64,000 nucleotides of DNA, from contig NZ_JACAEH010000014.1 in NCBI RefSeq assembly GCF_013388945.1, positions 1-64,000 of the forward strand, in the 5' to 3' direction. The stretch is from Nitrososphaera sp. Its GTDB lineage: Archaea; Thermoproteota; Nitrososphaeria; Nitrososphaerales; Nitrososphaeraceae. A program made the translations under genes and the position numbers. Of this stretch, positions 1 to 64,000 are shown piece after piece. Within the stretch, counting starts at the first letter, position 1. Every line of letters starts with the position of its first letter. The notes under the pieces were generated by a model that had not been told where the DNA came from, did not search any database, and saw nothing but the letters and a program-made list of their open reading frames with translations.

Positions 1-1262
1 GCCATCAGCAGCCGCTCAAGCCCGAGGCCAAAGCCGGCGTGCGGCGGGACCCCGTAGTCAAAGACGCTCAGGTGGTAGTCAAAGGCATCAGGTTTCAATC
101 CTTGCTTTTGCATCCGCTCTACAAGCTGGTCCTTGCGGTTTATCCTAGTGCTACCAGACGACATCTCTAGCGGGCCGTGCATCAGGTCGAAAGACTCGCA
201 CACTTTGGGATCTGAGCCGGGCTTGACATAGAACGGCTTTGCCGAAGTGGGCCAGTCGACTATAAAGTAAAAGCCCTTCATCCTCTCGTCTGAGAGGCTC
301 TTTAGCGCCTGCGGCGAGATGTCGTCGCCCCACTGGATGCGCTCGCCGGCCTCCTGCAGTCTGTCTATCAGGTCTGAATACGAGTACTTGGGGAACGGCA
401 GCTCCAGCGCCGGCATCTGCACTTCAAGGAATTTCAGGTCTGACGCGTTGCGTTCCTTGACCGTGTCGACGATGTTCACTATCATGCGCTCAAGAAGCGA
501 CATGGCGTCGCCATAGCCGGCAAAGGCCTGCTCGACGTCTATCGACGTCGCCTCTGACAGGTGGCGGTTTGTGCGCGAAGGCTCGGCCCGGAATATCGGG
601 CCTATCTCAAACACGCTCTCAAAGGCCATCGTCAATTGTTCTTTGTAAAGCTGGGGGCTCTGCGCAAGGAAGGCCTCCCTGTCGTAGTAGAATATGGGAA
701 AAAGCGCCGCCCCGCCTTCCGTGGCAGTCGCTATCATCTTGGGCGTGCTAACCTCCATGAACTGCTGGCGGGCAAGGAACTCCCTTACTGCGTTTACCAC
801 CGTCTGGCGTATGCGGAACACCGAGCCCAAGTAGTTCCTGCGCAGGTCCACTGCGCGGAGGTCAAGCCGCGTGTCGATGCCAACCGGCGAGCTCTTGCCC
901 TGCGTCATGAAGGGCGGCGCCTTTTTTGCTATCGAAAACGCGCGGATTTCGGCCGGCACTATCTCTGCGCCAGTCGGGGCCTTTTCCTGCGGCCTCACCT
1001 TGCCCCTCACGCCAATCGAGGAGTGCTCCTTTACCTCCTGCGCAAGAGAGAAAAGCCCGTCGCCTATCTCGCTCTTTTTTGCAGTCACCTGCACCTCGCC
1101 TCTCAGGTCCTTGATTATTATGAACTGGATGTTGCCGTGGTCACGCACGCTTGAGACCCACCCCATTACTACTACCTCCCTGTCTGCCATCGAGGGTCCG
1201 ACTTCTGCCGAGTAGTGGGTGCGCCTCCACTGACCTAGATCCTCCTCTCTGAGGGTTTCCAA
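1..1262 (-). CDS. aspS: Aspartyl-tRNA synthetase, 3' end cut by window
   Basis: Class II aminoacyl-tRNA synthetase that charges tRNA-Asp (or tRNA-Asp and tRNA-Asn) in the cytoplasm. About 420 codons are visible. The N-terminus reads RRTHYSAEV, as in the OB-fold anticodon-binding domain of archaeal AspRS, and motif 3 (HAGFGLGLERLLM) is the last thing seen before the window edge, so only some 10-25 residues should be missing. I chose the TTG at 1262, giving (M)ETLREEDLGQWRRTHYSAEV; no ATG precedes the conserved block. It lies 37 nt behind the AlaX-like gene and may be co-transcribed with it. Whether it is discriminating or non-discriminating cannot be decided by eye. Confidence 0.93.
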   Translation of the reverse strand, partial: METLREEDLGQWRRTHYSAEVGPSMADREVVVMGWVSSVRDHGNIQFIIIKDLRGEVQVTAKKSEIGDGLFSLAQEVKEHSSIGVRGKVRPQEKAPTGAEIVPAEIRAFSIAKKAPPFMTQGKSSPVGIDTRLDLRAVDLRRNYLGSVFRIRQTVVNAVREFLARQQFMEVSTPKMIATATEGGAALFPIFYYDREAFLAQSPQLYKEQLTMAFESVFEIGPIFRAEPSRTNRHLSEATSIDVEQAFAGYGDAMSLLERMIVNIVDTVKERNASDLKFLEVQMPALELPFPKYSYSDLIDRLQEAGERIQWGDDISPQALKSLSDERMKGFYFIVDWPTSAKPFYVKPGSDPKVCESFDLMHGPLEMSSGSTRINRKDQLVERMQKQGLKPDAFDYHLSVFDYGVPPHAGFGLGLERLLM

Positions 1263-1299
1263 ATTAAACAGAGCGTGTTGTATGCAAGAGGTTATAATT

Positions 1300-2220
1300 T
1301 TACCTCAAGACGCTCTCGGATATCGCGTCGATTATCTGCCGCGCCTTTTCCTTCCTGACGACGCCTGTCACAAAGTGCGGCTTGCCGCCGCCCCGGCCGT
1401 CGGCGCCGGCTGTTTCCCGGAACAGCTTGTTGCAATCCAGGTTCATAGCCTCGCTTCGCGCAAAAATAAAGTACGCCATTTCAGGCGCGCCGGCGTTTGA
1501 AAGGATAACCGCGGTATTTTGCTTTGCTATCATGTCGCCGGCAAACTCCAAAAGCGCCTCGTCGGCAAGGCCGGAAAGTGCGCCCTTTAACACCGAGACC
1601 TTGCCGTTTGAAACCGGAACGAGCGCATCCAGCTTTTCCCTGCTGAGCGCCTTTGCTTTCTTGAAGTTGGCGTCGCCTTCCGCCCTTGCCTTCCTCGCAG
1701 TGCTCTCGACGGTGTTCGGGTTTGCCCCAAGCTCCTCGCAGACTTTCATCATCTTTGCAGAAAGCGCTACTGCCGCGTCCCTGGCCTGGCTTCCCACCAC
1801 AAAGTCGACCTCGTACTCGTTTCCGCTCTTTGAAAGCCGCGTAGCGAGGAAGAACTCGCACTCGCGCAGGTTTGCAGCGTGCTCCATGGCACACGCCGTG
1901 ACGTCGTGGCCCTCTATCTCCACGACCCTCACCTCGCTGGCTATCCGCTCCTCGTTTGCGCGAAGAGAAGGGTTGTGCTTTTTTGCTTCTTCAAGCGACG
2001 GGTACGAGCGCGTCGTGACCTGCCGGCCCTCTTCGATGAGCGCGTTTACCATGTTCTCTGCCTTTACCACTGCGTCGATTCCAAGCTGCGAGACGACTAT
2101 GAAAGCTGTGTTGCCGTCCTTCTTGTGCTCGACCTTTCGCACCCTCAGCGTCTGGCCGAGCACTTTTTGCAGCGCGCCGACAAATGCGTGCTCTGCTGTG
2201 TGAGCGGCTCGCGTATCCAC
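1300..2220 (-). CDS. AlaX-like/DHHA1-domain protein (probable tRNA-editing)
   Basis: 306-residue protein resembling the editing half of alanyl-tRNA synthetase. An N-terminal HTAEHAF segment supplies the HxxxH zinc pair and a central CAMEHAA segment the CxxxH pair of the AlaRS editing (SAD) fold; the C-terminus (GADGRGGGKP) matches the DHHA1 domain. It lacks the aminoacylation domain, so it probably hydrolyses mischarged Ser- or Gly-tRNA-Ala in trans, like large AlaX proteins. That role is inferred from the family. It lies between the DUF1724 regulator (33 nt upstream) and aspS. Confidence 0.8.
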   Translation of the reverse strand: MDTRAAHTAEHAFVGALQKVLGQTLRVRKVEHKKDGNTAFIVVSQLGIDAVVKAENMVNALIEEGRQVTTRSYPSLEEAKKHNPSLRANEERIASEVRVVEIEGHDVTACAMEHAANLRECEFFLATRLSKSGNEYEVDFVVGSQARDAAVALSAKMMKVCEELGANPNTVESTARKARAEGDANFKKAKALSREKLDALVPVSNGKVSVLKGALSGLADEALLEFAGDMIAKQNTAVILSNAGAPEMAYFIFARSEAMNLDCNKLFRETAGADGRGGGKPHFVTGVVRKEKARQIIDAISESVLR

Positions 2221-2253
2221 GCCCAGCCGTTAGAAAGGCCGGCAATAATAGGT

Positions 2254-3048
2254 TCACGCTATCCGGGTCTTCATCACGTCAAACGGGCCGGCCCGGGCCC
2301 ACACGTGGTCAAACAGGTCCGAGCACCATTCCACGAAACCGCTGTCATTGCCTACAAACATCGCGCCCATGTCCACCTCGCCGTTCCTGTTCGGGAACAT
2401 CACAGCCGCCTCTTCGTCGGCGACGTAGAGCGCAAGGTCGAGCTGCTTGACCATCCTGTTCCGGGGAGCGGTAGGCAGTTTTTCTATCAGGGGGACTATC
2501 TCCTCTACGACGTTTTTCGGAAACACCGTGTTGTGCCCGACTATGACCCACACCTCCACGCCGCGGCTTGCCCGGTCCACCAGTATCGAGCCTTCCTCCG
2601 GCCACGCCTGAGTAGCCGCTATCTTGAGCCTCCTAGATGCAGAGGCTTCCAGCCGCTTCAGCTCCTGCATGACAAGAGTCACGCTTTCGACTAGCCGGCA
2701 CCCCTGCAGGACGCCGATTCTCTGGGCAAACTTTTCAGGTACAGGAGCAAGCGTGTGGCTGTTCATGAACTTGGAGTATTTTTCTACGAACTTGAAGTAG
2801 CTTATCTGCCGTGCGACCATCCTGCCGGATTCTGTCAGGTGGAGCATGCCGTCGTTCCGCTCTACAAGGCCTGCCCCCATCATCCTGTTCACGTTCCTGT
2901 GGACGTCCTGCACTGTCACGCCAAGCTCTCGTGCAAGCGTGCTCATCCTGGCCGGCCTCCTTGCAAGCGATTCCAGCATCAGCCGTCGGGTCTCGCCTGC
3001 AAGCTCGAGAAACAGGTCTGCTCCGCCTTCCACCTCAGCAGAGTCCAC
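2254..3048 (-). CDS. Winged-helix transcriptional regulator with DUF1724-like C-terminal domain
   Basis: 264 residues. Residues about 10-85 form an ArsR/MarR-like winged helix (LAGETRRLMLESLARRP, then MSTLARELGVTVQDVHRNVNRM as the recognition region). The rest resembles the DUF1724 effector domain of archaeal regulators in COG4742. The ligand is unknown. It is transcribed away from the membrane-protein gene at 3174, and the intergenic region carries a 20-bp palindrome (3119-3138) that may be its operator. Confidence 0.72.
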   Translation of the reverse strand: MDSAEVEGGADLFLELAGETRRLMLESLARRPARMSTLARELGVTVQDVHRNVNRMMGAGLVERNDGMLHLTESGRMVARQISYFKFVEKYSKFMNSHTLAPVPEKFAQRIGVLQGCRLVESVTLVMQELKRLEASASRRLKIAATQAWPEEGSILVDRASRGVEVWVIVGHNTVFPKNVVEEIVPLIEKLPTAPRNRMVKQLDLALYVADEEAAVMFPNRNGEVDMGAMFVGNDSGFVEWCSDLFDHVWARAGPFDVMKTRIA

Positions 3049-3118
3049 GAGTAGATAAAGCTCTGGCCGTAATTAAGAATTGCCGGCTTTCTCGCACGTT
3101 TAAGCAGCGCGGCTTAAC

Positions 3119-3138
3119 CTTGAACAGGGTTGTTCAAG
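3119..3138. promoter_or_regulatory. Perfect palindrome in divergent promoter region
   Basis: Arms CTTGAACA and TGTTCAAG are separated by GGGT. It lies between the divergent starts at 3048 and 3174, a usual place for an operator. The neighbouring DUF1724 regulator is the obvious candidate to bind it; this is inference. Confidence 0.4.
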
Positions 3139-3173
3139 CACGGATATCTGCACGGGCCCCCATAAAAGAGCCA

Positions 3174-4025
3174 ATGACAGACGCAGGCGAATTACGCAAA
3201 GAGTTTGCAGAACTCCAGAAGAAATACAGCGAGTACCTGCCAAAGGTCGACCCCATGCTGGTCCACGACATCCTTCTCAGGCAGATGGAGAACCCCGGCG
3301 TTGCGCCCATCTACATGCTCGAAGTCTTTACCAAGCCGGGCGTCAACACCGAGCAGGCGCGCGACTACATATTCAGCAAGACAGGCATGAGCCCCGCCAT
3401 ATTTGACAACGGAACGCACTATGCCACCAACCAGAAGGTGACCCTTGAGATGCTCAAGGAGATCTCCGACTCTGACGACGTGGTGGAGATAACAGGCGAC
3501 TACACCGGAAGCATCGGCGCGTATCCCGTGAGCCACGAGCACCGCCACAGGGAGCACCCGAGGGTGGCCCAGGGCTCGGGCCAGGTGGCGCAGCTGGAAC
3601 CCCGCGTTGAAGTAAAGATGCCCACGCCGGAGGAAAGGAAGCAGAGGAGCAGCCAGTACAGGTTCGGCATGTACGTGGCAGGCGGCATAATCGGCGCGAT
3701 AATCCTGGCAGGCGCGGTGATAAGCGGAGGGATGCTTCCAAACATCAACGTCCAGTCAGCCGCGCCGGGCAACGTGCCGGGCGTACTGCACGGCTATGTT
3801 GGCGGCCCCGGAGGGCTTCCGGCCGTGGGCGCGGCAGTAGTCGCAGCAGAGCAGGGTACAGGGCACACCGTCAACGAGTTTGTCTCAGTCGACGGCAACT
3901 ACTCGTTTGACCTTCCGCCGGGCAACTACATAATCGTGGTAGCGTACCCTGACGGCACGAACAAAATAGTCAACGACTACGTGGTAGAGAGCGGTGCGAG
4001 CCACAGGCTCGACTTCTCCTACTGA
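3174..4025 (+). CDS. Single-pass membrane protein with extracellular carboxypeptidase-regulatory-like domain
   Basis: 283 residues from the ATG at 3174; the frame is open further upstream but that part lies antisense to the regulator gene. The N-terminal ~160 residues are soluble and charged, with a helical ELRKEFAELQKKYSEYL start. One hydrophobic helix follows (about 167-190, GMYVAGGIIGAIILAGAVIS). The last ~80 residues (PGVLHGYVGG...FDLPPGNYIIVVAYPDGTN) look like a transthyretin/carboxypeptidase-regulatory beta-sandwich and would lie outside the cell. Function unknown. Confidence 0.75.
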   Translation: MTDAGELRKEFAELQKKYSEYLPKVDPMLVHDILLRQMENPGVAPIYMLEVFTKPGVNTEQARDYIFSKTGMSPAIFDNGTHYATNQKVTLEMLKEISDSDDVVEITGDYTGSIGAYPVSHEHRHREHPRVAQGSGQVAQLEPRVEVKMPTPEERKQRSSQYRFGMYVAGGIIGAIILAGAVISGGMLPNINVQSAAPGNVPGVLHGYVGGPGGLPAVGAAVVAAEQGTGHTVNEFVSVDGNYSFDLPPGNYIIVVAYPDGTNKIVNDYVVESGASHRLDFSY

Positions 4026-4031
4026 CCCCTC

Positions 4032-4038
4032 TTTTTTT
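4032..4038 (+). terminator. T-run terminator after the 3174-4025 gene
   Basis: Seven consecutive T residues start seven bases after the stop codon, as in archaeal intrinsic termination. No strong hairpin precedes it. Confidence 0.4.
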
Positions 4039-4077
4039 CGACAACGATTTTAACCTCCAGCCCCGCAACCTGCACTG

Positions 4078-5118
4078 TTGGCAAAGGGCAGGGCTGTTAC
4101 CATCGCTACGCTGGGCTCGCACTGCGCGCTCCAGGTGCTCAAGGGGGCAAAGGACGAGGGCTTCAAGACGCTTTTGATATGCGAGAAAAAACGCGCCGGG
4201 CTGTACGGCAGGTTCGGCTTTATAGACAGCATGATACAAGTCGACAGCTTCAACGAATTCCTGCGCGACGGCATCCAGGGCAAGCTAAAGAAAGCAAACG
4301 CGGTGCTGGTGCCGCACGGCACCCTGATATCGCAGATGTCAAGCGACCAGATAGAGAAGATAAGCACGCCCGTGTTTGGCAACAAGTGGATACTGCGCTG
4401 GGAGGCCGACAGGGCGCTCAAGCAGAGGCTGATGGAAGAGGCGGGGTTGAGGACGCCAAGGCCGGTCGCTTCAAAAGACGACATAAAGGGGCTTTGCATA
4501 GTGAAGCTGCACGGGGCGGCCGGAGGCAAGGGGTATTACCTTGCATGGGACAGGCAGAGCTTTGAAGAGGGCGCAAGCCGGCTCGTCTCGCAGAACATGA
4601 TAAAAGGCGAGCAGGACCTGTACATACAGGAATTCATCCGGGGAGTGCCGGCATACCTGCAGTACTTTTACTCGCCGGTAACAAAGGAGCTCGAGCTTTT
4701 AGGCGTCGACAGGCGCTACGAGTCTGACATCGACGGGATAGGCAGGATACCTGCAAGGCAGCAGCTTGGCGCAGGCTCCGAGCCGTCCTACACCGTCGTC
4801 GGCAACATCCCGCTTGTACTTCGCGAGTCGCTCCTTGACGAGGTCTATAAAATGGGCGAGGCGTTCTGCAGGGCTGCAGAGAGGCTCGTAAAACCGGGCA
4901 TGCCGGGCCCCTTCTGCCTCGAGGGCGTCTACGACAGCGAGGGCAGGTTCACCACTTTCGAGTTTTCCGCAAGGATAGTGGCAGGCACAAACCTCTACGT
5001 CGACGGCTCGCCTTATTCTGGCCTGCTCTACGACGAGCCCATGAGCATGGGCCGCAGGATCGCCCGCGAAGTAAAGATAGCCAAGAAAAAAGGCAGGCTC
5101 GGCGACGTTGTCACCTAG
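4078..5118 (+). CDS. purP: 5-formaminoimidazole-4-carboxamide ribonucleotide synthetase (PurP)
   Basis: 346 residues, the usual PurP length. The archaeal enzyme makes FAICAR from AICAR, formate and ATP, step 9 of purine synthesis. The N-terminus (AVTIATLGSHCALQVLKGAKDEG) and the ATP-grasp part (IVKLHGAAGGKGYYL; PFCLEGVYDSEGRFTTFEFSAR) match the family. The start is a TTG at 4078; no ATG lies close upstream. purN (25.5 kb) and purM (54.9 kb) in the same window belong to the same pathway. The 3' end overlaps the convergent 5111-6946 gene by 8 bp. Confidence 0.92.
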   Translation: MAKGRAVTIATLGSHCALQVLKGAKDEGFKTLLICEKKRAGLYGRFGFIDSMIQVDSFNEFLRDGIQGKLKKANAVLVPHGTLISQMSSDQIEKISTPVFGNKWILRWEADRALKQRLMEEAGLRTPRPVASKDDIKGLCIVKLHGAAGGKGYYLAWDRQSFEEGASRLVSQNMIKGEQDLYIQEFIRGVPAYLQYFYSPVTKELELLGVDRRYESDIDGIGRIPARQQLGAGSEPSYTVVGNIPLVLRESLLDEVYKMGEAFCRAAERLVKPGMPGPFCLEGVYDSEGRFTTFEFSARIVAGTNLYVDGSPYSGLLYDEPMSMGRRIAREVKIAKKKGRLGDVVT

Positions 5119-6946
5119 TCCGGACTGAACCTGCAAGTCTGGCGACTGCAAGCGCCGACGCGCCTGCGGCTGACACTACAAAAGCCGACGCGGCAAGCTG
5201 CAATGCCAGAAACGAGCCGGCCTGCAAGGAGACAGCAGTGGCCGCAAGGCAGGCCGCGACTGCCAAAAGCGCAGCGAGGAGCATTTTCGCGCTCACGCGT
5301 TTTTTACCTGCAATAGCAACTGCCGCTGCGGCAGGCGAGACATAGACTGCGCCGATGAGAGAGCTTGCCAGCGCGCCTGCAAGCACTGTCCCGGCCTCGC
5401 CCCCGCCCGATGCTGCAAATGCTTTCTCTGACGCAAGCAGTATGCCAAACAGCGGGTAGATTGCCGTCTTTACAGTCGCCTGCAGCCAGGGCTGGTCGCG
5501 CTCATAGTCTGCAACCTGCGGGCTGAACGAGTAATAGACTGCGTTGAACGCGTTCATGAAAGCCGAGCCGGAGGCAGACTGCATGACATAGTTGTCACGG
5601 AAGCCCCGCAAAAACTGCACCTGCGGCGTCAGCTCCGACCCGAAAGCCGCGGTGGCTATAAGGCATCCCGACGGCTGCTGCGGCTGCTCGGCTGGCGTGG
5701 TTCCCTGCAGAACGACGATGTCTATCTGGGCGCTCTCGTTTTCGCCGTTTATGTTCCGGGCGGCAAGCGTGTATGTTCCGGGCTCTGCAAAGGTGTACTG
5801 GTGCGAGAATATGCCCTGGTTTGACGACAGGCGCTGCCTGTATACTTCCCTGCCGTCCTTTTCAAGCACAAAGTCAAAGGAGGCGTTCCTGACAAGGTCG
5901 GTTGTTGCAGGGTCCTGTATGTTCATGGCAAACGTCGTGAGCGCGCCCGTCTTCATCACTTCAGGGCCCCAGGCTACCTGCCAGTCGTACTTTTCAGTCG
6001 TCGAGTACAGGTCCAGCGGGAATTTCGGGACTGACGCCGGAACCAGCTCAAAATCCATGCTCTGGCCTGTGGCCTCTTCTGCGATGCCGGCCAGCTTGGC
6101 GTTGTTAAGCACAAAGTGCACGACCCGGGAATCCGGGAAAGAGTAGTCGTCTATGAGCACCGCGTCTGGCGTCAGCGCGACGCCGTTTACCGTGCCAGAG
6201 TAGCCGTTTGACTGCAGCTTCTCAACGGCCTTTGGGAACTCGACTTCCATGTGCACGAGCTGCACCTGGCTCACGTACTGCGCGCTCCAGTCAAAGGGCA
6301 TGGAAAATGACAGCCTTCCGTCATCAGGGTCGTAGGCAAAGTCCTCCACGTCGGCATAGTAGGTCTTGACGGACATCTTTTGCGTGCCCTGCTGCGTGTC
6401 AACCTGGAATTCCTGGGTCTTTGAGATGCTGACATAGAGGTCAAACTTGCGGTCCTGCTCAAGCTGCAGGCCTGTGCTGCTCTTTTCAAGCGTTACTGCG
6501 ACGTGGTACAGGCCGCCGTCTGCAAGTATCCCGCTCCTCACCTCTGCAGGGCTGTCGCGGCTCACCTGCACCTGCTCGCCTGACGCCGGCTGGCCGTTTA
6601 CCTGCGCAGTTTCGATGTCGTCGGGCACAAGGTTTGCTATCACAAGCCCGTCAGGCGACGTGAACCTCTGGTCCAGAAGCACTTTGTTTTGCAGGTTCAC
6701 TACAACCCTAAAGTCCGTGCCGGCTATGGTCGAGTTGGTGGCAGGGTCGTGCGCCCTGACTGTGAACACGGGACGGCCTGCCTGCGCGCCTTCGATGTAA
6801 AACGGTGAGAGCGTGGTCTCTACAGATACCTGCCTGCCAGATATTGTCACAGGCGGCGACTCGTCAAACCCAAGCCCGTGCCCGTAGGCGCTTGGCAGAG
6901 AAATTGCCAGGAGAGCGATAACTGCGGTGACAATGTAGCGCCGCAC
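5111..6946 (-). CDS. Large exported protein with CFI-box-like segment and C-terminal membrane helices
   Basis: 611 residues. A signal peptide (about 1-22, RRYIVTAVIALLAISLPSAYG) precedes ~390 residues of beta-rich extracellular sequence with a closing Ig-like repeat (GIFSHQYTFAEPGTYTLAA). Near residue 420 comes GCLIATAAFGSELTPQVQFL, the signature of the CFI-box/CFI-CTERM domain, followed by a short helical domain and several hydrophobic helices to the C-terminus. First gene of the envelope block on this strand. Function unknown; the architecture suggests a surface protein anchored by its C-terminal end. Confidence 0.7.
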   Translation of the reverse strand: MRRYIVTAVIALLAISLPSAYGHGLGFDESPPVTISGRQVSVETTLSPFYIEGAQAGRPVFTVRAHDPATNSTIAGTDFRVVVNLQNKVLLDQRFTSPDGLVIANLVPDDIETAQVNGQPASGEQVQVSRDSPAEVRSGILADGGLYHVAVTLEKSSTGLQLEQDRKFDLYVSISKTQEFQVDTQQGTQKMSVKTYYADVEDFAYDPDDGRLSFSMPFDWSAQYVSQVQLVHMEVEFPKAVEKLQSNGYSGTVNGVALTPDAVLIDDYSFPDSRVVHFVLNNAKLAGIAEEATGQSMDFELVPASVPKFPLDLYSTTEKYDWQVAWGPEVMKTGALTTFAMNIQDPATTDLVRNASFDFVLEKDGREVYRQRLSSNQGIFSHQYTFAEPGTYTLAARNINGENESAQIDIVVLQGTTPAEQPQQPSGCLIATAAFGSELTPQVQFLRGFRDNYVMQSASGSAFMNAFNAVYYSFSPQVADYERDQPWLQATVKTAIYPLFGILLASEKAFAASGGGEAGTVLAGALASSLIGAVYVSPAAAAVAIAGKKRVSAKMLLAALLAVAACLAATAVSLQAGSFLALQLAASAFVVSAAGASALAVARLAGSVRTR

Positions 6947-7004
6947 GCTAAAAGCAAGACCTGATACTCAAAATAAAGATTTGTCCAAAAAAGTGGAGGG
7001 AAGG

Positions 7005-7892
7005 CTACTGCCCTTCCATGTGGTCGTCCATCGCGCCTTCGTCCATGTGGTCGCCTGATTCCTCTTCGGATGTCGCGTGCCCCTCTATTTCAAGGCCGTA
7101 GGCTTCCCTCAGCTTCTCGTGGACGCCGATGTGCACCACCACTGTCACGTCCTCGACAGAGTGGCCCCCATACATGGCCTCTCTCAGCTCGACAAGGCCG
7201 GACTGGACGTCGTGCGCCACCTCAGTGCCCTCGTCTACCAGGTGTTCCCGGTAGAAGGTGTTCTTGGCAAGCGTCGCAAAGGCCTTTGCCGCGACGTAGG
7301 CGTCATGGTCGACAATGTCGCCACCTGCCACGTGGTCTCCCTCCATCGCGTGGTCCTCTTCCATCACCTGACCGTCGTCCATCATGTGCTCGCCAAGGCC
7401 GTGCGCCTGCTCGTACGAGGCAAGCGCGTTGTCTGCAAGCCCTGCCACTATGAGCGCCTGGACGTGCGGGTCAGAAACGTGCTCGCTGTCTATCCTGACG
7501 CTGACAGCCTCCGCAAGCAGGCTGCTTATTTCGCGGAACTGGCCGATAATTACGCTCCGCTCCTCGCCGCTTTCCACCATTGCTGCAAGGTCGTCAAGCG
7601 CGGCAGGAATATCTGCAGATATCCTCTCGTTCTGCTCGGCTATCTCGTTGAGCATCTCGTCGTCTATTATCATGTGCACGTGGTCGATGTGTGCAAGAGC
7701 CGCTTCAGGGTTGTCAAGGTTCTTGCCCACCAGCATCAGGTGAACCTTTGCAGCCATGACGTTTACAAGAAAACTGGCGCTCTCGTCCTCGGTGAAACTG
7801 TGCGCAAACGCCCTCTGGCCTGCAGCGGCATAGGTCATCCCTGCAAGGGCCATGCCTGCCATCACCAGCGCTGCGATTTTCGTTGGCTTCAT
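7005..7892 (-). CDS. Exported His/Met/Asp-rich protein, probable metal binder
   Basis: 295 residues with a signal peptide (about 1-30, ending GQRAFAHS). The body is helical and acidic. Two stretches are strikingly rich in His, Met, Asp and Glu: about 168-195 (GEHMMDDGQVMEEDHAMEGD) and the C-terminal tail (GHATSEEESGDHMDEGAMDD). Such patches bind Cu(I)/Cu(II) or similar ions in extracytoplasmic proteins. The neighbouring CopC/CopD fusion and blue-copper gene make copper the likely ion, but this is inference. No known family recognised. Confidence 0.6.
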   Translation of the reverse strand: MKPTKIAALVMAGMALAGMTYAAAGQRAFAHSFTEDESASFLVNVMAAKVHLMLVGKNLDNPEAALAHIDHVHMIIDDEMLNEIAEQNERISADIPAALDDLAAMVESGEERSVIIGQFREISSLLAEAVSVRIDSEHVSDPHVQALIVAGLADNALASYEQAHGLGEHMMDDGQVMEEDHAMEGDHVAGGDIVDHDAYVAAKAFATLAKNTFYREHLVDEGTEVAHDVQSGLVELREAMYGGHSVEDVTVVVHIGVHEKLREAYGLEIEGHATSEEESGDHMDEGAMDDHMEGQ

Positions 7893-7949
7893 GTACCAGC
7901 CTTGGCGCTTTCCTCTAATTAGCCTTTTAGTACATGCGCCGAACCTGCG

Positions 7950-8450
7950 CTAGATCATTTTTCGGGAATGCAGGTAGAAGGCTATGCCAGCGATGGCCGC
8001 GGCCGCCGGAGCCACGTAGTAGATCAAAAGCTCGTCTAGTGGAAGCCCGGAAAACGTGGTCAGGTCAAAAGTTGCCGTCAGCGGCTGCGCCTGGTATTTT
8101 TCATCGCCGGGTATCCGCGCCTCGACGGTAACTTTGTAGTCGCCCGACTCTTCAAAGACGTACGGCACGGTGATGTCGCTTATCTCGTACTGCCTGTACG
8201 GCTCCTGCAGCACCACCTCGCCTGTGGACTTCTCCACCTTGACTGCGGCATGGATGTTGAAGAGGTTGGCTCCGTTCTGGAGCACGCTAAAGTTCAGGGT
8301 AGAGTTTTCGCCTATCGCGGGGTTGTCAGGGTACGGCGCAAATATCACCTGAAAGCCGTCCACCTCCTTTGTGTCGCCGAAAAAGTGCGCGTCTGCCGGC
8401 TTTGCCGCAAGCAAGAGCAGGACAAGCGCCAAAGGCAGGTACCGCAACAC
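7950..8450 (-). CDS. Small exported beta-sandwich protein with C-terminal anchor
   Basis: About 166 residues from the GTG at 8450 (TTG at 8447 is equally possible). The frame is open to 8600, but the extra part has no export signal and covers the promoter. Signal peptide (LRYLPLALVLLLLAAKPADAHFFG), a ~100-residue beta-sandwich (VIFAPYPDNPAIGENSTLNF; YVFEESGDYKVTVEARIPGD) and a C-terminal helix followed by HSRKMI. It resembles the proteins at 8597, 15251 and 15780. The mature N-terminus starts with His, as in copper-binding CopC-like domains. TATA-like AAAATATC lies about 25 nt upstream, behind the shared palindrome at 8484-8506. Confidence 0.68.
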   Translation of the reverse strand: MLRYLPLALVLLLLAAKPADAHFFGDTKEVDGFQVIFAPYPDNPAIGENSTLNFSVLQNGANLFNIHAAVKVEKSTGEVVLQEPYRQYEISDITVPYVFEESGDYKVTVEARIPGDEKYQAQPLTATFDLTTFSGLPLDELLIYYVAPAAAAIAGIAFYLHSRKMI

Positions 8451-8470
8451 GGGATGATTGCACCGTTTTC

Positions 8471-8480
8471 GATATTTTAG
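8471..8480 (-). promoter_or_regulatory. TATA box of the 7950-8450 gene
   Basis: On the minus strand the sequence reads CTAAAATATC, centred about 26 nt upstream of the GTG at 8450, the distance expected for a leaderless archaeal transcript. It directly follows the operator at 8484-8506. Confidence 0.5.
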
Positions 8481-8483
8481 GAT

Positions 8484-8506
8484 TGGTGCATTTGGCGAAT
8501 GAACCA
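8484..8506. promoter_or_regulatory. 23-bp operator, copy 1
   Basis: Arms TGGTGCATTT and GAATGAACCA around GGC. The right arm is identical to that of the perfect palindrome at 11546-11568, and the left arm differs at two bases. Its near edge is 34 bp from the start codon of the 7950-8450 gene, immediately upstream of the TATA box. The double winged-helix protein at 9097-9606 is the nearest candidate regulator. Confidence 0.6.
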
Positions 8507-8596
8507 CAACCGCTAATATGCAAATTCGCACCAGAAAAGACGAGACGCCAGACCGGCGGATCGCCTGTTCATTGCACGTGATGGGGCTTTTCCCCA

Positions 8597-9088
8597 TCAA
8601 CCGTGCCTGCGCCTTCTCAGTATGACTATCGCCCCAACCGTGGCAGCCGCCGCGGCGCCTATGCCCGGAAAGAGGTAGTCGGCAGGCCCCGGCACGTTGA
8701 GGAAAAACGTGAAGGTGAGCACCTCGCCGCTGTAGGCATAGTCGCGCAGGTCGACAAAGAGCGCGTACCTGCCCGGCTCTGCAAACGTGTAGGTGTAGTT
8801 GTAGTGCCCCGAAGGCACGACGAGCGGGCCTGCGCGCTCTAGCGCGTGGTTGTCCTTTTCTATCCTTATCTGTATTGGCACGTCAAGCAGGTCGTCGCCG
8901 TTTACCCCGGCTATCCTGAGCATTATGTTTGCAGGCTGGCCTGCCTGAGGCGGGCTGGGCGCAGTCGCTATCTCAAAGTCATAGTTGCCGATGCGCTGCC
9001 GCGTGACCTGACCTGTAAGCGGGTCTGCAAAGGCCTGCTGCCATGAGATCAAAAGAGCTATTGTGATTGCTAAAAATGCCAGCCTCAA
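8597..9088 (-). CDS. Small exported beta-sandwich protein with C-terminal anchor
   Basis: 163 residues starting at TTG 9088. Signal peptide (about 1-21, ending QQAFAD), then a beta-sandwich ending YTYTFAEPGRYALFVDLRDY, then a hydrophobic helix (PGIGAAAAATVGAIVI) and RRRRHG, giving an outside-facing, C-terminally anchored topology. The closing motif F.EPGRYALFV parallels FEESGDYKVTV in the 7950 gene. It follows the winged-helix gene at 9097 by 8 nt and is probably co-transcribed with it. Function unknown. Confidence 0.65.
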   Translation of the reverse strand: MRLAFLAITIALLISWQQAFADPLTGQVTRQRIGNYDFEIATAPSPPQAGQPANIMLRIAGVNGDDLLDVPIQIRIEKDNHALERAGPLVVPSGHYNYTYTFAEPGRYALFVDLRDYAYSGEVLTFTFFLNVPGPADYLFPGIGAAAAATVGAIVILRRRRHG

Positions 9089-9096
9089 CGTGCATC

Positions 9097-9606
9097 CTAC
9101 AGCTCGTCGAGCATTTCAACGTAATTGTCGACGACCCTGTCTGCGTATGTCGCCCTGTATTTTGCAAGCACGTCTGCCACAAGGTCGCGGTTTGCAAGGC
9201 TGTACAGCTGGTACTCACCGTACCTGACGCGCACGATCCCGGCCTCCTTCAGCCGCTTCAGGTGCGACGACACGGTTGACGGCGCCTTGCCCGTGTGGTC
9301 AACAAGCTCGGCAAAGGTGCACGAGTCGTTTGCAAGTATGAACGAGATTATCTCGCGCACCGGCCCGTGTCTCACGAACCCGAGCACGTGCGACTCGCCT
9401 TCGGGAACGTTGAGCGGGTAGTAGCGCGTCGCGCCAGACTGCCTGTCCACCCGCACCATGCTCGACTTTTCAAGGGCCGACAGGTGGTAGGTGAGCACGC
9501 CGTTTGCAAGTCCCGTCAGCCGCAAGAGCTCCCGGTAGCGTATGCCCGGCTCCTTTGCGATGTACGCAAGGAGCAGGTCAGGCGTGTCCAGCTGCGAGAC
9601 TTCCAT
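9097..9606 (-). CDS. Transcriptional regulator with two tandem winged-helix domains
   Basis: 169 residues from ATG 9606, which overlaps the stop of the membrane gene upstream. Two ArsR/MarR-like winged helices follow each other: residues ~8-62 (PGIRYRELLRLTGLANGVLTYHL) and ~80-150 (CTFAELVDHTGKAPSTVSSH, then VRYGEYQLYSLAN as the wing). No metal-site cysteines are present. It sits inside the copper/envelope block and is the most likely reader of the 10-3-10 palindromes at 8484 and 11546; that link is inferred from position only. Confidence 0.78.
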   Translation of the reverse strand: MEVSQLDTPDLLLAYIAKEPGIRYRELLRLTGLANGVLTYHLSALEKSSMVRVDRQSGATRYYPLNVPEGESHVLGFVRHGPVREIISFILANDSCTFAELVDHTGKAPSTVSSHLKRLKEAGIVRVRYGEYQLYSLANRDLVADVLAKYRATYADRVVDNYVEMLDEL

Positions 9607-10007
9607 CACTTGTTCACCTTGAGCACTCCAAGCCCGAACATCATGAGCATGACAAGCGTGATGATGTGCGACGCCTCGATGTTGATGGCAGGGACATAGA
9701 ATGGAAGCGGTATCGCCGCTGCCTGAAGCAGGTAGAACAGCTCCGCCACGCCGAGAGCGATGAAGCCGATGGTCATAAAAAGCGTCCTTGCGCCGCCGGC
9801 CCTGCTGTACGCCGTCAGCGAGACTATGCTCAGAAACGCGGCGATGGCAACGGCTGCAATGTGGAGAATGATATGGTAGACCATCGACGGGTGGGTGACG
9901 TGCGGCAGGGTCAAGGGTGCTATTATCCCGACCACGACTGCGGCAACTAGGCCGAAAAGCAGCGGCTTGCTAGCTGTTTGCTGGGCAGGCCTGGTACCCG
10001 TCTGCAT
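9606..10007 (-). CDS. Four-helix membrane protein
   Basis: 133 residues from ATG 10007; a TTG two codons upstream is possible. Four hydrophobic helices (PLLFGLVAAVVVGIIAPLTL; YHIILHIAAVAIAAFLSIVS; TLFMTIGFIALGVAELFYLL; IITLVMLMMFGLGVLKV) carry two His and a Glu in or near the membrane. The coding end overlaps the regulator gene. A TATA-like TTTATTAG (minus strand) lies about 28 nt upstream. Unknown function, probably linked to the metal/envelope operon. Confidence 0.65.
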   Translation of the reverse strand: MQTGTRPAQQTASKPLLFGLVAAVVVGIIAPLTLPHVTHPSMVYHIILHIAAVAIAAFLSIVSLTAYSRAGGARTLFMTIGFIALGVAELFYLLQAAAIPLPFYVPAINIEASHIITLVMLMMFGLGVLKVNK

Positions 10008-10082
10008 CCACAAGTAACTTGGTAGTTTTCAACTAATAAACCGAATGGTACAAAGCCAGAACTAGAAAAAAGTGAATGAGGG

Positions 10083-10865
10083 CTACTGTCCGTCGCCCTT
10101 CCTTTTCAGGCTCCGCCAGCCAAACACGCCTGCCGCCGCTGCAAGCGGCAGCCCTATGAGCAGTCCGTACGCAGGTCCGGACGCCTTTGACCCGGTTTGC
10201 GGAACATCGGTCCCGACTGCCACCTGCTGGATTGCGGATCCTGATTCAGTTCCGATGCGCGTTACGTCGTTGTTCCTCTTGGGAAACAGGATGTCGTTTA
10301 CGTCTTCGGTGCAGCCAAAGCTTCCGGTCCATCCGGGGCTGTTGAACTTGGTCGTGTCGCCGTCGGCAGACTTGCAGAATATGGTCGAGTCTATGGGCAC
10401 CGTCCCTTCTCCGAAATAGTTTATCGTTCCGTAGACGCGGTAGCCGTAGATGCCCTCTTTCTGCACCTGCCTTGCGACGTAATGGCCCGGTTCGCCAAAC
10501 ACCCCGCCGACGGTGACGCCTTTTACCACCTCGTCTGCCCTTTCAGCCGAGCTTGCCCTGTTAAACGACCTGATGTCCTTGAAGTAGTACTTGTCTGCCT
10601 TCAGGCTTGCGCCAGATACAGGCAGGCTCGTCGCGGCGTCGCTGATTCTAACCTCCATGTTGTGCTTGCCGTCGTGCACTCCGGGCTTTGCCCCGAAGGT
10701 CGGCTCGCTTGTGTGGCCCAGGACTAGCTGGATCTCGTGGCCTGCCGCAGGTCCGTCCGGCACCGCCAGCGTCGTGTGCGCGTGCGCAAACGCAGGCTGC
10801 AGGATGGCTGCATAGCCCGAGACGAGCGCGATCGATAGGATGGCCGCCATGATTGCTTTTGTCAT
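10083..10865 (-). CDS. Exported protein with C-terminal membrane anchor
   Basis: 260 residues from ATG 10865, preceded by GAGGAG as a ribosome-binding site overlapping the stop of the upstream gene; a GTG at 10874 is an alternative start. Signal peptide to about residue 29 (LQPAFAHAHTT), so the mature protein begins His-Ala-His. The extracellular domain contains two cysteines (IFCKSADGD, FGCTEDVND) that may form a disulfide. A C-terminal helix (YGLLIGLPLAAAAGVFGW) ends in RSLKRKGDGQ. Probable copper-related envelope protein by context only. Confidence 0.65.
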   Translation of the reverse strand: MTKAIMAAILSIALVSGYAAILQPAFAHAHTTLAVPDGPAAGHEIQLVLGHTSEPTFGAKPGVHDGKHNMEVRISDAATSLPVSGASLKADKYYFKDIRSFNRASSAERADEVVKGVTVGGVFGEPGHYVARQVQKEGIYGYRVYGTINYFGEGTVPIDSTIFCKSADGDTTKFNSPGWTGSFGCTEDVNDILFPKRNNDVTRIGTESGSAIQQVAVGTDVPQTGSKASGPAYGLLIGLPLAAAAGVFGWRSLKRKGDGQ

Positions 10866-10870
10866 TTCTC

Positions 10871-11509
10871 TCACTCCTCGTGGACGAACCCGAGCCCGTC
10901 GTTGTCCGGGTTTTCATCGTTCAGGTCAAACACAGGGTTTCCGTGCTCCAGGTCTGCAGGCAATTTCATTTCGTCGTAGGGCGCGCTTGACATGCTGCCA
11001 AGTACGCGCTGGACGTTGATGTCTGCCGCGTCGCCGGGGCCAAAGCTGACGCTTTCGCCGGACAGGTTGACAAGCGCCACGTCGGTTATCTTGGGCGCTC
11101 CGCCGTTGAGCGGGTCTGGCATGTGCGCGTGGTACACGCAGCTGTCAGCCGTCGACGCGTGCAATATGTAGTACAGCGGCATCTTGTCCACGTATGTTCC
11201 ATGTGCGCTCTCGTCGACGTGTCCTGCGATCACAGTCACATACGGGACGTGGGTATCAGGGTCGCACGGCGCCCTCATGAGAAAGTGTCCCGACACAAAG
11301 TTCGGGCTTGCGTCGTACAGCGGAAGGACCCCGCCTGCAGGCAGCGTCAGGCCGTCGAGCCTGACGTGCGTGTTGTCCGGGATCGTATTTCCGGACACGC
11401 CTGCCTCGAAGCTGTGGCTTGCAAAAACGGTCCCGCCGTATACGGCGCCAATGGCAGCCAGGCCTGCGGCAATCAGCAAAAGCCGCAGGTGCTTTGCATT
11501 ATCAGTCAT
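10871..11509 (-). CDS. Exported or membrane-anchored protein with His/Cys-containing domain
   Basis: 212 residues. An N-terminal hydrophobic segment (LRLLLIAAGLAAIGAVYGG) acts as signal or anchor. The domain after it holds APCDPDTHVPYVTVIAGHVD and ADSCVYHAHMPDP, that is, two cysteines and several histidines that could bind copper. The acidic C-terminus (DLNDENPDNDGLGFVHEE) has no anchor. First gene of a run that continues into the 10083-10865 gene. Its promoter carries the perfect 23-bp palindrome at 11546-11568. Confidence 0.65.
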   Translation of the reverse strand: MTDNAKHLRLLLIAAGLAAIGAVYGGTVFASHSFEAGVSGNTIPDNTHVRLDGLTLPAGGVLPLYDASPNFVSGHFLMRAPCDPDTHVPYVTVIAGHVDESAHGTYVDKMPLYYILHASTADSCVYHAHMPDPLNGGAPKITDVALVNLSGESVSFGPGDAADINVQRVLGSMSSAPYDEMKLPADLEHGNPVFDLNDENPDNDGLGFVHEE

Positions 11510-11545
11510 TGCAATTTTTTCTTTCTTGTTTTGAAATAAGCGGTT

Positions 11546-11568
11546 TGGTTCATTCGTAGAATGAACCA
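11546..11568. promoter_or_regulatory. 23-bp perfect palindromic operator, copy 2
   Basis: Perfect 10-bp arms (TGGTTCATTC and GAATGAACCA) around GTA. Its near edge lies 37 bp upstream of the ATG at 11509, immediately upstream of a TATA-like TTATTTC (minus strand). The same geometry is seen for the copy at 8484, which makes a shared regulator likely. Confidence 0.7.
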
Positions 11569-11589
11569 GAGCTTGTAGCCGGTAAGAAC

Positions 11590-14475
11590 CTAGCCCAGCT
11601 TTGACGCTTCGCGCACGTTGCGCCTAAGGTCGGTAGCGCTTTTTGCATACAACAACCCCGCAATGATGATGCCCGCGGCGATGCCAGGGCCGGCATAGTC
11701 GGCAAGTGGCAGGTTCATCTCGGCTTGCTGCTCCGGCTCCGGCTCCTCTGGACCGGGCTGCTGCGTCGGCGGCTTGGCAGTCACCACTATCTTGCCAATC
11801 TTGGCCCCTTGCTGCTCGGCTATCCAGATGTTGCCCAAGTCGTCAGAAAGGATGTACTGCACAAACGAGCCGGGCGTAGGTATCTTGACCTCCGTGCCCT
11901 GGCCGGTCCGCGGGTCGAGCACGGCTATCCTGTCTATCTCGTGCTGGGCGTACCAGAGGTTGCCGAACCTGTCCTTTGCCATTCCAAACGGCAGCCCGCC
12001 GTCGTTGACCGAAGGATACTCCCTGAAAGTCTCAAAGAGCGGGTTGAACGCGGTCACGGTGTGGCCCGTGTGCTCTGAAATGAAAAGCGTGTTGCTGTCA
12101 GGGTCCGGGAAGACGACTGTCGGCTCGTCCAGCTTGTTGCTACCCGGCGGCGCGTACTCTGTGACTGCGCCGGTCTTGGTGTCTATCATCGCTATCCTGT
12201 CACTGCCAGACTCTGCGACCCACACGTTGCCGTTTCTGTCAAGCGAGACTGCAACCGGTATCGAGCCGGCCGTCGGCAGGTCAACGTAGGTAAACTGCTC
12301 TGTCGAAGGGTCGAACCTGAATACCCTGTTCAGCTGCACGACAGGCATCCAGAGATTCCCGTCTCCGTCCATGACAAGCCCCGAGACTATGCCCTTTTGC
12401 GGAAGCTGGAAGTTCTTGTTGGCCCTTGTGTCCGGGTCGTACACGCCAAGTATCCCCGTCGGGTCGATGTACCACAGCATGCCGTTTCCGTCAAGCGCCA
12501 TCTGCGTGATGATTGCCGCGCCCTGCACTTCATGCAGCGTGTAATTTCCGGTCGCCATGTCCAGCTGCCAGATCTTGCCCGTCGTGCTTCCCTGGACAGG
12601 CAGCGAGTCTCCAACCCATATCGAGTTGCGCTCCCCGTCAAGCACAGGGAACAGCGGCAGGCTGCGCGACGCCGGTATCCTGTACTCTGTGAGCTCAAAT
12701 GCAAGGTCCGAGACCGCCGGTCCCACGTCTAGGTCGATGCTTGCGACAATGTTTGTCGACTCGGGCCTCACGCCTTCCACCACCACGCTCCAGGTGCCGG
12801 CGATGCCAAACGCGGCCTCTGCGGTGTAGACGCCCTCTGACTTTTTGGCAGTCTCTACTGTTATAGGCCCTATGCCCCTTTCGACGTTTGTCATCTTTAC
12901 CGACGCAGACTCGATGCCTGATGCCGGCTTGCCGTCCAGGTCAAAGAACGACAGCGTGAACGTGTTCTGGCCCACCGCGTAGGGCTTGACTGCAAGGTCT
13001 ATCCTGCCGGCAGACGTTATCAGGGTCTGCACGTAGCCGCGGTCCGCAGGCGCCTGCGCAAACGCACTCTGCGTGTCGTCCTTGGCGTACTGCGGGAACT
13101 CGCCTTCGGGCAGCGCGCCGTTTGCCATGAGAGAGACCATAAGCAGGAGCGCTATCCCGGCCTCGGCCTCGGCCTTGAGCGTCCTGCCGTACCTGCCCAC
13201 GCCGGTGTGCTGTATTGACTGGCCGCCGGCCATAGCCGCCACTGCCTTTTTCTGGACGACTGCCTGCGAGTAGGCGCCCATGCCGACCATCACGCCTGCA
13301 AGCGCCAGCTTGATAATCAGCACCCTGCCGTAGGTGGACGCAAGGGTGAGCGACAGGTTGTCCTCTATCATGAAAAGCAGGAGCGGGCCGGTGATTACAG
13401 ACAGTCCCAGGATTGTCACGACGACTGTCGAAAAGCGCGGGATGAGTATTGATATGGCTGCAGGCCTTGCCCTCTCGTCTGACAGCGCAAGCAGGCGCGG
13501 GACTACAACGAATCCCATGAGCACCACCCCGCCTATCCAGATGCTTGCAGCCGCGTTGTGGAAAAAGTCAAGCAGGATTGCGGCTGTCTGCCCTGTTGCC
13601 GCGCCGTGCGAGATGAGGCTGGACGTGACGAGCACCGCAAGTCCCATGACGAGGATTGCAATCATCTCTGCCCGCGACGGGATTGCGCCTTCGCGCGCCA
13701 TCTTGCGCTGCACAAAGACTGCGATTATCATGAGAATCGACGACTCTATCATGCGCGTCGTCCAGATCGTGCCGAACTTTGTCGCTATGGCGTCGCCGAT
13801 GCTTGCGTTTATCTCGTACGCCTGCACCGATATCATCGCCGCGTTCGATGCAAGGACAAGCCCGGTGCCGATGATCACGAGCCCAAGCATCTTGCGGTCT
13901 ATTTCATGGCGCCTTGCCGCTACTGCGTTTGCAAGCCAAGGCACCTTTTCAAGCGGCTTCCACAGCCAGAGCGTGCCAAACGCAGCGCCGACCACTATAA
14001 TCTGCCCTACCATGCCGGGGAACCTCGACGCGGACTCTTCCGGCGACAGCACGTCTGATTGCGGCGCAGAAGGACTGTCTGTTTCGACGGGTGCAACACC
14101 GATGCCAAACGTGAAGGCGTTGTCAACCACGTGGCCGTCGACTGCAGAGAGCACACGCGTCGTGACTGTGTAGACGCCCTCCGGAAGGTTTGGCTGGAGC
14201 GAGACGCGAAGCGAGGCCGTGTCGCCGTCGGCATAGCCGGGATCGTTCCTGTCGACCCTCGAGCCGTCCGGACCGAGCACCGCTATCTTGCTGTAGTCTA
14301 TCTCTATCGCCTCGCTGAAATGCACCGTCACTTCCGGAGGAGTGGACGAGACACTTGCAAAAGGCCGCGGGTCTGAACCGGTCAGGATGGGATGTGCAGA
14401 CGCCTGCTGCACGTTTACAATCAAAAGCGCCGCCACTGCTACCATTACTGGGACGTACAGCAGCCGGCGGCCCAT
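11590..14475 (-). CDS. CopC-CopD fusion with extracellular beta-propeller (copper handling)
   Basis: 961 residues from the ATG at 14475. A signal peptide ends QQASA, leaving His28 as the first residue of a CopC domain (HPILTGSDPRPFASVSSTPP; second conserved His in DGHVVDNAFTFGIG), as in proteins binding Cu(II) through the N-terminal His. A CopD-like multi-helix region (~165-440) follows. About 300 residues then look like a Vgb/SMP-30-type beta-propeller with repeated DGNLWMPV, NGNVWVAESGSDRIAMID and LGNIWIAEQQGAKIG blades. A Pro/Glu-rich linker and one helix close the protein. CopC and CopD act in copper uptake or tolerance; the propeller is an unusual addition. Divergent from the 14580 gene. 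Confidence 0.85.
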   Translation of the reverse strand: MGRRLLYVPVMVAVAALLIVNVQQASAHPILTGSDPRPFASVSSTPPEVTVHFSEAIEIDYSKIAVLGPDGSRVDRNDPGYADGDTASLRVSLQPNLPEGVYTVTTRVLSAVDGHVVDNAFTFGIGVAPVETDSPSAPQSDVLSPEESASRFPGMVGQIIVVGAAFGTLWLWKPLEKVPWLANAVAARRHEIDRKMLGLVIIGTGLVLASNAAMISVQAYEINASIGDAIATKFGTIWTTRMIESSILMIIAVFVQRKMAREGAIPSRAEMIAILVMGLAVLVTSSLISHGAATGQTAAILLDFFHNAAASIWIGGVVLMGFVVVPRLLALSDERARPAAISILIPRFSTVVVTILGLSVITGPLLLFMIEDNLSLTLASTYGRVLIIKLALAGVMVGMGAYSQAVVQKKAVAAMAGGQSIQHTGVGRYGRTLKAEAEAGIALLLMVSLMANGALPEGEFPQYAKDDTQSAFAQAPADRGYVQTLITSAGRIDLAVKPYAVGQNTFTLSFFDLDGKPASGIESASVKMTNVERGIGPITVETAKKSEGVYTAEAAFGIAGTWSVVVEGVRPESTNIVASIDLDVGPAVSDLAFELTEYRIPASRSLPLFPVLDGERNSIWVGDSLPVQGSTTGKIWQLDMATGNYTLHEVQGAAIITQMALDGNGMLWYIDPTGILGVYDPDTRANKNFQLPQKGIVSGLVMDGDGNLWMPVVQLNRVFRFDPSTEQFTYVDLPTAGSIPVAVSLDRNGNVWVAESGSDRIAMIDTKTGAVTEYAPPGSNKLDEPTVVFPDPDSNTLFISEHTGHTVTAFNPLFETFREYPSVNDGGLPFGMAKDRFGNLWYAQHEIDRIAVLDPRTGQGTEVKIPTPGSFVQYILSDDLGNIWIAEQQGAKIGKIVVTAKPPTQQPGPEEPEPEQQAEMNLPLADYAGPGIAAGIIIAGLLYAKSATDLRRNVREASKLG

Positions 14476-14579
14476 GGAAGAAATTACGCGCCGGCGTATA
14501 TTTGACTCTTGCTTGTTTTGTGGTACAAACCCCGAACCAGACTCAAAGATTATAAGCATTGCAAATCAAGTTTTTACAG

Positions 14580-15254
14580 ATGAAAAAGGCAGCCCTTGCG
14601 CTTGCACTCGCACTGCCGCTTTTGCTTTTTGCCTTCAAGCCCGCATTTGCGCACAACGAGGCGGAGGTGGGCGACATCAGGATTGTCGGAGGCTGGGGAA
14701 TAGAGCCGCCGCTCATAGGCCAGCTCAACACGATAGTGATTCAGGTCACGAGCATTTCGACCGGCGACCCTGTCACGAACGCGTTTGCAAATGCAAACGT
14801 GGTCGTGAAGAAGGGAGGCGTGCAGAAAGCGCTGGAACTTACTCCGGCAGAGGAGGCCGGCTGGTACGAGGCAGAGATCATCCCGACGCAGCTCGGGCAG
14901 TATGCCATAGCGTTTTCAGGCCGCATAGGCACGCAGCAGGTGAACACCCAGATAGAGCTTGAAGACGTCGATGACACAAAGAGGCTGAACTTCCCAGAGG
15001 GCGGAGACTCGAACCAGGGCATCCCGGAAGACTTTGTTGACCAGATGCGCCAGGTCATAACCGGCCTGACCGTCCAGGTCGAAAACGCCAACACCTCGGC
15101 GCAGAATGCAAGCGACGCGGCTGCAAGCGCGGCCCAGTCTGCAGGCGAAACAAGGTCGGCGGCCGACAGGGCGTACCTGGTCGGCCTGGTTGGCATAGGC
15201 GTCGGCGTGGCAGGAATCGCCATTGCCGCAGTAGCGCTTTCGAAAAAAGCCTAG
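14580..15254 (+). CDS. Exported Ig-like protein with coiled coil and C-terminal anchor
   Basis: 224 residues from ATG 14580; TATA-like ATTATAAG lies about 27 nt upstream, favouring this over the in-frame TTG at 14559. Signal peptide (ALALALPLLLFAFKPAFAHN), then a beta-sandwich related to CopC/YtkA-like domains (GWYEAEIIPTQLGQYAIAF), then an Ala/Ser-rich helical stretch (~165-195, QNASDAAASAAQSAGETRSA) and one C-terminal helix ending LSKKA. It shares a divergent promoter with the CopC-CopD fusion, so a partner role in copper handling is plausible. Confidence 0.7.
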   Translation: MKKAALALALALPLLLFAFKPAFAHNEAEVGDIRIVGGWGIEPPLIGQLNTIVIQVTSISTGDPVTNAFANANVVVKKGGVQKALELTPAEEAGWYEAEIIPTQLGQYAIAFSGRIGTQQVNTQIELEDVDDTKRLNFPEGGDSNQGIPEDFVDQMRQVITGLTVQVENANTSAQNASDAAASAAQSAGETRSAADRAYLVGLVGIGVGVAGIAIAAVALSKKA

Positions 15255-15748
15255 AGCTTTTTCATCCTTGCAACCGCTATTGCGCCTGCAGTCACGGCTA
15301 CTGCCGAGAGCGCGCCGGCCGGGAACTCGGGCGTCACGTTGACTGGGAACTCGGCGGTCTCTGGCGTTATCGGGATGAACTGTATGCCCGTCATCTCTAC
15401 GGTTATCGTGTAGTCGCCGTTTCCTTCGAACTTGTACGGGATTGTGACCACGCCCTCAGCGGTGTGCAGGGTGGGCTGGTTGACCTGGCCTGCCGCGCTG
15501 AACACCTCGTTTCCGCTGCTGTCAGCAATCTTGACATCGTAGTCGATATGCTCCTGGACAGTCTGCGAGCCGGGTTGCAGGAACGAGACTTTGATCTGCG
15601 CCTGCGCGTCCTGGCCCCACTGTGGGTCTACCTCGATATCAAGCGATCCGCCACTTGACGGCTGGTTCATTCCCTGCGCAAACGCGGGCTGCAAAAACGC
15701 GGCCGGCACAAGGGCGGCCGCCAAAAGAGCAAGCATGTATCCCTTCAT
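15251..15748 (-). CDS. PEFG-type surface protein, small beta-sandwich
   Basis: 165 residues from ATG 15748. Signal peptide (MLALLAAALVPAAFLQPAFA), a single beta-sandwich (YKFEGNGDYTITVEMTGI), then the sorting-type tail TPEFPAGALSAVAVTAGAIA followed by VARMKKL. Pro-Glu-Phe followed by a hydrophobic helix and basic residues is the PEFG-CTERM pattern of thaumarchaeal exported proteins, with Pro in place of Gly. It converges with the 14580 gene (4-bp overlap) and lies downstream of the 15780 gene. Confidence 0.72.
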   Translation of the reverse strand: MKGYMLALLAAALVPAAFLQPAFAQGMNQPSSGGSLDIEVDPQWGQDAQAQIKVSFLQPGSQTVQEHIDYDVKIADSSGNEVFSAAGQVNQPTLHTAEGVVTIPYKFEGNGDYTITVEMTGIQFIPITPETAEFPVNVTPEFPAGALSAVAVTAGAIAVARMKKL

Positions 15749-15779
15749 CAATGAAAGGTGTGCATTGAAGGTAAATAAG

Positions 15780-16223
15780 TTATCTGGAGAGTTTCTTTCG
15801 CAATGCGAAAATCGACGCAAGTGCGCCGGGCAGCACCCAGGCGACCTGGAACTCGGGCGTGACCTGCACGGGGAACGAGGCACCCTCGCCGAGGCCGTCA
15901 ATGTTGTCGACTATGATGGTATAGGGCCCGGCCACGCTGAACGCGACTTGTTGTGTATTTGAAGTCTGATCCGTCCTCTCCAGCACCGTGTTGCCGGCCT
16001 GCGCTATTGCAAAGTCATAGACCACGTCCTCGACCTCCTTGCCTGTCTCCGGCTCTATGAAGCGGATCTCAAACGTGTTTTCGGCGCCAATGTCAGCTGG
16101 CGTCCACCCTATCTCCACCAGAAAAGTGCTCTGGTCGCTTGGCGCTTCCAGCATTATCTGTTCCTGCGCAAAAGCCTGCAGAGGAACAAGGAGCAAAAGT
16201 ACCGTCAGTATTGCCTTGAGCAA
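15780..16223 (-). CDS. PEF-type surface protein, small beta-sandwich
   Basis: 147 residues starting at TTG 16223; no ATG is available. Signal peptide (LKAILTVLLLLVPLQAFAQE), one beta-sandwich (FSVAGPYTIIVDNIDGLGEG) and the tail TPEFQVAWVLPGALASIFAL with final RKKLSR, a PEFG-CTERM variant with Gln in place of Gly. Clearly the same fold and layout as the 15251 gene. It is 27 nt downstream of the blue-copper gene and 31 nt upstream of the next, so the three are probably one operon. Confidence 0.7.
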   Translation of the reverse strand: MLKAILTVLLLLVPLQAFAQEQIMLEAPSDQSTFLVEIGWTPADIGAENTFEIRFIEPETGKEVEDVVYDFAIAQAGNTVLERTDQTSNTQQVAFSVAGPYTIIVDNIDGLGEGASFPVQVTPEFQVAWVLPGALASIFALRKKLSR

Positions 16224-16250
16224 GATGAAAAAGGAAAAGAGAGGGAAGGC

Positions 16251-17045
16251 TTAGAACCTTCCGAGGCCGAACAGGTTACCCTTGAAGCGGGCAACACCTA
16301 TGACAGCCACGAGCGAGACTGCAAGCACCAGGGCGGCTATCACGCCAAACTCCGGAACCACGGTTGCGCCCGTTATCTCCACCGATCCGCTGTCTGGGAC
16401 AGTGACGCTGATAGTCGTCGACTGGTCGTCTTCGTTCACCACTTCAGCCGCCGCTCCGTCCACCATCAAGCTGCCGCTTACCATGCTCTTTGGCAAGGTT
16501 ACTTCCGCAGCGCCCGGACCGTCGAATGTCAGGGTCACCGATTCGCCTGCTGCTATCTCTGCAGCTGTTATCGAGTTGTCAGCAGACGTTGAAGTCACCT
16601 CGTAGCTGTTGCCGCCAAGCTCTGCTGTGGCAGTGCTTGTTGTTGGCTCGTCGCCTCCGCCACCAGCGCCCACTACTACTGTGCCAACCATTGCTGGGTG
16701 CAAGCTGCAGTAGTATTCATATTCGCCTTCCTCAGTAGCAGTCCATTCCTGTGTCTTGTTCGGACCTATAATCTCGTCACCGTCTCCACCGAAGAGTCCA
16801 GAGGGCCCGTCATCGAGGTTGCCTGAAACCACTGTGTGGAAGGTACTGTCCTTGTTTGTCCAGACTATGGTGTCGCCCACGTTAGCATTTACAGGGTTGG
16901 GCGAAAACGCATCGGTTGTCTTGTTAGTCGCTCCGGGAACTATGTCCACGTTGATTGTTGCTGCAAAAGCCGCCGGCGCAGGCAGCGAAATAACCGCTGC
17001 CAGAACAGCCGCCAGGCCCACAGCAAGAGCCATGCTCGACTTCAT
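16251..17045 (-). CDS. Plastocyanin-like blue-copper protein with PEFG-CTERM anchor
   Basis: 264 residues. After the signal peptide (to ~28) comes a cupredoxin domain with ligands visible as His70 (STFHTVV), Cys113, His116 and Met119 (YYCSLHPAMVG; the C-x2-H-x2-M spacing of pseudoazurin and amicyanin). A second beta domain (~130-225) precedes the canonical VVPEFGVIAALVLAVSLVAV sorting helix. Such proteins are thought to carry electrons outside the membrane in ammonia-oxidising archaea, which use copper instead of haem c. A TATA-like TTTAATG lies ~25 nt upstream; divergent from the 17127 gene. Confidence 0.88.
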   Translation of the reverse strand: MKSSMALAVGLAAVLAAVISLPAPAAFAATINVDIVPGATNKTTDAFSPNPVNANVGDTIVWTNKDSTFHTVVSGNLDDGPSGLFGGDGDEIIGPNKTQEWTATEEGEYEYYCSLHPAMVGTVVVGAGGGGDEPTTSTATAELGGNSYEVTSTSADNSITAAEIAAGESVTLTFDGPGAAEVTLPKSMVSGSLMVDGAAAEVVNEDDQSTTISVTVPDSGSVEITGATVVPEFGVIAALVLAVSLVAVIGVARFKGNLFGLGRF

Positions 17046-17126
17046 TGTTTGAAAAACACATTTAGTGACATTAAACTGTTTTGGATGCTCTAAGTAGGCT
17101 TTTTAACAGTGAGAAAAGATCTGTAA

Positions 17127-18041
17127 TTGTTGCGCATAGTCTCATTCCTGCCCAGCGCTACAGAAACGCTGTACGAGCTTGGAGCCGCAAGGGAAATCGT
17201 CGGCGTGACGCACGAGTGCAAGTACCCGCCGGCCGCAAGGAAAAAGCCGCAGGTGATACGCCCGTCGTTTGACCCGGGCTCGATGACAGGCAAAGAAATA
17301 GACAGCAAGATTGTAGAGCTGGTGCGTTCTGGCGGCGACATCTACCTGGTCGACGACAAGGCGCTGAGAAGAGCCAAGCCCGACTTGATAGTCGCGCAAG
17401 GGCTGTGCGAGGTGTGCTCGCCCTTTACAAAGGAGATAGGCAGGGCGGTCAGGATACTTGGTGGGGCACCGGACGTCCTCGTGCTTGACCCGCACGACCT
17501 TGACGACATACTGGTCTCGATAATGGACGTTGCCGAGAAGGTGGGCAGGGTGAGGGAAGGCAGGAGGCTTGTGGCGTCTCTGCAAAAGCGCATAGACGCA
17601 GTCAGGTCCATGAAGATTGACGATAAACCAAGGGTGGCGTGTGTCGAGTGGGTCGACCCGCTTTTCACCGCGGGCCACTGGGTGCCCCAGATGGTCGAGT
17701 ATGCAGGCGGCATAAACGGCATGAGCGCCGCAGGCGAGCAGTCGCGCAGGATGCAGATAGACGAGCTTGCACGGTTCGACCCCGACATCATAGTCATGAT
17801 GCCCTGCGGCTATGGAATAAAGCGCACTCTTGAAGAGATGGAGGTCCTGAAAAGCAACGAAACGTGGAATTCTCTTTCCGCAGTCAGAAACAAGAAGGTG
17901 TACGCAGTAGAGGCTGGATCGTATTTCAGCAAGCCCGGGCCGCGGACTGTGGTCGGCCTTGAGATACTTGCAAAGATAATCCACCCGGAAGCTTCGAGGA
18001 AAATAAAAGTGCCCAAGGGCACCTACAGAAAAATCTACTGA
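17127..18041 (+). CDS. Corrinoid-binding-protein-like (BtuF/FecB fold), apparently cytoplasmic
   Basis: 304 residues from TTG 17127 (TTG 17130 is an alternative). The sequence LRIVSFLPSATETLYELGAA is the start of the BtuF-like periplasmic binding domain, and the two-lobed fold continues to SYFSKPGPRTVVGLEILAKI. No signal peptide or lipobox precedes it and no ABC permease gene is nearby, so it is probably not a classical transport receptor. The CEVCSP motif and CVEWVDPLFTAGHWVP segment agree with cobalamin-binding-like members. It overlaps rpsJ (convergent) by 7 bp. Confidence 0.75.
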   Translation: MLRIVSFLPSATETLYELGAAREIVGVTHECKYPPAARKKPQVIRPSFDPGSMTGKEIDSKIVELVRSGGDIYLVDDKALRRAKPDLIVAQGLCEVCSPFTKEIGRAVRILGGAPDVLVLDPHDLDDILVSIMDVAEKVGRVREGRRLVASLQKRIDAVRSMKIDDKPRVACVEWVDPLFTAGHWVPQMVEYAGGINGMSAAGEQSRRMQIDELARFDPDIIVMMPCGYGIKRTLEEMEVLKSNETWNSLSAVRNKKVYAVEAGSYFSKPGPRTVVGLEILAKIIHPEASRKIKVPKGTYRKIY

Positions 18042-18346
18042 GTCAGCGAGACTTCGATGTAGACGTCGTCCGGGATCTTCAGGCGCATCAGCTGCCTTAT
18101 CGCCCTGTCGTCGGCGCCCACGTCGATTACCCGGCGGTGTATGCGGAGCTCATACTTGTCGTAGGTGTTGGTACCCTGGCCGCACGGCGACTTTCTTGTC
18201 ACGACCTTCATCCTCTTTGTCGGAAGCGGATGGGGGCCGCGGATCTTGATGCCGCCCTTTTCGCCGATGCCCTTTATCTCGGTGCACACACTCTCAAGCG
18301 TGGAGAGGTTGGTGCTCGTGAGCTTGATTCTTGCTGCCTGGGGCAT
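18035..18346 (-). CDS. rpsJ: 30S ribosomal protein uS10
   Basis: 103 residues, full length for archaeal S10. ARIKLTSTNLSTLESVCTEI and the loop GPHPLPTKRMKVVTRKSPCG are diagnostic. It lies 5 nt behind the EF-1 alpha gene, the usual archaeal tuf-rpsJ pair. Confidence 0.97.
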   Translation of the reverse strand: MPQAARIKLTSTNLSTLESVCTEIKGIGEKGGIKIRGPHPLPTKRMKVVTRKSPCGQGTNTYDKYELRIHRRVIDVGADDRAIRQLMRLKIPDDVYIEVSLTQ

Positions 18347-18351
18347 TCAGG

Positions 18352-19665
18352 TCACTTTTTGTTCGGGTCGTACTTCTCGGTTACGTTCAGGACGACGCCT
18401 GCGGCGATGGTTGTTCCCATGTCGCGGAGCGCAAACCTGCCTATCTCCGGAAAGTCCTTGAATGTCTCTATCGGAAGCGGCCTCACCGGGCGGATCCTTA
18501 CAATCGCCGCGTCGCCTGTCTTGAGGAACTTGGGCGCCTCTTCTGTCGTGGCGCCGGTCCTCGGGTCCAGCTTGGACACGAAAGACGAGATCGTCGCTGC
18601 GACCTGCGCCGTGTGCGCGTGGAGCACAGGCGTGTAGCCCGGAGCGATTGCTGTCGGGTGGTGGATGACTATGATGCGCGCCTCGAACTCCTTTGCAACG
18701 CTTGGCGGGCTGTCGACCGGGCCGATTACGTCGCCCCTCTTTATCTGCTTCTTGTCTACGCCCCTCAGGTTAAAGCCGACGTTGTCGCCAGCCTCTGCGG
18801 ATTCCATCTGGGTGTGGTGGGTCTCGATTGACTTGATTTCTCCAACAGCGCCTGACGGCATGACGACCACCTTGTCGTTTGGCCTCATCTTGCCTGTCTC
18901 GACCCTGCCTACCGGCACGGTTCCGACGCCTGTGATGGAGTAAACGTCCTGTATCGGGATCCTCAGTGGCTTGCCTATCGGCTTCTCGGGGACTTCGAAC
19001 GCGTCAAGGGACTCTGCAAGCGTCATGCCCTTGTACCACGGCATGTTGGTCGACTTTTTCACTAGGTTGTCGCCCTTCCAGCCGGACACCGGCACAAAGT
19101 TGATCTTGGCGGTGTTAAAGCCGACTGACTTGAGCATCTTCTCTACCTGGTCCTTGACCTCCTTGTAGCGCGCCTCCTGGTAGCCTGCGTCGTCCATCTT
19201 GTTGAGCGCGACGACCAGCTGGCCTACGCCGAGGGTCTTGGCAAGGAATGCGTGCTCCCTGCCCTGGCCTCCTGGCTCGATTGAAGCTTCTGTCTCGCCG
19301 GGCTTGACTGAAATGACAAGGATGGCGGCGTCAGCCTCTGACGCGCCTGTGATCATGTTCTTGATAAAGTCCTTGTGGCCCGGTGCGTCAATAAGCGTGA
19401 AGAAGAACTTGTTGGTCTCGAATTTCTGGAAGGCGAGGTCGATGGTGATACCCCTTTCCCTCTCGTCCTTGATGCTGTCCATGACCCATGCGTACTTGAA
19501 TGTGTCGCCCTTGCCCGTTGCCTCGGATTCCTTGGCATAGGCATCTATAGTCCTCTGGTCAATTTCACCAAGATCGACAAGTAGGTGACCTACAGTAGTA
19601 GATTTACCATTATCGACGTGGCCTACAACCACAATGTTCAGGTGTGGCTTTTTGCTTGCGCTCAT
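18352..19665 (-). CDS. tuf: Translation elongation factor EF-1 alpha
   Basis: 437 residues. GTPase that delivers aminoacyl-tRNA to the ribosome. G1 GHVDNGKST, G3 DAPGHKDF and G4 NKMD are all present, followed by the two beta-barrel domains. ATG start at 19665; a TATA-like element (ACAAATAAAG, minus strand) lies ~30 nt upstream. Co-transcribed with rpsJ. Confidence 0.98.
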   Translation of the reverse strand: MSASKKPHLNIVVVGHVDNGKSTTVGHLLVDLGEIDQRTIDAYAKESEATGKGDTFKYAWVMDSIKDERERGITIDLAFQKFETNKFFFTLIDAPGHKDFIKNMITGASEADAAILVISVKPGETEASIEPGGQGREHAFLAKTLGVGQLVVALNKMDDAGYQEARYKEVKDQVEKMLKSVGFNTAKINFVPVSGWKGDNLVKKSTNMPWYKGMTLAESLDAFEVPEKPIGKPLRIPIQDVYSITGVGTVPVGRVETGKMRPNDKVVVMPSGAVGEIKSIETHHTQMESAEAGDNVGFNLRGVDKKQIKRGDVIGPVDSPPSVAKEFEARIIVIHHPTAIAPGYTPVLHAHTAQVAATISSFVSKLDPRTGATTEEAPKFLKTGDAAIVRIRPVRPLPIETFKDFPEIGRFALRDMGTTIAAGVVLNVTEKYDPNKK

Positions 19666-19820
19666 AGGGCATGAACGCTTTATGGGCTTTATTTGTATTT
19701 CGCCCTGAATTGTTGCGAAATCTAGCTCCTCTCATCGGCAATTTTTTGCCGCGCTGCTGAAAAAAATCGCAAGAAGAAAACATCGGAAGAGTTTTAAACC
19801 AAAGAGAGCGAGTTTTGCTC

Positions 19821-20942
19821 ATGCGAGTTACAATCAGCGCCATCAAGGCTGACATAGGCGGGATAGGCGGCCACACGCGCCCAAGCGACGAGCTGGTGCA
19901 GGCCGTCAAGGACTTTGTTGCAAAAAACGGCAAGGGGATGCTAATCGACCATTACATAGGCTACGCCGGCGACGACATACACATCATAATGACGCACCAG
20001 CGCGGCGTTGACGACGAAAAGATCCACAAGCTCGCATGGGACGCGTTTACTGCAGGCACCGAAGTAGCCAAGAAGCAGGGGCTGTACGGCGCCGGCCAGG
20101 ATCTTTTGAAGGACTCGTTTTCAGGAAACGTCAAGGGCATGGGGCCCGGCGTTGCCGAGATAGAGATGGACGAGCGCCCAAGCGAGGTGTTTTGCATATT
20201 CGCAGCGGACAAGACCGAGCCGGGTGCATATAATTTCCCGCTGTGGCGCATGTTCGTGGACGCAAGGAGCAACACCGGCCTTTTGATAAACGAGAAACTC
20301 GCAGAGGGCGTCGTGTTCAGGATACTTGACGTGATGTCAGGCAAGATTGCGGACCTGAAGATGTGGGAGGACAAGGCCGAGCTTGAAGCCGCGCTGATGT
20401 ACCCCGGCAGGTACGTCGTGTCGGCTGTTTATTCTGCAGACATGAAGGACCACATTGTTTCTGCGTCGACTGACCGCCTGCACAACATCGCCGGCACCTA
20501 CGTCGGCAAGGACGACCCGATAATGATAGTCAGGACGCAAAAGAACTTCCCTGCAACAGAAGAGGCTGGAAGCGCGTTCAACGACCCGCACTACGTTGCA
20601 GGCAACACGAGGGGGAGCCACCACATGCCACTGATGCCCGTGAAACTCAATTCTGCTGCAAGCCTCAACTACTCGATACCCATTGTGTCGTGCCTGCTCT
20701 TCTCGATGCACGAGGGCAAGCTGACAGGCCCGCACGACGGCTTTGGTACAGCCGACTGGGACCTCCAGCGCATGAGGGCGTCAGAGCGGGCGATGATAAT
20801 GCGCAACCAGGGGTTCATCCACCCTGCTACGCTCATACCTGAGGAGCTTGAATACAACAAGGGCTACGAGGCGCGCATGAAAAAGCTCGAATCCAAGTTC
20901 CGCGACATGGACTCTGGCAAGAAGGGCAAGGGCAAGCGTTGA
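19821..20942 (+). CDS. Fructose-1,6-bisphosphate aldolase/phosphatase
   Basis: 373 residues from ATG 19821, with TATA-like GTTTTAAACC ~25 nt upstream; an in-frame TTG at 19815 is less likely. Bifunctional gluconeogenic enzyme of archaea that condenses triose phosphates and removes a phosphate to give fructose 6-phosphate. MRVTISAIKADIGGIGGHTR and the metal-binding HYIGYAGDDIHIIMTHQRG region are typical; ADKTEPGAYNFPLWRMF carries the catalytic Lys/Tyr region. The next gene, tpiA, overlaps its stop by 4 nt, so the two substrates are supplied by one operon. Confidence 0.95.
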   Translation: MRVTISAIKADIGGIGGHTRPSDELVQAVKDFVAKNGKGMLIDHYIGYAGDDIHIIMTHQRGVDDEKIHKLAWDAFTAGTEVAKKQGLYGAGQDLLKDSFSGNVKGMGPGVAEIEMDERPSEVFCIFAADKTEPGAYNFPLWRMFVDARSNTGLLINEKLAEGVVFRILDVMSGKIADLKMWEDKAELEAALMYPGRYVVSAVYSADMKDHIVSASTDRLHNIAGTYVGKDDPIMIVRTQKNFPATEEAGSAFNDPHYVAGNTRGSHHMPLMPVKLNSAASLNYSIPIVSCLLFSMHEGKLTGPHDGFGTADWDLQRMRASERAMIMRNQGFIHPATLIPEELEYNKGYEARMKKLESKFRDMDSGKKGKGKR

Positions 20943-21604
20943 ACCGGCCCCTTGTCATAAATTTCAAGAATTATTCCGACGCTTCTGGAGACAGGACGTT
21001 AGAGCTTGCGCGTGCCGCCGAGCAGGTAGCCAGGAAATTAAAAGTAGAAATAGTGCTTGCGCCGCCGCAAGGGTCGCTTGCGCTTGTCGCAAAGTCAGTC
21101 GGCATCCCCGTCATCTGCCAGCACGTAGACGACGCAAAGGAAGGCTCGACCACGGGGTTTTTCGTGCCCGAGATAGCCAAGATGTACGGCGCCTCCGGTT
21201 CGCTTGTCAACCACAGCGAACACAGGATCGAGTTGAGCACGATTGAGAGCCTCGTAAAGAGGCTGCGCGCACTTGGCATGACTTCCATAGTGTGTGCCCA
21301 GACGCCCGACGAGGTAAACAAGATAGCGTCGTTTTCGCCGGACTTTATCGCAATCGAGCCGCCGGAGCTGATAGGCAGTGGCAGGGCAGTGTCGAAGGAA
21401 AACCCGGCGATAATCACAAATTCGATAAAGGCGGCAGGCAGCAGGTCCAAAGTCATCTGCGGCGCGGGCATAACCGACAAGAGCGACGTTGCAAAGGCGG
21501 TGGAGCTTGGGTCGCACGGCATACTCGTTGCATCCGGCGTCGTAAAAGCCAGGTCGTGGCCGGACAAGATCGCCGAGCTTGCGCAGGGAATGAAACCGGA
21601 ATAG
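20939..21604 (+). CDS. tpiA: Triosephosphate isomerase
   Basis: 221 residues, the short archaeal form. Interconverts dihydroxyacetone phosphate and glyceraldehyde 3-phosphate. NFKNY carries Asn and Lys of the active site, LVNHSEHR the catalytic His and IAIEPPELIGSG the catalytic Glu. The TTG start overlaps the upstream stop (TTGA), so it is translationally coupled to the FBP aldolase/phosphatase. Confidence 0.95.
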   Translation: MNRPLVINFKNYSDASGDRTLELARAAEQVARKLKVEIVLAPPQGSLALVAKSVGIPVICQHVDDAKEGSTTGFFVPEIAKMYGASGSLVNHSEHRIELSTIESLVKRLRALGMTSIVCAQTPDEVNKIASFSPDFIAIEPPELIGSGRAVSKENPAIITNSIKAAGSRSKVICGAGITDKSDVAKAVELGSHGILVASGVVKARSWPDKIAELAQGMKPE

Positions 21605-21617
21605 ATCTGGAAAATTC

Positions 21618-21630
21618 TTTAAGTATAAAA
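21618..21630 (+). promoter_or_regulatory. TATA box of the methyltransferase gene at 21648
   Basis: TTTAAGTATAAAA centred about 24 nt upstream of the ATG at 21648; fits a leaderless transcript and decides this start over the TTG at 21642. Confidence 0.6.
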
Positions 21631-21647
21631 TCCCCGATTCCTTGCTG

Positions 21648-22706
21648 ATGCAGATGGTGGATCAGGCAAAGCTTGAGGCGTTCTTGGGAAAAGCGGTTTC
21701 AGACATGGGAGGCGCATGCGGCGCGCTCTTGGCGTTTGTGGGCGACAGGCTCGGACTGTACAGGGCGATGGCCGGCTCGGGGCCGATGACTGCGGAGGAG
21801 CTTGCGCAAAAGACGGGCACCAATGCGCGCATGATAAGAGAGTGGCTTGCAAGCCAGGCTGCAGGCGGCTACGTCAATTACGATCCCGCATCTGCCAGGT
21901 TCTCGCTTTCCGAAGAGCAGGCCCTTGCGCTAGCGCAGGAAGGCGGGCCTGCTTTCATGCAGGGCGGGTTCCAGGTGATGGTCTCGCTTTTCAAAGACGA
22001 GCAAAAGATAATCGACGCTGTCAGGACAGGCAAGGGGCTTTCGTGGGCCGACCACGACAGGTGCCTGTTTGAGGGCACCGAGCGGTTCTTCAGGCCGGGC
22101 TACAACGCCAACCTGACCGCCAGGTGGATACCGGCGCTTGACGGAGTCGAGGCCAAGCTGAAAAGAGGCGCCAAGGTGGCAGACGTTGGTTGCGGCCACG
22201 GCGCGTCCACGATACTGATGGCAAAGACGTACCCCAATTCAAGGTTCTTTGGCTTTGACTACCACGCCCCTTCGATAGAGTGGGCCACAAGGCAGGCAGA
22301 GAAGGAGGGCGTGTCAGACAGGGTCAGGTTCCAGGTAGCAAAGTCAACGGATTTCCCCGGCACCGACTATGACATGGTCGCGTTCTTTGACTGCCTGCAC
22401 GACATGGGCGACCCTGCAGGGGCGGCCGCGTACGTGCGCAAGACGCTCAAGAATGACGGCACGTGGCTCATAGTCGAGCCTCTTGCAGGCGACAAACTTG
22501 AGGACAACCTCAACCCGCTTGGCAGGCTGTTCTACTCTGCATCTGCGACGATATGCGTGCCGGCGTCGCTTGCGCACAACGGTGCTGCGCTTGGGGCGCA
22601 GGCAGGCGAAGCAAAGCTGAGGCAGGTAGTGACGGCAGGCGGCTTTACAAGGTTCAGGCGCGCCACGCAGTCGCCGACAAACATGGTGCTCGAAGCTAGA
22701 CCCTAG
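21648..22706 (+). CDS. SAM-dependent methyltransferase with N-terminal winged-helix-like domain
   Basis: 352 residues from ATG 21648. The N-terminal ~90 residues form a dimerisation/winged-helix-like domain (AEELAQKTGTNARMIREWLA). The Rossmann methyltransferase core follows, with motif I VADVGCGHGASTILMAKTYP and acidic motif II FFGFDYHAP. This resembles small-molecule methyltransferases of the rRNA-methyltransferase-like/O-methyltransferase type. The substrate cannot be told. Its 3' end overlaps the convergent TRIC-like gene by 11 bp. Confidence 0.78.
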   Translation: MQMVDQAKLEAFLGKAVSDMGGACGALLAFVGDRLGLYRAMAGSGPMTAEELAQKTGTNARMIREWLASQAAGGYVNYDPASARFSLSEEQALALAQEGGPAFMQGGFQVMVSLFKDEQKIIDAVRTGKGLSWADHDRCLFEGTERFFRPGYNANLTARWIPALDGVEAKLKRGAKVADVGCGHGASTILMAKTYPNSRFFGFDYHAPSIEWATRQAEKEGVSDRVRFQVAKSTDFPGTDYDMVAFFDCLHDMGDPAGAAAYVRKTLKNDGTWLIVEPLAGDKLEDNLNPLGRLFYSASATICVPASLAHNGAALGAQAGEAKLRQVVTAGGFTRFRRATQSPTNMVLEARP

Positions 22707-23307
22707 GCCTCGGCAGGTTCCAGTTGTACTTCATCGCCAAGAGCCTGAGCGCCGTCACCGCAACTATGCACGGTATTGCCGCCACCTGCAGAGGCACGCC
22801 GGCCGACATGAGCGCAAAGAGCATCACGACGCCGGCAAAGCTCGCAGTGGCGTACAGCTCTTTTACAAACACAATGGGCACCTCGTTCACAAAGACGTCG
22901 CGCAGTATGCCACCGCCTATCGCGGTTATGAGGCCGGCAAAGGCCATCGCAAGAAAGTTGAGGCCGGCAAGGTTGTAGGCTACAGTCGCTCCAATGACTG
23001 TGAACACGCCAAGCCCAATTGCGTCAAACTTCAGGAATAGGTTCCAGTGCTTTTTCATAGACCCGTACAGGAAAAAGATGGCAACTGCCATCGCTATGGC
23101 GATTCCGACATAGAGCGGGTTTGACATTGCGGCCGGCGGGAACTGGTTGAACGTGATGTCCCGGATAACGCCTCCGGCAAGCCCCGTTATGCTTGCAAGG
23201 ATGACTATGCCCACTATGTCGGACTTGTGCTCGACTGCCTTGAACGCGCCTGTCACGGCAAACGCCGCCGTGCCAAAGAGGTCCAGCAGCTGGATGAGAA
23301 GCGACAC
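22696..23307 (-). CDS. TRIC-like/UPF0126 membrane protein
   Basis: 203 residues from GTG 23307, which matches the usual length; the frame is open to 23463 but that extension is not hydrophobic or conserved-looking. Six or seven helices arranged as two repeats: LLDLFGTAAFAVTGAFKAVE...GLAGGVIRDITFNQFP and FDAIGLGVFTVIGATVAYNL...GGGILRDVFVNEVPIVFVK. The paired GG(V/I)(I/L)RD motifs are the hallmark of the YadS/UPF0126 family, prokaryotic relatives of trimeric intracellular cation channels. Physiological ion unknown. Confidence 0.85.
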   Translation of the reverse strand: MSLLIQLLDLFGTAAFAVTGAFKAVEHKSDIVGIVILASITGLAGGVIRDITFNQFPPAAMSNPLYVGIAIAMAVAIFFLYGSMKKHWNLFLKFDAIGLGVFTVIGATVAYNLAGLNFLAMAFAGLITAIGGGILRDVFVNEVPIVFVKELYATASFAGVVMLFALMSAGVPLQVAAIPCIVAVTALRLLAMKYNWNLPRPRV

Positions 23308-23643
23308 GGAGCCTAGTGGTTCTGACAGCGAAAATCGCCACACTTGGCTGCACCTGCATCGATTTGAAACTATCGGTGCAGGACCGCCGGCTTTGTAAAA
23401 AAAGTCGCCTCTCGATGCCTCTGCCTGCACATTTACAAAGCCAGGGTCGGACTCTGTACCCAATCCGGACAGGTCCAGAACCCTTTTCTACCCAGCAGAA
23501 AAAATGTTACATCGTGTAACATTTTGAGCACGAAAAAATGATACAATTTTGCAGGATGGCAAGAGGCAAAAGCAATCTCGTGCGCAGAATTGGTTCTTTT
23601 AAGGCGGTTTTTTACAAAGCCAGGACCGCCGAAGGATACAATA
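23308..23643. other. 336-bp intergenic region with palindrome and short repeats
   Basis: No convincing gene. It holds a perfect 25-bp palindrome (23501-23525) and three copies of a short word: TTTACAAAGCCAGG at 23432-23445 and 23611-23624, and an inverted near-copy at 23387-23399. AGGACCGCC also recurs beside two of them. The plus-strand TATA for the gene at 23644 is probably TTCTTTTAAGG near 23594-23603. Confidence 0.5.
23501..23525. promoter_or_regulatory. Perfect 25-bp palindrome
   Basis: Arms AAAATGTTACA and TGTAACATTTT around TCG. It lies between divergent genes (TRIC-like and UbiE-like), about 120 bp from the UbiE-like start. It may be an operator or, if transcribed, a hairpin; which one cannot be told from sequence. 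Confidence 0.5.
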
Positions 23644-24369
23644 ATGACTGACTGCTCCGGTGCTCCTGTCTTGTCCGGGCTTGGCGACAGATACTGGCCT
23701 GAGGTAATCGAGGTGCTGCGCACGGTGGTGCCCGTCTACGACAAGGTAAACCGCGTCATCTCGCTTGGCAAGGACGAGGAGTACAGGAGGCATGCGATAG
23801 CCGGCCGCGTTGTTGCCGGCAATATAGTTCTGGACGCCGGCTCGGGGTTTGGCAACATGTCCCGGCTTGCGCTTGAGGCCGCAGGAGGCGACGCCAGGAT
23901 AGTGATGTACGACCCCATCCCGGAGATGCTTGCAAACGTGCGCAACGTCTGGGGCGAAAAGCACCCGGCGCTCTCGTCCGGGATATTTGAGCATCTGCCT
24001 TTTAGGGACGGCGCGTTTGACGCCGTGATGTGCGGCTACTCGCTGAGAGACGCAATAGACCTCAGGCAGGCGATATCAGAGATGCACCGCGTGCTCAAGG
24101 CCGGCGGCCGGCTGATTATAGTCGACCTTGGCAAGCCTGACAATTCCTTTGCGCGCTGGGTCGTGTCTGTATACTTGAAGTATTTCCTTGGGATCTCGGC
24201 GTATTTTGCCGCAGGCAAAGTAGGGTTGAAATTCAAGACGCTTTACGGCACGTTCCTGCGCTGGCCGAAAAACTCCGAGCTTGAGGCCATGCTGAAGGAG
24301 AAATTCTCGCAGGTCGTGTTTGACAAGGGCATGATGGGCGGCGCAGTCATGGTAGCCGCCTACAAATGA
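23644..24369 (+). CDS. ubiE: UbiE/MenG-type quinone methyltransferase
   Basis: 241 residues from ATG 23644; upstream in-frame codons add nothing family-like. Class I SAM methyltransferase: motif I VLDAGSGFGNM, post-I VMYDPIPEML, and YSLRDAIDLRQAISEMHRVL, close to the LRN(V/I).D motif of UbiE. The N-terminal YDKVNRVISLGKDEEYRRHA also matches the family. A likely step is C-methylation of demethylmenaquinone, since thaumarchaea use menaquinones; the exact quinone is inferred. The MFS gene follows after 6 nt. Confidence 0.82.
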   Translation: MTDCSGAPVLSGLGDRYWPEVIEVLRTVVPVYDKVNRVISLGKDEEYRRHAIAGRVVAGNIVLDAGSGFGNMSRLALEAAGGDARIVMYDPIPEMLANVRNVWGEKHPALSSGIFEHLPFRDGAFDAVMCGYSLRDAIDLRQAISEMHRVLKAGGRLIIVDLGKPDNSFARWVVSVYLKYFLGISAYFAAGKVGLKFKTLYGTFLRWPKNSELEAMLKEKFSQVVFDKGMMGGAVMVAAYK

Positions 24370-24375
24370 CCTGTT

Positions 24376-25515
24376 ATGAAAGCCATCATATTGATAGCCG
24401 CGTGCGCCGGCATCGTCGGCTTTGCGTACGGCATGCACTCGCCCATAGTGCCCGTGTTTGCAAGGCAGGAGCTTGGCGCGGACTTTTCCCAGGTGGGAGT
24501 GATTGGCATGGCAAACTTTCTGCCGTACATGCTCGTGCCGTTTTTCGTGGGCGCGATGCTTGACAGGACCAACAAGGCGTTCCTGCTTTCCGCCGGCGTC
24601 GCGCTCAACATAGTCGCCATATTCATGCTATCGCAGGCGCAGACAGTCCCCGAGACTATAGCATTGCGCGGTCTTGCAGGCGTGGCGCACGCGGTCTTTT
24701 GGCCGTCCTCTGAAGTGCTCGTGTCCACAAACACCCCGCTTGAGAGGCGGGTCAAGTGGATATCGATATTCATAGCGACCTGGATTGCAGGGTTCATGAC
24801 CGGACCGCTCCTTGGCAAGCTGATACTAGACTACTTTGACTACCGCGTCCTCTTCCAGCTGTCTGCAATCGGCATCTCGCTTGCAATAGTGCCGGCGCTG
24901 TTGCTGGTAAGGCACGGCCGGCCGGTCAAGGGCGAGGCGAGCCACATGCAGACAGCGTCGCTTGGCGACATCAAGAAGGAGTTTTCATCAAAGCCGGTGC
25001 TGAGCGCGTCGATTCTTTATTACGCAGTCACGTTTGGAGTCACGCTTGCAATAATCCCGGCGTACATGAAGGACGCGGCGATTTCTGACCAGAACATCGA
25101 GATAATCTTCTTTGCCTTCGGCGCGGCAAGGTTTGCGTTCCTGCCCCTTGTCCAAAAGATAGCGCCTCACGGCAGGATGGCCCTTGCGATGGCAGTGGTG
25201 ATGACAGCTGCTGGAATGGCTATCTCGTTTGCGTTCTCGTCGGTCCTGTCGTTTGCAGTCGCGCTCATGCTCATCGGGGTAGGCACAAGCATTTTCTACC
25301 CTGTCACCTTCAACCTTGTGACAAGGGACGCGCCGGTGGAAAAGATGGGCTCAAGGCTCGGGATTTACGGCGCGCTTTTCGGGGCGGGGTGGACAGCAGG
25401 CCCGATTGCAGTCGGCCTTTCGTCGGACGCGTTTGGGCCCAGCAGCCCCTACCTTGCGTTCTTTATAATCGGGGCGGCGCTTGCAAGCGCTATTGCGATG
25501 AAAAAGAGCTCATAG
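24376..25515 (+). CDS. Major facilitator superfamily permease
   Basis: 379 residues with 12 predicted helices. Loop 2-3 reads VGAMLDRTNKAFLLSAG, the MFS G-x3-D-R motif A in shortened form, and HGRMALAMAVVMTAAG mirrors it in the second half. A cytoplasmic loop (~180-205) separates two six-helix halves. Probably co-transcribed with the UbiE-like gene. Substrate unknown. It converges with purN (6-bp overlap). Confidence 0.85.
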   Translation: MKAIILIAACAGIVGFAYGMHSPIVPVFARQELGADFSQVGVIGMANFLPYMLVPFFVGAMLDRTNKAFLLSAGVALNIVAIFMLSQAQTVPETIALRGLAGVAHAVFWPSSEVLVSTNTPLERRVKWISIFIATWIAGFMTGPLLGKLILDYFDYRVLFQLSAIGISLAIVPALLLVRHGRPVKGEASHMQTASLGDIKKEFSSKPVLSASILYYAVTFGVTLAIIPAYMKDAAISDQNIEIIFFAFGAARFAFLPLVQKIAPHGRMALAMAVVMTAAGMAISFAFSSVLSFAVALMLIGVGTSIFYPVTFNLVTRDAPVEKMGSRLGIYGALFGAGWTAGPIAVGLSSDAFGPSSPYLAFFIIGAALASAIAMKKSS

Positions 25516-26127
25516 TATCCGGACTTTGCGGCCCTCTACTTTCAACCGCCCTTGCGCGAACAGCTTGACCGCCTCGGGGTACGCCTCGTGCTCCTTTTCG
25601 AGGATCCTTGCCGAGAGCGTCTCTTCGGTGTCGTCGTCTCTGACCGGGACCGTCTTTTGCAATATCACCGGGCCCGAGTCGACTCCGTCGTCCACGAAAT
25701 GCACTGTGCAGCCAGATACTTTGACGCCATAGTCGACTGCCTGCTTTTGCGCGTGCAGGCCCGGAAACGACGGCAGGAGCGCGGGGTGGATGTTCAGGAT
25801 ACGCATCCTGTAGTGGCGGACAAACTCGGGGCTCATTATGCGCATGAAACCGGCAAGGCACACCAGTCCCTCTTCGGGCGTGACCCGCGCGTCTTCAAGT
25901 GCTGCGGCCAGCTTTTTGTCATAGTCCCAGCCCTTCAGGCCGTCTGCCGGGACGACCTTTGTGGGCACGCCGTACTTTTTTGACGCAGTCTCGAGTCCTG
26001 CCGCGTCGGGCTTGTTTGAGATTACTATGCACGGCCTGACGTTTGGGATGATGCCTGACTTTACTCCGGCCAGAATCGCGTCCATGTTGCTTCCCCGGCC
26101 GGAAATGAGGATACCCAGATTTATCAA
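25510..26127 (-). CDS. purN: Phosphoribosylglycinamide formyltransferase
   Basis: 205 residues. Transfers formyl from 10-formyl-tetrahydrofolate to GAR, step 3 of purine synthesis. LGILISGRGSNMDAIL (phosphate loop), LAGFMRIMSPEFV, ILNIHPALLPSFPG (catalytic Asn-His) and the HFVDDGVDSGPVI loop with the catalytic Asp are all present. TTG start at 26127; TATA-like CATTTAAG (minus strand) lies ~27 nt upstream. Confidence 0.95.
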   Translation of the reverse strand: MINLGILISGRGSNMDAILAGVKSGIIPNVRPCIVISNKPDAAGLETASKKYGVPTKVVPADGLKGWDYDKKLAAALEDARVTPEEGLVCLAGFMRIMSPEFVRHYRMRILNIHPALLPSFPGLHAQKQAVDYGVKVSGCTVHFVDDGVDSGPVILQKTVPVRDDDTEETLSARILEKEHEAYPEAVKLFAQGRLKVEGRKVRIL

Positions 26128-26274
26128 ACGGTACTGATGTTCGTGTGCCCGTTCTTAAATGTCACTAGCTAAATGTACGTGTTCAAATCCAGATATGATT
26201 ATCACAAGCATCGTTCAACCTTCAAAGCGTACCTTGACGATCATAAATAAGTAGAAGATTCAAAGAGCCTTTAG

Positions 26275-27087
26275 CTAACTATCATATTCATTTTTATATT
26301 TCACTTCCGGGGGACATGATTTTCTAATGATGCCATTGACAGAATTGAAAATACGATCTATGTAATGGTCGGCAAGGTAACGGTAAGCCTCCATGTAGGT
26401 GCTATATTTTGGATCATTTCTTTTCTTTAGAAATTGTACTGGCAACATATTTTCTATCAAACTGGCGACAACTTGTTTTACCATTGACTGCAGTTTCCTA
26501 CGCAGATCCACTATTCTCAAAAGTTCCTCTTCAGATTTTATCGTAAGCTTCCATCGGCTAACAATGACCGGGACATTTGTATGAAGATCTTCCATCAAGA
26601 GCTTCAGGAGATGCTGTTCGTTTTTCGCTTTGATAAATTTCCATTTAGTCTCAGGAGTAATCTGAATATTTTCTACAATAATCTTTACAAGAAGTCTCGT
26701 ATCTTCAGGCGTGAAAAAGGTTCCATAAGTCTGGAATTTCTTACATATCAGTTCATGAAAGTCGATCTTTAGAACAGCGTAACGGAAGTACCTGCTTTTG
26801 ACAAAGAAGTTAAGATTAGAGTCTAATACAAAACCAATTAGCAAAGAGAAACCGGTATCGAATGAATATTTGAGTCTGAATTTACGCCCTTGTAGTGAAT
26901 AGTGCTCGATATCACAGATTGCAAGTAGCTTTTTTCTGATCTTGCTCACCATCGCCTCACTTACATCAGCTTTTCTCGCAAGTTCCTGATGAGACAAGCC
27001 ATCATCATTGGCATTTACAAGTGGTTTGATGTAGTTTATCAATGTAAGAAGGTCATGTGTGGGATCCTCGTCTTTCGTCACAGACAT
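26275..27087 (-). CDS. AT-rich-coded protein with N-terminal HTH, probably acquired
   Basis: 270 residues. The first ~65 residues look like a helix-turn-helix (LSHQELARKADVSEAMVSKI). The rest is a helical, Lys/Leu/Phe-rich domain of no recognised family (FFTPEDTRLLVKIIVENIQI; YLADHYIDRIFNSVNGII). Codon use is visibly AT-rich (many AAA, TTT, ATA, AGA), unlike the GC-rich neighbours on both sides, suggesting horizontal transfer. Followed by non-coding DNA with hairpins. Function unknown; possibly a regulator or element-borne control protein. Confidence 0.6.
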   Translation of the reverse strand: MSVTKDEDPTHDLLTLINYIKPLVNANDDGLSHQELARKADVSEAMVSKIRKKLLAICDIEHYSLQGRKFRLKYSFDTGFSLLIGFVLDSNLNFFVKSRYFRYAVLKIDFHELICKKFQTYGTFFTPEDTRLLVKIIVENIQITPETKWKFIKAKNEQHLLKLLMEDLHTNVPVIVSRWKLTIKSEEELLRIVDLRRKLQSMVKQVVASLIENMLPVQFLKKRNDPKYSTYMEAYRYLADHYIDRIFNSVNGIIRKSCPPEVKYKNEYDS

Positions 27088-27203
27088 CGTCGCTTAACCT
27101 GAAGTTAAGAAGTTGAATGGTGGTTAATAAAGTGATGGAAAATTAATTTTTACGAGGTAGCCGCGTTAACCGATTAACTTGCTAGTGGTATCGGGGTTGA
27201 TAA

Positions 27204-27227
27204 AATCCTGCCTTATTAGGCAGGATT
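27204..27227 (+). promoter_or_regulatory. Perfect hairpin upstream of the 27273 gene
   Basis: Arms AATCCTGCCT and AGGCAGGATT around TATT, followed by a second small hairpin at 27242-27259 (TGATGA / TCATCA). It lies 45 bp before the start at 27273, within the likely leader or promoter. It could be an operator, a leader hairpin or an upstream terminator. Confidence 0.4.
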
Positions 27228-27272
27228 CGGAAATGGTATGGTGATGACAAAAATCATCAGGAAATCAAAACT

Positions 27273-27650
27273 ATGACTCTGTATATACCAACGGTAAGCA
27301 AACAGTACACCTGGTCGGAAGTGATCAGTATGGTAGCTCCTCTGCCCAAACATCAGGACTTGCGTATAGAAGGATGGATGGTCCCGCATCCGTCAAAGTC
27401 AGGGTTTGGCACGCGGCATGCAGACAATGATGGACAGCTCGCTGACTATGGAGTAGGACTGCAAGACGGCAGGGGCATTCACGTCAAAGTCTATCAAGGA
27501 TACTACAAAGTACACTGGGATGAGAGAGACCCCTCTACTGACCCATTGGGTCACCTAGTTCACGATGCACCACATTGGCTGATATTAGGAGGGTTGTTAT
27601 TGGCAGGATTGGCGGTACTGGCGGGCAGCAGAAACAACAACCAGCTCTAA
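27273..27650 (+). CDS. Hypothetical protein with C-terminal membrane helix
   Basis: 125 residues from ATG 27273. The first ~100 residues are soluble, with many His, Asp and Trp ([20 protein letters not shown]), then a hydrophobic helix ([17 protein letters not shown]) and a short RNNNQL tail. Base composition is less GC-rich than the surrounding housekeeping genes. No family recognised. A strong hairpin starts 7 bases after the stop. Confidence 0.5.
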
Positions 27651-27657
27651 TTCTTGC

Positions 27658-27698
27658 AGGATAGCGGTAGGCGCGACTCAATCGCCCATCGCTATCCT
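27658..27698 (+). terminator. Long stem-loop behind the 27273 gene
   Basis: Sixteen-base arms (AGGATAGCGGTAGGCG and CGCCCATCGCTATCCT) with two non-Watson-Crick positions and a 9-nt loop. No T-run follows directly. May be a transcription terminator or the remains of a small element boundary. Confidence 0.4.
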
Positions 27699-27757
27699 AG
27701 AAACTTATTTTAAGAAAGTTAAAATAGTAACACTATGCTTTACCCGATAGCTCGGGA

Positions 27758-28762
27758 TTGCAGGCAAGCGTTTCGCATGAAAAGTCAGGGATAACCGTCC
27801 GCCAGAAGGACGGCACCACGATAGCGCTTGACCCGTCGACGCCCAACGGCTGCGACTATGCTTTCGTGTCGCACGCCCACGTCGACCACCTGCACAGAAA
27901 GGGCAACAGCAAGTCAAAGCTGATAGCGTCGAAAGAGACTGCAATGCTTGCCTCTGCCCGGGGCTACGAGATTGAAGGGAACGAATACGACGGATTCCAG
28001 CTCGTCGACACGGGCCACATCCTTGGTTCCCGCGGCCTTCTCACCGGCGACGGCGTCTATTACACCGGCGACCTCTCGACCAGGGCGCGCGAGTTTCTAA
28101 AGCCGGCAAAGATGCCAAGGGCAAAGACGCTTATCATAGAGTCGACGTTTGGCAGGCCCGGCTACTCTTTTCCAGCCACTGACGAAATAACGCACAAGGT
28201 GAACAGGATAATATCTGAAATGTACGGCATGGGAATCCCCGTCGTGTTGATGGGCTACGCGCTTGGCAAGGCACAATTATTGACAAGTATGTTCGGCCAC
28301 TGGGACCCGGTGTTTGTGCACGACTCTGTCGCAAAGATGAACAGCGTGTATTCGGACCTTGGCATTGACTTGAAAGACGCAGTCACGCACACAGAGGCCG
28401 AGGAAAAGGGCCTGCTCTCAAAGCGCCGGCCCTGGGTGATGATAGCTCCTCTCATGTCAGGCAGGAGCTCGTTTGTAAAAGACATGAAGGAAAAGTACGG
28501 CGCAGTCACAATCGGGTTCTCGGGCTGGGCAGTAGACCCAAGGTACCCGTACCGCATGGGCCTTGATTACGCGCTTCCGATGAGCGACCACTGCGACTAT
28601 GCAGAGCTTGTACAAGCGGTAAAGGCATGTTCGCCGGACAAGGTCTACACCTTCCACGGCTTTGCAGAAGAATTCGCGGTGTCATTAAAAAAGATGGGCT
28701 TTGACGCAGAGCCTGTAGAAAAGGCAAAGGGCCGAGCGATGTCGCTCGACGCGTTCTCCTAG
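27758..28762 (+). CDS. Metallo-beta-lactamase-fold RNA-processing exonuclease-like protein
   Basis: 334 residues from TTG 27758. VSHAHVDHL gives the HxHxDH zinc motif, DTGHILGSRG and YTGDLSTR the further metal ligands, and YALPMSDHCDYAEL plus FHGFAEEFA the late histidines of the beta-CASP-like/mRNA 3'-end-processing family. It is shorter than RNase J, like archaeal stand-alone exonuclease-type members. The start lies just behind a small CCCGA/TCGGG hairpin (27743-27756). RNA is the likely substrate by family. Confidence 0.8.
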   Translation: MQASVSHEKSGITVRQKDGTTIALDPSTPNGCDYAFVSHAHVDHLHRKGNSKSKLIASKETAMLASARGYEIEGNEYDGFQLVDTGHILGSRGLLTGDGVYYTGDLSTRAREFLKPAKMPRAKTLIIESTFGRPGYSFPATDEITHKVNRIISEMYGMGIPVVLMGYALGKAQLLTSMFGHWDPVFVHDSVAKMNSVYSDLGIDLKDAVTHTEAEEKGLLSKRRPWVMIAPLMSGRSSFVKDMKEKYGAVTIGFSGWAVDPRYPYRMGLDYALPMSDHCDYAELVQAVKACSPDKVYTFHGFAEEFAVSLKKMGFDAEPVEKAKGRAMSLDAFS

Positions 28763-29845
28763 CTACTTTTTCCTCTGGTCCCGGAAGTAGGGTATGACCT
28801 TCTTGCCGAACATCTCGATGTTCTTGAAGTAGCCGTCGCCCCAGAACCTGATGATAAAGTGGTTGGTGCCTGCCTTGATGAAGCGCTCCAGCATCTCTAT
28901 CACGTCGTCAGGCGAGCCGACGCCTATAGCAGTCCTTGCAACGCTGTCAGGTATCTGAAGCGCCGCCTTTTTCATCTGCTCCATCAGCTCTGGCTTGTCC
29001 ATCGTGTATTCGGTGAAGTACTTGCGGAAGTCAAACTCCGAGTCGCCGGTGATGTTGTGCACCTTCAAAAGTTCCGGCTTGTATAAACTGACCTTGACTG
29101 CGTTTTTCATCTTGTTCCAGGCCTCCTCGCCGTCTTCAGAGAAGTAGATGTCCACGTCGTTTGCAAACTGGAAGTTTGTCAGGTCGCGGCCAAGCCTCTT
29201 TGCGTGGTCTTTTATGATGTTTGCATGCGCCTTGAAAAGTTCTGGCGTGTAGCCAATAGGGATCCAGCCGTCGCCGTATGTCGCGCACAGCTCCAGAGTC
29301 TTTGGCGCGCCTGCTGCAATATACACGGGCGGCCTTGGCTTTCTTATCGCCTTTGCCTGCAGGCAGGCGTTTATCAGCTTGTAGTACTGGCCGTTGTAGT
29401 TTACCTTGTGATCCGGGTCGGACTCGAACAGCTTTTCAATCACTTCAAGCTGCTCCTTGAACTTTGTCACGGGCTTTGAAAACTCGATACCAAAGTCGAC
29501 GACGTTTTGCGCCTCGCCGGCCCCGATGCCAAGGATGCCCCTGCCGTTTGTTATCCTGTCCAAGGTGATGGTGGAAAGCGCTATTGCAGACGGGTGGCGC
29601 CTGATAGCGTCGGTCACGCACGTCCCAAGCTCGACGTTTCTCGTGACGGCGCCAAGCGCAGCCAGCATAAGCCACGCGTCGTTTACCACCGCGTTCTTCC
29701 ACTGCGGCACGTTCGAGTGGTCCATGGCCCATATTGAGTCATAGTCCAGCCTGTCGGCCATCTGGGCGGCAGTCATTATCTGCGTCTCGTCAAGCCCGAG
29801 CCTTGCGACGTTGAGGCCCTGCGTGAAACCAAATTTTATTCTCAT
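28763..29845 (-). CDS. F420-dependent-type oxidoreductase (luciferase-like family, Mer-like)
   Basis: 360 residues of the luciferase-like monooxygenase fold. MRIKFGFTQGLNVARLGLDE, DSIWAMDHSN, the ATRN-like VTRNVELGTCVTDAIRRHPS and GRGILGIGAGEAQNVVDFGI match F420-dependent methylene-tetrahydromethanopterin reductase-like proteins. Thaumarchaea encode F420 enzymes of this type but are not methanogens, so the substrate is uncertain. Converges with the nuclease-like gene: stops are adjacent. Confidence 0.82.
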   Translation of the reverse strand: MRIKFGFTQGLNVARLGLDETQIMTAAQMADRLDYDSIWAMDHSNVPQWKNAVVNDAWLMLAALGAVTRNVELGTCVTDAIRRHPSAIALSTITLDRITNGRGILGIGAGEAQNVVDFGIEFSKPVTKFKEQLEVIEKLFESDPDHKVNYNGQYYKLINACLQAKAIRKPRPPVYIAAGAPKTLELCATYGDGWIPIGYTPELFKAHANIIKDHAKRLGRDLTNFQFANDVDIYFSEDGEEAWNKMKNAVKVSLYKPELLKVHNITGDSEFDFRKYFTEYTMDKPELMEQMKKAALQIPDSVARTAIGVGSPDDVIEMLERFIKAGTNHFIIRFWGDGYFKNIEMFGKKVIPYFRDQRKK

Positions 29846-30077
29846 GAGAAAATAGCCCCCAAACTTGAAGTCTCAATCACGCAATTCATTTAGGATACAA
29901 GTCAAAGAGGGGGCTTATTTAAGTATTTGAAGGATGGTTCGGTTTTTCGAGGCATCCTGCGGTTTTCTGCCTGCTTCTTGCGATTTGCAGCGAAAAAAGC
30001 CTTGTCAACATAATATACGCAATCTGTCAAGTGTGCTTGAATAGCGCAGTAAAAGCGCAAATGCGCGACTTGCCCGC
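29846..30077. other. 232-bp divergent intergenic region
   Basis: No gene seen. Contains a spaced inverted repeat (AGCCCCC at 29854-29860 and GGGGGCT at 29919-29925), the TATA-like TTATTTAAGTATT just after it, and an AT-rich AACATAATATACG near 30007-30019 that may serve the gene at 30078. Confidence 0.35.
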
Positions 30078-30296
30078 ATGTCCATCACTGAAGCCGACGA
30101 CGAGCAGTTCATGAAGATGGTAGACGAGATGGTGATGAGCGCCGAGAGCGACTCGGAGCTTGCCGAAGGCTTGAAGTGGATAGACATGCAGGCGCGCAGA
30201 AACGGCGTGACCTTTTACGAGATGGCCCTGATAATCCTCAAAAAGCACGTGGCAGAAAAGAGGGCCAAAGAGTGGCTCAAAGCCCGCACAGCATGA
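30078..30296 (+). CDS. Small acidic helical protein
   Basis: 72 residues from ATG 30078. The acidic N-terminal half (ITEADDEQFMKMVDEMVMSA) and basic C-terminal half (LKKHVAEKRAKEWLKARTA) suggest a compact helical protein. Its stop abuts the convergent malic enzyme stop. GC content and codon use match the genome, supporting a real gene. Unknown function. Confidence 0.6.
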   Translation: MSITEADDEQFMKMVDEMVMSAESDSELAEGLKWIDMQARRNGVTFYEMALIILKKHVAEKRAKEWLKARTA

Positions 30297-31520
30297 CTAC
30301 TTTGCTACCGACTTGACCGCTGCAGTCACTGCCGGCTGTATCCTCTTGTCCATTACGTCGGGAAGGATGTTAAACGGCGTCAGGCTGTTTTTGGGCACCA
30401 GATCTGCAAGCGCGTTTGCAACGGCGACGAGCAGGCGCTGGTTTATCGTGCGCACTCTATTATCCAAAATAGCGCGCATCGTGAACGGGAAGACGAGCGC
30501 GTTGTTGGCCCTGTTCTCAAACTTGTAGCTGCCAGTCGCTATCACCTTTGCGCCCGACTTTGCGGCAAGCCTCGGGTGTATCTCGGGGTCAGGGTTTGTG
30601 AGCGGCAGCACTATCGAGTCCTTGTTCATTGAAGAGACCATCTCTGCACTTAGCAGGCCCTTTATCCCTGACACGCCGACAAACACGTCCCTGCCCTTCA
30701 CCGCGTCGGCAAGGCTCGAGAGGCTCCCTTTCGAGCCGTCCCGGTCTGTCATCTCTGCAAGCTCTAGCTTGTACTTGTTCATCGTCGTCAGGTCGCGGGC
30801 CTTGGATATCACGCCCTGCGAGTCGGTCACCGTGATGTCCTGCACGCCCACTTCCTTGAGTATCTTGACAATGCCATAGCCGGCAGAGCCCGCGCCGGCG
30901 ACCACCACGCTTGTCGACTCGGGCTCTCTTTTTGTTAGCCTCATGGCGTTCAGAAGAGCTGCCAATGTTACAACAGCTGTGCCGTGTTGGTCGTCATGGA
31001 ATACAGGAATGTCAAGCTCGGCGTCCAGCCTCTCGACAATCTCGAGCACCTTTGGCGTCTCGATGTCCTCTATGTTGAGCCCGCCAAAAACAGGCGCGAT
31101 GTTCTTTACGGTTGCGATAATCTCTTCGATGTCAGTCGTCGCAAGGCAGATTGGAAATGCGTCGACGTTTCCAAACTGCTTGTACAAAAGCGCCTTGCCT
31201 TCCATCACTGGCAATGCGGCTTCTGCGCCGAGCTTGCCAAGGCCCAGGGTCCTCGTGCCGTCCGTGACAATGGCAATGTTGTTCCACTTTGACGTGTATT
31301 CAAACGCCTTCTCCCTGTCGGCGTGTATCGCCCTGCACACCTCTGCAACGCCGGGCGTGTAAGCGATGCTTATGTCGTGGGTGTCTTTAATGGGAAATTT
31401 GCTCCTTATCTCTATCTTGCCCCTGAGCTTTTTGTGGAGCTCCAGCGCCTCCTTGCCTAAGTTGGGCTTTTCCTTTTTGGCCCAACGCCTGCCTTTTGGG
31501 CCTTCCCTGAGGGTTTCCAT
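30297..31520 (-). CDS. maeB: NAD(P)-dependent malic enzyme
   Basis: 407 residues, the short form without a phosphotransacetylase domain. Converts malate to pyruvate and CO2 with reduction of NAD(P). ISIAYTPGVAEVCRAI, VTDGTRTLGLGKLGAEAALP, IPVFHDDQHGTAVV (metal ligands) and VVVAGAGSAGYGIVKIL (nucleotide-binding) are all present. Follows citrate synthase on the same strand with a 38-bp gap, so the two may be co-transcribed at the malate/oxaloacetate node. Confidence 0.94.
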   Translation of the reverse strand: METLREGPKGRRWAKKEKPNLGKEALELHKKLRGKIEIRSKFPIKDTHDISIAYTPGVAEVCRAIHADREKAFEYTSKWNNIAIVTDGTRTLGLGKLGAEAALPVMEGKALLYKQFGNVDAFPICLATTDIEEIIATVKNIAPVFGGLNIEDIETPKVLEIVERLDAELDIPVFHDDQHGTAVVTLAALLNAMRLTKREPESTSVVVAGAGSAGYGIVKILKEVGVQDITVTDSQGVISKARDLTTMNKYKLELAEMTDRDGSKGSLSSLADAVKGRDVFVGVSGIKGLLSAEMVSSMNKDSIVLPLTNPDPEIHPRLAAKSGAKVIATGSYKFENRANNALVFPFTMRAILDNRVRTINQRLLVAVANALADLVPKNSLTPFNILPDVMDKRIQPAVTAAVKSVAK

Positions 31521-31558
31521 GCCTTTCCTGTCCGCCCTTTACAATTGCCGTCTTCTTA

Positions 31559-32734
31559 TCAGCTTTTCGAATTGCGCTCGGCAAGGGGCACGTACTCGCA
31601 GCCCATCGGGCCGCAATACCTGCCGATGTACACGGCCTTTGGCCGGTAGAGCGCCGGCTTGGGCGCTGCCTCTGCAAACTTTTCTTCAATGATGTGCGCC
31701 GACCATCCTGCGATCCTTGAAACTGCAAATATCGGCGTGTTGAGGTCGAGCGGAAGCCCCATGCTGTAGTATATCGAGGCGCTGTAGAGGTCGACGTTTG
31801 GATAGATCGCCTGCTTCTTGTTTTCCAGCATCCACTTTTTGGTCGCCCGCTCGGCCCTCTCTGTCATCTCGTACCACTTGTTGTTCTTCTCCTTCGATAT
31901 CGCCCTTGAGAGCCTCGACAGTATGTCGGCCCTCGGGTCCGTCGTCCTGTAGACGGCGTGCCCCATGCCCATTATCCTGCCGCCAGACGACAGGCGCTGC
32001 GCGACCCACTTTTCCACGTTTGCAGGGTCGCCTATCTCCAGGAGCATCTTCATTACCTGCACGTTTGCGCCGCCGTGGAGCTCGCCGGATAATGCTCCAA
32101 CAGCGCCGCTGACTGCCGCGTACATCGACGCGCGGGTTGACGATATTTCTCTTGCAGCAAAAGTCGACGCGTTAAAGCTGTGCTCTGCGTGCAGTATGAA
32201 GCAGATGTCCATCACCTTTGCCTCGTCAGTCGATGGCTCGACGCCGCGCAGCATGTACAAAAAGTTCGTCGCGTGCGAGCCTTCCTCCATCGGGTCGACG
32301 ACGTGCTGGCCCGACCTTATGCGGTTCCACGCCGCGACAATTGCCGGAATCTTGGCGATGAGCGAAATCGCGCGCCTGACGTGCGCCTCCTTGCTCATGT
32401 CCTCTATGTTCAGGTCATAGTCTGCAAGCTCGGCCACGCACGACTGCAAAACGTCCATAGGCTGCGCCCTCTTGGGCCTGTTCTTCAGGTTCTTTATGAT
32501 GGGCTCGGGAAGGTTGCGCGCCTCGCGGAGGCGGCGGCCAAAGTCTGCGAGCTGCTCTGCGTTTGGCAGCTCGCCAAAAAGCAGGAGGTACGACGTCTCT
32601 TCAAAAGTGGAATGGTTTACGAGGTCGAGGATGTCAAACCCGCGGTAGATGAGCTTGCCGTTCTCGCCGTCGATTGAGCAGATCCTCGTGTCTGCGACTT
32701 CGATGTTGCGGAGGCCGATGTTCCGAGCGTCCAT
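31559..32734 (-). CDS. gltA: Citrate synthase
   Basis: 391 residues. Condenses oxaloacetate and acetyl-CoA. LHAEHSFNASTFAAR (first catalytic His region), GGANVQVMKML and GMGHAVYRTTDPRADIL (second catalytic His), plus VDLYSASIYYSMGLP with the catalytic Asp near the C-terminus, are standard. TTATATTAAAC-like AT-rich sequence upstream (32753-32766) supplies the promoter on this strand. Confidence 0.96.
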   Translation of the reverse strand: MDARNIGLRNIEVADTRICSIDGENGKLIYRGFDILDLVNHSTFEETSYLLLFGELPNAEQLADFGRRLREARNLPEPIIKNLKNRPKRAQPMDVLQSCVAELADYDLNIEDMSKEAHVRRAISLIAKIPAIVAAWNRIRSGQHVVDPMEEGSHATNFLYMLRGVEPSTDEAKVMDICFILHAEHSFNASTFAAREISSTRASMYAAVSGAVGALSGELHGGANVQVMKMLLEIGDPANVEKWVAQRLSSGGRIMGMGHAVYRTTDPRADILSRLSRAISKEKNNKWYEMTERAERATKKWMLENKKQAIYPNVDLYSASIYYSMGLPLDLNTPIFAVSRIAGWSAHIIEEKFAEAAPKPALYRPKAVYIGRYCGPMGCEYVPLAERNSKS

Positions 32735-32789
32735 CCGGACGAGCTTGCGCTAATTATTATATTAAACCTACTGCCGGCCGGCCAAAAAA

Positions 32790-33044
32790 TCAGAGGGGCG
32801 TCATCGTGTCGATGAGCCTTGCGTTTGTCACCTGGCCGTCCTTCTCGTTTATCAGGAGGTCCACCGTGTACTGCAGGCCGCCCAGCAGGAACGTGACGTT
32901 TGCGTCCCAGCCCGTGCGCTTGTGCTCGTTTGGATACGGCAAAAGCACCCTTACTTTCAGGTCCTTGAAGCTAGGACCGTACAGCGTCTCGATGGCCTTT
33001 TTGGCGACGGCTTCCACTTCTTTCTGGTTAGTTACAGGAGGCAT
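32790..33044 (-). CDS. Small conserved-looking soluble protein downstream of ureC
   Basis: 84 residues. A helical N-terminus (VTNQKEVEAVAKKAIETLYG) precedes a beta-rich half (WDANVTFLLGGLQYTVDLLI) ending DGQVTNARLIDTMTPL, reminiscent of small PepSY/GvpO-like folds, but I do not assign a family. It has its own promoter: an AT-rich TATTTATATATTTAGTAAT (minus strand) 18-33 bp upstream, similar to promoters of the third symporter and uspA. Lies 50 bp behind ureC. Confidence 0.6.
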   Translation of the reverse strand: MPPVTNQKEVEAVAKKAIETLYGPSFKDLKVRVLLPYPNEHKRTGWDANVTFLLGGLQYTVDLLINEKDGQVTNARLIDTMTPL

Positions 33045-33094
33045 GCCATTTTATCTAATTACTAAATATATAAATATTCACGTGCCACCGCCCG

Positions 33095-34807
33095 CTAAAA
33101 GAGGTTGTACAGCCTCGCAAGCGACAGCTTTGTGGCCGGCTCCGTCGTCGCCACCTTGCCGTCGACTTTGACGACGTAGGTCTCGGGGTCTATCTCTATC
33201 TTCGGTGCAAGGTCGTTGTACACCATGTTGCGCTTGCCTATCCTGCGGCACTTCTGGACCGGCAGGAGCTTTTTCTTCAACCCAAGCTTTTTTCCAAGCC
33301 CGCGCCTTATCGCCAGTTTCGACGTGAATGTAAACGACGTGGAGTATTTTGCAGAGCCCATCGCCCCGAACATCGGCCTGTAGTAGACCGGCTCGGGCGT
33401 CGGTATCGAGGCGTTTGGGTCGCCCATCAGCGCGTACGCGATGAATCCGCCCTTTATCACAAGTTTGGGCTTTATCCCGAAAAACTGCGGCGTCCAGACT
33501 ATAATGTCGGCCACCTTGCCCTTTTCAAGCGACCCGACGTGGTCGGCGATGCCGTGCGTTATCGCAGGGTTTATCGTAAGCTTGGCAAGGTAGCGCTTGG
33601 CGCGCAGGTTGTCGTTGTCGCCCTTTTCCTCTTTGAGCCTGCCGGCCATCTTTTTCATCTTGTCGGCAGTCTGCCAAGCCCTCGTCGTGACCTCGCCTAT
33701 CCTCCCCATCGCCTGGCTGTCAGACGAGTACATCGAGAGGGCGCCTATGTCGTGCAGCACGTCTTCGGCGGCTATCGTTTCAGCCCTTATTCGCGACTCG
33801 GCAAAAGCCACATCCTCCGGTATGCCGGGGCTCAGGTGGTGGCAGACCATCATCATGTCAAGGTGCTCTTCAAGCGTGTTTACTGTAAACGGCCGCGTCG
33901 GGTTTGTCGACGACGGCAGGATGTTCTTTTCGCCGGCGATCTTCATGATGTCCGGCGCGTGTCCGCCGCCGGCGCCTTCCGTGTGGTAGGTGTGGATTGC
34001 CCGCCCCGCTATCGCCTCTATCGTGTCGTCTACAAAGCCGCACTCGTTCAAGGTGTCCGTGTGGATTGCAACCTGCGTGTCTGTCTTGTCCGCGACGCGA
34101 AGCGCCGCGTCGATTGTTGCCGGCGTTGTGCCCCAGTCCTCGTGAAGCTTCAGGCCGCACGCGCCCTCTGCTATCTGCTCCATGAGGGCAGGCTCGAGCG
34201 AGTCGTTGCCCTTGCCAAGCAGGCCGAAATTAAGCGGCAACTCCTCAAGCGCTTCAAGCATCCTGTGTATGTTCCAGGGACCCGGCGTGCAGGTTGTCGC
34301 GTTGGTGCCGTCTGCCGGCCCCGTCCCGCCGCCTATCATCGTGGTCGTCCCGGCGCAGATTGCCTCGATTGCCTGCTGCGGCGATATGAAATGGATGTGG
34401 GTGTCGATTGTGCCGGGCGTGCATATCGTGTGCTCGCCTGCGACCACCTCGGTGCTTGCAGACACCACCATGTCCACCTTGTCCATCACGTTTGGGTTGC
34501 CCGCCTTTCCGACGCCGGCAATCCTGCCGTTTTTGATGCCGATGTCTGCCTTGACTATCCCCAAAACCGGATCAAACACTATCGCGTTTGTTATGACCAT
34601 GTCAAGCGCGCCCCTGCTCGGCACGCCGCTTGCCTGGCCCATGCCATCCCTGACGCTCTTGCCCCCGCCAAACACCAGCTCGTCGCCGGGCAAGAGCAGG
34701 TCCTTCTCGACCTCGATTATGATGTCCGTGTCTGCAAGCCTTATTTTGTCGCCGGCAGTCGGCCCGTAAAGGTCGACGTACTGCCTTCTAGGTATCTCTA
34801 GCGTCAT
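33095..34807 (-). CDS. ureC: Urease subunit alpha
   Basis: 570 residues, full length. Catalytic subunit hydrolysing urea at a dinuclear nickel centre. THIHFISPQ (nickel His pair), [10 protein letters not shown] (carbamylated Lys), HTDTLNE and [12 protein letters not shown] (nickel His), MVCHHLSPG (flap Cys-His) and [13 protein letters not shown] (nickel Asp) are all intact, so the enzyme should be active. Start overlaps ureB by 4 bp. Supplies ammonia (and CO2) to an ammonia oxidiser. Confidence 0.98.
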
Positions 34808-35175
34808 GCGCCGGAGAACCCCCGCGCTTTTGCCTTTGCAAGCGCCTGCTTTTTCCGGGCAGACAATTTGCCGTTCACAAGGCCGCTAAAGCCGTACACC
34901 ATTTTTTTGCCGGCGTATTCGACAAGCTCCACTTGGCGCGTGTCGCCCGGCTCAAAGCGGAGCGACGTGCCGGAAGGAATGTTCAGGTGAAAGCCGTACG
35001 CCTTTTCCCTTGGAAACAAAAGCGCCTTGTTCACCTCAAAAAAGTGGGCGTGCGAGCCGACCTGTATCGGCCTGTTGCCCGTGTTGCTCACCTGCATTTT
35101 GACAGTTTTCCTGCCGGCGTTTGCGACGACTGGCCTGTCAGATATGAAATACTCGCCGGGTATCAACTCTATCAC
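34804..35175 (-). CDS. ureB: Urease subunit beta
   Basis: 123 residues. [20 protein letters not shown], then [16 protein letters not shown] and [20 protein letters not shown] are the conserved core. Overlaps both ureA and ureC by 4 bp, so translation of the three is coupled. The C-terminus is a little longer and basic ([18 protein letters not shown]). Confidence 0.97.
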
Positions 35176-35474
35176 GCTATGGGGCTGTGGACGGTAACGA
35201 GTTTTGTCCCGTCCTCAAAGGTCGCCTCTACCTGCACGTGCTTTATCAGCTCAGGCACGCCGGGAAGCACGTCGTTTCTTGTCAGCACGTGTTTGCCGGA
35301 GCTCATCAGCTCAGATACCGACCTGCCGTCCCGGGCGCCTTCGACTATGTGGTCGGAGATGAGCGCGACTGCCTCCGTGTAGTTCAGCTTCAGGCCCCTT
35401 GCGCGCCTTCTGCGCGCGACTTCGGCTGCCATGAAAACGTACAGCTTGTCTATCTCGCGTGGAGCAAGCATCAT
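35172..35474 (-). CDS. ureA: Urease subunit gamma
   Basis: 100 residues, the usual size. [40 protein letters not shown], and [20 protein letters not shown] followed by [12 protein letters not shown] are diagnostic. First gene of the ureABC operon. The promoter has a TATA box (ATAAATA, minus strand, 35497-35503) and a GTA-N3-TAC box 18 bp further upstream (35521-35529). Confidence 0.97.
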
Positions 35475-35520
35475 GGCGCATAGTTGCGGTGCGCCGTATT
35501 TATGGTTGAGTACAAAATGT

Positions 35521-35529
35521 GTAAACTAC
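35521..35529 (-). promoter_or_regulatory. GTA-N3-TAC box, ureABC promoter
   Basis: On the minus strand CGTAGTTTACACATTTTG; the palindromic core GTAGTTTAC ends 47 bp from the ureA start and 18 bp upstream of its TATA box. The extension TACACATTTTG recurs exactly at the chaperonin promoter (43184-43194). Confidence 0.6.
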
Positions 35530-35662
35530 GGCATATATCGCAAATTTTGTAAAGTGGCCGGCGGATCCGGGCGCACTGCACCGCAGCGCATACCCGGTGC
35601 ATATAAACTCGTTTGGGATATCTCACTTAATGAACCGCTTACGGAAATTCATCAAAATAATA

Positions 35663-35782
35663 ATGTTTGATGAAAATACTCGCGATGACAACTGGGTCCT
35701 GCGCTGCGACAAGTGCGGCGAGCTCCTTGCGACAGACAAGCCCTACCTTATCGAGTCGCACAGGAAATGGTGCCGAGTCTAG
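35663..35782 (+). CDS. Microprotein with CCHC zinc-finger-like motif
   Basis: 39 residues from ATG 35663. The frame is open from 35597, but the upstream part covers the likely promoter. Cysteines and His are spaced C-x2-C-x15-H-x4-C (RCDKCGELLA...IESHRKWC), a plausible single zinc site. A hairpin and T-run (35801-35842) follow the stop. A second small protein with a similar motif is at 42923-43069. Function unknown; small zinc fingers of this kind are common in archaea. Confidence 0.5.
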   Translation: MFDENTRDDNWVLRCDKCGELLATDKPYLIESHRKWCRV

Positions 35783-35800
35783 TTTTTGAAAAAAAGTGAA

Positions 35801-35842
35801 AAAGCCGGCCAGGTCTGGCCCCGGCCTTTCGCAAAGTTTTTT
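35801..35842 (+). terminator. Hairpin plus T-run
   Basis: GC-rich imperfect stem (AAAGCCGGCC against GGCCCCGGCCTTT) followed after a few bases by six T residues (35837-35842). Fits termination of the small zinc-finger gene ahead of the symporter promoter. Confidence 0.5.
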
Positions 35843-35848
35843 CGATTT

Positions 35849-35862
35849 AGCCGACGTCGGCT
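35849..35862. promoter_or_regulatory. 14-bp perfect palindrome AGCCGACGTCGGCT, copy 1
   Basis: Lies 80 bp upstream of the symporter start at 35942. An identical palindrome lies at 38965-38978, so the two copies bracket the symporter/zinc-ribbon/UspA cassette. Including flanks, TTAGCCGACGTCGGCTG (17 bp) is shared in inverted orientation. Confidence 0.5.
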
Positions 35863-35941
35863 GGATTTAGTTTACAAAATCAAGCTAATAAGGAAAATAG
35901 CTGCTCAAACCGATAAGTAAATCATAATATTCTCAACAGCC

Positions 35942-37930
35942 ATGAGAAGGCTGCAACTGGTAGGTCTGTCGTTATTTGCAGTTGCTGCAATACTTGCGAT
36001 GGGCAGCGCCCAGAACGCAAGTGCTGCAGGCGCAATAACGGGAGAATTCAGGATAGGGGAGGTCCTCGATGAGTCCATAGGCTGGTTCATAGTGGTCGGC
36101 CTCGGCGCTGTTTTTGCCGTGGTCATATCGCTTGAAATCAAGGTCGAGGAAAAGTTCCTTGGAGTCACAAAGACGTCAGAGTGGTTCAACACCGCCGGCA
36201 GGGTGATAAAGACAGGGCTGACTGCGGCCGCCATAGTCTCTGCGTGGACATGGGCGGCGACTTTATTGCAGTCGTCGACTGTCGCATACCAGTACGGGGT
36301 AAGCGGGCCCTTCTGGTACGCGGCCGGCGCGTCGATACAGGTGCTGCTGTTCGGCATCCTTGCGATAGAGCTGAAGAGGAAGGCTCCAAACGCGCACACG
36401 TTTTTGGAAATAATCCGCGCGAGGTTTGGCGACAGCGCGCACAGGGTGTTCCTCGTGTTTGCGCTCATGACAAACATGATAGTGACTGCGATGCTTCTTC
36501 TTGGAGGAGCCGCGGTGGTCAACGGCCTGACAGGCATGAACATCTCTATCGCGGCTTTTCTGATACCAATAGGCGTCATGATCTACACGCTCGTCGGCGG
36601 GCTCAAGGCGACCTTTGTGGCAGACTATATGCACACTATCATCATATTCGTGGTGATTCTGACCTTCGTGTCGACTGTCTACTTTATCAGCCCGGTCACG
36701 GGCGGCGTGCAAGGGATGTACGACAAGCTGGTCGAGGCCGCGGCCATAAAGCCTGTTGAGGGCAACGCGGCTGGCGCGTACCTCACGATGGCGTCGCTTG
36801 GCGGCCTGATATTTGGCATCATCAACATAGTCGGCAACTTTGGCACGGTGTTCGTCGACCAGGCGTACTGGCAGCGCGCAATCGCTGCAAGGCCAAGCTC
36901 CACTGTCAAGGGATTTCTGCTTGGCGGCATGTGCTGGTTTGCAATCCCGTTCACGCTTGCCACTACGATGGGCCTGACCGCAGTCGCGCTCGGAGTCAGC
37001 CTGACGCCGGAGCAGGTCCAGCTCGGCCTCACGGTGCCGGCGGCTGCGTCGGTGCTTATGGGAGAGGTGGGCGCGGTGATGGTGCTGACCATGCTGTTCA
37101 TGGCAGTCACGTCGGCAGGCTCGGCTGAGCTGATAGCCGTGTCGTCGCTGATAACCTACGACGTCTACAGGACCTACCGCAACCCGAACGCGACTGGCAA
37201 GCAGCTCTTGAAGATATCCCGGGCAGTCATCGTCGGGTTCGGGCTCGGCATGGGAGGGCTTGCAGTCATACTGCTCTCAGTCGGCCTCAGCCTCGGGTTC
37301 GTGTACCTGGCGATGGGAGTGCTCATCGGCTCTGCAGTCATACCCATAGCGCTCACGATAACGTGGAAGAGGACAAACAAGTACGCGGCAACAGCAGGCG
37401 CCATAGCGGGGCTTTTCATAGCGCTCGGCGCCTGGGTCGGAACGGCGATGTCTCTGCCGCAGTACGGTGGCGTTGTCTCGATAGCGAGCCTCGGCGACAA
37501 CTATGCCATGCTCTACGGGAACGTCGCAGGCATACTGAGCGGAGGCGCCATCGCGGCAATAGGCAGCATGTTCAAGCGCACAGAGTTTGACTGGAAGGAG
37601 ATCCAGAGAAAGATCACGCTTGTAGAGCTGACGCATGCAGAGATGGACAGGCGGGAGCAGGACGAGGAGACGCTCAAGAAGGCGTTCAGGTTCTCCTTGA
37701 AGGGAGGCGGACTCATGACCCTCATCCTGATAGTTGGATGGCCCATGCCGCTGTTCTTCTCGGGATACGTGTTTGACGTCGGGTTCTACGGGCTGTGGGT
37801 CGGGATTGCTGTTGCCTGGGTGTCTGGCGCGACATTCTTCATAGTAGGCCTGCCTCTGATAGAGGCGCGCCACGGAATAGCCAAGATAGCGCGCCGGCAA
37901 AAGGCCATCCCAGAGCCGGAGGGCCGGTAA
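35942..37930 (+). CDS. Sodium:solute symporter, DUR3-type urea transporter
   Basis: 662 residues. Like the urea permease DUR3, it carries GLKATFVADYMHTIIIFVVI and NIVGNFGTVFVDQAYWQRAI. A signal-peptide-like segment (LSLFAVAAILAMGSAQNASA) precedes the first transport helix, which is unusual for this family. About 14-15 further helices follow. The position, 470 bp from ureA on the opposite strand, supports urea as substrate. Zinc-ribbon and UspA genes follow without gaps, so the three form an operon. TATA-like AAGTAAATCATAAT lies ~20-30 bp upstream. Confidence 0.88.
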   Translation: MRRLQLVGLSLFAVAAILAMGSAQNASAAGAITGEFRIGEVLDESIGWFIVVGLGAVFAVVISLEIKVEEKFLGVTKTSEWFNTAGRVIKTGLTAAAIVSAWTWAATLLQSSTVAYQYGVSGPFWYAAGASIQVLLFGILAIELKRKAPNAHTFLEIIRARFGDSAHRVFLVFALMTNMIVTAMLLLGGAAVVNGLTGMNISIAAFLIPIGVMIYTLVGGLKATFVADYMHTIIIFVVILTFVSTVYFISPVTGGVQGMYDKLVEAAAIKPVEGNAAGAYLTMASLGGLIFGIINIVGNFGTVFVDQAYWQRAIAARPSSTVKGFLLGGMCWFAIPFTLATTMGLTAVALGVSLTPEQVQLGLTVPAAASVLMGEVGAVMVLTMLFMAVTSAGSAELIAVSSLITYDVYRTYRNPNATGKQLLKISRAVIVGFGLGMGGLAVILLSVGLSLGFVYLAMGVLIGSAVIPIALTITWKRTNKYAATAGAIAGLFIALGAWVGTAMSLPQYGGVVSIASLGDNYAMLYGNVAGILSGGAIAAIGSMFKRTEFDWKEIQRKITLVELTHAEMDRREQDEETLKKAFRFSLKGGGLMTLILIVGWPMPLFFSGYVFDVGFYGLWVGIAVAWVSGATFFIVGLPLIEARHGIAKIARRQKAIPEPEGR

Positions 37931-38437
37931 ATGACCGGCTGCTCTGGCTGCGGCAAGGCGCTTGGCTTCAAGAAGTACAAGTTCCACCGCATGTGGCGGA
38001 TACCCGGCTACTACTGCCGCGACTGCATGCTGAAGATGGGCAAGGACTTTGACGACCACGGCAGGATAACCCTGCCCCTCCAGCGCTGCGAACTCTGCAA
38101 GGTGGAATTCTACTTTTTGAAATCCGCCTGGCAGGGCAAGAAGCAGGGCCACTACTGCGACGTGTGCCACCAGGCAGTGACGTCGGGCGCAATCCCGGAC
38201 AAGACGCAAAAGCAGGTGCCGCAGCGCCTGCCGCAGGTGATGACTGTCTTTGCAGGTCTCGGCGTTTTGATGATGGGCCTGGGCCTGGTGTTCACCCTGA
38301 CGGCAAGCGGGGACAGCCTGGTCAGCATCCTGTTCGGGTCGGTCACCACTGCGCTTGGATTCGTGCTGTTCAAAAAGACCGTGCGCTCAAGGAGCCTCAT
38401 CCTGGGAAAGGCAAGGGCCGCGGAGGCGACAAAATAA
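37931..38437 (+). CDS. Double zinc-ribbon protein with two membrane helices
   Basis: 168 residues, starting directly after the symporter stop. Four CxxC pairs (C4/C7, C29/C32, C53/C56, C76/C79) would build two zinc ribbons facing the cytoplasm. Two hydrophobic helices follow (~108-125 VMTVFAGLGVLMMGLGLVF and ~128-148), then a basic tail (KTVRSRSLILGKARAAE). Located between a urea symporter and a UspA protein; a regulatory or assembly role for the transporter is a guess. No family recognised. Confidence 0.65.
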   Translation: MTGCSGCGKALGFKKYKFHRMWRIPGYYCRDCMLKMGKDFDDHGRITLPLQRCELCKVEFYFLKSAWQGKKQGHYCDVCHQAVTSGAIPDKTQKQVPQRLPQVMTVFAGLGVLMMGLGLVFTLTASGDSLVSILFGSVTTALGFVLFKKTVRSRSLILGKARAAEATK

Positions 38438-38438
38438 G

Positions 38439-38864
38439 ATGAACTTTAGCAGGATCCTTGCGCCACTGGACGGCTCTGAGAATTCCAAGCGCGCGCTTGA
38501 AGCCGCGATAGCGCTTGCGCAAAAGTGCGGCTCCAGCATACTTGCAGTGTTCGTGCTGCCGTTCCCTGCAGTCCAGGCCTACCAGCCTGACAGGGCCGCA
38601 AAGGAGCAGATCTTCAAAGAGGCAAAGGTCTTTCTTGAAGACTCGAAGAAAAGCGCCGAGTCAAAAGGGGTGCAGCTAAAGTACGAGATCCTGGAAGGGA
38701 GCCCCGCGTCTGCCATCGTGGACTATTCGCAGAGCGCGAAAAACAGCGTGGACCTGATAGTGATGGGCTCAAGGGGAATGAGCGGCCTGAAGGAGGCGTT
38801 CCTTGGAAGCGTGTCCCACCACGTCACGCAAAAATCAAAGGTGCCGGTGCTGGTCGTAAAGTAG
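38439..38864 (+). CDS. Universal stress protein (UspA family)
   Basis: 141 residues from ATG 38439, one base after the previous stop. ILAPLDGSENSKRALEAAI at the N-terminus and the ATP-binding pattern MGSRGMSGLKEAFLGSVSHH near the C-terminus (G-x2-G-x9-G-S) show an ATP-binding UspA. Last gene of the symporter cassette; the second symporter gene downstream carries a UspA domain fused to its own C-terminus, so the association appears functional. Confidence 0.9.
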   Translation: MNFSRILAPLDGSENSKRALEAAIALAQKCGSSILAVFVLPFPAVQAYQPDRAAKEQIFKEAKVFLEDSKKSAESKGVQLKYEILEGSPASAIVDYSQSAKNSVDLIVMGSRGMSGLKEAFLGSVSHHVTQKSKVPVLVVK

Positions 38865-38912
38865 GGCCGAAATTCGCAGGGCCGGCTCTATGATAACGAG
38901 CAGCAGGGCGTA

Positions 38913-38919
38913 TTTTTTT
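38913..38919 (+). terminator. T-run behind the symporter/UspA operon
   Basis: Seven T residues followed by AATTTGTTT, about 50 bp after the uspA stop. Typical archaeal T-rich terminator. Confidence 0.45.
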
Positions 38920-38964
38920 AATTTGTTTCAAAACTGTCTGCAACATTATGCTATTTCTTGAATC

Positions 38965-38978
38965 AGCCGACGTCGGCT
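38965..38978. promoter_or_regulatory. 14-bp perfect palindrome AGCCGACGTCGGCT, copy 2
   Basis: Identical to 35849-35862. Lies between the ends of two convergent genes, 3 bp beyond the stop of the symporter-UspA fusion, so it is unlikely to be an ordinary operator of that gene. A role as hairpin in the 3' UTR or as boundary of the cassette is possible. Confidence 0.45.
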
Positions 38979-38981
38979 AAC

Positions 38982-41300
38982 CTACAGGAGCACGACCGGC
39001 CTTGAGGTTGACTGGAGTACCTTTGCAGTCACGTGGCCCACGTCTGAGTGGCTTCCGCCAAGACCCTTCCTGCCCATCACAATCATGTCGACGCCGAGCT
39101 TTTCCGCGGTCTCGGCAATCTTTGTCGCAGGGTCGCCCAGCTTGACTATCCTCTCGTACCTGCCTATCTTCTTTGGAATCATCACGCTTCGAAGCATCCG
39201 CTTGCCCTCCTCCTCCATCTCTGACGCCAGCCTCTCGTCAACCGAGCCGTCGCTCTCGTCGGTCCACTCGATGACGTTGAGCAAAAATATCTTGACCTCA
39301 GTCGGCTCGTCGTAGAGGTAGCTTGCGTAGGTCAGGGCGCTCAGCGAGTCCTTTGACCCGTCGACTGCCACTAGTATCTTGCGCGAGTCGTACTGGGCGC
39401 GCCTTTCGTGTTCCAGGCTTTCCGCGCCGGGCGCCGGCTCGTCTTTTGAAAAGCTCAGGGTCGTTATCCTGCGGAGCACTACAGAAATGCCGCGCCTTGC
39501 TTCCACGAGTGGCAGCACTATGACGACCCCGGCAGCGCCTGCGGCCCAGGCGACAGCTATTCCTATCCACACGTGGTAAACAAATGACGAAAAGACATAG
39601 CCGGAAAAGTACAGCGGAAGCGGCCACACGACGACGAGCACCAGCGTCAGCGCGATTGCGTACCTGTAGCTGAACTGGGCGGACTTTTTTAGGAACTTTT
39701 CGTCCGTGTCGTGCTCTATCATCGACCTTATCCTGTCGTCGACTACGAGGATCTTTTGCTTCATCACCTCAAAGTTAAAGTTCTCAGGTTTTACCAGGCT
39801 CCCAAGTATCGACACGAGCGCGCCCACAGATATCGCAGTCACATTTCCAATCAAGAGCGGCGCCTGCTGGCCGGTCGACTGCACTGTTATCTCGCCGTAG
39901 AGCACGCTTGCAGACCCAAGCCATGCCGCGACCCCAAGCGCAAGGCCGATGAGCGCGGCAGAAGTAGCCGCGACCTTGTTGGCCTTTTTCCAGACAACTG
40001 CTATTGTTATTGGCGCGACTGCAGAGCCTATCAGTATGCCCATCGCAAGGTAGACGTACTGCAGGCTGGCGCCCACCTGCAGGAGCATGGTGGCAAGAAT
40101 CCCCATGCCTATGCCAAAGCCCAGGATTGCGACGCGGGACACCCGCAGGAGCTCCCTGCCGGTCGACGACGGCTTGACGTAGGTTCTGTAGACGTCGTAG
40201 GTGACAAGCGACGACACCGCAACAAGCTCAGCCGAACCTGCAGACGTGACTGCCGTAAAGAGCATCGTGAGAAGCAGTATCGCCCCGATGTCGCCCAAGA
40301 GCTGCGACGCCGCCGCTGGCGCGACAAGGCCCATCCCTATCTGCTCAGGTGTGAGCGAGACTCCTACCGCGACTGCGCCAAGGCCCAGAGTGGTCGCAAG
40401 GGCAAAGGGGATGGCAAACCAGGCAAGCCCGCCTACAAGAAAGCCGCTGATTGCAGACCTGGGCCTTGCAGCGATTGCGCGCTGCCAGTACGCCTGGTCC
40501 ACGAACACTGTGCCAAAGTTGCCGACTATGTTGATGACCCCAAACACCAGCGCGCCTGCAGAGGCCATCGTCAGGTACGCGCCCATCGAGTTTCCTTCAA
40601 CGGGCCGGAGCGCGCTGGCCGCCGCCAGCTTGTCAAACATGCCGGTTATCCCGCCGATGTGCGGGCTGGCAAAGTAGACTGCTGTAACAAAAATCAGGAT
40701 AACGACAAAGATGAAAGTGGTGTTGAGGTAGTCGGCAAAGAACGTAGCCTTTAACCCGCCAAAGAGCGTGTAGATGATGACGCCCACCGGGATTAGAAAC
40801 GCCGCGACATAGATGTTGACGCCGGTAAGCGAGTTCACAACGGCCGCGCCTCCAAGCACGAGCATCGCAGTAACAATGGTGTTTGTCATGAGCGCAAAAA
40901 ACAGGAATATCTTGTGTGCGTGTCTGCCAAAGCGCGCGTAGATTACTTCTGGAAAAGTGTGCGACGTCGGGACCTTCCTTTTCAGCTCTATCGCAAGGAT
41001 TGCAAAGAGCACCACCTGTATCGACGCGCCGGCCGCGTACCAGAAGGGCCCGCTTATCCCAAACTGGTAGGCAACAGTCGACGACTGCAAGAGAGTCGCC
41101 GCCCATGTCCACGCAGACACGACAGACGTCGCAATCAGGCCGGTCTTGACGTTCCTGCCGGCGGTGTAGAACCACTCGAAAGTCTTGCGGGTGCCGAGCC
41201 ACTTTGTCTCGGCCCTGACAAGAAGCGTCACCACCAGGGCCATGACAAGCCCCACTCCAAGGAGCACGAAATAGCCGATGCCCTCGGAGAGCATTCCCAT
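38982..41300 (-). CDS. DUR3-type urea symporter fused to a UspA domain
   Basis: 772 residues. Residues ~1-620 are a sodium:solute symporter closely similar to the one at 35942 (GLKATFFADYLNTTFIFVVI; NIVGNFGTVFVDQAYWQRAI) but without the signal-like N-terminus. After a charged linker (SKDEPAPGAESLEHERRAQY) the last ~130 residues form a UspA domain (ILVAVDGSKDSLSALTYASY; ATP motif MGRKGLGGSHSDVGHVTAKV). The fusion mirrors the separate symporter and UspA of the neighbouring operon. It suggests nucleotide-sensing control of urea uptake from the cytoplasmic side; this is inference. TATA-like CTTAAATATTTG ~25 bp upstream. Confidence 0.88.
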   Translation of the reverse strand: MGMLSEGIGYFVLLGVGLVMALVVTLLVRAETKWLGTRKTFEWFYTAGRNVKTGLIATSVVSAWTWAATLLQSSTVAYQFGISGPFWYAAGASIQVVLFAILAIELKRKVPTSHTFPEVIYARFGRHAHKIFLFFALMTNTIVTAMLVLGGAAVVNSLTGVNIYVAAFLIPVGVIIYTLFGGLKATFFADYLNTTFIFVVILIFVTAVYFASPHIGGITGMFDKLAAASALRPVEGNSMGAYLTMASAGALVFGVINIVGNFGTVFVDQAYWQRAIAARPRSAISGFLVGGLAWFAIPFALATTLGLGAVAVGVSLTPEQIGMGLVAPAAASQLLGDIGAILLLTMLFTAVTSAGSAELVAVSSLVTYDVYRTYVKPSSTGRELLRVSRVAILGFGIGMGILATMLLQVGASLQYVYLAMGILIGSAVAPITIAVVWKKANKVAATSAALIGLALGVAAWLGSASVLYGEITVQSTGQQAPLLIGNVTAISVGALVSILGSLVKPENFNFEVMKQKILVVDDRIRSMIEHDTDEKFLKKSAQFSYRYAIALTLVLVVVWPLPLYFSGYVFSSFVYHVWIGIAVAWAAGAAGVVIVLPLVEARRGISVVLRRITTLSFSKDEPAPGAESLEHERRAQYDSRKILVAVDGSKDSLSALTYASYLYDEPTEVKIFLLNVIEWTDESDGSVDERLASEMEEEGKRMLRSVMIPKKIGRYERIVKLGDPATKIAETAEKLGVDMIVMGRKGLGGSHSDVGHVTAKVLQSTSRPVVLL

Positions 41301-41444
41301 TTTCCGGAGCTTGCGCTGGCAAATATTTAAGATTATTAACCAAAACGCGCGGCTATTTCCAGCAGGCGTGGTTTTGGGCCCGGAATTAGCCTGCCGTGCG
41401 CCCTAACTTGAAAAATCTATAACCTACCTGCTCCTAGACTTGGT

Positions 41445-41984
41445 GTGGTCGACGACATCGACGAGCTCATCCTGTCCGCGCTGAGCAAGAATTCCAGGCA
41501 GGACGTAAAGGAACTGTGGGACTTTCTAAGGGGCCACGGCCACAACCTGACCGAGGAGGAGATAGAGTCCCGCATTGCCAAGCTCGAAGGCGACGGCGTG
41601 ATAACGGGCTACACCATTTCAGTCGACATGAAAAAGCTCCGCCGCCGGACCATGCGCATGGCCCTTGTCACTTTCAAGACGTCGCAGCACCTGCCAAAGA
41701 GGATAGAGGGGCTCAAGAAATACCTCGCCGACGCGCCGTTTGTGATATTCTCCGGCAGGACCCGGGGAGGCTACGACTGGATAACCGTGCAGGTGTTCTT
41801 GAACGAGGAGATGGCAGACGAGGAGAGCGACATATACAGGAACCTGTTTGGCGACATCATCCAGTCATACGAGGTCTATGACTTTATCCCGACAAAGGAC
41901 CCGTCGTTCCACGCGCTCACGCACACTCCAAAGGAATACAAGAAATTCCTCGACGAATGGATACCGCCTTTTCTGGGCCGCTAG
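41445..41984 (+). CDS. Lrp/AsnC-family transcriptional regulator
   Basis: 179 residues from GTG 41445. N-terminal AsnC-type HTH (VDDIDELILSALSKNSRQDV; EEEIESRIAKLEGDGVITGY) followed by an alpha-beta domain (ALVTFKTSQHLPKRIEGLKK) and a longer-than-usual C-terminus. A candidate regulator for the adjacent symporter or the wider nitrogen region, given that Lrp-type proteins sense amino acids or nitrogen state. Converges with the ParB-like gene (stops adjacent). Confidence 0.82.
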   Translation: MVDDIDELILSALSKNSRQDVKELWDFLRGHGHNLTEEEIESRIAKLEGDGVITGYTISVDMKKLRRRTMRMALVTFKTSQHLPKRIEGLKKYLADAPFVIFSGRTRGGYDWITVQVFLNEEMADEESDIYRNLFGDIIQSYEVYDFIPTKDPSFHALTHTPKEYKKFLDEWIPPFLGR

Positions 41985-42863
41985 TCAGCGTGCAGATTTC
42001 TGGCTTGCGTTCTTGAACCTGATAGCCTCGTCTATCATCGAGTGCACCTGCATGCGCATTGACATCAGCATGCCCACAAGCTCGGCGCGCTGCTCGGGCT
42101 CGACTGTAGAATGCACTTCTTCTATCAGGTTGTCTATTCTGGCAAGGGTCACGCGCAGGGTGAGCGACGCCTTTTTGGCTATCCTGACAGGCTTGGGCGC
42201 GCCTGCCGGCTCGTAGCTTGATTCTTCGTGCTCCATCTTTGCCATTGCAAGCTTCATCTCGCGGATCTCCCTGACAGTCATGTTGTCGTTCACTATCTGG
42301 CTCACTACCTCGCCCTGCCTCGACGACGACATCGTGGTAAGTTCCATCGCCTGGCTGACGTTTATCCTGTTCTGCGATATCTGCTCCTTGACGCTGTCAG
42401 GCAATTTCAGCAGCTGAAGGCGGTGGGAGACATACTCCTCGCTCCTGCCTATTTTCTTGGCAAGCTCGCTTACCCCGCCCCAGCCAAAGTCCATGACGTA
42501 CCTGCGGAACGCCTCGGCCTCCTCTATCGGGTCCATGGACTTGCGCTGGATGTTTTCTGTGAGCTGTATCTCGTAGGCCTGTTTGTCTGACATCTCGCGA
42601 ATCTTGCAGGGGATAAAGCGCCACCTGAGCGACCTGCACGCTTGATATCGCCTGTGGCCGGCCACTATCTCAAAGCCGTGGTCAAGAGGCCTTATCAGAA
42701 TCGGCTGGAGGAGCCCGTGCTCCCTGATGCTTGAAGCCAGGGTCTCTATCTCGCCCATCTTCTGGTTCTTGTCCCTGACAGCAAACTGCGATGGCCGTAT
42801 CATCTTCATCTCTATCTGCTCGACGATACTTGTGTCCGGGAACTCCATGCCAGTAAAATTCAT
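41985..42863 (-). CDS. ParB/Spo0J-like protein 1
   Basis: 292 residues. The N-terminal ParB nuclease-like/CTPase domain shows SSIREHGLLQPILIRPLDHG, VAGHRRYQACRSLRW and LTENIQRKSMDPIEEAEAFR. A helix-turn-helix follows (VSELAKKIGRSEEYVSHRLQ), then a helical C-terminus (RIDNLIEEVHSTVEPEQRAE). No ParA is nearby, so it may be a chromosome-organising or transcriptional protein. A second ParB-like gene lies 5 kb away, and palindromic GTA-N3-TAC boxes cluster in the same region. Confidence 0.86.
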   Translation of the reverse strand: MNFTGMEFPDTSIVEQIEMKMIRPSQFAVRDKNQKMGEIETLASSIREHGLLQPILIRPLDHGFEIVAGHRRYQACRSLRWRFIPCKIREMSDKQAYEIQLTENIQRKSMDPIEEAEAFRRYVMDFGWGGVSELAKKIGRSEEYVSHRLQLLKLPDSVKEQISQNRINVSQAMELTTMSSSRQGEVVSQIVNDNMTVREIREMKLAMAKMEHEESSYEPAGAPKPVRIAKKASLTLRVTLARIDNLIEEVHSTVEPEQRAELVGMLMSMRMQVHSMIDEAIRFKNASQKSAR

Positions 42864-42922
42864 TGAGAACTACTTATGATTTTAAGATCCGTCACCTTCC
42901 GCGCAAGTTTTATGATAATAAT

Positions 42923-43069
42923 CTAATTGGCTGCTTTCCGGCCTTTCAGGAACTCGTCAAGCGTCATGGTCAGATACCCTACGAGCCTGCACTTTTTGTC
43001 GTGACGCTCGGCGCTTTCCCGGGATGAAAACACCTCCAGGCATCCAAGGCACCTGTACAGGTAGATCAT
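42923..43069 (-). CDS. Microprotein with CCHC zinc-finger-like motif
   Basis: 48 residues from ATG 43069; TTG 43096 or GTG 43084 in frame are possible, and a TATA-like TATTTAA (43120-43126, minus strand) sits at the right distance for 43096. Motif C-x2-C-x13-H-x3-C (RCLGCLEVFSS...ERHDKKC) resembles a single zinc finger, like the 39-residue protein at 35663. A GTA-N3-TAC box lies upstream (43135). Divergent from the chaperonin gene. Function unknown. Confidence 0.5.
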   Translation of the reverse strand: MIYLYRCLGCLEVFSSRESAERHDKKCRLVGYLTMTLDEFLKGRKAAN

Positions 43070-43134
43070 GCAGCTCTTGTACACGCTTTTGGACAAGAAC
43101 TTTGCTTGCCAATCCGGCGTTAAATACGCGATAC

Positions 43135-43143
43135 GTAAACTAC
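43135..43143 (-). promoter_or_regulatory. GTA-N3-TAC box, zinc-microprotein promoter
   Basis: Minus-strand GTAGTTTAC followed by GTATCGCG; about 9 bp upstream of the TATA-like TATTTAA. Spacing is shorter than at the ureA and chaperonin promoters. Confidence 0.45.
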
Positions 43144-43177
43144 CACCGGGCAATGCTGTCTGAAAGTTAGCCTGTTG

Positions 43178-43186
43178 GTATTCTAC
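43178..43186 (+). promoter_or_regulatory. GTA-N3-TAC box, chaperonin promoter
   Basis: GTATTCTACACATTTTG; core edge 46 bp upstream of the chaperonin ATG and 18 bp upstream of its TATA box (CATAAATAC, 43203-43211). The TACACATTTTG extension is identical to the ureA promoter copy. Confidence 0.6.
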
Positions 43187-43231
43187 ACATTTTGGGATAC
43201 TGCATAAATACGCAATCTTTGAACCGTAGGT

Positions 43232-44899
43232 ATGTCTGGCCAGGAGCTTTTCAAGGAGGGCACCACCCGGGCAACAGGAGGCCAGGCAAGGCGCTACAAC
43301 ATGCTTGCCGCCAGGCTGATGTCTGAGATGGTCAAGAGCCTGCTCGGGCCCCGGGGCATGGACAAGGTGTTTGTCGACGTCATGGGCGAGGTCACGATAA
43401 CAAAAGACGGTGCGACTCTTTTGAGGAAAATAGACGTCGAGCACCCTGCCGCCAAGGTCCTGATAGAGGCGTCAAACGCGGTCGACAACGCGGTGGGCGA
43501 CGGCACCACCTCCGTCGTGGTCTTGGCAGGAGCGCTTGTCGCAAAGGCGGAAGAGCTCTTAGACATTGGAATCTCGCCGGCGACCATAGCCGACGGCTAC
43601 CAGAAAGGATTGGAAATCGCAATTGACAGGCTGGGCAGGATCGCCATCCCGTGCGAGCCTTCGGACCGGCAGGTGATGGAAAAACTTGCAGCGACGTGCC
43701 TTGGATCAAAGGCGATATCGTCATGCGCGGAGGCAGGCGACATTTCCCGGATAATTGTTGACGCGGCGCTTGCAGTCGCCGACTTTGGCGCAGGCAGGGT
43801 GGAAGTAGACGACGTCAAGATAGAGCAAAAGACCGGCAGCGTCTCTGACACGCGGCTGGTTTCAGGCGTCGTGATAGACAAGACAGTGGACAACTCGGCG
43901 ATGCCAAAAGAGGTCAGAGACGCCAGGATACTGCTTCTTGACGATGACCTTGAGAGCAAGAGGACCCGGACAGACGCCGAGGTCAGGATATCGCTCCCGT
44001 CGCAAATAAGGGCATACATCGACAGCCAGGCGCTTGACCTCCGGCGCAAGGTGCAGGCAGTAATAGACTCGGGCGCAAACGTCGTCATAGCGCGGGGCGG
44101 AATAAGCATGCCTGCCCAGACCATGCTTGCGCATGCCGGCATAATGTCGGTCCGCAGGGTAAAGGAAAACGACCTGTGGTGGCTTGAAAAGGCAACAGGC
44201 GCGCGCACAACCCGCGACCCCGGACGCGTTTTGAAAAGCGACCTTGGGTATGCCGGCCGCGTGTATGAAAAGTTCACGGGCGACGACAGGATGGTCTTTG
44301 TCGAAGGGTGCAAAAACCCCAGATCGGTAACGATACTCTTGCGCGCAGGCTCGGCCAAAGTCCTCGACGAGTTCCACCGCTCGGCGCTCGACGCCCTCAA
44401 CGTCATCAGGGACTTTGTGGCAAACCCTGCCGTGGTTGCAGGCGGGGGCTCTGCCGAGGCCGCGATGGCCCGGGCAGTCAGGGAAAAGGCGTCAGGCATA
44501 CAGGGCAGGGAGCAGCTTGCGGTACAAAAATTTGCAGAGGCGCTTGAAGAGATCCCGCTGACAATAGCCGCCAACGCCGGCATGGACGTAGTCGACACGC
44601 TTGTCCGGCTGCGCTCTGCAAAGGGCGGGCACGGCATAAACGCGCTCGAGCGCAGGGTGCAGGACATGCTGTCGTTGAACATAGTCGAGCCCGTGTCGGT
44701 CAAGGAGCAGGTCCTCGGGACCGCCGTCGAGGTGGCAAGCCTGCTCTTGCGCGTCGACGACGTGCTGATGGCAAAGCCGCAGTACTACACGCACACGCAT
44801 GCGGACGGCACCACTCACTCGCACCGCGGAGGCAGGCAGGATCACGACCACTTTGACAAGCTGGGCAAGGCACAGCGGCCGTCCCACCACTATTACTGA
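43232..44899 (+). CDS. ths: Thermosome subunit (group II chaperonin) with His-rich tail
   Basis: 555 residues. ATP-driven protein folding cage. KSLLGPRGMDKVFVD, TITKDGATLL and NAVGDGTTSVVVLAGAL are the equatorial ATP-site motifs; NPAVVAGGGSAEAAMARAVR and GMDVVDTLVRLR mark the second equatorial part. Instead of the usual Gly-Gly-Met tail it ends in a His-rich stretch (THTHADGTTHSHRGGRQDHD, then HF and later HHYY; eight His in the last ~38 residues). It shares a promoter box with ureABC and lies next to the nickel permease (7-bp convergent overlap), so metal binding by the tail is a fair guess. Confidence 0.95.
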   Translation: MSGQELFKEGTTRATGGQARRYNMLAARLMSEMVKSLLGPRGMDKVFVDVMGEVTITKDGATLLRKIDVEHPAAKVLIEASNAVDNAVGDGTTSVVVLAGALVAKAEELLDIGISPATIADGYQKGLEIAIDRLGRIAIPCEPSDRQVMEKLAATCLGSKAISSCAEAGDISRIIVDAALAVADFGAGRVEVDDVKIEQKTGSVSDTRLVSGVVIDKTVDNSAMPKEVRDARILLLDDDLESKRTRTDAEVRISLPSQIRAYIDSQALDLRRKVQAVIDSGANVVIARGGISMPAQTMLAHAGIMSVRRVKENDLWWLEKATGARTTRDPGRVLKSDLGYAGRVYEKFTGDDRMVFVEGCKNPRSVTILLRAGSAKVLDEFHRSALDALNVIRDFVANPAVVAGGGSAEAAMARAVREKASGIQGREQLAVQKFAEALEEIPLTIAANAGMDVVDTLVRLRSAKGGHGINALERRVQDMLSLNIVEPVSVKEQVLGTAVEVASLLLRVDDVLMAKPQYYTHTHADGTTHSHRGGRQDHDHFDKLGKAQRPSHHYY

Positions 44900-45684
44900 G
44901 AAAACACCCGGTCTACAAATCCAAGCTCGTATACCATGCCGGCGCCTATCACAAATGCCACAATCGCTGACGCATACTTTAGCGCAAGCGCCATTTTTGC
45001 ATAGTTGCGCGCCTTTGCAAACGGCAGGCCGATGAGGGTGCTGACGCCGGCCATGCTCGCTATCGAGCCTGCCCCAAAGATTGCGATGTATGCAAGGCCG
45101 AGGGGCACATAGTGTATCGTGGAAAGCACCACCAGCATCAGCGCGCCGCTCCCGGCCATGCCGTGTATCATGCCGACTATAATCGACTTGTGGCCGTGGT
45201 GGTGCTCGCCTTCGTGGTCGTGGTCGTGCGTGTGGATAATCCCGTGCTCCGGGTGGGCATGCGGGTGCGAGTGGCCCTGCCTGCGGAAAAGGCCGCGGAA
45301 GAACCTGCTTGCGCTAAATCCTGTAAGGGCCGTAACTGCCAGAAAGAGAAGCATCACGCCGACTCCAAACTCGAGCCTTCCGCTCACTTTTTCCGGGATG
45401 TTGACTGCAAGCAGGAGCACCAGCAGGCCTGCAGCAAAAAGAGTGGCCGTGTGGCCCAGGCCCCAGAGCGTGCCAAGCAGCGGCGCGTTGCGCAGCTTTT
45501 TTCCGCCGCTTGCAACCATGGTCGAGACTGCAGCCACGTGGTCTGCCTCGATTGAATGGCGCAGGCCCGTCAAGAGCCCGAGGAGTAGTATCCCTGCAGG
45601 CGCGGCGGTGTCTATGGACGACTCGGCCGCCTGAAATGCCGAGAAAACCGGCTGAAGCATTACGTCGAATATTTCCAGCACCAT
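44893..45684 (-). CDS. NicO/UreH-type nickel (cobalt) permease
   Basis: 263 residues, about six helices. GLRHSIEADHVAAVSTMV carries the H-x4-DH motif of the NiCoT/NicO families, and a His-rich loop (~135-165: GHSHPHAHPEHGIIHTHDHD and following) is typical of UreH/RcnA-like carriers. Its start lies 1 bp after the UreA-like gene, in an operon with the ureohydrolase. Nickel supply to urease, and perhaps to the ureohydrolase itself, is the likely job. Confidence 0.85.
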   Translation of the reverse strand: MVLEIFDVMLQPVFSAFQAAESSIDTAAPAGILLLGLLTGLRHSIEADHVAAVSTMVASGGKKLRNAPLLGTLWGLGHTATLFAAGLLVLLLAVNIPEKVSGRLEFGVGVMLLFLAVTALTGFSASRFFRGLFRRQGHSHPHAHPEHGIIHTHDHDHEGEHHHGHKSIIVGMIHGMAGSGALMLVVLSTIHYVPLGLAYIAIFGAGSIASMAGVSTLIGLPFAKARNYAKMALALKYASAIVAFVIGAGMVYELGFVDRVFSQ

Positions 45685-45685
45685 G

Positions 45686-46072
45686 TCACTCTGCCGCCAT
45701 TATGTATCCCGATGAAGGGATGGGCTCCTTTAGCACCACCCAGTCGCGCCTGCCATCCACCACTGCATCAAACGCAATGGTTCTTAACGTTTCCGGCACG
45801 CCTATCATCACCTGGCCTGCCGACAATACCGCCTTGGCGTCCTTTTCAATCGCGCCCGTGTGCTTTTTGGCGCGCATCTGGCTTGTTACAAAGTACGCAT
45901 AAAGCAGCAGGGCCTCGTTGACGTTCAGCTTCATGTTCTTGAGGAGCTTTTCCTTTACCATCTCGACAGAGTGGTGCAGGATGAGCTCGTCGTCTTTGTC
46001 CGCGTACTGGAATGTCCTGGCAAGGGGCAGAGCGTCGGGCTCGCCCCTTGCAGTCGCCTTGATGTATATCAT
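45686..46072 (-). CDS. UreA-like (urease gamma paralogue) protein of the ureohydrolase operon
   Basis: 128 residues. From about residue 27 it can be laid on the true UreA of this window over ~90 positions without gaps, about one quarter identical: MKLNVNEALLLYAYFV against [34 protein letters not shown] against [18 protein letters not shown], and a final EPI against SPI. A 25-residue N-terminal extension (MIYIKATARGEPDALPLART) is unique to it. It has no UreB/UreC partner here and sits 7 bp behind the ureohydrolase and 1 bp before the nickel permease. A helper or subunit of the ureohydrolase is possible; function not known to me. Confidence 0.65.
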   Translation of the reverse strand: MIYIKATARGEPDALPLARTFQYADKDDELILHHSVEMVKEKLLKNMKLNVNEALLLYAYFVTSQMRAKKHTGAIEKDAKAVLSAGQVMIGVPETLRTIAFDAVVDGRRDWVVLKEPIPSSGYIMAAE

Positions 46073-46079
46073 GGCCCGT

Positions 46080-47225
46080 CTACTTTTTCCTGGACCCGTA
46101 GCTCAGCGGCGGCCTCTTTGGAATCCTTGCCTTGGGCCCGTTGCCAAAGTCGTATGTGTGGCCCGTTCCCCTGTAAGACCGCGGCCTGACCGGCTTGCCT
46201 TCCGTCTGGCCCTTCTTTGTCAGCGAGAGCCCTGCCAGCAGTTCCACGATGAGCCTGTTTGCAAGGCCCGACGTGATGCCTCCGTTGTAGGAGCTACCGT
46301 CGCTCACGTCATAGTTTGGCGCGACTTCCACCAGGTCGAAGGCAAACCTGTCCGGGTCAAACGAGGTTGAAAGAAGGCGCATCAGCCTCATTCCTTCCCT
46401 CGATGTCAGGCCGTTTGGCTCCGGCTCGCCTGTTCCCGGCGCGTATGCAGGGTCAAACGTGTCGATGTCCCAGCTGATGTACACCGCGTCGACGTTGTCG
46501 TTTGCCCTGTCTGCTGCTTCTTTGGCAATCTTGTCGATGCCAAGCTCCTCGACGTCGAGCATCGTGAACCACTGAAAGTCCTGGTCGGCCATCCACTTGT
46601 AGAGGTCCGGCCCCGGCCAGTAGCCCCTGGGCCCGATGAGCGTGTAGTTCTTGCCTTTCAGGCACCCAAGCTCCATAATCCTGCGTATGTGCGCGCCGTG
46701 ATCGTACTTGAAGCCAGTCAACCCCTGCGGCGCGCAGTCGGCGTGCGTGTCGATGTGGATCATGCCGATGTTCTTGTACTTTTTAGCAAAAGCCCTCACG
46801 TTTGCAAACGTGATAGAGTGGTCGCCGCCGAGCATCACCGGTATGCCGTCGATGTCCAGGACCTCCTTTACCTTGTCCGTCATGCGCCTGTGAGACTCGA
46901 CGACGTCGCCGGGCGAGATGTTCACGTCGCCATAGTCGACTGTCCTAAAAACGCCAAACGGGTCGACGCCTGTTTCAATGTTAAAGTGCTCATAAGGCGG
47001 CGACGGAACGGTGGAAGCCGCGCGGATCGCCCTTGGGCCGTACCTTGCGCCAGGACGTATGGTGGTCCCAAAGTCAAACGGCTCACCTATGATGGCGACG
47101 TCCGGCTTGACCTTGTCCAGCTCCGCCTTGCTCCTTACCCACGGCAGTTTCAAAAACGTGGGTATTCCGACAAAGATCGGTTCGTCATTTCCCTTGTACG
47201 AGTCGCCGTAAAATTCCATGCCCAT
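46080..47225 (-). CDS. Ureohydrolase (arginase/agmatinase/guanidinase family)
   Basis: 381 residues, longer than typical agmatinase (~300) by an N-terminal ~40 and a C-terminal ~45 residues (RPRSYRGTGHTYDFGNGPKA). Metal ligands are intact: GGDHSITF, HIDTHADCA and SWDIDTFDPAYAPGTGEPEP. Family members split urea off agmatine, guanidinobutyrate, arginine or guanidine. The bound UreA-like and nickel-permease genes hint at a nickel enzyme, as reported for bacterial guanidine hydrolase; the substrate is open. Start ATG 47225, or 47219. Promoter with GTA-N3-TAC box 48 bp upstream. Confidence 0.88.
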   Translation of the reverse strand: MGMEFYGDSYKGNDEPIFVGIPTFLKLPWVRSKAELDKVKPDVAIIGEPFDFGTTIRPGARYGPRAIRAASTVPSPPYEHFNIETGVDPFGVFRTVDYGDVNISPGDVVESHRRMTDKVKEVLDIDGIPVMLGGDHSITFANVRAFAKKYKNIGMIHIDTHADCAPQGLTGFKYDHGAHIRRIMELGCLKGKNYTLIGPRGYWPGPDLYKWMADQDFQWFTMLDVEELGIDKIAKEAADRANDNVDAVYISWDIDTFDPAYAPGTGEPEPNGLTSREGMRLMRLLSTSFDPDRFAFDLVEVAPNYDVSDGSSYNGGITSGLANRLIVELLAGLSLTKKGQTEGKPVRPRSYRGTGHTYDFGNGPKARIPKRPPLSYGSRKK

Positions 47226-47272
47226 GGACTATCGCTTTTAATAATTAGTAAGTATATTAAAAATATTTCTAG

Positions 47273-47281
47273 GTAATTTAC
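47273..47281 (-). promoter_or_regulatory. GTA-N3-TAC box, ureohydrolase promoter
   Basis: GTAAATTAC on the minus strand, 48 bp upstream of the ureohydrolase ATG and ~16 bp upstream of its TATA-like AATATACT (47250-47257). Confidence 0.55.
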
Positions 47282-47335
47282 GTCACACGGCTACCCTCAT
47301 TCCCAGATTGCCGCAACACATCTTGTCGAAATAAC

Positions 47336-47344
47336 GTAATCTAC
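47336..47344. promoter_or_regulatory. GTA-N3-TAC box at the end of the ParB-like 2 gene
   Basis: Full 11-bp palindrome CGTAATCTACG overlapping the stop codon of the ParB-like gene. No promoter is obvious beside it. Confidence 0.4.
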
Positions 47345-48096
47345 GCTTTCTCTGCGTGCTTTGCAAGGACGCGCCAGGCGTACTGCGTCACGTCGAGTCC
47401 TTCCTGCTCTGCCAGCTCGCCAAGCTTGTCCCATAGCTCCTTGTGCTGCTCTTTTCTCGGGTCAAAGACCAGCCTGACCGTGAGAAGGCCACGCGGGGCT
47501 CCACGCTTGACGCCAACGTCAGCCATTGCCTCCTGCAGTGCGCCCTTGCTTGCAGCGGCTGCAAGTTTTTCCTGGACTGCCTTTGGCTTTCTTGCTATCA
47601 TTATCGCCTCGTACGTCGTTATCTTGCCGCCCTCTATGGCGTCCTGGAGGGGTTGCGGCAGCGAAAGTATGCTGATCCACTCGCTAACAGTGCTCTTTGG
47701 AAGGCCGTACTTTGAAGAGACTCCGGTTATGCCCGACTTGGTTGTGTCGACCAGCCTCTTGACCATCTGCGCCTTTTCAAGCGGCGACAGGTCCTTTCGT
47801 ACCAGATTCTCAAAAAGCGATGCGGCCCCTGCCTCTGCGCCTTCAAGCTCTGTCACGACTGCAGGGATCCGGGTCTCGCCCTTGGCGCTCAGCGCGAAAA
47901 AGCGCCGGCGGCCTATCAGGAGCTTGTAACGCTTGCTCTTTGCGTCAAAGCGCACGACGACCGGCTGCAAAAGGTCGAACTTTGAGAGGTGCTCCTTGAT
48001 GAGCCTGTCCTTGCTGTCCTCTCCAAAAGAGTGGTCCTTTCTGACGTTCTCTTCTGCGATGTCTATCTTGCTTACCGGGATGTTCTTGACGCGCAT
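47341..48096 (-). CDS. ParB/Spo0J-like protein 2
   Basis: 251 residues. N-terminal ParB-type domain (IKEHLSKFDLLQPVVVRFDA; LIGRRRFFALSAKGETRIPA; LFENLVRKDLSPLEKAQMVK) and HTH (GVSSKYGLPKSTVSEWISIL), then a C-terminal helical domain (KEQHKELWDKLGELAEQEGL). No ParA partner. The promoter has a TATA box (ATTATAAATAC, minus strand, 48121-48130) with a GTA-N3-TAC box immediately downstream (48112-48120), where a repressor would block initiation. This makes it a candidate for the protein that reads the boxes of this region. Confidence 0.84.
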   Translation of the reverse strand: MRVKNIPVSKIDIAEENVRKDHSFGEDSKDRLIKEHLSKFDLLQPVVVRFDAKSKRYKLLIGRRRFFALSAKGETRIPAVVTELEGAEAGAASLFENLVRKDLSPLEKAQMVKRLVDTTKSGITGVSSKYGLPKSTVSEWISILSLPQPLQDAIEGGKITTYEAIMIARKPKAVQEKLAAAASKGALQEAMADVGVKRGAPRGLLTVRLVFDPRKEQHKELWDKLGELAEQEGLDVTQYAWRVLAKHAEKA

Positions 48097-48111
48097 TCGC
48101 GCATGGTATTA

Positions 48112-48120
48112 GTAATCTAC
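48112..48120 (-). promoter_or_regulatory. GTA-N3-TAC box at the ParB-like 2 start of transcription
   Basis: GTAGATTAC on the minus strand, lying between the TATA box and the ATG at 48096 (16 bp away). Unlike the other copies it is downstream of TATA, a position suited to autorepression. Confidence 0.5.
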
Positions 48121-48199
48121 GTATTTATAATTTCTGTCTGGAAATACCGTAAAAAAGCGCAGATATTCCATCTTTTGTACATCAGACGGCGGCACAGCT

Positions 48200-48208
48200 G
48201 TAGTATAC
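48200..48208 (+). promoter_or_regulatory. GTA-N3-TAC box, distal copy before the 48287 gene
   Basis: GTAGTATAC, 79 bp upstream of the start at 48287 and 25 bp before the proximal copy. Confidence 0.4.
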
Positions 48209-48232
48209 GCATCATCCTATGCTCTCAAATAC

Positions 48233-48241
48233 GTAGTTTAC
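48233..48241 (+). promoter_or_regulatory. GTA-N3-TAC box, proximal copy before the 48287 gene
   Basis: CGTAGTTTACATTTTTTG; core edge 46 bp from the ATG and 17 bp upstream of the TATA-like CTTATAT (48258-48264). Same geometry as ureA, chaperonin and uspA. Confidence 0.55.
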
Positions 48242-48286
48242 ATTTTTTGCACCAATGCTTATATCGCACGCGGGCACCATCCAGAC

Positions 48287-48559
48287 ATGCAAGGAAGTGC
48301 GTCCAAGGTTATCCGCGCGGTGGCCGACGCGGAGAGCACTTTGATGAAGACCAGCTTCCTGAGCTATTATATCTCGATGTACAACACGGTCAACGAAAAC
48401 CTGGGCTACAAGGACGCGCCGGTGACAGTCGACGAGATCTATGACTTTTTGCAGGACCTAAAGCACGAGGCCGGCGAGCACGTGCCTGACATCGAAAAAG
48501 AGGACATCGCCTTTTCCTTCCACATCCTGAACATGCTTGGCGTCTGCAAGAGCGCGTAA
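48287..48559 (+). CDS. Small helical protein of unknown function, GTA-box regulated
   Basis: 90 residues from ATG 48287. Mostly helical (SKVIRAVADAESTLMKTSFL; SYYISMYNTVNENLGYKDAP; VDEIYDFLQDLKHEAGEHVP), one Cys near the C-terminus. Two GTA-N3-TAC boxes precede it and the third symporter gene follows 80 bp later. No family recognised; its promoter ties it to the urea region. Confidence 0.65.
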   Translation: MQGSASKVIRAVADAESTLMKTSFLSYYISMYNTVNENLGYKDAPVTVDEIYDFLQDLKHEAGEHVPDIEKEDIAFSFHILNMLGVCKSA

Positions 48560-48574
48560 AAAAGCGCGCGGGAC

Positions 48575-48589
48575 GTTCGACAGTCGAAC
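48575..48589. promoter_or_regulatory. 15-bp palindrome before the third symporter
   Basis: Arms GTTCGAC and GTCGAAC around a single A. It ends 16 bp upstream of the TATA box of the 48639 gene, the same relative place that GTA boxes occupy at neighbouring promoters, but with different sequence. Confidence 0.5.
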
Positions 48590-48604
48590 TTTTGCCCGAG
48601 CAAG

Positions 48605-48623
48605 TTTTATATATTTACTAAAT
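48605..48623 (+). promoter_or_regulatory. TATA box and following palindromic ATTTACTAAAT
   Basis: TTTTATATAT (48605-48614) merges into the near-palindrome ATTTACTAAAT (48613-48623), 16 bp before the ATG. Similar TTA(C/G)TAA words follow the TATA boxes of uspA (51651-51661), the 33044 gene and the ureohydrolase. Confidence 0.5.
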
Positions 48624-48638
48624 ACATAAGAAAAGGGT

Positions 48639-50162
48639 ATGGCTGGGCTGGACGGATATGGAATAGCTATCATTGCGTTCCTAGGGCTGTCGCTTGCAGT
48701 CGGGACGCTCACTTCAAGGCTTGTAAGGAAAAGCAGCAAAAGGTACATGGTCGCCGGAAAAAGCCTGCCCCTCTTTTTCGTGGGCACCATGCTCGCCGCG
48801 CAGTCCATCGACGGCAACTCTTCTCTTGGCAACGTCTCGCTGGTCTACAATTTCGGGTTCTGGGCCGGCGCCGCGATCCCAATAGGCCTCGCCGCGTGTC
48901 TGATACTCACCGGCGCGTTCTACGGCAAGAAACTGAACAAGATGTCGCTCCTGACCCTGCCTGACTTTTACTTCCGCAGGTTTGGCGCCGGCGCAGAAGG
49001 CATCTCTGGCGTCATCATGATGGTGAGCTTCATAGTTCTTGTCGCCGGCAACTTTGCAGCAAGCGGCTTTATCATGTCAGCCGTGTTTGGCATCGACTTT
49101 TTCTGGGCAATGCTCATTGCGGCCATAGTGGTGCTCGTTTACACATTTGCCGGCGGCCTCTTTTCGTCGGCCTACACCGACATATTCCAGATATACCTTG
49201 CAATAGGCGCGTTCTGGGCCGCGTTCATATTCTTTGCCGGCGGGTTCTCGGGCACGCCGTTTGACACGATACTTGCCGCGGCGCCTGAAGGATACCTCGA
49301 CCTGTCAGGGCTTATGACGCTTGAAGGAGGAGGCCTTGTCAACTGGGCAGGCATCATCGGCCTTGCGGTTGGCGACATCGTCGCGCTTGACTTTATGGAG
49401 CGCGTCTTTGCGGCAAGGGATGGCAAGACCGCGCAGAAGGGCGCGTTCATGGGCGCCGGCCTGACAATATCGACCATAGTGCCCACGAGCATGATGGGCA
49501 TAGTCGCGCTCTTTCTCATACCGGGCATAGCCGACCCGTTCCTAGCCTATCCGGAACTTGCGATAAACCACGTGCCGTTCCCGATAGGGGTGGCACTCCT
49601 CATGGGCGTCCTTGGTGCCTCCATGTCGACTGCAAACGGCGGTCTGCTCGCAATTTCAAGCGTCATTTCAAGAAACCTTATCCAGCGCGACATTCTGAAA
49701 AAGTGGCTCAAGAGGCCGGGCATGGATGACAAGAAGCTGCTGAGGACGACGCGCATCTTTACCATACCCATGATGGTCTCTGCGTTCATACTGGCCTACC
49801 TGCTGCCCCAGCCGGGCGTCTACCTGATACTTGCGTTTGACATCGTGTTTGCCGGCGCGTGGGCGCCCCTGACGCTCGGCCTGTTCTGGAGAAAGGCCAA
49901 CATGCCTGCAGCTGTGGTTTCGCTCGTAGTTGGCACCGGACTGAGGCTCCTGATGTTCTTCGTAATACCTCTCGAGCTTGCAGGGCTTGACACGTTCATA
50001 CCGCCGCCTATCTCCTTTGCGCTGTTTGTAATCGTGGCGCTTGCGACGCAGAAAAAGTATCCCGGCGAAAAGAGGCATGGAGTCGTCGACTATGTGCCGC
50101 CTGAGGAAGACGTCGTAAACGGCGAGGACCTGAAGAGCTACGTGGAGCCAACCCCGAAATAG
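48639..50162 (+). CDS. Sodium:solute symporter 3, substrate unknown
   Basis: 507 residues, about 13 helices. Family traits include RYMVAGKSLPLFFVGTMLAA, AQSIDGNSSLGNVSLVYNFG, and GVLGASMSTANGGLLAISSV in the later half. It is shorter than, and only distantly similar to, the two DUR3-type symporters, and lacks the NIVGNFGTVFVDQAYW signature. Placed near the ureohydrolase operon, it might import the nitrogen compound that enzyme cleaves; this is a guess. Confidence 0.85.
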   Translation: MAGLDGYGIAIIAFLGLSLAVGTLTSRLVRKSSKRYMVAGKSLPLFFVGTMLAAQSIDGNSSLGNVSLVYNFGFWAGAAIPIGLAACLILTGAFYGKKLNKMSLLTLPDFYFRRFGAGAEGISGVIMMVSFIVLVAGNFAASGFIMSAVFGIDFFWAMLIAAIVVLVYTFAGGLFSSAYTDIFQIYLAIGAFWAAFIFFAGGFSGTPFDTILAAAPEGYLDLSGLMTLEGGGLVNWAGIIGLAVGDIVALDFMERVFAARDGKTAQKGAFMGAGLTISTIVPTSMMGIVALFLIPGIADPFLAYPELAINHVPFPIGVALLMGVLGASMSTANGGLLAISSVISRNLIQRDILKKWLKRPGMDDKKLLRTTRIFTIPMMVSAFILAYLLPQPGVYLILAFDIVFAGAWAPLTLGLFWRKANMPAAVVSLVVGTGLRLLMFFVIPLELAGLDTFIPPPISFALFVIVALATQKKYPGEKRHGVVDYVPPEEDVVNGEDLKSYVEPTPK

Positions 50163-50207
50163 GATTACTAAAAAGGTTAATTATCGGAAGGGGCGCTCCA
50201 TGCTCCT

Positions 50208-50729
50208 GTGCCAAGCCAGGGGTACGCCACCATCGGCCTCAAGCCGGCGATACTGGCAAAGCTGCAAAAGATAACCGACGAGTACTACCCGGGCATGTTC
50301 GTGCCAAGCGCGCTCATCATCATGATGAACGAGGTAAAGCGCGGCTACTACACTGTTGACGCCTGCACAATCAAGGAAGACTTTGCCGGCAGGTACACGT
50401 CGCTTACCATACGGTCAGACGTCAAGGCCTGGCTCGACGAGAACTATGAAAAATTCAAGGACGAGTACAGCAGAAAGTACAGGGCGAACAGCTTCACCCA
50501 GTTTGCGAGCTACTTTATGCTCAACATGTTCGAGTCAAAGGCCAAGTCGCAGAACTTTATGCTGAAACTAAAAGAAGCAGATTTTGCATGGCTTGAAGCT
50601 GAATATCAAAAGCGCAAGCAGGAGTACAGGACAAAGCATTCAGTCTACACCTTTGAGCAGTTTGCCGACGTGTTTTTGAAAGAGCTGCTGGACAGGGTCA
50701 ACGAAGCAAAGAAGGTCCTGACTATCTAG
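50208..50729 (+). CDS. Three-repeat protein, RHH-like units
   Basis: 173 residues from GTG 50208. Three related units of about 55 residues each: GYATIGLKPAILAKLQKITD, RYTSLTIRSDVKAWLDENYE and FMLKLKEADFAWLEAEYQKR, the second and third continuing to NSFTQFASYFML and YTFEQFADVFLK. Strand followed by two helices, resembling ribbon-helix-helix or similar DNA-binding folds, but the family is not identified. The third repeat ends in a basic/acidic helix. Follows symporter 3 by 45 bp. Confidence 0.65.
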   Translation: MPSQGYATIGLKPAILAKLQKITDEYYPGMFVPSALIIMMNEVKRGYYTVDACTIKEDFAGRYTSLTIRSDVKAWLDENYEKFKDEYSRKYRANSFTQFASYFMLNMFESKAKSQNFMLKLKEADFAWLEAEYQKRKQEYRTKHSVYTFEQFADVFLKELLDRVNEAKKVLTI

Positions 50730-50734
50730 CGTGC

Positions 50735-50743
50735 GTAGTTTAC
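50735..50743 (+). promoter_or_regulatory. Orphan GTA-N3-TAC box
   Basis: CGTAGTTTACATATTTG just after the 50729 stop. The next start codon is 170 bp away. A TATA-like AATAAATATAC lies ~25 bp downstream, so it could drive a short non-coding transcript or a long leader. Confidence 0.4.
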
Positions 50744-50914
50744 ATATTTGACGGTTGCACAAATAATGCAATAAATATACTCTGTAAAACCCGTTCGCCA
50801 GATAATTCTTCTACCGTCTTTCTGGTTTTCAATAATTTCTGTCGCACAATATCGTCGCTTTAACATATTATCATAATATCTAAATTTATATCCACAATGC
50901 GGCAGACACCGGGC

Positions 50915-51082
50915 ATGCTCGAGGAAGCGATAACAATAGCGATCATAATTGGAGGCAGCGCAGCCGCAGTCTGGTATGCCAAGAAAAAGTTCCAGCCGGA
51001 AATAGAGAGCAGCCTGGACAGGCTGGAAAGCCGCGCAGTAGTGGAAGAGTACGTCCGCAAAAAGCACGACGACCTCCGTTAA
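50915..51082 (+). CDS. Small single-helix membrane protein
   Basis: 55 residues from ATG 50915, chosen because TATA-like AAATTTATAT (50882-50891) lies ~27 nt upstream; ATG 50897 in frame would overlap the promoter. N-terminal hydrophobic helix (ITIAIIIGGSAAAVWYAKKK) then a charged helix (IESSLDRLESRAVVEEYVRK). Unknown function. Confidence 0.55.
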   Translation: MLEEAITIAIIIGGSAAAVWYAKKKFQPEIESSLDRLESRAVVEEYVRKKHDDLR

Positions 51083-51123
51083 CTGCGGCAATATTGAATA
51101 GCAACCGCGACGATTACTAGTGG

Positions 51124-51615
51124 TTGCTGTTCAACATCCGTCCGGTCAAGGACGTACCCGGCGTAAAACGCGAGATAATAAGACTTGTAGAAAGACAAAA
51201 GCGCGGGACCTGGGACGACCTTTCGCCTTTTAGAAAGGAAATAGACGAGCTGTTGTCGTCGTTTTCAGAGTTCCTCCCCTCGTGGAAGAAGGCGCCGGCG
51301 GTATTTCGGGTGGCGCGGGTCCAGGCAGGCGGGGAGGCAAGAACCTACACCGAAAACATCGAACTGCCAGACATCAAGCACGACATAGACATGGTGCTGC
51401 AGATGCTCAACCACATGCGCAAGGAAAAGGGCCTGGCAGAAGTCAAGATGCCGCTTTTTGTACAGCCCGACGAAATGTCGCTTGCCTTCAAGGCCGGCAG
51501 GATTGACTATCAGCCCGACAGCATCCTCTCGCAGCTGGCAATCGTGTTCCAGAAGGGCGGGATAATGCTTGCAGGGTTTGTTTTTGGCCGCGACTTTGTG
51601 CTTTTGGAGAATTGA
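51124..51615 (+). CDS. Hypothetical soluble protein
   Basis: 163 residues from TTG 51124 (CTG follows). Begins with basic helices (VKREIIRLVERQKRGTWDDL), then FRVARVQAGGEARTYTENIE and a C-terminal beta-rich part (FVQPDEMSLAFKAGRIDYQP; GIMLAGFVFGRDFVLLEN). Codon use fits the genome. No family recognised. Lies between the small membrane protein and uspA on the same strand. Confidence 0.55.
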   Translation: MLFNIRPVKDVPGVKREIIRLVERQKRGTWDDLSPFRKEIDELLSSFSEFLPSWKKAPAVFRVARVQAGGEARTYTENIELPDIKHDIDMVLQMLNHMRKEKGLAEVKMPLFVQPDEMSLAFKAGRIDYQPDSILSQLAIVFQKGGIMLAGFVFGRDFVLLEN

Positions 51616-51618
51616 TTC

Positions 51619-51627
51619 GTAATATAC
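51619..51627 (+). promoter_or_regulatory. GTA-N3-TAC box, uspA promoter
   Basis: CGTAATATACAG; core edge 46 bp upstream of the preferred uspA ATG (51673) and 17 bp upstream of the TATA box TTTATAT (51644-51650). Confidence 0.55.
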
Positions 51628-51672
51628 AGCTAGAGCAACCATCTTTATATAATTAGTAAATCATCTATGGCT

Positions 51673-52149
51673 ATGACAGGTGCCGAGGCCCCGTCTTTTA
51701 CAAAGATACTGGTACCGCTCGACGGCTCGCCTGTTTCCAGAAAGGCCGCGAAATACGCGATACACCTTGCGCGCGTCGAAAACGCCAAGCTGGTCCTGAT
51801 GCACGTCATCGAAGACGTCAAGCAGGGCGGAGCCATAGGTCTCCAGGCCAAGTACGGCAACGTCAGGCTGGTGGAGGGTTTCAAAAAGGCAAGGACCAAG
51901 GCCGCGGAAAAGTGGATAGAGGAGATCAAGTCGCAGGCAGACAAGGCTGGCGTAAAGACGGCAAGCGAGATAGTGCCAGACGACGGCACGTCCGAGGTTG
52001 GCATGATAACGTCCTACGCCAAGAAAAACGACGTAGACCTCATAGTCATGGGCAAGCGCGGCCAGTCAAAGTTCCGGCAGCTTTTGGTCGGGAGCGTGAC
52101 AAACGCTGTCCTGAACCACGCCCCGTGTCCGGTGCTGGTCGTGCGCTAG
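51673..52149 (+). CDS. Universal stress protein (UspA family)
   Basis: 158 residues from ATG 51673; ATG 51667 is two codons upstream, but the TATA box at 51644-51650 favours 51673 for a leaderless transcript. KILVPLDGSPVSRKAAKYAI and the ATP-binding MGKRGQSKFRQLLVGSVTNA are present, so it should bind ATP. It converges with ureD (adjacent stops) and carries the GTA-N3-TAC box. Third UspA domain in the urea region. Confidence 0.9.
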   Translation: MTGAEAPSFTKILVPLDGSPVSRKAAKYAIHLARVENAKLVLMHVIEDVKQGGAIGLQAKYGNVRLVEGFKKARTKAAEKWIEEIKSQADKAGVKTASEIVPDDGTSEVGMITSYAKKNDVDLIVMGKRGQSKFRQLLVGSVTNAVLNHAPCPVLVVR

Positions 52150-53040
52150 TCAGCCCTTGCGCATCTTTGTGTAAGGCGCGCCAAGCACGAGCTTTCTTGT
52201 TATCTCGGCTATCCTGGCTGCGCCTTGCTGCAAGATTTCTGCGCGGTCTCCGAGCATCCTTGCGGCGATGCCGCAGCTGTGCGGCATGACAGACGCGCCA
52301 GCGCGGATCTTCATGTCTGCCAGAGCCGCGTTTGCAAGCCTGCCAAGCTCGGGGACGAGCCTTGAAGGCGCCATCACGTAGACGCTTGCGACCACGTCCT
52401 GCTCGAGCGCACCCGGCGCCATCACGTCATGTTTTTTTGGCTCTAGCACCGACGAGTCTGCAAATTTCAGCCCGCCCTGCAGGTCGCTTCCCTGTATCCT
52501 GAGGTAGCAGACGTCGTAACCAAACCTCTCGCCGGACGCCACCCTGCCGGGTGTGATTATCTCCGAGTAGACCACCGTCGCCTCCTCGTGCGCCCTGATG
52601 CTCGTCTTCTGGTAGAACCTCGAGCCTGCATAGGGTATTATCTGGTCGGGCATGTACTCCAGGTAGCAGCCCCTGTCTGCGGTGATGTTTATCTCCTGCG
52701 TTGCAAAGCCCTCCTCCATCTTGTAGACCCGGGTGGCGCCCTGCGTAGTCAGGTGGGCCTGCGCGCCGCTTTCAAGCGAAACGTCTATCCTGTACGTGTC
52801 GCCCTGCAAGACGCCGCCGGAAGGCGATATGACGTACATGTAGGCCATAGATGGAAGCGACTCTTCAAGGTACATCGGCTTTTGCGCATAAAGCGGGACC
52901 TGCGAGTACTGCTCTTTTACAACCGTCCTGCCAGTGGTTTTGTCGCCGGCAAGCCTCAGAGTAAGCACGCCGCGCTTGCCCGTCTCGCTTACAGGGTTTG
53001 CGGCGCCGTACCCTGCCACCTCCGGCGGTATGCCTTCCAT
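52150..53040 (-). CDS. ureD: Urease accessory protein UreD
   Basis: 296 residues from ATG 53040, just past the ureG stop; a longer reading to 53073 would overlap ureG. UreD, with F and G, forms the platform delivering nickel to apo-urease. PSGGVLQGDTYRIDVSLESG, AHLTTQGATRVYKMEEG and LEYMPDQIIPYAGSRFYQKT are the family core. Last gene of ureEFGD. Confidence 0.95.
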   Translation of the reverse strand: MEGIPPEVAGYGAANPVSETGKRGVLTLRLAGDKTTGRTVVKEQYSQVPLYAQKPMYLEESLPSMAYMYVISPSGGVLQGDTYRIDVSLESGAQAHLTTQGATRVYKMEEGFATQEINITADRGCYLEYMPDQIIPYAGSRFYQKTSIRAHEEATVVYSEIITPGRVASGERFGYDVCYLRIQGSDLQGGLKFADSSVLEPKKHDVMAPGALEQDVVASVYVMAPSRLVPELGRLANAALADMKIRAGASVMPHSCGIAARMLGDRAEILQQGAARIAEITRKLVLGAPYTKMRKG

Positions 53041-53041
53041 C

Positions 53042-53692
53042 TCAGCCCGCCCTTGCCTTTGGCGGCAGCTCAAAGAGGACGTCGCGGACTATGTGGCGTG
53101 CGACCTTGTCGACGCCCTCGCCGGTCCTGCAGTTGACAAACGCAAACGGCCTGTTGCCCCTTACAGCTTTTGCGTCGCGCTCCATGACTTTCAGGTCCGC
53201 GCCGACGTGGGGCGCAAGGTCTATCTTGTTTATGACCAGAAGGTCGCAGGTCTCTATGCCAAGGCCCCTCTTCCTCGGGTACTTGTCTCCCCCTGCGACG
53301 TCGACTATGTAGATGAAGTAGTCCGCAAGCGCCGGGCTGAAAGTAGTGGTGATGTTGTCGCCCCCGCTCTCTATTATTATAAGGTCAAGCTCGGGGTGGC
53401 GCGACTCCATCTCCTCGACCTCGGCGATGTTCATCGACGGGTCCTCCCTGACTGCAGTGTGCGGGCAGCCACCTGTCGCAAGGCCTACCACCAGGTCTTC
53501 TGCAAGCATCCCCTTCTCGGTGGCAAGGTTGCGCCTCATCCTGTCCGCGTCTTCCTTTGACACCACGTCGTTGGAGATTATTCCTGCCCTGTAGCCCATC
53601 GAAAACAGCACCGGCACGACCTGCTCTATCAGCATCGTCTTGCCCGAGCCGACCGGCCCGCCGACGCCGACGCGGGGCACGCGCTTTGCCAT
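53042..53692 (-). CDS. ureG: Urease accessory GTPase UreG
   Basis: 216 residues. VGVGGPVGSGKTMLIEQVVP is the P-loop, GGCPHTAVREDPSMN the metal-binding CPH motif, IIIESGGDNITTTFSPALAD and VINKIDLAPHVGADL the G-motifs. Provides GTP hydrolysis for nickel insertion. Second-last gene of the ureEFGD operon; ureF ends 17 bp upstream. Confidence 0.97.
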   Translation of the reverse strand: MAKRVPRVGVGGPVGSGKTMLIEQVVPVLFSMGYRAGIISNDVVSKEDADRMRRNLATEKGMLAEDLVVGLATGGCPHTAVREDPSMNIAEVEEMESRHPELDLIIIESGGDNITTTFSPALADYFIYIVDVAGGDKYPRKRGLGIETCDLLVINKIDLAPHVGADLKVMERDAKAVRGNRPFAFVNCRTGEGVDKVARHIVRDVLFELPPKARAG

Positions 53693-53709
53693 GCAGGAAA
53701 AACTCGAAT

Positions 53710-54393
53710 TTACGTAATAAACATTTTCGAGTCCAGCTGTTCGTGCTCCATTTGAGTGATGTCAATTGCGGGCGCAAACTGCCACATCAGGTCAAGAGGC
53801 TTGTCGACGTTTTCCTTGACCGCTGCTGTTATGGCCGGCCCAAGCTCGTGCAGCATCTTTTGCGCAGCCACGTGGTCGATGACGCCAAGCCTCAGGGCCG
53901 CGCCGGCCATGCCGACGCAGAACGAGTAGAGGAACATCGCCCCGGCTTCATGCTTTGGTATCCCAAGCGCCGCGCAGGCGACTCCAAGCGCAACGGGATG
54001 CATGCCTGTAGCCCTTTTTTCATTTACCGCCTTGGCATATTCTGCAAGCAGGGCGTCATTGGAAAATGCGGCGACGCAGCGGACAAGGTTGGCGCCGGAC
54101 CGGGCAGAAGCGTTGCGCACCTCTTCAACCAGCTTGGCAGCATAAAGCGCCTGGTCGGCGCGGATGATGCCTTCGATGTCGCCTGCTTTTGCACTTTCAT
54201 ACGCCGCGCCCAGCGTGCAGCAGTCCGCCGGCCCCACCTGCCTTTCAAGGTGGGTCCTGACAAGGACCTGCAATTCGTCAGCCTTGACCTTCTTGCGTTT
54301 CGAGAGCGCCTCAAGCCCGTTTGACATCGTGTATGTGCCTGCCGGGAAGAACGAGTCTGCAAGCTGCAGCATCGACAGGAACTCAGTGCTCAT
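53710..54393 (-). CDS. ureF: Urease accessory protein UreF
   Basis: 227 residues from ATG 54393. LSMLQLADSFFPAGTYTMSNGLE is the typical UreF N-terminus (S-F-P-x-G-x-Y-x-x-S-x-G-L-E), followed by the all-helical body. It overlaps the ureE end by 11 bp. Acts as a partner of UreD/UreG. Confidence 0.95.
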   Translation of the reverse strand: MSTEFLSMLQLADSFFPAGTYTMSNGLEALSKRKKVKADELQVLVRTHLERQVGPADCCTLGAAYESAKAGDIEGIIRADQALYAAKLVEEVRNASARSGANLVRCVAAFSNDALLAEYAKAVNEKRATGMHPVALGVACAALGIPKHEAGAMFLYSFCVGMAGAALRLGVIDHVAAQKMLHELGPAITAAVKENVDKPLDLMWQFAPAIDITQMEHEQLDSKMFIT

Positions 54394-54880
54394 GGGCCCC
54401 TGCCTCCGGCTCGAACACGACAAAATCGCGAGTTATGTCGACATTGCCCGCAAGTGGCCCCAGCTGCCTCCTCAGCATCTCTACTTCTCCGTCGGACTGG
54501 ACAGGCAGGATTATCCTGTCGCCTTCCACCCTTATCGGCCTGTGCAGGTTCCCAATCGCGTGGCCGACGAGCACCGCCGTCCTTGCGTCGCCGTTTTTCA
54601 ACCTGACCACCGCGACATTTTCCGGCTCTATTGCGACGACTATCATCCTGTCGGCCAGCGACACCACGTCGCCGTGCCTGAGCCGGGTGCCTGCCGGCAT
54701 CGAAAGTGCGATGTCTGTCCCCCTGTCGGTGCTCTTTCTCATCCGCAGGCGCTCCGACTCGGCCCTGCTTATCGATATCCTTTCAACTGCGTCTTTTGCA
54801 AGCATCTCGTCGTATTTGCCTTTGAGCCCTTTTCCGATGTTGCCTATCACAGACTCACAGATTATCAGGGTTATCGCCAA
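54383..54880 (-). CDS. ureE: Urease nickel metallochaperone UreE
   Basis: 165 residues from TTG 54880. The N-terminal domain (ERLRMRKSTDRGTDIALSMP; LRHGDVVSLADRMIVVAIEP) and metal-binding domain (AVLVGHAIGNLHRPIRVEGD) match UreE. Unlike bacterial forms with long poly-His tails it ends in only GAHEH. First gene of ureEFGD, divergent from purM. No GTA-N3-TAC box is seen in its promoter. Confidence 0.93.
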   Translation of the reverse strand: MAITLIICESVIGNIGKGLKGKYDEMLAKDAVERISISRAESERLRMRKSTDRGTDIALSMPAGTRLRHGDVVSLADRMIVVAIEPENVAVVRLKNGDARTAVLVGHAIGNLHRPIRVEGDRIILPVQSDGEVEMLRRQLGPLAGNVDITRDFVVFEPEAGAHEH

Positions 54881-54946
54881 TTCTAAGGGCGGTCTGCTTA
54901 ATTTCCTTTTGAAATTCTATTTATAATCATAGATTGCTACCTCCTG

Positions 54947-55990
54947 ATGTTTAAGAAGAAGATGACTTATCGCGACGCCGGTGTCGATGTCGGCAAAATC
55001 CGGGCGGCGCAAAAGTCCATAGGCGACATAATTTCCATCACGCACAGGTTTCCCAGAAAAGGCAGGGTGCTTTCCGGCTTTGGCCACTATGCCGGCCTTG
55101 TAAAGCTCGGCTCCCAGACCATAGCGCTGCACTCCGACGGCGTGGGCACAAAAGTGCTGGTCGCGCAGCTCATGAACAAGTTTGACACGGTTGGAATCGA
55201 TTGCGTGGCCATGAACGTCAATGACGTCATCTGCGTCGGCGCAAGGCCTGTAGCGTTCATCGACTATATCGCGCTGAGGCAGCCAAACGAGAAACTGATA
55301 GAGGAGATAGCCGGCGGCTTGGTGGAAGGCGCCAGGCAGTCGCAGATGGCAATCGTGGGAGGCGAGACCGCGGTCCTTCCAGACGTCATAGCCGGCGAGG
55401 GCGACAACGCCTTTGACCTTGCAGGGATGGTGATGGGCGTGGTGGAGAGGCAGGTTCTTGGCAACTCGATAAAGCCCGGAGACGTGATACTTGGCGTCGA
55501 AAGCAGCGGACTCCACTCTAACGGCTACACGCTTGCAAGAAAAGTCTTGCTGTCGAAATATTCAGTGGACGAAAACGCCGAGCACCTTGTCCAGACTGTC
55601 GGAGAAGAACTGTTGACGCCGACTAGGATATACGTCAAGCCAGTGATGGAAGTGCTTGAAAAGACCAGGGTTCACGGCCTTGCCAACATCACCGGCGGCG
55701 CGTTCACCAAACTTACGCGCCTCAACAAGAACGTGCGCTATATGCTTGACGGCCTGCCTTCGGTCACCGGCATCTTCAAGCAGATACAGGTAGACGGCGA
55801 CATCGACATCGAGGAGATGTACAGGACGTTTAACATGGGCGTCGGCTTTTGCGTCGTGGCGCCCAAGGCATCTGCAGAGCAGGTGATCAGGATATTTGGC
55901 AAGCACAAGATGCGCTGCAGCCCTATTGGAAGGATAGAAAAGGGTGCAGGCGTCGTCGCAACGCTTGAAGGCAAGAAACACATGCTGTAA
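54947..55990 (+). CDS. purM: Phosphoribosylformylglycinamidine cyclo-ligase
   Basis: 347 residues. Closes the imidazole ring to give AIR, step 5 of purine synthesis. YRDAGVDVGKIRAAQKSIGD, HSDGVGTKVLVAQLMNKFDT, GIDCVAMNVNDVICVGARP and GVESSGLHSNGYTLARKVL are the family core. A TATA-like TTCTATTTATAATC lies ~25 nt upstream. Confidence 0.96.
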   Translation: MFKKKMTYRDAGVDVGKIRAAQKSIGDIISITHRFPRKGRVLSGFGHYAGLVKLGSQTIALHSDGVGTKVLVAQLMNKFDTVGIDCVAMNVNDVICVGARPVAFIDYIALRQPNEKLIEEIAGGLVEGARQSQMAIVGGETAVLPDVIAGEGDNAFDLAGMVMGVVERQVLGNSIKPGDVILGVESSGLHSNGYTLARKVLLSKYSVDENAEHLVQTVGEELLTPTRIYVKPVMEVLEKTRVHGLANITGGAFTKLTRLNKNVRYMLDGLPSVTGIFKQIQVDGDIDIEEMYRTFNMGVGFCVVAPKASAEQVIRIFGKHKMRCSPIGRIEKGAGVVATLEGKKHML

Positions 55991-56031
55991 TGCCAAGACT
56001 AATATGCGAACGGGGACGATTTTGACAGACA

Positions 56032-57615
56032 TTGCTGGCAGTCCCCGGACCTGACAACTACCAGAAGGCCTGCGCCGCCATAGCTGGCAGGCTGGCAGGG
56101 CAGGAGCTGTCTGCCGGCGACGTGTGGAAAATAGTGAGAGAAGTGTCTTCTGCCTACGGCCTTGAGACGATGCCAAAAAACGAGCACATCCTGGCATGTC
56201 TACCAAAGAACAGCGGGTACCGAAGGATGCTGATGGTAAAACCGGCAAAGACCGCGTCAGGCGTCGCAGTCGTGACTGTCATGCCCAAGCCGTTTGAGTG
56301 CCCGCACGGCAGGTGCGTGTACTGCCCCGGAGGCATCGAGTTCAACACGCCACTTAGCTACACCGGCACCGAGCCGGCGACAAAGGCCGCGCAGAAATTC
56401 TCCTTTGACCCTTACGAGCAGGCATCGTCGAAACTGCATCAGCTGCAGGCAAGGGGGCACGACACCGGCAAGTCAGAGATTGTCATAGTCGGAGGCACGT
56501 TCCCCTTCATGCCACAGGATTATCAGCGTAGTTTTGCCAAAGGCTGCTACGACGCGCTCAACGGCTGCGTGTCGCCAAGCCTTGCAGGCGCGATGCTTGC
56601 AAACGAGACGGCACAGAACCGCTGCGTCGGCTTTACAGTCGAGACAAAGCCGGACTATTGCAAGGAGCCGCACGTCGACCTGATGCTTGAGCTCGGCGTA
56701 ACGAGGGTCGAGATAGGCGTCCAGTCGCTCAGTGACGACGTCTACAAACTCGTAAACCGCGGCCACACGTTTGCAGATGTTGTAGATTCATTCAGGATAG
56801 CTCGGGAGGCCGGCTACAAGATAGTGGCTCACATGATGCCAGGGCTTCCGGGCTCGTCGCCTGAGCAAGACATAAAAGATTTCCAGCGGCTGTTCAGCGA
56901 CGACGCGCTCAGGCCCGACATGCTCAAGGTGTACCCGACGCTTGTGCTGCAGAATACAGGATTGTACAAAATGCACCAGAGCGGAAAATACCGGGCATAT
57001 TCTGACAATGATCTTGTGAGCGTCATAGCAGAGATGAAAAAAATAGTCCCGGACTATGTCAGGATAATGCGCGTCCAGCGCGAGATCGAGTCTGCAGACA
57101 TCATAGCGGGGCCAAAGAGTGGGAACCTGCGCCAGCTGGTCCTGCAAAAACTCCATGAGGACGGGCACGAGTGCCGGTGCATAAGGTGCAGGGAAGCCGG
57201 CCTGCAGAAGCGTTATCCCGAAGCCAAAGATGTCGTGCTAAAGCGACACGATTACGTCGCTTCATCAGGTCAGGAAACTTTTCTTTCCTTTGAAAGCCGC
57301 GACGGCAGGACGCTTTTAGGGTTCTTGCGCCTGCGCAAAGTCGCAAACCCGCACAGGAAGGAGCTAGCCGGCTCGGCCATAGTCCGCGAGCTACACGTGT
57401 ACGGCCAGGCCATCAGCGTCGGCCTTGAAGCCGATGACGCGTCGATGCAGCACAGGGGATATGGAATGAAACTTATGCGAGAAGCTGAAAGGATAGCAAG
57501 GGACGAGATGGGCGTCAGCAAGCTTGCAGTCATAAGCGCGGTGGGGACGAGGGAATACTATAAAAAACAACTGGGATACCGTCAAGACGGGCCTTACGTC
57601 TCAAAGGTGCTCTAG
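56032..57615 (+). CDS. elp3: tRNA uridine-34 modification enzyme Elp3
   Basis: 527 residues from TTG 56032. Radical-SAM part with FECPHGRCVYCPGG as the cluster-binding cysteines (C-x4-C-x2-C: Cys-Pro-His-Gly-Arg-Cys-Val-Tyr-Cys) and GVQSLSDDVYKLVNRGH, followed by a GNAT acetyltransferase domain (~390-527, MQHRGYGMKLMREAERIARD as the acetyl-CoA loop). Archaeal Elp3 alone modifies the wobble uridine to a carboxymethyl form. Its stop is immediately followed by the lysS start. Confidence 0.96.
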   Translation: MLAVPGPDNYQKACAAIAGRLAGQELSAGDVWKIVREVSSAYGLETMPKNEHILACLPKNSGYRRMLMVKPAKTASGVAVVTVMPKPFECPHGRCVYCPGGIEFNTPLSYTGTEPATKAAQKFSFDPYEQASSKLHQLQARGHDTGKSEIVIVGGTFPFMPQDYQRSFAKGCYDALNGCVSPSLAGAMLANETAQNRCVGFTVETKPDYCKEPHVDLMLELGVTRVEIGVQSLSDDVYKLVNRGHTFADVVDSFRIAREAGYKIVAHMMPGLPGSSPEQDIKDFQRLFSDDALRPDMLKVYPTLVLQNTGLYKMHQSGKYRAYSDNDLVSVIAEMKKIVPDYVRIMRVQREIESADIIAGPKSGNLRQLVLQKLHEDGHECRCIRCREAGLQKRYPEAKDVVLKRHDYVASSGQETFLSFESRDGRTLLGFLRLRKVANPHRKELAGSAIVRELHVYGQAISVGLEADDASMQHRGYGMKLMREAERIARDEMGVSKLAVISAVGTREYYKKQLGYRQDGPYVSKVL

Positions 57616-59238
57616 ATGGAAGAAGAACAGATACTGATTGGCAAGGGAACATGGCTTGACAAGCTTGCAGACACGCTTGTAAAGCGCGACCAGAGGCTCG
57701 GCCGCAAGCTGGACATGATAAGGGTGGAAAGCGGCCTTGGCGCGTCAGGGATACCCCACATAGGCAGCATGGGCGACGCTGTTAGAGCATACGGGATTGC
57801 GCTTGCGCTAAAGAACATGGGCTACAATGCAGAGCTTATCGCCTATTCAGACGACATGGACGGCCTGCGCAAGATCCCTGCCGGACTGCCAGACTGGCTA
57901 TCACAGCACATCGCAAGGCCCGTGTCAGAAATCCCGGACCCCTTTGGCGACTGCCACGCGTCCTACGGCGCGCACATGAGCAGCCTGCTCCTCGACGGGC
58001 TTGACAGGGTGGGCGTGAAATACAGGTTCCAGAGCGGCCGCGAGGCATACAAGTCGGGCAAGCTGGTAAAGCAGATTGACACTATTTTGCAAAACAGCGA
58101 GAGGCTCGGCAAAAAGATTGCCGAGTTTGTGGGCCAGGACAAGTACGTGAGCGTGCTCCCCTATTTCCCGGTCTGCTCAAACTGCGGCAGGCTGTATACA
58201 GCAAGCACGGAAAAGTACCTGCCTTCAGAAAAGAAGGTGCTCTACACCTGCAAGGGGAGCAGGATAGGCAAGCAGGAAGTTGCGGGCTGCGGCCACCGCG
58301 GCGAGGCAGACATCACAAAGGGCGAGGGCAAGCTTGCGTGGAAGGTCGAGTTTGCCGCAAGGTGGCAGGCGTTTGACATCAGGTTCGAGGCGTACGGCAA
58401 GGACATCATGGACTCGGTGCGCGTAAACGACTGGGTCTGCGACGAGATACTGGGCCACCCGCACCCGCTGCACGTGAAATACGAGATGTTTCTGGACAAG
58501 TCGGGCAAGAAGATAAGCAAGTCCGCAGGCAACGTTTTCACGCCGCAGATGTGGCTAAAGTACGGCTCGCCCGAGTCTATACTGCTTCTTTTGTTCAAGC
58601 GCATAGCAGGCACGCGCCACGTAGGAGTCGACGACGTGCCGGCGCTCATGGACGAGTACGACTATTACGAAGACGTGTATTTCGGAAAAATAAAGGAAGA
58701 AAACCCGGCAAAACTTGCCAAGCTGAAGGGGATATACGAGTACATCAACAAGCTCCAGCCGCCGGCCAAGCCGGCGCAGCACGCGCTTTATCGCTTTCTG
58801 GCGCAGCAGGCGTCGATATACCCCGGCGACCCCGACAGGAACGAGAAGGTCTTTGCGCGCCTCGTAAAGTACGGCATGGCAAAAGAAAAGAGCAGCGACC
58901 TGATGAACAGGATAGCGCTTGCCGCAAGCTGGGCCGACGACAACCTTGCAACCGATGAAAAATTCGAGGTGCAGCTGTCAGACAGCCAGCGCAAAGCAGT
59001 CCAGCAGCTGATAGACATAGTTGGCGAATATGCAAATGTCCAGGAAACGCCGGACAGCGCCAAGGCGCTCCAGTCAAGGGTGTTTGACACCGCGAGGTCA
59101 AACGGGATGGAGCCAAAGGAGCTGTTTACATTGCTGTACAGGATGTTCCTGAACGCGGAGAGGGGCCCGAGGATAGGCAACTATTTCCTCGACCTTGGCG
59201 CCGAGCGCGTCGCAGCCGTGCTCAAGAGATACCTGTAG
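57616..59238 (+). CDS. lysS: Lysyl-tRNA synthetase, class I
   Basis: 540 residues. The class I signature is present as SGIPHIGSMGDAVRAYG (HIGH-like) and DKSGKKISKSAGNVFTP (KMSKS-like). A zinc-binding insertion shows CSNCGRLYT and CKGSRIGKQEVAGCGH. Class I LysRS is typical of archaea; no class II copy is seen here. Contiguous with elp3. Confidence 0.97.
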   Translation: MEEEQILIGKGTWLDKLADTLVKRDQRLGRKLDMIRVESGLGASGIPHIGSMGDAVRAYGIALALKNMGYNAELIAYSDDMDGLRKIPAGLPDWLSQHIARPVSEIPDPFGDCHASYGAHMSSLLLDGLDRVGVKYRFQSGREAYKSGKLVKQIDTILQNSERLGKKIAEFVGQDKYVSVLPYFPVCSNCGRLYTASTEKYLPSEKKVLYTCKGSRIGKQEVAGCGHRGEADITKGEGKLAWKVEFAARWQAFDIRFEAYGKDIMDSVRVNDWVCDEILGHPHPLHVKYEMFLDKSGKKISKSAGNVFTPQMWLKYGSPESILLLLFKRIAGTRHVGVDDVPALMDEYDYYEDVYFGKIKEENPAKLAKLKGIYEYINKLQPPAKPAQHALYRFLAQQASIYPGDPDRNEKVFARLVKYGMAKEKSSDLMNRIALAASWADDNLATDEKFEVQLSDSQRKAVQQLIDIVGEYANVQETPDSAKALQSRVFDTARSNGMEPKELFTLLYRMFLNAERGPRIGNYFLDLGAERVAAVLKRYL

Positions 59239-59282
59239 CGGCCCGGGAAGGTTATATACCCAAGAGTGTCCATTTTTCATAG

Positions 59283-59699
59283 ATGAACCGGCGTTCAGCC
59301 GAAAAGCCGCCAATGATAGTGGTGAGCGGCTCGTGCGTCAACTTTGAGCAGGAAAGGCCCAAGATAATCGCCTTCCTTGAGACTCTTGAGCAGGGCGCCC
59401 GGACAAAGGGCAACATCGAGTGCTCGTCGGTGGGCAAAAAGTACCTCGGATGGGACTTTTTCTACATCTATTTCGACCCGGACTTTGTTGGTGTGCTTTT
59501 AGACCTCTACCCTGACATACAGAAGCAGGAGGCCAACGACCTAGAGAACAGGTTCGTGATCTGGCTCGACAAGCAGTTTGGGAAAAAGAAATTGAAGTAC
59601 AACCTGAAGCTGAGCGACGTGCCGCACGAGCAGGCGCGCGGGTTCAAGCTCAACCCTGACGACTACAGAAGCGACGACTGGATGGAAAGGTACCGCTGA
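59283..59699 (+). CDS. Hypothetical protein
   Basis: 138 residues from ATG 59283, with TATA-like GGTTATATACCC (59250-59261) ~28 nt upstream. Alpha-beta soluble protein (PPMIVVSGSCVNFEQERPKI; WDFFYIYFDPDFVGVLLDLY; FVIWLDKQFGKKKLKYNLKL). Not recognised as any family; codon use is native. Confidence 0.6.
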   Translation: MNRRSAEKPPMIVVSGSCVNFEQERPKIIAFLETLEQGARTKGNIECSSVGKKYLGWDFFYIYFDPDFVGVLLDLYPDIQKQEANDLENRFVIWLDKQFGKKKLKYNLKLSDVPHEQARGFKLNPDDYRSDDWMERYR

Positions 59700-59731
59700 C
59701 ACATTTATTACGCGTAAATCAACCACGCTAT

Positions 59732-60385
59732 GTGCACGCTGTTATCTTTGACCTGGACGGGGTGCTCGTGGACTCGATGCCGTCGCACTCGCTGTCGTGG
59801 GTGCAGGCGTTTCAAAACGTTGCCGGCATCAAAATAGACCGGCGCCTGCTTTATGTCCTGGAAGGCATGCGCGGAGCAGAGCTTGTCGAGAGGGTATTTG
59901 CAGAGAACGGCACCGACAGGTCCCTTGCCGCTCCCGTCATGAGGGAAAAGGACCGCATCTTCAAGGGCATGGACCGGCCAAGGCCGTTTGAGGGCGTGAG
60001 GGAAATGATGCAGGAGATAAAGTGCGCCAAGGCAGTCGTGTCAGGTTCAAACAGGCACGACGTCGAGTCGTTCTTAGACGATATAGTTGGCAAGGAAAAC
60101 TTTGACGCCGTGGTCACGGCAGACGACATTGGTAGGGGCAAGCCCGACCCGCTTGCGTTTGTGACAGCGCTTTCCAAGCTGCGCGTCGAGCCGGCGCAGG
60201 CAGTCGTGGTCGAAAACGCGCCGCTGGGCGCAAAGGCCGCTGCTACTGCAGGAATTCCGTGCTACGTTGTGTTAAACAGCACGCTTTTAGTCCGGTCAGA
60301 CTTTGCCGGCATAGTTCCGCAGGACAGGATTTTTGAAAAAACAAGTTCATTAAAGGGTCTGCTCAAAAACCTCTGTAACGAATGA
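59732..60385 (+). CDS. HAD-superfamily phosphatase, beta-phosphoglucomutase-like
   Basis: 217 residues from GTG 59732; a TATA-like CATTTATTACG ~27 nt upstream fits a leaderless start. Motif I VIFDLDGVLVDSM, motif II VVSGSNRH, motif III Lys in GRGKPDPLAF and motif IV VVVENAPLGAKAAATAG are complete, with the helical cap after motif I. The substrate is probably a small phosphorylated metabolite. Translationally coupled (4-bp overlap) to the DHH gene. Confidence 0.87.
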   Translation: MHAVIFDLDGVLVDSMPSHSLSWVQAFQNVAGIKIDRRLLYVLEGMRGAELVERVFAENGTDRSLAAPVMREKDRIFKGMDRPRPFEGVREMMQEIKCAKAVVSGSNRHDVESFLDDIVGKENFDAVVTADDIGRGKPDPLAFVTALSKLRVEPAQAVVVENAPLGAKAAATAGIPCYVVLNSTLLVRSDFAGIVPQDRIFEKTSSLKGLLKNLCNE

Positions 60386-61338
60386 AGGTAATGATATTCT
60401 CGCACGAGTCTGACCTCGACGGGCTGTACTCGGCTGCAATCGGGCTGATACGGTATCCGCAGGCGATGACCGTGTTTTTGGGCTACGGCAGGGAGAACTT
60501 TGAAAAGATGGGCAACTTTGTCTACTCGGCCACGCACTACAGCAAAGAGCGCGGGTTAGTCATTGTGGCCGACCTCGGGCTCAACGACGACACGATAGAG
60601 ACCTGCGACCAGGTGTTTTCAGACGCGGTGCGCAACGGCTGGCAGATAATGTGGGTCGACCACCACCCGTGGTCTCAGGCTGCAATAGACACGGTAAAGA
60701 AATACGGCGAGCTTGTGCACGACGCGTCGGGCAGGAAATGCGCGGCAGACCTGATGCACGAAAGGCTGCTTCCGGAAAACGACCTGGCGGCAAAACTTGC
60801 AAGCATGGCCCACACGATGGATTTTTTCACAAAGGACCAGTATCTTACTCCAATAACTGAGATGATAAAATACTACCAGACCCTGCCGGACTTTTACGAG
60901 CGCATGACGGACCTGGCACACAAGTCCGCAAGAGGGATACTCTGGGACGCCGACATGCAGAGCGACTATGTCAGGTATGAAAAGCTGCGCGACGAGGCGA
61001 GGGTGCAGGTGCTTGCCGTCACCGAGGTGAAGGAGACTGCTGGCGTCAAGGTGGCCTACGTCCCGACATCGCAATATTTGCAGAGCAGCCTCTTTTCAGA
61101 GGAGGTGTTTGCCGTCACCGGCGCAGACCTTGCCATGTTTTACAGTGGCAAGGGCAAGGTGAGCATACGCAGGAACAACGGCAGGGTCTCGTGCAGGGCA
61201 GTCGCGGCAAACCTGCCTGAAGGCGGCGGCCACGACTATGCCGCCGGCGCGACTTTTTCAAGCGACCCGGAAAACAGGAGCGCCGTTGTTGCAGAGCTTG
61301 AAGCCGCGGTGTCAAAGGCAGTAAGTCAAATACTGTGA
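60382..61338 (+). CDS. DHH/DHHA1-family phosphoesterase
   Basis: 318 residues overlapping the HAD gene by 4 bp. IFSHESDLDGLYSAAIGLI, VIVADLGLND, MWVDHHPWSQAAI (DHH motif) and the DHHA1 end LPEGGGHDYAAGATF are visible. Relatives hydrolyse oligonucleotides or cyclic dinucleotides, or act as RecJ-like nucleases; which applies is unclear. Coupling to a HAD phosphatase suggests consecutive steps on a phosphorylated substrate. Confidence 0.82.
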   Translation: MKVMIFSHESDLDGLYSAAIGLIRYPQAMTVFLGYGRENFEKMGNFVYSATHYSKERGLVIVADLGLNDDTIETCDQVFSDAVRNGWQIMWVDHHPWSQAAIDTVKKYGELVHDASGRKCAADLMHERLLPENDLAAKLASMAHTMDFFTKDQYLTPITEMIKYYQTLPDFYERMTDLAHKSARGILWDADMQSDYVRYEKLRDEARVQVLAVTEVKETAGVKVAYVPTSQYLQSSLFSEEVFAVTGADLAMFYSGKGKVSIRRNNGRVSCRAVAANLPEGGGHDYAAGATFSSDPENRSAVVAELEAAVSKAVSQIL

Positions 61339-61405
61339 ACTATCTGGCTACAGAATTCACGCCCACAAATACTTTAAAAGAACAGACATCGAAATACAGT
61401 GCATT

Positions 61406-62170
61406 ATGGCTGGTGGATTGAAGGGCAAGGTGGCCGTAGTGACGGGCGCGGGCGGCGGCGTGGGCAGTGTCATTACAAAGAGGCTGGCATCTGAGGGGTG
61501 CAAGGTGGTTCTGATAGGCCGGAACATCGAGAAGCTGAACAAGGCAGCAAAGGAGGCCGGCGACAAGAAAAACACCCTGACCTTTGCCGCCGACATCACC
61601 AAGGAGGCGGAGGTCCTCAGCGCGATGGAGCAGACCATTTCGTCGTTTGACCGAGTGGACATCCTTGTCAACAACGCCGGCACAATCAACGACCCCGTCG
61701 CGTTCCACGAGATGACAGACGACAAGTGGAACGAGCTTGTCGACACCAACCTGATAGGGACCTTCCAGATGACAAAGGCGGCCATCCCCATAATGATGAA
61801 GCAAAAGAGCGGGAGCATCGTCAACATCTCGTCGGTGCTCGGCATACGATCAATACCCAACGTCCCGCTTGCGGTCTACGGCACGACAAAGGCCGGCGTC
61901 ATCATGTTCACAAAGAGCATCGCAGTCGAGTACGGGCCGCACGGCATCCGCTCAAACTGCATCTGCCCATCAACCATACGGAGTTCGCTGATAGAGCCGT
62001 ACCTGCAGGACGAGAACGCCAAGAGGATGCTCGAGTCGGCATTCCCGCTGCGCCGAGTCGGCGAGCCCGACGACATCGCAGGTGCAGTATCATACCTGTG
62101 CTCCGACGACGCAAAGTGGGTGACAGGCACGGTATTGATGGTGGACGGCGGCATCACGGCAAAGCAGTGA
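61406..62170 (+). CDS. Short-chain dehydrogenase/reductase (FabG-like)
   Basis: 254 residues. VAVVTGAGGGVGSVITKRLA (NAD(P)-binding), LVNNAGTINDPV, the catalytic Ser in IVNISSVLG and Y-x3-K in VYGTTKAGV. The C-terminus GTVLMVDGGITAK is standard. Substrate unknown; such genes may act on 3-hydroxyacyl thioesters in thaumarchaea. TATA-like ACTTTAAAAG ~30 nt upstream. Confidence 0.9.
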   Translation: MAGGLKGKVAVVTGAGGGVGSVITKRLASEGCKVVLIGRNIEKLNKAAKEAGDKKNTLTFAADITKEAEVLSAMEQTISSFDRVDILVNNAGTINDPVAFHEMTDDKWNELVDTNLIGTFQMTKAAIPIMMKQKSGSIVNISSVLGIRSIPNVPLAVYGTTKAGVIMFTKSIAVEYGPHGIRSNCICPSTIRSSLIEPYLQDENAKRMLESAFPLRRVGEPDDIAGAVSYLCSDDAKWVTGTVLMVDGGITAKQ

Positions 62171-62184
62171 CCGCCTCAATCCCT

Positions 62185-62212
62185 TTATCATAAATATCGT
62201 AATTTATGATAA
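62185..62212. promoter_or_regulatory. 28-bp perfect palindrome upstream of glnB
   Basis: Arms TTATCATAAAT and ATTTATGATAA around ATCGTA. A direct repeat ATATCGTAATTT (62194-62205 and 62212-62223) overlaps it, so about 40 bp form one composite site. It lies 30 bp upstream of the TATA-like CTTATTA (62242-62248) of glnB and behind the SDR stop. Strong operator candidate. Confidence 0.6.
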
Positions 62213-62272
62213 TATCGTAATTTTAACGACTGCCAGAAACCCTTATTACTTTTGGGCTACGCTAGGTGTGGT

Positions 62273-62617
62273 ATGAAGAGACTTGACATTATCATCCCGC
62301 ACGAGCGCCTCGGGGAAGTCAACGAGATCCTCCACAACCACAAGGTCGGGGGCATGTCATTTTACGACATCAAGGGCAGGGGCAGGGCCAAAAGGGAGCC
62401 CGTCTCTGTCGGGAGGGGCGTCATGCGGTACGTGCCGGAGTTTGGATTTCGCACCAAGATAGAGGTGCTCGTCGCCGACTCGCTTGTCAAGCCGATAATT
62501 GACGACATCATCAAGAAGATAAGCACCGGCTCTGCGTCGGACGGCAAAGTGTTTGTCTTTGACGTGGCAGAAGCGTACGACATCGGGAGCAAGGAAAAGG
62601 GCGACGCGGCGCTCTAG
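62273..62617 (+). CDS. glnB: Nitrogen regulatory protein PII (GlnB/GlnK family)
   Basis: 114 residues from ATG 62273. Trimeric sensor of 2-oxoglutarate and ATP/ADP that binds and controls nitrogen transporters and enzymes. MKRLDIIIPHERLGEVNEIL, GGMSFYDIKGRGRAKREPVS, KIEVLVADSLVKPIIDDIIK and the B-loop TGSASDGKVFVFDV match PII. The T-loop lacks the usual Tyr uridylylation context, as in archaeal relatives. No amt gene is adjacent. The composite palindrome at 62185-62223 precedes its promoter. Confidence 0.93.
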   Translation: MKRLDIIIPHERLGEVNEILHNHKVGGMSFYDIKGRGRAKREPVSVGRGVMRYVPEFGFRTKIEVLVADSLVKPIIDDIIKKISTGSASDGKVFVFDVAEAYDIGSKEKGDAAL

Positions 62618-62690
62618 GCTCTTTTTTCTCCGCGCCCGGATTTCTGTCGGGCTTCGATAGTTTAAAGTGCGATGCGCCCAAATAGTGGGC

Positions 62691-62984
62691 ATGGGATTGG
62701 ATCCACCAACAAGGGGAGCGGTTGAACAGACGATAGACCAGGCCGTCAAGCTGGTCCCGGACACGGCCCAGATTTTCAGGGCGCCGGCGATGAAGTCGAG
62801 TTTTCGTATATCAAGCGAGCAGGATTTCGTGCTTGGCGTGACTTATGGGCGCATAATGATGTCCATAACCACGTTCTGGAACCTCACCCACAAGCGCACA
62901 ATGAACGGCGAGGAGGTGGACGAAATAAACAGCGCGATACTGAGGCGCCTGCCAGAGATTCACAAGGCTATCATGGCCGACTAG
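62691..62984 (+). CDS. Hypothetical protein
   Basis: 97 residues from ATG 62691, with TTTAAAG (62661-62667) ~27 nt upstream deciding the start over an in-frame ATG at about 62670. Soluble helical protein (TIDQAVKLVPDTAQIFRAPA; MMSITTFWNLTHKRTMNGEE; INSAILRRLPEIHKAIMAD). Family not recognised. Confidence 0.6.
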   Translation: MGLDPPTRGAVEQTIDQAVKLVPDTAQIFRAPAMKSSFRISSEQDFVLGVTYGRIMMSITTFWNLTHKRTMNGEEVDEINSAILRRLPEIHKAIMAD

Positions 62985-63068
62985 TCTGCTGCCTGGCATG
63001 TATGCCAGAAACTGCATCCGTAAAAGCTAATTAGAGGGTAAAACAGCCTCCCGGGTACCGGTCGATTA

Positions 63069-63932
63069 TTGGACAAGACCAAAGTCTTCGAGGAAGGAAG
63101 ACGCGCTGCATGGGTCTCCGTTTGGACACTGCTAGGGATAGGAATTGGAGAGATCGTCATTTCCACCACGACCGGCAGTCTGACCCTTGCTGCGGACGGC
63201 TTTGACTCGCTTGCCGACGCGCTCGTCTCGTTCATCGTCTGGCTTGGAATCGGGATGCTGCACAAGCCAAAGAGCAAAAAGTTCCCGTTCGGCTACACCA
63301 AGATAGAAAGCTTTGCCGCGTTCGTTGCGGCGGTCGTCATTATCATACTGGGCGCGTTCATAGTCTACCACGCCTACGAGCGGTTCCTCAACCCTGTCGA
63401 GGTCGTAAACCCCGAGATAACCATGCTGACGCTTGTTGGCGCGGGCGCCATCTCGCTTCACAGGGCTTTCAAGGTGAGAAAGATCGCCAAGAAATACGAC
63501 CTCATCTCGTTGAACCTTGACGCAAAGAACTCTATCAAAGACGGCACTGCGTCCTTTGTGGGCCTGAGCACGGTCCTAGCAGGATACTTTGGCATCCCGC
63601 ACATGGACTCTGTTGGCAGCATCATGATAGCAGGCTACATATTTTACATGGCGTACAGCGCGTTCAAAGAATCCACCCTTGTCCTTGTCGACGCGGTGGA
63701 AAATCCAAAGCTGCAGGAGCAGATAATCACGTACGTAAGGAAGAACTTTGGCGTCGCAGTCGAGCAGGTGCGAATAAGGCCACTAGGGCACGCGTTTTCC
63801 GCCCAGGTGCACGTGGTTCTTGAAAGCAAGATGACGCTTGACGAGGTTCATGCCTTGACCAAAAAGATCCAAGAGTCAGTCGAGAAAGAGTTTGAGACAG
63901 AAGAAACGGTTGTAATCCCCCGGCCCGCCTGA
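63069..63932 (+). CDS. Cation diffusion facilitator metal transporter
   Basis: 287 residues from TTG 63069. Six helices with the TM2 site ADGFDSLADALVSF (D-x3-D) and, in TM5, LDAKNSIKDGTASF where Asn replaces the usual His of H-x3-D. The cytoplasmic domain after ~210 (VRIRPLGHAFSAQVHVVLES) is CDF-like. The altered TM5 site argues against classical zinc selectivity; manganese or iron is possible. Proton-driven efflux is the family mechanism. Confidence 0.88.
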   Translation: MDKTKVFEEGRRAAWVSVWTLLGIGIGEIVISTTTGSLTLAADGFDSLADALVSFIVWLGIGMLHKPKSKKFPFGYTKIESFAAFVAAVVIIILGAFIVYHAYERFLNPVEVVNPEITMLTLVGAGAISLHRAFKVRKIAKKYDLISLNLDAKNSIKDGTASFVGLSTVLAGYFGIPHMDSVGSIMIAGYIFYMAYSAFKESTLVLVDAVENPKLQEQIITYVRKNFGVAVEQVRIRPLGHAFSAQVHVVLESKMTLDEVHALTKKIQESVEKEFETEETVVIPRPA

Positions 63933-63963
63933 GCAACAGGTTTGCGCCAGAACTTCTCGAAAG

Positions 63964-63997
63964 TTTTATAATCTCGCCGGCTTTAGTATCTGCCATG
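63964..63997 (+). promoter_or_regulatory. Probable promoter and start codon of the next gene
   Basis: TTTTATAATC (63964-63973) lies ~27 nt before an ATG at 63995 that runs off the window. Only two codons are visible, so nothing can be said of the product. Confidence 0.35.
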
Positions 63998-64000
63998 CAC

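Follow-up and report, generated by a model that had tools for sequence, protein, structure and literature searches.

A CopC–CopD–YtkA–propeller membrane protein of ammonia-oxidising archaea and its proposed role in copper acquisition

A four-module membrane protein and its neighbours

The window considered here, a 64,000-nucleotide stretch of Nitrososphaera sp. DNA, contains the gene for a membrane protein (designated P0001) in which CopC, CopD, YtkA and β-propeller modules are joined in a single chain (Table 1). The open reading frame (ORF) runs from an ATG at 14475 to a stop at 11590 and is free of internal stops. A second in-frame ATG lies upstream, at 14559, but 14475 appears to be the better-fitting start, agreeing with both the promoter motif and the signal peptide; the cleavage site of the latter was placed by inspection and with a heuristic. 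The initial annotation of this locus had both the coordinates and the order CopC, CopD, propeller right, as the ORF and the Pfam matches confirm, but it described the protein as tripartite. There are four modules and a ninth transmembrane (TM) helix, the overlooked module being the YtkA/Ig-like domain between CopD and the propeller, which is seen both as a Pfam YtkA match and as strands in the structural model.

Table 1 Features of the P0001 locus (positions in the window)
Feature	Position	Strand	Residues	Details and basis
CopC-CopD-YtkA-propeller-TM protein (P0001)	11590..14475	-		961 aa; ORF, Pfam, AlphaFold2
Signal peptide	14395..14475	-	1-27	ending ASA/H; sequence
CopC domain	14098..14394	-	28-126	Pfam CopC E 1e-17; PDB YcnJ CopC 9c14
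CopD membrane domain, 8 TM helices	13111..14043	-	145-455	Pfam, NCBIfam, AlphaFold2
YtkA/Ig-like extracellular domain (predicted)	12721..13035	-	481-585	Pfam YtkA; strands in model
7-bladed Vgb-type β-propeller	11776..12705	-	591-900	Pfam Vgb_lyase; Foldseek; conservation
Ninth TM helix and positively charged, presumably cytoplasmic tail	11593..11706	-	924-961	
Match to N. viennensis copper-limitation motif	14519..14536	-		2 mismatches; 44-61 nt upstream of P0001 ATG
Divergent partner	14559..15254	+		signal peptide, CrdA/YtkA-like β-sandwich, mature N-terminal His, helical stalk
Plastocyanin-like PEFG-CTERM cupredoxin	16251..17045	-		recurring neighbour
Small membrane protein	9606..10013	-		copper-limitation motif (1 mismatch) upstream at 10044-10061
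Tandem winged-helix, ArsR-like regulator	9097..9609	-		recurring neighbour
His-rich secreted protein	7005..7892	-		recurring neighbour

Judged against the curated Pfam cut-offs, the matches to CopC (residues 28–124, 65 bits, cut-off 23.3), CopD (residues 345–449, 39 bits, cut-off 32.1) and Vgb_lyase (from residue 594, 99 bits, cut-off 50, with an SGL match too) are joined by one to YtkA (residues 492–566) that lies barely above its threshold (26.8 bits, cut-off 25.9). NCBIfam copper_CopD spans residues 150–451, under its equivalog cut-off. The AlphaFold2 model of P0001, based on 77 sequences (mean pLDDT 87.2, with a pTM of 0.60 that leaves the placement of the domains unfixed), comprises a CopC sandwich, eight TM helices, an Ig-like domain (481–584), the propeller (591–900) and a C-terminal helix (924–960), in keeping with the earlier suggestion that a propeller and C-terminal helix follow CopD. 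The best Foldseek matches of the propeller are the Vgb structures 2qc5 and 2z2n (target TM 0.88–0.90). From the alternating charge of the loops and the positive-inside rule, CopC, YtkA and the propeller are predicted to be extracellular and the tail beyond TM9 to lie inside; an external propeller had been proposed from the outset, and the eight TM helices agree with this.

Production of the propeller as a separate protein from an internal start was rejected as the main reading. A single uninterrupted ORF with all modules is found in 76 of the 80 named loci of ammonia-oxidising archaea (AOA), the other four being cut by contig ends. There is no ATG among codons 450–528 of P0001, and an internal GTG at codon 566, within the YtkA domain, has one GGAG ahead of it, which does not amount to real evidence for initiation there. 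A separate internal product is also disfavoured because it would be missing the signal peptide.

Among the neighbours, the divergent partner gene (14559–15254) is the best conserved, being present in 68 of 73 AOA loci and immediately divergent in 52. The partner, with an ATG start probably at 14580, is modelled as a β-sandwich atop a long helical stalk that terminates in a membrane helix; the best structural match of the sandwich is Helicobacter pylori CrdA (target TM 0.68), and the mature N-terminal histidine is kept in 60 of 61 partners. Attention had previously been drawn to a blue-copper protein nearby. A copper-related gene of this kind is indeed present (16251–17045), and of 38 AOA loci examined, 18 encode a plastocyanin-like protein close to the P0001 homologue, but it is the divergent partner that is the better conserved. 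A published synteny (PMC7785015) of a small membrane gene with motif, an ArsR-like gene and copC/D is repeated in the window, the small membrane gene probably being, by position, the equivalent of NVIE_014290. In Nitrosotalea-type loci, a homologue of the His-rich secreted protein is encoded between the two core genes.

Between 5111 and 17045, several secreted proteins apparently start with histidine after signal-peptide cleavage, as in Cu(II)-binding proteins like CopC. These are P0001 and the proteins encoded at 14559, 7950 and 10083 and, by eye, also those at 7005 and 5111. A mature N-terminal histidine follows four of eight strict AxA signal peptides in the cluster against 2 of 32 in stretches sampled from the genome, a suggestive figure only, given that the heuristic missed 7005–7892 and 5111–6946 and that the count was made after the pattern had been seen.

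The copper-limitation motif published for N. viennensis (PMC7785015), TTCSGSMTTTGWACYANT, is expected 35–70 nt upstream of a start codon and is matched at −61 to −44 of P0001 with two mismatches. In the source genome the motif occurs six times at ≤2 mismatches versus three for a reversed control, so this single match is weak evidence; conservation across loci is stronger. Within the genus, 10 of 13 members carry the motif upstream at ≤3 mismatches and nine at ≤2. At ≤2 mismatches it is found in 12 of 36 upstream regions versus 0.025 expected from base-shuffled sequence, although the regions are related to one another, one of the genomes probably being that of N. viennensis, and do not count as independent.

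Distribution and conserved residues

Matches to P0001 were found in 103 of 121 relatives, many genera from several families having a single ORF of full length, and the 80 loci from a scan of GTDB genome contigs are titled Nitrososphaera, Nitrosotalea, Nitrosopumilus, Nitrosotenuis, Nitrosarchaeum, Marine Group I and others, or undetermined Thaumarchaeota. The domain search across Nitrososphaeria that had been proposed as a check thus reveals a widespread CopC–CopD–propeller chain, clearly not one absent from close relatives. A private or chimeric fusion can be rejected, as the same ORF is found in many relatives. Among 31 orthologues, CopC, CopD and Vgb_lyase are each detected in all 31 and YtkA in 17 (E ≤ 0.01).

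The P0001 profile has matches in 280 of 400 genomes from the class, and archaeal AmoA in 249. When amoA-bearing genomes at least 95% complete were counted by hand from the profile and AmoA tables, a strong profile match (E below 1e-100), which is not proof of full length although almost all of those listed cover the whole model, was present in 118 of 123 outside one genus (g2) and one of nine within it. In g2 genomes, CopD is a protein of its own, CopC is joined to YtkA in a separate secreted protein, and there is no propeller. This genus is probably Nitrosocosmicus, as the published copC–copD split in N. franklandianus would suggest (PMC12448741); Nitrosocosmicus-like genomes mostly lack the fusion and the propeller. 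In such genomes, a secreted 206-aa protein with SYA/H (L140:7492-8112) is encoded between the split CopC–YtkA and CopD genes. An amoA-lacking genome (G082) encodes a distant full-length homologue with 27–29% identity.

Several variants of the architecture were also seen. In two loci (L035:6107-8131 and L036:5929-7968), a paralogue with the order CopC–CopD–YtkA-like–TM and no propeller adjoins the propeller form; in the propeller's place, before the last TM helix, it has a Met-rich linker, possibly a Cu(I) site. That a propeller-less paralogue has the same scaffold, with the linker at that place, supports the view that the propeller was inserted into a scaffold of the YcnJ type. Stand-alone propellers, apparently N-terminally anchored and 33–38% identical to the fused one, are found in some same-family genomes, in genera g8 and g6 (L160:1058-2410, L161:1834-3033, L162:1287-2414, L163:1254-2366). 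Longer forms of 1147–1294 aa contain sequence beyond P0001 (L040:6415-10218, L043:4133-8017, L145:1135-4578). The source genome also has a second, lone CopD above the Pfam cut-off (L001:1501-1833, equivalent to G000:C1:8367-8699).

Nine residues never vary in 77 AOA proteins: H28, D113, H115, H290, D303, H306, H802, H845 and Q873. In CopC, the candidate Cu(II) ligands are H28 (the mature N-terminus), D113 and H115, and the domain has the hallmarks of the C0-1 family, with a Pfam match over the cut-off, one candidate Cu(II) site and no Met-rich Cu(I) region; no methionine is conserved within residues 28–126 of the 77-protein alignment. H290, D303 and H306 of CopD sit near the outer ends of TM4 and TM5. 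In the propeller, E887 (72 of 77) and E801 (67 of 77) are near-invariant. The propeller is conserved to much the same degree as the other domains, identity to P0001 being 0.39 for the propeller, 0.35–0.46 for the other domains and 0.13 for the linker before TM9. The CopCD and propeller trees correlate closely (Mantel r 0.96, maximum of 500 permutations 0.12), as do CopCD, YtkA and propeller trees in all pairwise comparisons (r 0.94–0.96, permutation maxima 0.09–0.12), and the three modules have therefore been inherited together.

Possible roles of the protein and its propeller

Archaeal ammonia oxidation is heavily dependent on copper, yet copper uptake and distribution in AOA are not settled. 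On balance, we favour the view that P0001 is a copper-acquisition protein of AOA built on the YcnJ plan, in which the propeller most likely offers a docking or hand-over surface and is not a lyase. The invariant candidate ligands, co-inheritance of the modules, promoter motif, conserved partner and architecture all count towards acquisition. Work on relatives (PMC13344008, PMC12362106, PMC7785015) describes copper import by YcnJ and a response of N. viennensis copC/D to copper limitation. We infer copper binding and the direction of transport in P0001 by analogy with the work on YcnJ, and the whole of the propeller's role from its conservation.

According to this proposal, CopC at the cell surface would capture Cu(II) through the amino-terminal His28, Asp113 and His115 and hand it to a site formed by His290, Asp303 and His306 at the outer opening of CopD. 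CopD would then move the copper into or across the membrane. YtkA and the propeller would form an outward platform, anchored in the membrane by TM8 on one side and TM9 on the other, from which the propeller might dock with, or hand copper over to, membrane-anchored or exported copper proteins, first among them the divergent CrdA/YtkA-like partner with its N-terminal histidine. Such docking or copper hand-over by the propeller is plausible. Two observations count against this reading, namely that Nitrosocosmicus-like genomes are mostly without a propeller and that the short paralogue lacks one. Both copC/D genes of N. viennensis are upregulated under copper limitation (PMC7785015). In N. maritimus, copC/D is reportedly downregulated under the same stress (PMC7785015), which counts against acquisition and leaves room for a different role, such as supplying complex IV with copper.

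A tentative alternative along these lines, to which we give a minority share of belief, is that P0001 is a copper-loading assembly factor and not an importer, with CopC, YtkA and the propeller supplying complex IV or ammonia monooxygenase from outside and CopD serving as a membrane base. The protein tracks amoA-bearing genomes, AOA copC/D and complex IV go up or down together in each of the two species studied (PMC7785015) and, in YcnJ, the YtkA domain contributes alongside CtaK to Cta (CuA) assembly (PMC13344008). Set against this, YcnJ without YtkA still supports Qox (PMC13344008), and the invariant CopD histidine and aspartate residues near the outer face would suit uptake. Importer and assembly-factor roles are not mutually exclusive.

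It is similarly possible, though we would not count it as likely, that the propeller contains a second site for copper or another metal, in which H802 and H845 (on adjacent blades), E801/E887 and Q873 would bind the metal inside the central channel, copper being relayed among CopC, CopD and partner proteins; such a site would be a refinement of the copper-acquisition reading, not a substitute for it. The invariance of H802, H845 and Q873 extends to the distant amoA-lacking homologue, and all three are kept in stand-alone propellers close to the fused one, whereas a typical Vgb-like protein from the genus retains neither H802 nor H845. However, Q873 is lost in the G082 stand-alone propeller, and the conserved residues may merely bind peptide or hold the fold. 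Taken with the loss of the Vgb catalytic residues, the conserved His, Glu and Gln residues are compatible with either docking or metal relay. More speculatively still, a propeller with a His/Glu metal pocket could dock the N-terminal-His partner and cupredoxins alike, acting since the AOA ancestor as a surface copper-distribution hub for the copper enzymes with which these archaea oxidise ammonia.

Extracellular propellers are often protein-contact modules, and the propeller-less scaffold of some AOA would fit with a passive structural or surface-layer contact module that handles no copper. This we consider unlikely, given that polar residues in the propeller are invariant and that, one genus aside, almost every complete amoA-bearing genome retains the fusion. 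An enzymatic role, such as that of a streptogramin-type lyase, is highly improbable despite the Pfam Vgb_lyase match, the Vgb fold and the reading of a Vgb gene in Thaumarchaeota MAGs as streptogramin resistance (PMC10064710): the catalytic His270 of Vgb, known from the H270A entry 2z2p, corresponds to T786 in the alignment but to Q873 when blades are matched by order, and His228 likewise to V741 or F830, in a register that is partly our own reading, whilst the NCBIfam VgbB and VgbA scores are 66.7 and 49.9 bits against a cut-off of 600. As the catalytic residues are not conserved, P0001 was rejected as a Vgb enzyme. The fused propeller (11776–12705) thus calls for caution, in that Vgb annotations in AOA need not mean streptogramin resistance.

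Relation to known copper systems

CopC/D fusions across the phylum have already been published (PMC7785015), acquisition of CopC/CopD has been placed at the AOA ancestor (PMC7554672) and a Nitrosopumilus protein has been described as CopC-like at its N-terminal side (PMC6593220). A description of the AOA CopC/D propeller was not found in the literature searched, which was largely without subscription papers. The copper-acquisition reading adds a concrete, testable part to this picture: a near-universal AOA protein with invariant candidate copper ligands, a propeller, a divergent partner and a regulatory motif.

NVIE_014300/014310 of N. viennensis very probably include the P0001 orthologue. In a genome that is probably that of N. 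viennensis, a 988-aa propeller form with two upstream motif copies lies beside a 679-aa form, matching the published account of copC/D_b and copC/D_a. The publication describes the CopC and CopD domains alone (PMC7785015), and the words propeller, virginiamycin and streptogramin are absent from it.

The propeller shares the seven-bladed fold of Vgb (2z2n, 2qc5) over residues 591–900 but lacks the catalytic histidine and belongs to a membrane copper protein. The partner resembles H. pylori CrdA/YtkA-like copper proteins in its β-sandwich, YtkA also being the third domain of P0001, and differs from them in having a long helical stalk, a membrane helix and a conserved mature N-terminal histidine.

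With the YtkA/Ig-like domain placed between CopD and the propeller, the closest known architecture is that of Bacillus subtilis YcnJ, here with an inserted propeller. The two proteins have in common the domain order CopC–CopD–YtkA in one chain, an extracellular CopC with an N-terminal histidine, conserved CopD histidine and a copper-protein partner gene alongside (YcnI in B. subtilis). YcnJ needs its CopC and CopD histidines for growth under copper limitation (PMC13344008), the required CopD residue being H295 where P0001 has two invariant histidines, H290 and H306, and the CopC domain of YcnJ exchanges Cu(II) with YcnI (PMC12362106). P0001 differs in the external seven-bladed propeller and ninth TM helix that follow YtkA, and in its partner, which is CrdA/YtkA-like where YcnI is a DUF1775 protein.
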